A DNA stretch of 23,088 bases from a virus: the IMG/VR virus record IMGVR_UViG_3300043465_000038, positions 1-23,088 of that record. One strand, written 5' to 3'. This document shows, one piece after another, positions 1 to 23,088 of this stretch. Positions within the stretch are counted from its first letter, which is position 1. The number at the start of each line of letters is the position of its first letter. Position numbers and translations under genes: made by a program. The notes below the pieces were generated by a model. It had not been told where the DNA came from, ran no database searches, and saw only the letters and a program-made list of their open reading frames with translations.

Positions 1-2
1 AC

Positions 3-1292
3 CTGCTGGCTGACCCCAAAGCGCAACTGGCCCGTATCCATGAGTTCTTGGGACTGCCAGACTTCTCCTACGACTTTGACAACATTGACGGCTCTACGGT
101 GGCTGAAGATGACGAGAACTTGCACGGCCACGCTGGTATGCACGATGTCAAGCCAAAGCTGGAAGCCCAGCACAAGCAAGACCCCAAAGACCTGCTGAAG
201 TCTCACTACTCATCGTTCTGCCAGCCTGAGTTCTGGTTAGAAAAGCCCCGCACAGTCCCAGAGTTACATGCACTGGACTTGCAGCTTGCAGCGTCCACAA
301 CAGGCGACTTTACCGAAGGCTGGCGCTTGGCCCAACAATTGGAAGCAGACGAGCCAAACAATCACCGTGCCGCCTACAACCGTGGCTGGTACTACCTGCG
401 CCAAGGCCAGATCCAAAAGGGCTACCAGTTGATGGACAGGGGCCGTGTGGCTGGCGTGTTCGGCAACAAGCGTCCCGATGTGCCCACACAGCAGTGGGAC
501 GGTAAGAGCAAGGGCATCGTCCTGCTCAACCTTGAAGGCGGTCTGGGCGACCAGATCCACCAAGTGCGCTACGCCAAGTACATCGCGGCCAAGGGTTGCA
601 AGGTCATCGTGGCTTGCACTGGCTCACTCGCATCGCTGTTTGTTGATGTCGAGGGTGTGTCCTCAGTCATCCAGCACGAGGCAGTGTTTGGGGTTTACCA
701 TGACTTCTGGGTTGCTGGCATGTCGGCCATCGTCCATCTGGGCTTTGAGGTGCGGGACATCTCTGGCGCTCCGTACATCACCAAGCCAATCACCATCAAG
801 GGCCGCAAGAAGCGCATCGGCCTTCGCTGGCAAGGCTCGACCCAGTTTGAGCATGAGCATCACAAAGCCTTCCCATACGAGTTGATGTTCTCCGCTGTCA
901 AGGACGCAGATGCTGAGTTCATCAGCTTGCAACGTGACGCAGGCGTTGAGGCCGCTCCGGGTTGGGTTAAGCAGGTCAAGCTGGACACATGGGAAGACAC
1001 CCGTCAGGCAGCGGCAAGCTGCGACTTGGTTATCTCGTCATGCACCTCAGTGAGCCACCTAGCAGCCGCTATGGGCGTTGAGACGTGGGTGGTGACACCA
1101 GTCATGCCCTACTTCCTGCACTGCATGGACATTTATGCTGATGATGGTTTGGCATCTTGCATTTACTACAACGATATGCGACTATTCCGACAAGAAATGT
1201 TTGGCGAGTGGACGCACCCATTTGATGCTGTAAAAAGCAGTTTATCTAAGAAGTACGGTAGCAATCCGTTAAAACTTGTTGCATCGGCATGA
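3..1292 (+). CDS. Sulfotransferase-TPR-GT9-like glycosyltransferase fusion (5' partial)
   Basis: The reading frame is open to the left edge, so the gene begins outside the window; a TTG at position 48 is in frame but is not a likely start, because the codons before it encode sulfotransferase-like sequence. Visible order in the 429 residues: about 1-90, the C-terminal end of a sulfotransferase domain (pattern LLADPKAQL..IHEFLGLP); about 95-160, a TPR-like helical stretch (NNHRAAYNRGWYYLRQGQ); about 168-425, a Rossmann-type GT9/heptosyltransferase-like domain with LNLEGGLGDQIHQVRYAKY, then KRIGLRWQGS, FISLQRDAG and CDLVISSCTSVSHLAAAMG, which match the usual GT9 blocks. The TPR-GT9 arrangement is common in bacterial surface-glycan enzymes. 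The stop overlaps the next start as ATGA. The acceptor and the donor sugar are unknown; ADP-heptose is a reasonable candidate given the genes at 5970-8227. Confidence 0.8.
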   Translation: MLADPKAQLARIHEFLGLPDFSYDFDNIDGSTVAEDDENLHGHAGMHDVKPKLEAQHKQDPKDLLKSHYSSFCQPEFWLEKPRTVPELHALDLQLAASTTGDFTEGWRLAQQLEADEPNNHRAAYNRGWYYLRQGQIQKGYQLMDRGRVAGVFGNKRPDVPTQQWDGKSKGIVLLNLEGGLGDQIHQVRYAKYIAAKGCKVIVACTGSLASLFVDVEGVSSVIQHEAVFGVYHDFWVAGMSAIVHLGFEVRDISGAPYITKPITIKGRKKRIGLRWQGSTQFEHEHHKAFPYELMFSAVKDADAEFISLQRDAGVEAAPGWVKQVKLDTWEDTRQAAASCDLVISSCTSVSHLAAAMGVETWVVTPVMPYFLHCMDIYADDGLASCIYYNDMRLFRQEMFGEWTHPFDAVKSSLSKKYGSNPLKLVASA

Positions 1293-1909
1293 CCATAGCT
1301 CTTTACATTAAACGCCACGCAGATACTGGATTGAAGTATCTTGGCGTGACAACCAAAGACCCGTACATCTATTTGGGTTCTGGTTTGTATTGGATGGCGC
1401 ATTTGGAAAAACATGGCAGTCAAATGATGACGTGTGTGCTGGGCGAATTTGATGACATAGAAGAGTGCTCTCAAGTAGCTTTACAATTTTCAGCGGAACA
1501 TGATGTGGTCAATTCTGTAGAGTGGGCGAACCTCAAGCCAGAGAATGCCAAACAAGGCTGGGTTGCTGGTTTTCTACAAGAGCCAGAATCTATTGCAAAA
1601 AGAGTTGCAAAAAACACAGGCAAGAAACGTACCGAAGAAACCAAACGTAAAATATCCGAGTCTCGTCTTGGCGACAAGCATTGGTTGTATGGTGTATGTG
1701 GTGAAGATAGCCACTGGTTTGGTCGCAAACACACACCTGAATCCATCAAAAAAATGAAAGCCGTCAAGTCAGGCGCTAACCATCCAATGTTTGGTAAGAA
1801 ACGTCCAGAAGGCTTTGGGGCTGGTGAAAAGAATTCTTTTTTTGGGCGTAAGCACTCCGAAGAAACTAAACGGAAAATCTCCGCAGCCAAAATAAGGAGC
1901 GTTGCATGA
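1289..1909 (+). CDS. Free-standing homing endonuclease, GIY-YIG-like with NUMOD3 repeats
   Basis: The 206-residue protein has an N-terminal GIY-YIG-variant nuclease region (LYIKRHADTGLKYLGVT, then YIYLGSGLYWMAHLEKHG, then AEHDVV with the acidic residue and EWANLKPE). The C-terminal half carries repeated NUMOD3 DNA-binding motifs: NTGKKRTEETKRKISESRLG, HWFGRKHTPESIKKMK, HPMFGKKRPEG and SFFGRKHSEETKRKIS. Proteins of this type cut a specific DNA site and spread their own gene among related phages. It starts on an ATGA overlap with the upstream glycosyltransferase gene and ends on an ATGA overlap with the RCC1 gene, so it is an in-line gene and not an intron ORF. Its 3' end contains the AAGGAG ribosome site (1894-1899) of the next gene. 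The sequence looks more A+T-rich than the gene before it. Catalytic activity is not proven. Confidence 0.82.
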   Translation: MTIALYIKRHADTGLKYLGVTTKDPYIYLGSGLYWMAHLEKHGSQMMTCVLGEFDDIEECSQVALQFSAEHDVVNSVEWANLKPENAKQGWVAGFLQEPESIAKRVAKNTGKKRTEETKRKISESRLGDKHWLYGVCGEDSHWFGRKHTPESIKKMKAVKSGANHPMFGKKRPEGFGAGEKNSFFGRKHSEETKRKISAAKIRSVA

Positions 1910-3039
1910 GCTTTCGATACGCATCCGGTATAAATAAGCCGGGGTTCAATCCCTTGGCGGTGCAAGTCACGACCAATACTTATTTCCCGTATTTGTACGG
2001 CTGGGGTTTACAAGCCACATATGGGCAATTAGGGCTGGGCAACTTAACGGACTACTCATCTCCCAAACAAGTTGGTAGTCTGTCAAATTGGAAAAGTATC
2101 GTAAACGGAAGAGCTTTTACCGCGTCTGTTAAAACAGACGGAACTTTGTGGACTTGCGGCCAAAATAGTAACGGAGAACTTGGGTTAAATAATGCCACAA
2201 ATTATTCTTCACCAAAACAGGTTGGCGCGTTAACAACATGGCTTAATGTTGCCGCTGGAGATTATGCGTGTATTGCCACTAGAACGGACGGAACATTGTG
2301 GTCGTGGGGCCGTAATATTTACGGTCAATTAGGGCAGGGTAATACAACAAGCTACTCTTCACCCAAACAAGTGGGCGCACTAACAAGCTGGGTTACAGTT
2401 GCTGGCGGCTTGCGACATTTCTTGGCTATTAAAACAGATGGAACTATTTGGTCGTGGGGCTATAACCCGCAAGGTCAATTAGGCCTTGGCACGACAGCTA
2501 ACACTTCTAGCCCTGCACAAATTGGTTCGTTAACAAATTGGTCAAAAATTTCGGGCGGCAATTATCATTCGTTGTCAATTAAAACTGATGGCTCATTATG
2601 GGCTTGGGGCGGTGATGGAACGGGGCAATTAGGTCTTGGAAACACTACATACTATTCAAGCCCAAAGCAAGTTGGGTCGTTATTAACTTGGTATTCCATA
2701 GCGGGTGGCGCTCAAAATACAATTGCTACCAAAACTGATGGCACGCTTTGGGTATCCGGTAGTGGTTTGAATGGTGTGCTAGGTTTAGGCAATACAACAA
2801 GTTATTCAAGCCCCAAACAAGTAGGGTCTTTGACTAATTGGCTTAATACGGCTTGCGGTTTTTACACTACCGTTGTTTCAAAATCTGATGGGACTTTGTG
2901 GTCTTGGGGACTTAATGCTAATGGTCAATTGGGTTTGGGCGACACAACAAACCGCTCTAGCCCAGTGCAAATTGGTTCGTTGACAACTTGGTTGTCTGCC
3001 TCCACAAGCTATAAGTTCACCACTGCCCTTCTTTACTAA
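1906..3039 (+). CDS. RCC1-repeat beta-propeller protein, probable tail/adhesion protein
   Basis: After a short N-terminal leader (residues 1-25) the whole 377-residue protein consists of seven RCC1-type repeats of exactly 50 residues. The consensus is KTDGTLWSWGxNxxGQLGLGNTTxYSSPKQ followed by V-G-x-L-T-x-W and a glycine-rich turn. Seven repeats match a single closed seven-bladed propeller as in eukaryotic RCC1. No signal peptide or membrane segment is visible. A strong AAGGAG (1894-1899) lies six bases before the ATG. It is followed nine bases later by a second, related protein, and by a small tail-type protein, so a virion surface role such as receptor binding is likely but inferred. Its relation to chromatin RCC1 is at the level of fold only. 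Base composition looks more A+T-rich than that of the flanking metabolic genes. Confidence 0.78.
   Translation: MSFRYASGINKPGFNPLAVQVTTNTYFPYLYGWGLQATYGQLGLGNLTDYSSPKQVGSLSNWKSIVNGRAFTASVKTDGTLWTCGQNSNGELGLNNATNYSSPKQVGALTTWLNVAAGDYACIATRTDGTLWSWGRNIYGQLGQGNTTSYSSPKQVGALTSWVTVAGGLRHFLAIKTDGTIWSWGYNPQGQLGLGTTANTSSPAQIGSLTNWSKISGGNYHSLSIKTDGSLWAWGGDGTGQLGLGNTTYYSSPKQVGSLLTWYSIAGGAQNTIATKTDGTLWVSGSGLNGVLGLGNTTSYSSPKQVGSLTNWLNTACGFYTTVVSKSDGTLWSWGLNANGQLGLGDTTNRSSPVQIGSLTTWLSASTSYKFTTALLY
1981..3036 (+). repeat. Seven tandem 150-bp RCC1 blade repeats (array 1)
   Basis: The KTDGT-like codons that open blades 2-7 fall at 2131, 2281, 2431, 2581, 2731 and 2881, exactly 150 bases apart with no insertion or deletion. 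The first unit (about 1981-2130) is divergent at its start. Units share segments at DNA level, mainly those encoding GQLGLG, SSPKQ and KTDGTLW, and differ at the loop codons. Confidence 0.9.
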
Positions 3040-3048
3040 AAGAACACC

Positions 3049-4479
3049 ATGCCAGTAACCTCAACAATCACAGGCGTCCAATACTCAGGCATCTGGAGTC
3101 TCGCGGGTCAAGCTAACGCTAAGGCGTTGGAGACTTGGCCCAGCCCACCCGGTGCGCCAACAATTGGTACTGCTACGGCTGGAAACGGGAACGCATCTAT
3201 AACCTTTACGGCCCCTACTTATGCGGGAATCCCGGCACTAATCACGGGTTACACGGCTACATCAAGTCCCGGAGGTTTAACGGGTACTGGGACGGCGTCT
3301 CCAATTGTAGTTAGCGGCTTGTCAAACGGAACCGCCTACACCTTCACCGTAACAGCGTCAAACGCTTCGGGCGCTGGCCCAGCTAGTGCGGCAAGTAACA
3401 GTGTCACGCCCAATGCGGCACAATTGTGGACATGGGGTTCTGGCGCTACTGGTCAGTTAGGTTTGGGCAACACCACGTATTACTCAAGCCCAAAACAAAT
3501 TGGGTCACTGACTACGTGGGAAACTATTTTTAGTCAGCCAAATGCTTATGCTAGGTCAAACGCAATTAAAACAGACGGCACTTTATGGGTCTGGGGCATT
3601 GGTACTAATGGTCAGTTGGGCTTAGGAAGCACCGCAAGCCGCTCATCGCCAAACCAAGTTGGCGCGTTGACTAATTGGCTTTCTGTAGCCAGTGGTGAAT
3701 ATTTCACCGTTGCAACGCAAACAAATGGAACGCTTTGGTCATGGGGCAAAAATAACCAAGGACAGTTGGGTCTTAATAACGCAACATATTACTCATCGCC
3801 TAAACAGATAGGTGCGCTAACAAGCTGGTATATTGTTGTTGCGGGGCAGGCGTTTGCTGTTGCCACTAAAACAGATGGTACGTTATGGTCGTGGGGGGAA
3901 AATGGAACAGGCCAATTAGGGTTGGGTAATATAACCAGTTACTCTAGCCCCAAACAAATTGGCGCTCTTACTAATTGGCTTAAGGCTGCTATTGGCAGCA
4001 ATTTTTCTGCCGCCCTTAAAACAGACGGCACGTTATGGGCTTGGGGAAATAACTCTTCTGGTCAGTTGGGGTCGGGCAATACAACTTCCCGCTCTAGCCC
4101 GGTACAGATTGGGGCGCTTACTGCTTGGGCAACTATTAATGTAGGCTCTAATTTTACCATCGCCTCCAAGACTGATGGCACACTGTGGTCGTGGGGCAAT
4201 AACTTTTATGGTCAGTTAGGCCTTGGAAACACAACCTACTATAGCTCTCCCAAGCAAATAGGTGCGTTGACGACTTGGTCACAAATTGCCACTGGATCAG
4301 ACTTTACTGGGGCCATTACAACAGGTGGTGCTTTTTATGCGTGGGGTAGCAACCAATACGGAAGATTAGGTCTTGGAAATACAACTGACCGCTCTTCTCC
4401 GACTCAAGTTGGCGCGTTAACCACGTGGTCAAGGGTCGGTGCCAACCGCGATTCAATGACTGCTTTCAAAGCCCCGTAA
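3049..4479 (+). CDS. Fn3-RCC1 beta-propeller protein, probable tail/adhesion protein
   Basis: This 476-residue protein has an N-terminal segment (1-31, with ITGVQYSGIWSL and a TWP ending), an Fn3/Ig-like domain (about 32-122, with PGAPTIGTATAGNGNASITF, ALITGYT and SNGTAYTFTVTASN), and seven RCC1 repeats of 50 residues (about 125-476). The last blade is degenerate at its opening (TTGGAFYAWG). Fn3-like domains are frequent in phage tail proteins, which supports a surface-exposed role. It lies nine bases after the previous RCC1 gene, and the blade arrays of the two proteins are clearly homologous, so this pair probably arose by duplication followed by addition or loss of the Fn3 part. The ribosome site is weak (AAAAGA at 3039-3044 region), which suggests coupling to the upstream gene. 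Confidence 0.78.
   Translation: MPVTSTITGVQYSGIWSLAGQANAKALETWPSPPGAPTIGTATAGNGNASITFTAPTYAGIPALITGYTATSSPGGLTGTGTASPIVVSGLSNGTAYTFTVTASNASGAGPASAASNSVTPNAAQLWTWGSGATGQLGLGNTTYYSSPKQIGSLTTWETIFSQPNAYARSNAIKTDGTLWVWGIGTNGQLGLGSTASRSSPNQVGALTNWLSVASGEYFTVATQTNGTLWSWGKNNQGQLGLNNATYYSSPKQIGALTSWYIVVAGQAFAVATKTDGTLWSWGENGTGQLGLGNITSYSSPKQIGALTNWLKAAIGSNFSAALKTDGTLWAWGNNSSGQLGSGNTTSRSSPVQIGALTAWATINVGSNFTIASKTDGTLWSWGNNFYGQLGLGNTTYYSSPKQIGALTTWSQIATGSDFTGAITTGGAFYAWGSNQYGRLGLGNTTDRSSPTQVGALTTWSRVGANRDSMTAFKAP
3418..4476 (+). repeat. Seven tandem 150-bp RCC1 blade repeats (array 2)
   Basis: Blades 2-7 open at 3568, 3718, 3868, 4018, 4168 and 4318, again exactly 150 bases apart. The unit is the same as in the array at 1981-3036. 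The consensus here favours PKQIGALT where array 1 uses PKQVGSLT, so the units within each gene resemble each other more than those of the other gene in that segment. Confidence 0.9.
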
Positions 4480-4500
4480 AATCATATTTTTTCAACTCAT

Positions 4501-4505
4501 AGGAG
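4501..4505 (+). promoter_or_regulatory. Ribosome binding site AGGAG
   Basis: A canonical AGGAG lies six bases before the ATG at 4512 and fixes that start. It stands in a 32-base A+T-rich gap after the second RCC1 gene. Confidence 0.8.
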
Positions 4506-4511
4506 ATCATC

Positions 4512-4901
4512 ATGGCACTTTATGTTCGCATCCAAAACAACGAAGTTACAGACTGCTGGGACACCCCACCACCAGCGGGTCAAGACGGTTGGAAATCAGC
4601 CGTTGAAGTCCGTCCAGCTATCACAGCGCACCGTCAAGGCTACACGGCCCACACGTTTGACCTGACCACTGATCCAGTGCAGATTGTGTACGGCACCTAC
4701 GACATCCCAGTTGAAGACCGCAAAGCTGGCATGAAAGCCAACGCTTCGTTCAGCTTCCAGCAAGTTGTCCAAGAGCAGATGCGCAATCCAGCAACCTACG
4801 ATCCTGCTGCTGTTGCCGCTGCACAAGCTGCCATCGCTCCTAGAGTCGCCGCCATCGAAGCTGCCACAACTCATGATGAACTTGATGCGCTGATGGCATG
4901 A
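4512..4901 (+). CDS. Small tail-associated protein, possible tail-fibre assembly factor
   Basis: The 129-residue protein begins ALYVRIQNNEVTDCWDTPPP, has a central PVEDRKAGMKA segment and ends in an alanine-rich helical region closing with THDELDALMA. This layout, with a short N-terminal beta part that reads 'x-V-x-I-x-N-N-E-V', a DRK-containing middle and a helical tail, resembles small proteins encoded just after tail fibre or spike genes in many phages. I do not recognise a catalytic motif. Its position right after the two RCC1 proteins suggests it helps assemble them, but this is inferred from context. The stop overlaps the next start as ATGA. Confidence 0.55.
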   Translation: MALYVRIQNNEVTDCWDTPPPAGQDGWKSAVEVRPAITAHRQGYTAHTFDLTTDPVQIVYGTYDIPVEDRKAGMKANASFSFQQVVQEQMRNPATYDPAAVAAAQAAIAPRVAAIEAATTHDELDALMA

Positions 4902-5749
4902 AAAAAATCTTAATCATGGGCCTGCCCGGTTCGGGCAAGACTTTTCTTGCAACGGCGCTGAAGAAGTACCTTGAAGAAAACTCCAATGTAAACACTATGC
5001 CGTTAGAGCGAATGTTGCATTTGGAGTTGCCACCAATTGCATACACCAGCAAAGTAGACTGGTTCAACGCTGACGAAATCCGCAAGCGCTTTAACGACTG
5101 GGACTTTTCCAAAGAGGGTCGCATTCGTCAATCGCTACGCATGGCAGAGTTTGCGCTGAAGTCCACTGGCGACTATGTAATCTGTGACTTTGTAGCCCCC
5201 TTGGTTGAGATGCGTAACAACTTTAAGGCCGACTGGACTGTGTGGGTAGACACCATCGAGCAGAGCCGGTTTGATGACACCAACAAGGCGTTTGTTCCAC
5301 CAGAACAGTACGACTTCAGGGTCACTGAGCAAGACGCCGAGAAGTGGGCAGAGTTCATTGGTCGGCACATCCTTGACGAACGCCGCCGCCCCGTGTTTGA
5401 TTGGAAGAAAGAAACCGTGCAGATGCTAGGCCGCTGGCAACCGTGGCACAAAGGCCATCGTGCGTTGTTTGACAGGGCTATCGCCAAGACGGGTCAAGTG
5501 GTCATTCAGATCAGGGATTGCCAAGGCTGGAACGGCTCCAATCCTTTTGAAAAGACTCAAGTCGAACAGCTTATCAAGCGCGATTTAGACCCGTTGTACC
5601 AAGGGCAGTACATTGTGCAGCTAGTCCCAAATGTGACAAACATCACCTATGGCCGAGACGTTGGCTACAAGATTGAGCAGGAATCGTTTGACGATGCTAC
5701 TCACGCCATCTCTGCAACCAAAATACGAAAAGAGATGGGTATTGAATAA
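4898..5749 (+). CDS. P-loop kinase (APS-kinase-like) fused to HxGH nucleotidyltransferase
   Basis: The N-terminal domain (about 1-165) has a Walker A motif GLPGSGKT at residues 8-15, and FNADEIRKRFNDWDFSKEGR followed by RMAEFAL, a pattern close to adenylylsulfate (APS) kinases and related P-loop kinases. The C-terminal domain (about 175-283) is a nucleotidyltransferase: LGRWQPWHKGH with the HxGH motif at 184-187, NPFEKTQ, and ISATKIR near the C terminus, the second nucleotide-binding signature. GRxQPxHKGH is most like the NadM/NadR type of NMN adenylyltransferase. The domain order (kinase first) is opposite to NadR and the same as in animal PAPS synthetase, although the transferase part is far smaller than ATP sulfurylase. 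Substrates are therefore unknown. It starts on an ATGA overlap and sits at the head of the sugar-nucleotide cassette. Confidence 0.75.
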   Translation: MKKILIMGLPGSGKTFLATALKKYLEENSNVNTMPLERMLHLELPPIAYTSKVDWFNADEIRKRFNDWDFSKEGRIRQSLRMAEFALKSTGDYVICDFVAPLVEMRNNFKADWTVWVDTIEQSRFDDTNKAFVPPEQYDFRVTEQDAEKWAEFIGRHILDERRRPVFDWKKETVQMLGRWQPWHKGHRALFDRAIAKTGQVVIQIRDCQGWNGSNPFEKTQVEQLIKRDLDPLYQGQYIVQLVPNVTNITYGRDVGYKIEQESFDDATHAISATKIRKEMGIE

Positions 5750-5966
5750 ATACCATGTTCGCTTTAACACCAAACATGATGGCTCAGAATTGGTGTGGCG
5801 TATCTTTGAGAATGGTGCCGAACATCTCGCCTCTGATGTAAGAATCATTGGCGAGACTTTTACAGAGTGTACTCACGAGCACGGTGAGACCAAATGGAAC
5901 ATAGCATGTAAAGGCAGGCTGGTCTGGGTGGACAAGGTTGCCGTTATCGTGACAGACAAGGACTAG
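5742..5966 (+). CDS. Small conserved-looking phage protein of unknown function
   Basis: The frame is open back to 5649, but the likely start is the TTG at 5742, preceded by AAGAGA at 5729-5734. This gives a 74-residue protein (MNKYHVRFNTKHDGSELVWR onward) overlapping the previous gene by eight bases, in line with the other junctions here. It is soluble, rich in beta-prone residues, and has a central ECTHEHGETKWNIACKG segment with two cysteines and two histidines. There is no signal peptide or membrane helix. I do not recognise a characterised family. Sitting between a nucleotidyltransferase and the HldE-type genes, it may be a partner of one of them. Confidence 0.6.
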   Translation: MNKYHVRFNTKHDGSELVWRIFENGAEHLASDVRIIGETFTECTHEHGETKWNIACKGRLVWVDKVAVIVTDKD

Positions 5967-5969
5967 GTA

Positions 5970-6368
5970 ATGACCACGGTCTTCACCAACGGCTGCTTTG
6001 ACATTTTGCACAGGGGCCATGTGGAGTACCTTGAGCAGTCCCGTGCATTGGGCAACAAGTTGATTGTTGGACTGAACTCGGACGCATCGGTGCGCAGGTT
6101 GAAGGGGTCTGAGAGGCCTATCAACAACCAAGAAGACCGCAAGGCTGTTCTGCTGGCGTTGCGCAGTGTCAGCGCCGTTTACATCTTTGAAGAAGACACG
6201 CCATACGAGCTAATCAAGCGTCTCAAGATAGACTTGATAACCAAGGGCGGCGACTATCTACCAGACCAAGTAGTTGGCAACGACATTGTAAAAGTTGCTA
6301 TCCTTCCGTACCTTAAAGGCCACTCAACGACTGGGATGATCTATGCGATTAACGGGAACCGTGACTAA
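5970..6368 (+). CDS. hldE2/rfaE2-like: HldE C-terminal-type (RfaE2) heptose-1-phosphate adenylyltransferase
   Basis: The 132 residues align along their whole length with the adenylyltransferase half of E. coli Hld[18 protein letters not shown] with HxGH at 14-17, [40 protein letters not shown] and a closing GHSTTGMI (STT at 119-121) matching the second nucleotide-binding motif. The known reaction transfers AMP from ATP to D-glycero-beta-D-manno-heptose 1-phosphate to give ADP-heptose. Both nucleotide-binding motifs are intact, so activity is plausible. It is encoded separately from its kinase partner (6693-7403), as in bacteria with split RfaE1/RfaE2, but in reversed order and with a cupin gene between. 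AAGGA at 5958-5962 lies seven bases before the ATG. Related transferases use CTP, so the exact nucleotide should be held open. Confidence 0.88.
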
Positions 6369-6705
6369 GGGCTGGGGCAGCGAAACCATTTGGGCAACCA
6401 ATGATCTGTACTGCGGCAAGCTGCTGAATTTCAATACTGGAGCCAAGTTCTCCATGCACTTTCATGCCGTCAAGGATGAGACTTGGCATGTGCAGAGCGG
6501 CAAGTTTAAAGTCATCATCATTGACACCAAGACCGCCAAGCGGTTTGTGCATGTTCTTAACGTAGGCGATACGTGGCACAACCCGCCCATGCTTCCTCAC
6601 CAGCTTGTCTGCGTTGAGGCTGGCAGCATCATTGAAGTTTCTACTGCGGATTCTGTGGAAGACAACTATCGAGTAGAAGCTGGAGATAGTCAATGCGCGT
6701 CCTAG
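6343..6705 (+). CDS. Cupin-fold protein, phosphosugar isomerase-like
   Basis: This 120-residue single-domain cupin has motif 1 as [12 protein letters not shown] (metal ligands H39, H41, E46) and motif 2 as PPMLPHQLV (H86), so all four usual metal ligands are present. It ends with a [13 protein letters not shown] segment. It resembles the cupin part of type II mannose-6-phosphate isomerases. The chosen ATG gives a 26-base overlap with the previous gene; an in-frame GTG at 6361 would shorten it by six residues and cut the overlap to eight bases, and either may be right. It lies between the two HldE-type genes, so a role in making or isomerising the same sugar is likely. No cupin belongs to the textbook ADP-heptose pathway. 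Confidence 0.75.
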
Positions 6706-7403
6706 TCATTGGTGATGCCTGCATAGATGAGTACCGCTACGGCGAAATCCGGAGAGTAAATCCCGAATCGTCTGCGCCCTTGCTAACATTTGTCCGCACC
6801 GAAGAGCGGCTGGGCATGGCGTACAACGTAGCTGCCAACCTCAAATCTTTTGGAGTTACCGCCCATGTGCGCGTACCGTCCGAGATGTCCCGCAAGATTC
6901 GGTACGTAGATCTACGTACCCAAGACCACTTGCTGCGCGTAGACCATGATGTTGAGCCAGAGCCGTACACGGTTGAGGCCGCTTACGACTATGACGCCAT
7001 AGTGATCTCAGACTACGACAAGGGCTTCGTTACAGATGAGGTGATCCACGCTATCAGAGCGGCGTTTAAAGGGCCGATCTACATGGACACCAAGAAGCCC
7101 AATCTAGGTGACTTTCCCAGCATCTACATCAAGATCAACGAGCGAGAGTTGTTTGAGTCAACCTCCCTACCAGACCCAGAGATGCTGATCGTGACCTACG
7201 GAGCCAAGGGCGCGGGGCATCTCAAGCAACTGCATCGTGCGCCAGCAACTGAGGTGGTCGATGTCTGCGGGGCTGGCGATGTGTTCTTGGCCGCTCTGGT
7301 TGCCAATCACCTTGAGACTCAAGACATGGACGCCGCCATCCAGTTTGCCAACGAGAAAGCCGCCAAGTCCTGCACCTACATGGGAACGGTATGCGTATCC
7401 TGA
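6693..7403 (+). CDS. hldE1/rfaE1-like: HldE N-terminal-type (RfaE1) PfkB-family heptose-7-phosphate kinase, compact
   Basis: The protein starts [20 protein letters not shown] and carries NPESSAP, ERLGMAYNVAANL, ISDYDKGF, DTKKPN, KINERELF, TYGAKG and VVDVCGAGD, all matching the kinase half of HldE in order; D196 of GAGD (193-196) is the expected catalytic base. The known reaction is phosphorylation of D-glycero-D-manno-heptose 7-phosphate at C1. At 236 residues it is much shorter than the roughly 310-320 residue bacterial kinase domain: about 40 residues appear to be missing between GVTAHVR and SRKIRYV, about 25 before LIVTYGAKG, and the C-terminal end is trimmed. The core active site is intact. 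GGAGA at 6682-6686 sets the start. A perfect 20-base palindrome lies inside it at 6901-6920. Its stop falls 13 bases after the start of hldD. Confidence 0.83.
   Translation: MRVLVIGDACIDEYRYGEIRRVNPESSAPLLTFVRTEERLGMAYNVAANLKSFGVTAHVRVPSEMSRKIRYVDLRTQDHLLRVDHDVEPEPYTVEAAYDYDAIVISDYDKGFVTDEVIHAIRAAFKGPIYMDTKKPNLGDFPSIYIKINERELFESTSLPDPEMLIVTYGAKGAGHLKQLHRAPATEVVDVCGAGDVFLAALVANHLETQDMDAAIQFANEKAAKSCTYMGTVCVS
6901..6920. repeat. Perfect 20-bp palindrome inside the kinase gene
   Basis: The arms are GGTACGTAGA and TCTACGTACC, which are exact reverse complements with no spacer; the flanking bases (C on both sides) do not extend the symmetry. It codes for RYVDLRT at the point where the kinase rejoins the HldE alignment after its first large deletion. 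It could bind a dimeric protein or form a cruciform, or be a chance event. Confidence 0.85.
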
Positions 7404-8227
7404 TTACGGGTTACAAGGGCTTTATCGGGCAGAACATGGTCAAGGCCTTGGCCGATCACGAGCTATCCCTGTATGAGTGGGGCGAGCCTGCCTACAACCT
7501 AGTTGGTCTGGACATGGTCATTCACCTTGGCGCGATCTCAAACACTCGCTGCCAAGACTGGCCTGCGCTCAAACAGCAGAACGTGGACTTCACCACTACC
7601 CTAATGGAGCGCTGCCAGAAGTACGAGATCCCGCTACAGATTGCCTCATCAGCCTCGGTCTACGGCCCAGAGAACACCACGTTCAAGGAGTCTGACTCAG
7701 TAGCCCCAGCCAACATGTACGCTTGGTCAAAGGTTCTGGTGGAGCAGTATTTTCATGAAATGACGCCGACCTCGCCCGTGCAATTGTTCAGGTACTTCAA
7801 CGTCTACGGCCCACATGAAGACCACAAGGGTGACCAAGCCTCCCCATTCCACAAGTTTAGGGAACAGGCCAAGACTGGGGTAATCAAGATTTTTGAGGGC
7901 AGCGCAGACTTTAAGCGTGACTTTGTGCCGGTGCAGACGGTCATTGACGTACACAAGGCGTTTTTCAATGTGCCCAAGTCAGGCATCTGGAACGTAGGAA
8001 CGGGAGTTGCCAGATCGTTCCTGTCTGTGGCTGAAGAGATTGGCGGCCCTATTGTTGCGGTGCCTATGCCTTCTGATTTAAAATCAACCTACCAGCGTTA
8101 TACCCAAGCAGACCTTGAAGAACTACACCAAGTGCTAGGTGACCACTATGATAGATCCGCTAACAGCCCTTGCAGGCATACAAGCAGCAGTTGCGCTAAT
8201 CAAAAAGGTCAGCAAGACTGTCGATGA
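7391..8227 (+). CDS. hldD-like: ADP-glycero-manno-heptose 6-epimerase (HldD/RfaD-like)
   Basis: This is an extended short-chain dehydrogenase of the HldD type. Its NAD(P)-binding motif is GYKGFIG (7-13). Catalytic elements are SSASVYG (86-92), YAWSK (Y110, K114) and HKGDQAS, whose K146 matches the second catalytic base K178 of E. coli HldD. Further HldD-specific blocks are FRYFNVYGP, FEGSADFKRDF, SGIWNVGTG and YQRYTQADLEEL. The known reaction inverts C6 of ADP-D-glycero-D-manno-heptose to the L-glycero form used for LPS core. At 278 residues it is shorter than the 310 of E. coli. After about residue 252 the sequence stops matching HldD, and the final 26 residues are encoded by DNA that also encodes the next gene in another frame, so the usual terminal helix is lost or replaced. 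Confidence 0.88.
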   Translation: MRILITGYKGFIGQNMVKALADHELSLYEWGEPAYNLVGLDMVIHLGAISNTRCQDWPALKQQNVDFTTTLMERCQKYEIPLQIASSASVYGPENTTFKESDSVAPANMYAWSKVLVEQYFHEMTPTSPVQLFRYFNVYGPHEDHKGDQASPFHKFREQAKTGVIKIFEGSADFKRDFVPVQTVIDVHKAFFNVPKSGIWNVGTGVARSFLSVAEEIGGPIVAVPMPSDLKSTYQRYTQADLEELHQVLGDHYDRSANSPCRHTSSSCANQKGQQDCR

Positions 8228-8627
8228 CGTATCCAGTCTTGGCCCCGTACTTGGGAAGTATTGGGACGCCAAGGCGGTAGCGACAAAGGCCGCTGTACAG
8301 GCTAAAAAATCAAAATCATCCATGTCGGTTGCGTTGCAAATCGAGTTAATTTTGGATGAGGCGAAAAGGTTTGAAAATCAGCTTGAACTCATGTTCATGC
8401 AAAGCGGTCGTGTAGACGTCTGGAACAAGATCAAAGCTAGGGCGGCAGCGCTGGATGTTGAAGCGGCCCACGATGCTAGGCGCGAAAAGGAACTTGCTGA
8501 AAGGCGCAAAAAAGAGATTGATGAAGTCATTGAGTTGGCTTTGCTTGGTCTGGTGTTCACCGCCATGCTAGGGGCCATTACGTACTTTGTCTTTGGCATC
8601 TTTGAGCAGTGCGGCGGGAAGTGCTGA
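8148..8627 (+). CDS. Phage protein with C-terminal membrane helix, lysis-region, unknown
   Basis: AGGTGA at 8137-8142 lies five bases before the ATG at 8148, so this start is preferred over an in-frame GTG at 8139. The 159-residue protein begins MIDPLTALAGIQAAVALIKK, has a long charged helical middle (coiled-coil-like, with EAAHDARREKELAERRKKEI) and one hydrophobic segment near the C terminus (about 131-152, LLGLVFTAMLGAITYFVFGI), followed by a short CGGKC tail. It overlaps the end of hldD by 80 bases. Its place just upstream of holin and endolysin genes suggests a role in lysis or membrane association, but no family with known function is recognised. Confidence 0.65.
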   Translation: MIDPLTALAGIQAAVALIKKVSKTVDDVSSLGPVLGKYWDAKAVATKAAVQAKKSKSSMSVALQIELILDEAKRFENQLELMFMQSGRVDVWNKIKARAAALDVEAAHDARREKELAERRKKEIDEVIELALLGLVFTAMLGAITYFVFGIFEQCGGKC

Positions 8628-9238
8628 TGGCAAGTGACGCACAACTTAGCATCATCGACAAGGTGCTGGCATATGTCAGCAGCCCGTTCCGTCTGTTTGC
8701 AATGGTGCTCATGGCCGTTCTGACCTTTGCAGGGTACTTTGTATATACAAACCAAGAATTATTGATAGGGGCGTACAAGGAGTCAAAGAAGATTCCAAGC
8801 ATTGCTGAGGACAGAGTTGAGGACGCAGCGGCGCTTTTGTTCAAGCAGTCTGGCGCTTTGGTGGTGGCGGTGTTCAAAGTCAACAGCATGTTTGGCACAA
8901 GGGTTTTGCATCGGGCTTATGGGAAGAACGGCAGAGACAAAACAAACGATGGCTTAGATGTCGGGCTGTTTACGCAAAACGCAGCCAACAACGCGGATGT
9001 GGTCAAGCTGATGGCAAGTGAAATTCCTTGCGGAGAATACAAATCTGCACAGAGCGAAATGGGGCTTTGGTATATTGCCAGAGGTGTTGCGTATACCTGC
9101 CGCATCAGTGTCCCTCCAGAGCCGGGGAGGTTTGTAGGACAGATTACAGTTGGATGGGCGACCCAGCCTGAAGACATGGACAGCACCCGCGCCATGCTTC
9201 AAATTGCAGCAACAATGCTTTCAAGGAGTAAACAGTAA
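8627..9238 (+). CDS. Single-pass membrane protein with large extracytoplasmic domain, unknown
   Basis: The ATG at 8627 forms a TGATG junction with the previous stop and is preferred to an upstream GTG/ATG-like start at 8609. The 203 residues show one transmembrane helix near the N terminus (about 25-46, FRLFAMVLMAVLTFAGYFVY) and a soluble domain of about 155 residues containing two cysteines (PCGEY and YTCRI) that could form a disulfide. With the N terminus inside, the domain would face the periplasm. The spacing to the holin gene is a TAATG overlap, so it is translated with the lysis genes. It might be an accessory lysis or superinfection protein; nothing in the sequence decides this. Confidence 0.65.
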   Translation: MASDAQLSIIDKVLAYVSSPFRLFAMVLMAVLTFAGYFVYTNQELLIGAYKESKKIPSIAEDRVEDAAALLFKQSGALVVAVFKVNSMFGTRVLHRAYGKNGRDKTNDGLDVGLFTQNAANNADVVKLMASEIPCGEYKSAQSEMGLWYIARGVAYTCRISVPPEPGRFVGQITVGWATQPEDMDSTRAMLQIAATMLSRSKQ

Positions 9239-9735
9239 TGGACTGGTTAAAACAAATCGCGCCGACAATCGCCACGGCGCTAGGGGGTCCCTTAGCTGGG
9301 ATGGCCGTATCTGCCATCTCAAAAGCCATAGGGGTGGATCCTGAGAAGGTTGGCGATTTAATCTCCAGCAACAAACTTTCAGCAGAGCAAATTGCTCAGG
9401 TCAAGATTGCTGAAATTGAACTTCAAAAACAAGCGCAGGAGCTTGGCCTAAACTTTGCAAAGTTGGAAGTTGAAGACCGCAAGTCTGCGCGTGACATGCA
9501 AGCTGCAACACGCTCAATTGTCCCCCCGGCACTGGCTGCAATCATCACTGTTGGGTTTTTTGGCATCTTAGGGATGATGCTGTTTGGCAAAGTGGATGGC
9601 AACAACCCCACTATTTTGATGATGCTGGGCAGTTTGTCTACCGCTTGGACGGGCATCATTGCGTATTATTTTGGCTCCTCTGCTGGCTCACAAGCCAAGA
9701 CCGATTTGCTTTCTAAGGCGGGGCCAGTCAAATGA
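9238..9735 (+). CDS. Holin of the 3TM type
   Basis: The 165-residue protein starts MDWLKQIAPTIATALGGPLAGMAVSAISKA, a beginning typical of the 3TM holin family. It continues with an amphipathic middle (AEQIAQVKIAEIELQKQAQE) and two clear membrane helices (about 95-117 and 124-147), with the N-terminal glycine/alanine-rich segment as the possible third. Holins make inner-membrane lesions that release or activate the endolysin at the end of infection. AAGGAG at 9223-9228 precedes the ATG by nine bases. The endolysin gene follows directly with a four-base overlap, which strongly supports the call. Confidence 0.8.
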   Translation: MDWLKQIAPTIATALGGPLAGMAVSAISKAIGVDPEKVGDLISSNKLSAEQIAQVKIAEIELQKQAQELGLNFAKLEVEDRKSARDMQAATRSIVPPALAAIITVGFFGILGMMLFGKVDGNNPTILMMLGSLSTAWTGIIAYYFGSSAGSQAKTDLLSKAGPVK

Positions 9736-10196
9736 ACCTCACCGAACACTTCTCGCTGTCCGAAATGACCAAAAGCGAAACCGCTTTGCGTCATGATATG
9801 GACAACACGCCGAATGCAGCAACGATTGCCAACCTTCAGGTGCTAGCCGAAAAGGTGCTACAGCCGGTGCGCGAGCATTTTGGCAAAGGCGTGAAAGTGA
9901 ACTCTGGATACCGAAGCTCTGACGTCAATGCCAAGGTAGGCGGCTCTCGCACGTCCGACCATTGCCTTGGCCGAGCCGCTGACATTGAGATCCCAAGCGT
10001 TCCAAACCACGAACTGGCCGAGTGGATTAGAGAAAATCTGACCTATACGCAACTGATTCTTGAGTTTTATACTCGGGGCGTGCCGGACTCGGGCTGGGTG
10101 CATGTGTCTTATGACCCCGAAAACCTAAAAAAGCAAGATTTGACCGCAGTAAAAGAGGGCGGGAAAACGATGTACCTGTCTGGACTCCATGCGTAA
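9732..10196 (+). CDS. Endolysin, M15-type zinc peptidase
   Basis: The 154 residues form a peptidase M15 (D-Ala-D-Ala carboxypeptidase-like) domain. Visible motifs are VNSGYRS (56-62), SDHCLGRAADIEI with zinc ligands H77 and D84, E111 in LILEF as the probable catalytic acid, and GWVHVS with the third zinc ligand H124. Such enzymes cleave peptide bonds in the peptidoglycan stem and release progeny when a holin opens the membrane. There is no signal peptide, which fits holin-dependent export. It is the last gene before a 78-base gap that holds a candidate promoter, so it probably closes one transcription unit. Confidence 0.88.
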   Translation: MNLTEHFSLSEMTKSETALRHDMDNTPNAATIANLQVLAEKVLQPVREHFGKGVKVNSGYRSSDVNAKVGGSRTSDHCLGRAADIEIPSVPNHELAEWIRENLTYTQLILEFYTRGVPDSGWVHVSYDPENLKKQDLTAVKEGGKTMYLSGLHA

Positions 10197-10200
10197 CAAG

Positions 10201-10230
10201 TTGCCTTGAACTTTGTTTCAAGGCTATAAT
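10201..10230 (+). promoter_or_regulatory. Candidate sigma70-type promoter for structural genes
   Basis: A perfect TATAAT at 10225-10230 is preceded, 18 bases away, by TTGCCT (10201-10206), a partial match to the -35 box. It lies in the largest gap of the plus-strand gene series and would start transcription about 45 bases before the adaptor gene. Confidence 0.5.
10204..10223. repeat. Perfect stem-loop after the endolysin gene
   Basis: CCTTGAA (10204-10210) and TTCAAGG (10217-10223) form a seven-base-pair stem with a six-base loop, eight bases after the endolysin stop. No T-run follows, so it is a weak terminator candidate at best. It lies inside the spacer of the candidate promoter and may instead be an operator. 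Confidence 0.55.
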
Positions 10231-10279
10231 CATATAAACGGCGCATGCTGAATCAGCGGCTAATACCCATGGAGTGTAT

Positions 10280-10912
10280 ATGAGCTATAGCATGACGTAC
10301 GACAGCTTGCTGGTAGACGTGCGGCGCTACCTTGAGCGTGGTTTCACGCAAGATAGCGACCAGATCGTCTACGACCAACTGCCTAGGTTGATCACATTGG
10401 GCGAGCGCAGGATTGCGCGAGAGCTTAAAATTCAGGGGTTCATCCGAGCGGTGAGTACCCCTTTATCCGTTGGCGTGGCTGTCTACCTGAAGCCTGACCG
10501 CTGGCGCGACACAATCAGCATGACTGTCAACGGATCGCCTATCTTTGCTCGGGCCTACGAGTATTGCCGCAGCTATTGGCCGAACGAGGCCCAGACTGCC
10601 GCGCCTCAGTTTTATGCTGACTACGACTACCAGAACTGGTTGATCACCCCAACACCTTCTACGGTACAAACTCTTGAGATTTTGTACTACGAACAACCCG
10701 CCCTTTTGGGCGATGACTTACAAACCAACTATCTCACTGAATACGCCCCTGATGTGTTGCTGTATGCAACCTTGCTTGAGGCTACCCCGTTTCTTAAGAA
10801 AGACGAGCGTATCCAGACGTGGCAGATGATGTATGACCGTGCGGCGCAGGCTCTCAATGGCGAAGACCTCAAGCGCATCATGGACCGCTCAGCAAATAGG
10901 AGTGAAGCGTAA
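10280..10912 (+). CDS. Phage adaptor (head-tail/neck) protein, P22 gp4-like role
   Basis: GGAG at 10271-10274 lies five bases before the ATG at 10280; the in-frame GTG at 10274 overlaps that site and is rejected. The 210-residue protein begins MSYSMTYDSLLVDVRRYLER and shows DQIVYDQLPRLITLGERRIA, LKPDRWRDTISM, YEYCRSYWP, YADYDYQNWLITPTP, YYEQPA and YAPDVLLYATLLEATPFLK. This series matches proteins annotated as phage adaptor in podovirus-like genomes, which join the portal ring to the tail. The gp10-like gene two positions downstream fits this. It is the first gene after the candidate promoter. Confidence 0.75.
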   Translation: MSYSMTYDSLLVDVRRYLERGFTQDSDQIVYDQLPRLITLGERRIARELKIQGFIRAVSTPLSVGVAVYLKPDRWRDTISMTVNGSPIFARAYEYCRSYWPNEAQTAAPQFYADYDYQNWLITPTPSTVQTLEILYYEQPALLGDDLQTNYLTEYAPDVLLYATLLEATPFLKKDERIQTWQMMYDRAAQALNGEDLKRIMDRSANRSEA

Positions 10913-12117
10913 TGCCTATCTACACAGACGTCTTTGGTGGCGCAAACATTTACCCGAGCGAGATTAGCTATAGCGCTATCACGCTGACTACTACGGATGT
11001 GACGCTGAGTTGGCCCGAGGAAACTAGCACCAGCACCAATCTTGCGACCCGCATCATTGATGTAACGGCCACTACCGCAGGGCGGTCAATCTTTTTGCCA
11101 GACGCGCAAAAAAGTGGCGTTGGCAACACCATACTGTTCAACAACCAAGGCGCTCAAACTTTTGTAGTTAAGAACGCTGGCGGCACGCAAGTTGTTTCAA
11201 TTGCCGCTGGAACGGTTTGGCAAGTCTATTTGACAGACAACACCACCACAAATGGTTTGTGGGAATCGCTTCAATTTGGAGCCACGGTATCTACTGCTAA
11301 TGCATCTGCTTTGGCAGGCACTGGCATTGTGGCTGTGGGCACGCTGTTGTCTCAGTCTGTGCCGATCACCAACTTTAATTCAAACTACATTGCAGGCGAT
11401 TCAGACCGCGCCAAAATGTACTTGTGGACCGGATCAGGGTCAGGCACCTTGACACTGCCTAGCGCAGCTACAGTGGGCAACAACTGGTTCATGTACTTGC
11501 GCAACTCGGGTGGCGGTCAAGTCACGCTGACACCTTCTGGCGTCAACACAATTGATGGTTTGGCGACAAAAGCCTACCAGCCAACTGAGTCGTCGGTGAT
11601 CATCAGTGATGGCACAAACTTCTACACACTAGGGTTTGGTCAGGCTTCTGTCTTTGTGTTTGACTACACAGTGATCAGCGTTGCGGGAACTGGAACCTAC
11701 ACGCTAACCGGATCAGAACTGAATCGTATTGTTTACAAATTTACAGGTGCGCTAACGGGCACTAGGGTTGTGATTGTCCCCGCCACTGTCCAGCAGTATT
11801 GGGTTGATAACGCGACAACTGGCGCTTACACACTCACCGTTAGGACTTCTGCTGGAACTGGTGTTGCAGTCGCACAAGGCTCACGAGGCATTTATTACTG
11901 CGACGGCACTGATGTTGTTGATGCAGATAGCGCAACTTCAAGTTTTCCAATTACGGTTGCTCAAGGCGGCACAGGCGCTACCACAGCAGGCGGCGCACTG
12001 ATCAATCTTGGTGGAACTGCGGTTGGTATCCCTATTTTTGAAGCGGCTAACCAACAAGCAGCTTGGACTGTTTTGGGTGTTGCGCCAGCAGGTGTTGTAA
12101 ATGGCGGGACTTATTGA
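10912..12117 (+). CDS. Fibre-like structural protein
   Basis: The 401-residue protein is rich in Thr, Ser, Gly and Val with little charge, as expected for beta-helical or fibre proteins. It contains two or three similar modules of the kind 'x-x-I-F-L-P-D-A...GNTILFNNQGAQTFVVKNAGG' (about 60-110) and 'LTLPSAATVGNNWFMYLRNS' (about 180-200) with a following 'GTNFYTLGFG'. Near the C terminus is ITVAQGGTGATTAGGALINL, a motif very common in phage tail fibres. It has a TAATG junction with the adaptor gene and TAGGAG at 10897-10902. It may be a tail fibre, a head decoration or a neck-attached fibre. Confidence 0.62.
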   Translation: MPIYTDVFGGANIYPSEISYSAITLTTTDVTLSWPEETSTSTNLATRIIDVTATTAGRSIFLPDAQKSGVGNTILFNNQGAQTFVVKNAGGTQVVSIAAGTVWQVYLTDNTTTNGLWESLQFGATVSTANASALAGTGIVAVGTLLSQSVPITNFNSNYIAGDSDRAKMYLWTGSGSGTLTLPSAATVGNNWFMYLRNSGGGQVTLTPSGVNTIDGLATKAYQPTESSVIISDGTNFYTLGFGQASVFVFDYTVISVAGTGTYTLTGSELNRIVYKFTGALTGTRVVIVPATVQQYWVDNATTGAYTLTVRTSAGTGVAVAQGSRGIYYCDGTDVVDADSATSSFPITVAQGGTGATTAGGALINLGGTAVGIPIFEAANQQAAWTVLGVAPAGVVNGGTY

Positions 12118-13952
12118 TGCCAGAATCCACAATAGTCCTGAAGTCCCTGCCCGGTATCAAGCGAGATGGTACTAGGTACGATGGTGACTTTTACATTGAC
12201 GGACAGTGGGTCAGGTTTCAGCGCGGACTGCCGAGAAAAGTTGGGGGGTATCGCTCCATCAACAAGTACTTAACAGAAATCTCTCGCGGTTTTAATAGTT
12301 TTACTCAACAAAGTTTGCAGTATTGCCACTCGGCGGGTGCATCAACTGTTGAGCGTTTTACGATTGATAGCACAAAGAATAGCTCGGTTATCAGCAACCG
12401 CACCCCAACAGGTGTTGCGGCAACGGGGACTGTAACTTTGACCGGTGGTGGGGCTGGATCGGTTAACAGCATCACAGTCAACGGTGTGACGATCACATCA
12501 GGCGCTGTTGCGTTTGCAACTGACTTGCCTACAACTGCGACTGCTGTTGCGGCAAATATCACAGCTTTTGCATCTACACCAAATTACTCTGCGGTAGCCG
12601 TTGGCGCTGTAATCACCATCACAGCTTCGACTGTTGGTCAGGCTACAAACGGATTTGTGGTGGTAGCTAACACCACCACAATCACAACCACAGTGACAAA
12701 CATGGCTGGTGGCTTAAACACCATAGCTAGTTCTATTTACAACCAGTGGATGTTCCAGACATCGTACGACGCATCAACCACATACAACTCCATCATTGCG
12801 CACGTGGCTCCTAATTTGCAGTGCGTGTGCAATGACACTGGTGGTCAGATTTTCTATGGTGATGTGCTTGGAACTGCACCACTGGTAGAGATTCCACTGC
12901 CTGCCGGAGCAAATGTTACTGGCGGCATTGTGATGCTGTTCCCGTACCTGTTTTATTTTGGTACGGCAGGAATTGTGGGTTGGTCAGTTGCTGGTGACTT
13001 CACCGATCTAAGCGGCTCAGGCTCAGGCATAGCCCGTGTATGGGGTCAAAAGATCATCAAGGGTATGCCACTGCGTGCAGGCTCTGGGTCAGCGCCTGCG
13101 GGTATATTTTGGGCGTATGACGCTGTGATTCGTGCAACTTTTGCTGGTGGGTTGACTGTATTTCAGTTTGACGTAATTGCCACAGACACATCGATCATGT
13201 CGCCTGACTGCGTGGTGGATTACGACGGTGTGTTTTTCTGGTGCGGTGTTGACCGATTCTTAATGTTCAACGGCGTGGTGCGTGAAGTTCCTAACCAAAT
13301 GAACTTGAACTACTTCTTTGACAATGTCAACCCAAATCATCGCGCTAAAGTTTTTGCATTCAAGGTGCCGCACTTTGGCGAGATCTGGTGGTGTTATCCA
13401 CGTGGTGACGCCACTGAATGCACCCACGCCATTATTTTTAACGTGCGCGAGAATACTTGGTACGACACAGAGCTGCCTGCGTCTGGACGAGCTTCCGGCG
13501 GCTACAACAATGGCTTTGCCGCGCCCCTGTTAACGGACTGCATTCCTGCGACAAGTGGCTATCGTGTGTGGATTCATGAGCAAGGTGTTGACGCAATTGA
13601 GGGTCAATCAACATTGCCAATTCAATCGTATTTTGAGACAGCAGATTTGTCCGCATTGCCACAAGGCAAGAACGAGTATTTGCGGATCACAGAAATTGAG
13701 CCTGACTTTGTTCAAAACGGGCCTATGACCGTTCAGGTCACAGGACGGGCTAACGCTAGAGCGCCTGAAGTCTCCAGTAGCGTGTTCTCATTTCCTGAGA
13801 CAGCCTCAGAGCCTTACCAGCAGATTGTGATGCTTAAAGAACAACGCCGCGAGTTGCGTGTGCGCTTTGAGTCAAACGCCGTAGGCGGTGATTACCAAAT
13901 GGGCCAGATTATTGGGCACATTGATTCTGGCGATAAGACGGTGCTTGGATGA
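12117..13952 (+). CDS. Packaged-DNA stabilisation protein (P22 gp10-like tail hub)
   Basis: The frame is open from 12063, but the ATG at 12117 forms a TGATG junction with the previous stop and begins a sequence typical of the family: LKSLPGIKRDGTRYDGDFYI, DGQWVRFQRGLPRKVGGYR. The 611-residue protein continues with blocks such as SIYNQWMFQTSYD, VWGQKIIKGMPLR and DCVVDYDGVFFWCGVDRFLM. In P22, gp10 plugs the connector and joins the adaptor to the needle. Residues about 100-201 look like an inserted Ig-like or repeat domain (TGTVTLTGGGAGSVNSITV to MAGGLNT) rich in Thr, Val and Ala. The remaining parts would form the usual beta-rich core. Its position after the adaptor supports the call. Confidence 0.72.
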   Translation: MPESTIVLKSLPGIKRDGTRYDGDFYIDGQWVRFQRGLPRKVGGYRSINKYLTEISRGFNSFTQQSLQYCHSAGASTVERFTIDSTKNSSVISNRTPTGVAATGTVTLTGGGAGSVNSITVNGVTITSGAVAFATDLPTTATAVAANITAFASTPNYSAVAVGAVITITASTVGQATNGFVVVANTTTITTTVTNMAGGLNTIASSIYNQWMFQTSYDASTTYNSIIAHVAPNLQCVCNDTGGQIFYGDVLGTAPLVEIPLPAGANVTGGIVMLFPYLFYFGTAGIVGWSVAGDFTDLSGSGSGIARVWGQKIIKGMPLRAGSGSAPAGIFWAYDAVIRATFAGGLTVFQFDVIATDTSIMSPDCVVDYDGVFFWCGVDRFLMFNGVVREVPNQMNLNYFFDNVNPNHRAKVFAFKVPHFGEIWWCYPRGDATECTHAIIFNVRENTWYDTELPASGRASGGYNNGFAAPLLTDCIPATSGYRVWIHEQGVDAIEGQSTLPIQSYFETADLSALPQGKNEYLRITEIEPDFVQNGPMTVQVTGRANARAPEVSSSVFSFPETASEPYQQIVMLKEQRRELRVRFESNAVGGDYQMGQIIGHIDSGDKTVLG

Positions 13953-14182
13953 GCGTACGTATTACTTTGCCTACGGGCATGGGGCTTCGTGACTGGGCTG
14001 ACCAGATTGCGCTTGACTTGGACAATTATGGAGCGCTTGGTCGGTTGGATGACGTTGACAATTGGCAGAACTGGGCAATGCAATTTTTAAATAACACGAC
14101 TTTAGGTAGAAATTTTCCTCTGCCTTACGATTTTGACGACTGGCGAGAGTGGGCTGAGCGGTTTTGTCAGACGGCTGAGTAA
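13949..14182 (+). CDS. Small conserved-looking virion-region protein
   Basis: The 77-residue acidic protein begins SVRITLPTGMGLRDWADQIA and is rich in Trp and Asp (seven Trp), with two similar helical pieces: LDDVDNWQNWAMQFL and FDDWREWAERFC. It starts on an ATGA overlap with the gp10-like gene and is followed by GGAG at 14191-14194 for the next gene. I do not know a function; co-translation with gp10 and the internal proteins suggests a small structural or assembly part. Confidence 0.6.
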   Translation: MSVRITLPTGMGLRDWADQIALDLDNYGALGRLDDVDNWQNWAMQFLNNTTLGRNFPLPYDFDDWREWAERFCQTAE

Positions 14183-14200
14183 TGAAATTTGGAGTGAAAA

Positions 14201-15901
14201 ATGGATAAGCAACAAATTCTTGAAATTGCTAAAAACGATCCTCGTTTTTCTCAGGCAGTTTTGACTCTTGAGAATCAAATCGGAGACATGCCGATCACGA
14301 CTGAGAGTCTTGACGAAATCGTGCAGATGCTTGAGTTCGCCCTGAACAACCCAGACAAGTATCAGGAAATTCTTCAGGCGGCTATTGATGACGACTTGCT
14401 CGATCCGGGTGATCTGCCCGAGCAGTTTGACCAAGTCGCCATCATCTCAATTTTGGTGTTGATGTACGGAATGCAGGAGCGCACCAAGCAAAAAGGTTTT
14501 GCTCGTGGTGGCTTGGCGTCTATAGCGGCCAAAGGTCGTCGCGGCGACACGATGCTGGCGCACATTAATCCACGCGAAGCAGCCATGCTCAAGCGCATGG
14601 GAGGCTCAGGGACGATCAACCCGCAAACCAATTTGCCTGAGTATTTTTCCTTCAAAGATTTTATAAAAATAGCTGCGCCTATTGCAATAAACTTTCTTGC
14701 GCCCGGTCTTGGTTCGGCTATCGGCTCAGCAATCTTGGGAACCGGTGCAAGCGCTCTAGCTACGGGTGCGCTCGGCAGTGCGATCATTGGCGGCGCTACA
14801 TCTGCCTTGACAGGCGGCGATCCTCTCAAGGGCGCTTTGATGGGTGGCTTGGGTGGTGGCTTAGGCGGTCTGGCTGGCGGTGCAGCTAGCGACGCGCTTA
14901 AGCTAGGATTAGGCGATGTAGGCAAAAACCTTTTGGGCGGCGCACTTGTGGGCGGCGTGTCGGGTCTGGCAACTGGTCAGGGCTTTGGTAAGGGTGCGTT
15001 GCAAGGCGCAGTCGGCAGCGGTGTTAGTGAGTTAGCTGGCGGCATGTCTGGCCCTACAGCCTTCCAGCAAGGCATTTCTAACGCAGGTCGCACGTTTGGG
15101 CAAAGCCTGACCGCAGGCAATGACCCCAAAACAGCCGCTACTAGCGGTGTGTTGTCCGGCTTGGTGACAGGGTTTAACTACAAGCCTTCGGATGCCGTTG
15201 TCAACGACCTCAAAACCAAAGACGGCGCAGTAGCAAAAGAACCTTCTTTCTTAGACAAAATATTAAAAGGCGGTCCGCTTGATACTCAAGCTGCAACGAC
15301 AACGACAACGACTAAACCCACCGGCATCTTAGGTTCTGGAGTTACCGCAGGTCAAGCCTTGAGCGGTCTAAGTTTAATTAGCGCCTTGCAGAAACCGCCA
15401 CCTGCGGCAGAAGACGCCATTAAAAAGATGTCTCCTGAACAGCAAGAATATTTTAATCGTCCTTCAGTCACTTGGGACTGGAACAAGATGCAGAACGATG
15501 CAAATGCGTCTGGCATGAGTCTTGACCGGTTCATGGCTTCTAACTGGCCGCGAATCACGGGTTACGCATCTAGCACTCCTGATGCGCGGCAAGGAGCTTA
15601 TAATCAGCCAGCGCCTGTCGTACAAAAAGCCCGTGGCGGCGCTCTGTCAGCTATCGCCAGATTTGCTCAAGGAGCCGGTTCTGGTCGAGCAGACACCATT
15701 GATGCCAAACTATCTGATGGTGAATATGTGATTGATGCAGAAACAGTTGCGATGCTTGGAGATGGCTCTAATCAAGAGGGAGCTAACCTCCTCGACGCTA
15801 TGCGCAAAAACATCCGCTCACACAAAGGTAAGGCTTTAGCAAAGGGCAAATTCAGCCCTAACGCCAAGTCACCATTGGCATATTTGAAAGGGGTTGCGTA
15901 A
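14201..15901 (+). CDS. Large glycine-rich internal virion/ejection-type protein
   Basis: The 566-residue protein has an acidic helical N-terminal domain (about 1-100, with PITTESLDEIVQMLEFALNN), then FARGGLASIAAKGRRGDTML with AHINPREAAMLKRMG, then a long Gly/Ala/Leu-rich hydrophobic stretch with glycine-zipper character (about 155-300), a Thr/Pro linker with TTTTTTKP, and a C-terminal domain (about 480-566) with GSGRADTIDAKLSDGEYVID, AMLGDGSN and LAKGKFSPNAKSPLAYL. This C-terminal block recurs in many environmental phages. The hydrophobic glycine-rich middle fits a protein that enters the host membrane during DNA injection, but this is inferred. GGAG at 14191-14194 sets the start. Confidence 0.6.
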   Translation: MDKQQILEIAKNDPRFSQAVLTLENQIGDMPITTESLDEIVQMLEFALNNPDKYQEILQAAIDDDLLDPGDLPEQFDQVAIISILVLMYGMQERTKQKGFARGGLASIAAKGRRGDTMLAHINPREAAMLKRMGGSGTINPQTNLPEYFSFKDFIKIAAPIAINFLAPGLGSAIGSAILGTGASALATGALGSAIIGGATSALTGGDPLKGALMGGLGGGLGGLAGGAASDALKLGLGDVGKNLLGGALVGGVSGLATGQGFGKGALQGAVGSGVSELAGGMSGPTAFQQGISNAGRTFGQSLTAGNDPKTAATSGVLSGLVTGFNYKPSDAVVNDLKTKDGAVAKEPSFLDKILKGGPLDTQAATTTTTTKPTGILGSGVTAGQALSGLSLISALQKPPPAAEDAIKKMSPEQQEYFNRPSVTWDWNKMQNDANASGMSLDRFMASNWPRITGYASSTPDARQGAYNQPAPVVQKARGGALSAIARFAQGAGSGRADTIDAKLSDGEYVIDAETVAMLGDGSNQEGANLLDAMRKNIRSHKGKALAKGKFSPNAKSPLAYLKGVA

Positions 15902-17244
15902 TGGCTAGCTTATTCCAAGGGTCTCCTCAGACCGCAACTTCGTACGCTACCTCATCCACCGAGACACCAAAGTGGATGCAGGATGCAATTTACAACCAAA
16001 TTCAGGTTGCACAAAACATTGCCAACAAGCCGTATCAAGCATATGACATGCCTACGGTGGCTGAGCTTTCGCCTTTGCAGCAGCAAGCGTACAAGAACGT
16101 ACAAGCCAACCAAGGCTTCTATCAGGGTGACCTAGACAAGGCTCAGTCTGGCATGTATGACTTTGGCAGCAAAGGTACTGCCGACACGCTACGTTCTGCG
16201 CAAAATCAGTACCTACAAGCCCCCGCAACGGCGATGGGTCAGTTGGCAAAAGGGCAGGGCTATTTTGATAAAGCAGGGACGCTAGACATTGTGGGTGCGT
16301 CTCAGCCTTTTATGACGCAAGCAGGTGCCACTACTGCGCAGGCGTTGTCTGACCGAGCGCTGAGCGCGGCTAATCCTTACCTAACAGCAGCCGCTGGTTC
16401 TGCCGCTGGCGGGATTAAAGACTACATGTCTCCTTATCAAACAGGAGTCATGGACGTAATTGCCAAGCAAGGTGCTCGTAATTTAAGCGAGAACCTACTG
16501 CCGAGCGTGTCTGACTCGTTCATCAAGGCAGGTCAATTTGGCGGCACTCGCATGGGTGAATTTGGCTCACGCGCATTGCGTGACACTCAAGAGGCTGTAC
16601 TCAATCAGCAAGCTCAACTGGCGAACCAAGGCTACGGGCAAGCTCTCGGCGCTTCTCAGGCAGATCTTGCACGTCAAGCTCAGTTAGCAGGCACTGTGGG
16701 CAGCATCTCCGGTGCAGACCTTTCTCGCGTACTTCAGGGTGGTGCTCAGTACGGCAACCTTGCTCAGACTCAAGGCCAGTTGACCGGCCAGCAAATGTCT
16801 CAGTTGGGCAACCTCGGCCAGATGCAAACTGGTGCAGGTCAAACCCAACAACAATTTGGTTTGAGTGCAGCTCAGGCAGCTCAGGCGGCTCAGGCTCAAG
16901 ACTACCAGCGTCAAATGTCTGCGCTACAGCAGTTTGCCAACATGCAACAGCAAGAGCAAGCCATGCGCTCAGCCGACGTTGCGTCACTTGAAGGCGCTGG
17001 AGCTGCTCAACAGGGTCAAATGCAGCGGCAACTTAGCGCCGCAGAGCAACAGTTCCAGAACGAGCAGTTGTATCCTAGACAACAAGCCGACTTTCTCAGC
17101 ACGCAAATTCGTGGTATGGCTCCAATCACACCACAAACGACAACGCAATCCGGCGGTTCAACCGGCGCTACGTATTCAGCCTCGCCTCTGTCTCAGTTGG
17201 CAACAGGGCTGTATACGTACAAAGGTTTGAACGCTTTAGGCTAA
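15901..17244 (+). CDS. Glutamine-rich internal virion protein, probable ejection protein
   Basis: The 447-residue protein is almost entirely Ala, Gln, Gly and Ser. It begins with a low-complexity leader (FQGSPQTATSYATSSTETP), has a conserved-looking core with LSPLQQQAYKNV (about 56-67) and SDSFIKAGQFGGTRMGEFGS (about 203-222), and a long Gln-rich helical region (about 225-390) likely to form coiled coil, with many QAAQAAQAQ-type repeats. The TAATG junction and AAGGGG at 15888-15893 couple it to the previous gene. Such Gln/Ala-rich proteins, encoded next to gp10-like tail genes, are usual for internal core or ejection proteins of podoviruses. No enzymatic motif is seen. Confidence 0.58.
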   Translation: MASLFQGSPQTATSYATSSTETPKWMQDAIYNQIQVAQNIANKPYQAYDMPTVAELSPLQQQAYKNVQANQGFYQGDLDKAQSGMYDFGSKGTADTLRSAQNQYLQAPATAMGQLAKGQGYFDKAGTLDIVGASQPFMTQAGATTAQALSDRALSAANPYLTAAAGSAAGGIKDYMSPYQTGVMDVIAKQGARNLSENLLPSVSDSFIKAGQFGGTRMGEFGSRALRDTQEAVLNQQAQLANQGYGQALGASQADLARQAQLAGTVGSISGADLSRVLQGGAQYGNLAQTQGQLTGQQMSQLGNLGQMQTGAGQTQQQFGLSAAQAAQAAQAQDYQRQMSALQQFANMQQQEQAMRSADVASLEGAGAAQQGQMQRQLSAAEQQFQNEQLYPRQQADFLSTQIRGMAPITPQTTTQSGGSTGATYSASPLSQLATGLYTYKGLNALG

Positions 17245-17253
17245 GGAGCAATC

Positions 17254-20200
17254 ATGGGATTTGAACTCAATCGCATCATGAAGCAGTACGGGGTGAGCAC
17301 GCCCGGTGTTGTTAACTACTCCGGTACTACTGCGCCTTTGGTGCCTACGGCTCCTGCTGGAAGCAGGCCTACAGACGCAGGCGCTGCGGCTACTTACGAT
17401 AAGCAACTTGCTGACTTCAACACGTTTAAAACCGACCCAGCCGCTTTCAACGAAACAATGCGCAAGTACGGTCTTGATCAGAAGTCTTACGACACGTACA
17501 AGACTGACTACCAGAACCGGTTGCAAAACACGCCAATGTACATTCAGAGTCAGTTTGGCACAGGCACTGGCACGGGCAGCGCTGGGGGGGGGGCTGCCAT
17601 GCCTGCTGAGCAGCCCTTTCCCATGCCTCGGTTTACAAACGAGGGGAAACAGTCTTTTTCGAGCAACGAGTTACCCCCCGGTTATCCCACAAGACGGCCT
17701 TCCGGCATAACGGGGGGCTTTACTCCTATGCCTGTTATGGACAGCGACAACCCCTTGGGTGGTCAAGTAGGCACAAACATGGGTGGTATTAGCAACCGAG
17801 GCCAGTATGACACTACCGGCAGCTACTATGGCAATCAGCTTAAAAACCCGACGTACGGCGCCATGCCTGCGTCAATGATCAATGCTACGCCTCAAGAAAA
17901 GTCAGATTACTACTTGCAGCAGCGCAACCTCGGTTATAACAATGCTGACCTGCGTACCGCATCAGAAAACACTTTTGGCAAAGTAGATGAAAATAAATGG
18001 GCGCAAATGACAGCGGGGGCTTATCCGACTTACAACCAGAACATTGTTGACGCTTACAAAAGCATTGGCCGTAGCTGGGAGCAAGGAACAATTGACTCTC
18101 CGGGCTACAACTACTGGATGAACCAGCTTTCAAGTGGTGCGTTTGACCCTAAAAATCTCAACTCTACATTTGCACAAGCAGCTGCCGATGAAAAAGCTAA
18201 GGCTACAGTCAAGGCTTACACAGGCGGCTCTGTCAATGAGCTTGCTGCCAAGTATGCACAAGGCGGTGGTGTTTCCTCGCCGGGTCAAGCAGCGGCTTAC
18301 TACAAACAACGCTCACAAGACGGCTACACGGACTCAGAAATCAGGGCTGCATCGGATAACATTTTTGGCGTTAGTTCTGATGCTGACTGGCAATACATTA
18401 AAAACATTGCAAATGTAAACCCTGCGTCAACAATGTCCAGTACAGGCGTAGGCCCGATAAACATTGCTGGTACTAATGTCGGCTACGGAGGTGGCGACGC
18501 ATACGTTGATCCAAACCCTGCGTGGACAAATTTGTCTAATGAAGGAAAAGCTGCTTATTTTGCTGCAAATCCAATAGAGGCAAATCTAAACGCTCTTGCT
18601 ATATATGGTTTTAAGAATACACCACTTGGCGCAATACAAAACTATTTTGACCCAAATTTACAACAACAACTTTTAACAAATTTGTCAAGCAACTTTGCGC
18701 CTGTAGAAAGCAGGGGGACAGCAGCGGGTCCCGGTACCGGTTCGCCAGCATCGCAAGGTCAAACCAGCGCTGAATCTGGGCAGGGTATTCCCGGAGAGAC
18801 CGATACAACTAGCTACAGTACCGGTGAAGGCAACCCCGCTGAGTCCCTTTCCGGCGGTACTGGTTCGCCAGCATCGGGAGGAGAAACCAGTTCACAATCC
18901 GGCGATGGCAACCCCGGTGAAAGCGACACATCTAGCTCTAGTACTGGTGAAGGCAACCCCGGTGAAAGCAATGCTCGTGGCGGCAGGATCAAAACCCACT
19001 ACCAAACAGCAGGTGAAGTTCGCCTACCTAGCGGCTACGGCAGCATTGAGGAAGAACAAGACTTTGCTCGTAGGTTTCGCACACAGCCTGAAGCTGTAAC
19101 TTCTCCTGTGAATATGATTGTGCCTCCTGCGCCTGTGACTATTGAGCCTGAACCTGTACCGGCCACTGTCATTACTGACGCACCTAAGTCTCGTTCTATC
19201 TTGACCAAGATCGCTAATGTTAAAGATGCTTCACTAGATGCTAACGCAGTCAACGCCATGAATGAGGCGGCTGGCACTCTATCTGCGCCAGTTAATTCTG
19301 CTGTTCCTGTTGCGGTAGCGCCTAAAGCGGCCATGCCCTTGGGTGGTGACCGCATGGCTAGCTTGCAAGCAATGCTGGCTGCTTACGGTCCAAAAGACGG
19401 TGCGTATGATGCAGAATTAAAATTGGCTCGCGCACGTGCTACTGCCGATAGCGATGCGTTTGCTAGGATGCTCACGACCTCTATGAGTTCTCCTGAAGAC
19501 GCACAGAGTTCCAAGGCAGAGATGTACTTCCGCTTGGCAGCAGCGTTTGGAGCGCCTACTAAGACAGGCCAGTTCAGTGAGAACCTTGGCATGGTTGGAA
19601 AAGAGCTAGGAGAATTTGCTAAAGGCAAACGTGCTTCTGCTAGAGAGAAACAGCTCCTTGGTCTTGAAGTTCAGAAATTAAAGATGGCCTCTTCAAAAGA
19701 CGACTTAAACACGTTGCGTGCATTGTCTGCTGAAGAGATGAAAGACAAGCGAGCTATTTCCATTGAACTTATTAAAGACTACGTCAGATCTGGTGAGCCA
19801 CAGTCTGCTGCTGGTAAGCAAGCTCTTGATGAAGGTTTCACAAAAGGCACTCCGGAGTTTGAAAAACGAGCAAAAGAAATTTTTGCTTTAACTGTAGATG
19901 CAAAAACGTCTCAACTTCAAGCTCAACTTGCTGGCATGAGTTTGACCCAAGCTAAATTAATTAGCGAGCAACTTAACACTCAAACAATGAGTGATGCTGA
20001 ACTAACCAAAGTTCTTGGGACAAAAGAAGTTATAGGAACATTGGAAGGCGCAATCGGTGATGTCCGACAAGCCATTACATTAAATCAAAATGCGTATGGT
20101 GGAAGTTTGGGTGAAGCGACAGAAGAAAACATTACTAAAATATTTCTGCCCAAAGATCAAAAATTAATTAACACTAGACTGTTGAAAAATTTCCTTAGCG

Positions 20201-20454
20201 CACAAGGCGTTGCAAAACTTCGTGCATCGTTTGGTGGCAACCCAACTGAAGGCGAGCGAGCAATTTTGCTTTCTTTAGAGGGTATCGATGCCTTGTCCTC
20301 AAAAGAGCGGGACGCCATCATGATCAGGACATTGGATGCCTTGGATAAAAAATTGGCGCGAGAAAGAACAACGCTTGAAGGTCTGCAATCTGGATCGTTG
20401 CGACGTTACACGCAACCTCAAACACTGACTCCACCAACAGCAGGGAAAAAATAA
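17254..20454 (+). CDS. Very large multidomain internal virion protein
   Basis: The 1066-residue protein begins MGFELNRIMKQYGVSTPGVV after AAGGAG (17243-17248). Parts: 1-100, helical with FKTDPAAFNETMRKYGLD; 100-200, Gly/Pro-rich, encoding a run of ten G at 17584-17593; about 211-255 and 341-388, two copies of a 'YYxQ-R-x-x-GY...R-x-AS-x-N-x-FG' module; about 265-315, a helical segment IVDAYKSIGRSWEQ with GYNYWMNQLSSGAFDP, similar to DUF4214-like phage pieces; 494-575, two 41-residue tandem repeats; about 575-625, ARGGRIKTHYQTAGE; 690-1066, long charged helices. No lytic enzyme motif is obvious. The size and position fit a gp15/gp16-like ejection protein, by inference only. Confidence 0.55.
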   Translation: MGFELNRIMKQYGVSTPGVVNYSGTTAPLVPTAPAGSRPTDAGAAATYDKQLADFNTFKTDPAAFNETMRKYGLDQKSYDTYKTDYQNRLQNTPMYIQSQFGTGTGTGSAGGGAAMPAEQPFPMPRFTNEGKQSFSSNELPPGYPTRRPSGITGGFTPMPVMDSDNPLGGQVGTNMGGISNRGQYDTTGSYYGNQLKNPTYGAMPASMINATPQEKSDYYLQQRNLGYNNADLRTASENTFGKVDENKWAQMTAGAYPTYNQNIVDAYKSIGRSWEQGTIDSPGYNYWMNQLSSGAFDPKNLNSTFAQAAADEKAKATVKAYTGGSVNELAAKYAQGGGVSSPGQAAAYYKQRSQDGYTDSEIRAASDNIFGVSSDADWQYIKNIANVNPASTMSSTGVGPINIAGTNVGYGGGDAYVDPNPAWTNLSNEGKAAYFAANPIEANLNALAIYGFKNTPLGAIQNYFDPNLQQQLLTNLSSNFAPVESRGTAAGPGTGSPASQGQTSAESGQGIPGETDTTSYSTGEGNPAESLSGGTGSPASGGETSSQSGDGNPGESDTSSSSTGEGNPGESNARGGRIKTHYQTAGEVRLPSGYGSIEEEQDFARRFRTQPEAVTSPVNMIVPPAPVTIEPEPVPATVITDAPKSRSILTKIANVKDASLDANAVNAMNEAAGTLSAPVNSAVPVAVAPKAAMPLGGDRMASLQAMLAAYGPKDGAYDAELKLARARATADSDAFARMLTTSMSSPEDAQSSKAEMYFRLAAAFGAPTKTGQFSENLGMVGKELGEFAKGKRASAREKQLLGLEVQKLKMASSKDDLNTLRALSAEEMKDKRAISIELIKDYVRSGEPQSAAGKQALDEGFTKGTPEFEKRAKEIFALTVDAKTSQLQAQLAGMSLTQAKLISEQLNTQTMSDAELTKVLGTKEVIGTLEGAIGDVRQAITLNQNAYGGSLGEATEENITKIFLPKDQKLINTRLLKNFLSAQGVAKLRASFGGNPTEGERAILLSLEGIDALSSKERDAIMIRTLDALDKKLARERTTLEGLQSGSLRRYTQPQTLTPPTAGKK
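17584..17593 (+). repeat. Run of ten G in coding sequence
   Basis: Ten consecutive G bases encode part of SAGGGAAMP in the 1066-residue virion protein. The frame is intact here. Runs of this length are prone to slippage during replication and to sequencing error. Confidence 0.9.
18733..18978 (+). repeat. Two tandem 123-bp repeats encoding 41-residue Ser/Gly-rich units
   Basis: Copy one spans 18733-18855 and copy two 18856-18978, with no gap. Both begin GTGSPAS and contain STGEGNP near their ends; the units differ at about a third of positions. The composition (Ser, Gly, Thr, Glu, Pro) suggests a flexible linker in the virion protein. Confidence 0.85.
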
Positions 20455-22553
20455 TGGCTAGTGATGCACTCAATTTCACACGCGCCTTGGTTGGTCAAGG
20501 TCTTGGTATGGGCTGGGGCGATGAGGCCGAAGCATGGTTGCGATCTAAAGTTGGTCAAAAAAGTTATCAAGATAACTTAAAAGAAATCAACCAAGAATAT
20601 GCAAAATATGCTGAGGAAAATCCCTTAATTGCGCCAATCACCGAGTTTGCTGGTGGCGTCATGCCAATGGCCGCAAGCTATTTGGGCACGGCAATGACAG
20701 GCGGTGCAGCGGCACCAGCAGCCGTAGCGACAACTGCTAGGTCGGCTGGTGCGCTAGCAAGGTTGGCTAATCAACTAGGTAGAGTCGTGCCCAAAAATCC
20801 ATTGGCTCGGGGCGCAGTTGTTGGCGGCGGTACTGGAGCAATAGCTGGAGCAGGCTCTGCTGAAGAAGGCAGTCGCACCAAGGGCGCAATAATTGGTGGA
20901 ACTGTTGGAACAGGTTTTGGCGTTGGCCTGCCTGTGGCAATTCGCGGTGGACGTGATCTTGCAACATTTGCACGAGACAGGATTGGTCGCAGTCCAGACT
21001 ATATTGAAAAACGTGCTGCCGCAAAAGTTAACACGGCACTAGAGCGTGCTGGAATGACCCCTGCACAAGCGCAAGCTGCAATGGCCTTGGACAGAGCCGC
21101 AGGAATCCCCTCTACATTGGCAAACGTGAGCAGGCCAACTGTAGGCCTTAGCGAAATTGTTGCCGCTAAAAGTGAGAGAGCTGGTGACACACTTGGCAAG
21201 ATACTTGATGCCAATAAAAAAGGCATTCAAGATCGTGTAATTGGACAGACAGAGCGCGGCATTGGAAACAAGGGCGACTTCTTCCAGCAAGAAGAAGACA
21301 TGGTTAGGAACTTGCGTGCTAACGCCAATGATTTGTATGACGAAGCATACAAATTTGGGACCGTCAATGACCCAACAATTACCCGTGTTTTGCAAAGCCC
21401 AAAATTTAAGACATTTTTTGATGAAGCCAAAAAGATTGCAGACAATGAAAAACTTGCAGCAGAGTTGCGCGGAGAAGATGCTTCCAAATATGTGCTAGAC
21501 GACATCTTTATCGCAGATGAGGCTGGCAATGTTGCCTTGTCAAAACTACCAGACGTACGCACGCTTGACTATATCAAGCGGGGCATGGATGCGGTGGTCA
21601 ACAAGGGCTACAAAGGCGAAGGCATGAGTAGCGCTGAAGCCAGCAGCTTAAAAGATTTGAAAAAAGCAATGGTCGGCGCGTTAGACAAAGCAACAGAAGT
21701 TAATGGTGTCTCAGCCTATAAGACGGCACGCCAACAATACGCTGGCGATGCAGAAGTGCTAGATGCTTTGCGCTCAGGAATGGATGACTTTGATAAATTT
21801 AAGCCTGAGCAAATAACTCGCATGATAAAAAACTTTAGCGCGGCAGAACAAGAAGCCTTTAGAACTGGTGCTGTTCGTAAAATATATTCCATAGTGGAAA
21901 AAGGCAAGGACAACACTGATGCGGCCTATCGCTTGACTGGTTCGCCTGAAATGCAAAAAAAGTTAATGCCGCTGTTCCCAAGTCAAGCAAAGTTTGATTT
22001 GTTTAAAGCGGCTTTAGACCGTGAACACCAACTATTTCAAGAAGCAAACAGAATTATGGCTGGCTCTCCATCAGCTAAAAGGCTAGCTGGCATTGAGGCG
22101 TTTGACGCAGGCGAAAGTGCAATCAATGCTTTTGTTGGCAATTCAGTAACAGGCGGCTGGTTCAATTCTTTGTTAAACATGGCGGCAACTACAGCAACAA
22201 AAGCAGGCGTTAGCGATGACGTTGCGGCCAAAGTTGCAAAACTTCTTTCGTCGTCAAAGCCAGAAGAAGTTGCCGCTGCTGTAAAAATTCTAGAGCGTAA
22301 TTCAGCTCAAGCTCAACGCGCTGTTGAAAACCTTAACCGAGGAGAGACCGGCGCAATCATGGGGGCAGCAGTCATGTCTCCACGTGCTCCAGAAGTTGAG
22401 CAAGAGCGGCCTACCACTGACCAGATGCTGTCTAAAGACAGGGCAAATCAATTAGATACAAGCGTGGTCGACAGAATGCTTGAAGAGTACCGCAAGAAAA
22501 GAGATGGCAACGAAGCAAACATTCCCGGCCCCGTGATGGTTCCAGCCGAATAA
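20454..22553 (+). CDS. Large internal virion/ejection-type protein with membrane-prone segment
   Basis: The 699-residue protein begins MASDALNFTRALVGQGLGMG, a start seen in phage internal proteins. Residues about 60-170 are Gly/Ala-rich and hydrophobic with glycine-zipper character (ARGAVVGGGTGAIAGAG, GAIIGGTVGTGFGVGL), likely able to insert in a membrane. The rest is mostly charged helix (for example KNFSAAEQEAFRTGAVRKIY, SSKPEEVAAAVKILERN) and ends with MVPAE. It has a TAATG junction with the previous gene and AGGGAA at 20442-20447. As the last gene before a strong terminator it closes the structural series. A DNA-injection role is inferred from size, composition and position; no catalytic motif is recognised. 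Confidence 0.58.
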   Translation: MASDALNFTRALVGQGLGMGWGDEAEAWLRSKVGQKSYQDNLKEINQEYAKYAEENPLIAPITEFAGGVMPMAASYLGTAMTGGAAAPAAVATTARSAGALARLANQLGRVVPKNPLARGAVVGGGTGAIAGAGSAEEGSRTKGAIIGGTVGTGFGVGLPVAIRGGRDLATFARDRIGRSPDYIEKRAAAKVNTALERAGMTPAQAQAAMALDRAAGIPSTLANVSRPTVGLSEIVAAKSERAGDTLGKILDANKKGIQDRVIGQTERGIGNKGDFFQQEEDMVRNLRANANDLYDEAYKFGTVNDPTITRVLQSPKFKTFFDEAKKIADNEKLAAELRGEDASKYVLDDIFIADEAGNVALSKLPDVRTLDYIKRGMDAVVNKGYKGEGMSSAEASSLKDLKKAMVGALDKATEVNGVSAYKTARQQYAGDAEVLDALRSGMDDFDKFKPEQITRMIKNFSAAEQEAFRTGAVRKIYSIVEKGKDNTDAAYRLTGSPEMQKKLMPLFPSQAKFDLFKAALDREHQLFQEANRIMAGSPSAKRLAGIEAFDAGESAINAFVGNSVTGGWFNSLLNMAATTATKAGVSDDVAAKVAKLLSSSKPEEVAAAVKILERNSAQAQRAVENLNRGETGAIMGAAVMSPRAPEVEQERPTTDQMLSKDRANQLDTSVVDRMLEEYRKKRDGNEANIPGPVMVPAE

Positions 22554-22599
22554 GGTAAAATCTACTCGCTGTCTCCTTCAAAGGCAGTTGCCAACTTTC

Positions 22600-22627
22600 A
22601 ACCCCGCTTCGGCGGGGTTTCTTTTTT
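22600..22627 (+). terminator. Strong rho-independent terminator
   Basis: AACCCCGC (22600-22607), a TTCG tetraloop and GCGGGGTT (22612-22619) form a perfect eight-base-pair stem, followed by T, C and six T bases. It ends the plus-strand late series 46 bases after the last stop. Read from the other strand there is no T-run, so it is one-directional. Confidence 0.93.
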
Positions 22628-22808
22628 AGAAGTTCTCGTCATAGAACTTGCGCAGCACCTCGTGCAAGTCTATTTCTTTAAACTCACCGCCTTGCCCTCC
22701 CTCTATTTCACCGATCCAGACTGTGCCGGTGTTGGGCACTCGGCCCGGTGCGATGAACAAGTCTCCGACTTGAATGTGCCAAGGGCACATGGGTTCAAAC
22801 TTTTCCAT
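22626..22808 (-). CDS. Small phage protein of unknown function
   Basis: The 60-residue protein begins MEKFEPMCPWHIQVGDLFIA and continues with PGRVPNTGTVWIGEI, an acidic, Gly-rich middle (EGGQGGEF) and a helical end (HEVLRKFYDENF). There is no membrane segment. It runs toward the plus-strand series, and its TAA stop (22626-22628) lies within the T-run of the terminator. It starts two bases after the stop of the gene upstream of it on the same strand, so the two are probably translated together. No family is recognised. Confidence 0.6.
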   Translation of the reverse strand: MEKFEPMCPWHIQVGDLFIAPGRVPNTGTVWIGEIEGGQGGEFKEIDLHEVLRKFYDENF

Positions 22809-22810
22809 GA

Positions 22811-23088
22811 TTACTCTTTCTTTTCATTGATGTCATAAAACCAGTCGTCGCCTGCCGACCACTTGCGCGTGCCGTCCACGGTCCACAATTTTCTGGCCGC
22901 TTGAAAGTCAGGGAATTTTGTCTCAGCAGGGATCAGGCTCTGGTCGTACCACAGGCATCGATTGTTGGGCTGGCATGCAAACTGGCCGTTGTCTAAGGCA
23001 ATCCAGTTGAAGCTCTTGTGCTCTTCGGCCTGTTCGGTAAACCCAGTGTCCAGCGCCATCTCATCAGCGCAGAAGTCCACCGTAAACA
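22811..23088 (-). CDS. Phage protein of unknown function (5' partial)
   Basis: The frame is open through the right window edge; a GTG at 23080 is in frame but has no ribosome site before it, so the gene probably begins outside. The visible 91 residues include VDFCADEMALDTGFTEQ, FNWIALDNGQFACQPNNRCLW, FPDFQAARKLWTVDGT and a closing DDWFYDINEKKE, rich in aromatic and acidic residues with three cysteines. No membrane segment or known motif is seen. With the 60-residue gene it forms a convergent minus-strand block that may be part of an early or replication region. Confidence 0.55.
   Translation of the reverse strand, partial: FTVDFCADEMALDTGFTEQAEEHKSFNWIALDNGQFACQPNNRCLWYDQSLIPAETKFPDFQAARKLWTVDGTRKWSAGDDWFYDINEKKE

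Follow-up and report, generated by a model that had tools for sequence, protein, structure and literature searches.

Two seven-bladed RCC1 propeller genes of a viral locus as candidate tail adhesin tips linked to a glycosyltransferase gene

Dedicated adhesin glycosyltransferases are exemplified by TibC/Aah, which work with autotransporters, and by HMW1C. RCC1 proteins encoded by phages currently carry the annotation of chromosome condensation regulators and are placed under DNA metabolism. Among described cases, the RCC1/ATS1-type protein GAP_001 of phage GAP32 is reported to be a structural protein identified via mass spectrometry (PMC5259590), and phage phAPEC6 encodes eleven RCC1-like proteins for which a DNA-ordering role has been suggested (PMC7247149). 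Glycosylation of virions by phage enzymes is known in mycobacteriophages, according to work cited in PMC12619734. A limited check of the open-licence literature found no description of a pairing between RCC1 genes and a glycosyltransferase; two leads, PMC10218006 and PMC12906663, had matched through gene and strain names and were false.

The window analyzed here is a complete stretch of 23,088 bp, an IMG/VR virus record whose 5' end falls within a gene, and all features given with coordinates below lie on the + strand. This truncated gene (3-1292), which the preliminary description of the locus had missed, encodes the end of a sulfotransferase, a short TPR region and a GT9-like glycosyltransferase (GT) domain. 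Between it and the first RCC1 gene lies a NUMOD3 homing-endonuclease-like gene (1289-1909; PF07460, E 1.4e-26; PHROG homing endonuclease), which has an equivalent position in L121/L207 and L208 and is missing from most relatives. The two RCC1 genes, ORF1 (1906-3039, 377 aa) and ORF2 (3049-4479, 476 aa), are followed by a small gene (4512-4901) that comes after the last RCC1 gene in most relatives, adjoins RCC1 in most contigs carrying both GT and RCC1 genes, and reaches 94% identity. Family searches of Pfam and PHROGs gave no match for the small gene, and our guess is that it might encode an assembly chaperone or modification helper. Pfam matches at 4898-8227 (P-loop kinase/nucleotidyltransferase, cytidylyltransferase-like, cupin, PfkB kinase and NAD epimerase) outline an activated-sugar cluster of heptose type, the gene order of which is kept in L207, L210, L213 and others. 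Further downstream, the late structural genes (10274-13952; PF24175, E 5.6e-25; PHROGs) comprise an SU10-type adaptor, a tail-fibre-like gene and a stabilisation-type structural protein, with relatives in Caulobacter GB2A and LUZ24-type phages. The late-region setting previously assigned to the RCC1 pair is borne out by the M15 peptidase, SU10-type adaptor, tail-fibre-like and DNA ejection genes, all of which lie downstream of it, and an equivalent position in the late/tail region is used in L032, L039 and L223.

The two neighboring genes do carry seven RCC1 blades each, at the coordinates that the preliminary description gave. Fourteen PF00415 (RCC1) matches, each exceeding the cut-off (E 1e-15 to 2.5e-8) and far beyond chance, were found, seven in ORF1 (E 9.5e-72) and seven in ORF2 (E 2.2e-76; blades at about 3415-4476), and seven blades are the rule, being present in 196 of the 211 distinct complete RCC1 ORFs in the loci retrieved. 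The blades had also been described as spaced by exactly 150 bases without indels, a constancy taken as evidence of a selected scaffold. This spacing holds in ORF1, where all six intervals are 50 aa and blade 1 has a one-residue insertion relative to the other blades (WGLQATYGQLG versus WGxNxxGQLG), but it fails in ORF2, where the blade signatures are spaced by 53, 50, 50, 50, 50 and 50 aa and the first interval is therefore 159 nt. In a set of 194 related proteins with seven blades, intervals range from 45 to 64 aa and most (840 of 1164) are 50 aa, indicating that exact spacing is not a constraint on these proteins. Since both the relatives and ORF2 itself tolerate other intervals, spacing carries no weight as proof of selection.

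AlphaFold2 models built on alignments of locus-derived relatives predict with high confidence that both proteins form closed seven-bladed propellers, as had been proposed. The ORF1 model (pLDDT 89.5, pTM 0.87) has 28 strands, corresponding to seven blades of four, and that of ORF2 (pLDDT 86.9, pTM 0.76) consists of an FN3 domain and a propeller. When the ORF1 model was compared with the PDB using Foldseek, the top match was UVR8 (6xzl; E 8.7e-36, TM 0.85 over 347 columns, 30% identity), with RCC1 and HERC domains next in rank, and among viral folds ORF2 matches RCC1 phage proteins.

The proposed fixed scaffold with changing faces finds support. Blades within one protein share a mean amino acid identity of 50-57%, and the synonymous difference between them (pS) is close to the codon-shuffled expectation (0.694 versus 0.735 in ORF1; 0.765 versus 0.783 in ORF2), indicating that synonymous sites are near saturation and ruling out a recent tandem amplification of blades. 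Nonsynonymous difference (pN) between blades was higher at positions classed as variable (0.62-0.67) than at those of the scaffold (0.12-0.23), these classes being drawn from a family alignment that includes copies of ORF1 and ORF2. Across 1358 blades, positions 8, 13, 16, 26, 28, 30, 35 and 50 are constant in at least 97%, and variability is among the highest at positions 9, 11, 12, 37 and 42-46. Because the four strands of a blade are antiparallel, loops 1-2 and 3-4 fall on one face of the propeller, opposite loops 2-3 and 4-1'; with loops assigned to faces from this strand topology rather than from model coordinates, mean entropy is 2.00 bits for the former and 0.83 bits for the latter, and the difference has the same sense in a distant clade (2.39 versus 1.75). 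The variable loops are thus gathered on one face by topology, although this variability could be neutral.

The N termini of the two proteins place them among a larger set of genes with differing tips. ORF1 begins with anchor motif B (MSxRY...FNPL, here MSxRY..GFNPL; 1906-1989, about 28 aa, low pLDDT), which is common to the first genes of RCC1 and other-tip pairs. ORF2 begins with motif A (YSGxW...A...WP, in full YSGxWxxxxQxxAxxxxWP; 3049-3147, about 33 aa, a short predicted helix), followed before the blades by an FN3-like stalk domain (3148-3420; PF00041, E 3e-5, just below cut-off; seven beta strands in the model) that had previously gone unmentioned. A search of viral contigs with the ORF2 N terminus returned more than 500 related stretches with anchor and FN3. 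The tips seen behind this anchor and FN3 are RCC1 propellers, Gly_rich_2, Lcl_C, DUF7483 or SBBP; the DUF7483 tip has PHROG matches to virion structural protein and tail fiber protein. In cultured phages, tblastn gave no match to the anchor and FN3, possibly an effect of the low-complexity filter. Anchor genes are often paired, with the B type first and the A type second. The sister phage L032, whose adaptor, stabilisation and related genes are about 92-96% identical to those of the window, has Gly-rich tips on three anchor-A genes, two of which include FN3; they lie upstream of lysis/adaptor genes that match those of the window. The anchor-B gene is preceded, at a distance of about 420 bp, by a tail-fibre-like gene at nine loci, of which three have RCC1 and six have other tips. 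A conserved N-terminal attachment part combined with differing C-terminal tips, as in tail fibre and receptor-binding proteins, is therefore present in this family.

RCC1 proteins of other phages also occur close to tail genes. BFVD matches include the RCC1 protein of Pseudomonas phage PollyC, which has a T7 tail-fibre N-terminal match just under the cut-off (PF03906, E 6.7e-5) and whose gene comes after that of an internal virion protein, and genes annotated as tail fibre are found near the RCC1 genes of LIBA6276 and BUCT-ZZ01. The PHROGs category of RCC1 phage proteins (DNA, RNA and nucleotide metabolism) would instead fit proteins that target DNA or a host factor within the cell or capsid, as would the DNA-ordering suggestion for phAPEC6 (PMC7247149) and the binding of eukaryotic RCC1 to nucleosomes, structures of which are among the Foldseek matches. 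We consider such a role quite improbable, given that the anchor and FN3 are common to non-RCC1 tips, that PollyC RCC1 is fused to a tail-fibre N terminus, that the top fold match is UVR8 rather than RCC1 itself, and that the RCC1 genes are linked to a glycosyltransferase, as described below. Alternatively, the propellers could decorate the virion or act as spacers in its structure and take no part in receptor binding, a notion favored by the existence of long multi-propeller proteins and by tandem multiplication, as in an 82-kb contig of which three 20-kb stretches (L189-L191) hold at least 11 seven-blade genes. RCC1 tips nevertheless take the place and anchor of Gly-rich and Lcl_C tips, and their variability is gathered on one propeller face. 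They also diverge faster than their neighbors: 12 contigs have a GT with 80-90% identity to that of the window but a best RCC1 match of only 49-63%, indicating that tips change faster than the enzyme. In the collections covered, no non-identical relative of the RCC1 genes exceeds about 63% identity. A spacer function is for these reasons unlikely. Reading the two propellers as exchangeable tail adhesin tips is the best explanation and, in our judgment, probably the correct one. Tip exchange on a common anchor, together with the tail-fibre precedents and the one virion precedent, GAP_001, indirectly supports the predicted binding of a receptor by ORF1 and ORF2.

The new point at this locus is the linkage of the truncated sulfotransferase-TPR-GT9-like gene (3-1292) to RCC1 genes. 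A full-length relative (L121) matches Sulfotransfer_3 (E 5.5e-16), and full-length relatives have weak TPR matches. The C-terminal part is weakly GT9-like, with best E values of 0.01 for PF01075 (4 of 11 members) and 0.016 for the heptosyltransferase family TIGR02193 (3 of 11); no Pfam or NCBIfam match above the cut-off for GT9 membership was reached among the 11 members, and comparison of the GT part with the PDB gave no credible match. When viral contigs were searched with the GT C-terminal part, RCC1 genes, nearly all of seven blades, adjoined or flanked the GT in 79 of 80 contigs, although these contigs are related to each other, so that the linkage counts given here, from loci of differing flank length, are not counts of independent events. 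The lone contig lacking RCC1 starts within the GT gene, and the usual order in the others is RCC1, RCC1, GT, RCC1, (RCC1), small gene, kinase and sugar cluster. In a distant clade, retrieved with a query from Synechococcus phage BUCT-ZZ01 (33% identical), a cultured relative that carries the pair and grows on S. elongatus PCC 7942, RCC1 genes, mostly for long RCC1 proteins, lie within 1 kb of the GT in 67 of 80 cases. Four phages of an annotated collection of cultured or named phages match the GT part, and RCC1 adjoins the GT in three. Among bacterial and archaeal genomes, mostly MAGs, RCC1 lies near the GT in 14 of the 20 closest relatives (L367-L385, L412), two of the 14 on contigs of at least 2 Mb (L385, L412), and in none of the more distant GT relatives in that collection. 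In many phages whose RCC1 proteins are more distant, a GT is absent from the vicinity. The RCC1 genes and the enzyme are thus in stable genetic linkage, as expected of an adhesin-glycosyltransferase pair. Neither Ser+Thr content (0.233 in RCC1 genes with GT in reach, 0.239 in the six without) nor NxS/T frequency differed between the same two sets, leaving enrichment of these residues unsupported as a sign of glycosylation.

Alternatively, the enzyme and the sugar cluster may change the surface of the host, for instance as a block to superinfection, their proximity to adhesin genes merely reflecting a shared host-interaction island. The usual target of GT9-like enzymes and heptose-type genes is LPS, and the sugar cluster is kept downstream of many pairs. 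This is a real possibility, though one that we hold to be short of probable, because the GT was found in none of 75 anchor loci with non-RCC1 tips and in all four with RCC1 tips (Fisher 6.7e-7), and because RCC1 genes adjoin it or lie on both sides of it in bacterial contigs as well as in two distant clades of phages. We propose, tentatively, that phages and some bacteria share a module in which RCC1 propeller adhesins are decorated by a dedicated TPR-glycosyltransferase, fused to a sulfotransferase in one phage clade, and that a phage-made tail-tip glycan serves host recognition or shielding; this has somewhat less than an even chance of being right.

The adhesin-tip reading suggests the following arrangement. 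ORF1 and ORF2 would be virion adhesins of a short-tailed phage, joined to the tail or fibre by their N-terminal peptides (B in ORF1; A in ORF2, then the FN3 stalk). The C-terminal RCC1 propeller would be their exchangeable tip and would bind the host surface through the variable loops of one face. The sulfotransferase-TPR-glycosyltransferase would act with the propellers, which it would probably modify, using an activated sugar that the downstream cluster may provide. If these proteins are tail adhesins, many environmental phage genes would need to be re-annotated, and the propeller would offer a scaffold for host recognition. Since phages of two distant clades, and bacterial contigs too, keep the pairing with one GT family, glycosylation of phage tail tips is directly testable.

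Three groups of known systems come closest to the locus. With the RCC1-like domains of UVR8, the HERC RLDs and RCC1, ORF1 and ORF2 share seven four-stranded blades in a closed ring, a repeat of about 50 residues, and Pfam RCC1 and RLD matches, but identity to the solved RCC1-like structures listed is at most 30%, and near-uniform blades, an N-terminal phage anchor and FN3 set them apart. The sequences give no reason to expect exchange-factor or light-sensing activity, and the guanine-nucleotide exchange and chromatin binding of RCC1 would not be expected of phage proteins. Like phage tail fibre and receptor-binding proteins such as that of PollyC, they combine a conserved N-terminal attachment part with a variable C-terminal tip and are encoded in the late region; they differ in that the anchor is a short peptide with an optional FN3, the genes form a B-type/A-type pair, and a complete seven-bladed propeller makes up the tip. 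Finally, as with TibC/Aah and HMW1C, a repeat-rich adhesin gene is genetically linked to one glycosyltransferase, and the GT9-like resemblance and adjacent heptose-type genes recall the heptosyltransferase systems, a likeness that we offer as a lead. Unlike those systems, the pair in the window is phage-borne, the enzyme has a sulfotransferase fused to it in one clade, and the partner of this putative modification is a propeller.

Between the glycosyltransferase gene and the RCC1 genes of the window lies a NUMOD3 homing-endonuclease-like gene (1289-1909), whose start and stop both overlap the adjoining genes. A NUMOD3 gene is found at the same position in the related loci L121/L207 and L208, and most relatives lack it. 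Since an RCC1 gene directly adjoins the glycosyltransferase relative on two Planctomycetota contigs of at least 2 Mb (L385 and L412), the RCC1/glycosyltransferase pair may also exist outside phages.

On G041, a viral contig of 82 kb, the three stretches covered (L189:8235-9368, L190:4614-14701 and L191:255-12281) hold at least 11 distinct RCC1 genes, each with seven blades. A very long RCC1 open frame (L100:1-10104; 3368 aa, 57 blades) is present in record G038, together with more long RCC1 frames of up to 5169 aa. An alternative tip, built from 'TTGNATDFGDL' repeats, is encoded at L146:3992-5188 by a gene whose sole Pfam family is FN3; this tip is possibly another propeller.

In most relatives, the last RCC1 gene is followed by a small gene like that at 4512-4901 of the window (up to 94% identity), which has no family match and is a candidate tail-fibre chaperone or modification helper. 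Downstream of many RCC1/glycosyltransferase modules, an activated-sugar cluster is kept (window 4898-8227; P-loop kinase/nucleotidyltransferase, cytidylyltransferase-like, cupin, PfkB kinase and epimerase), and this phage-borne cluster resembles ADP-heptose synthesis.
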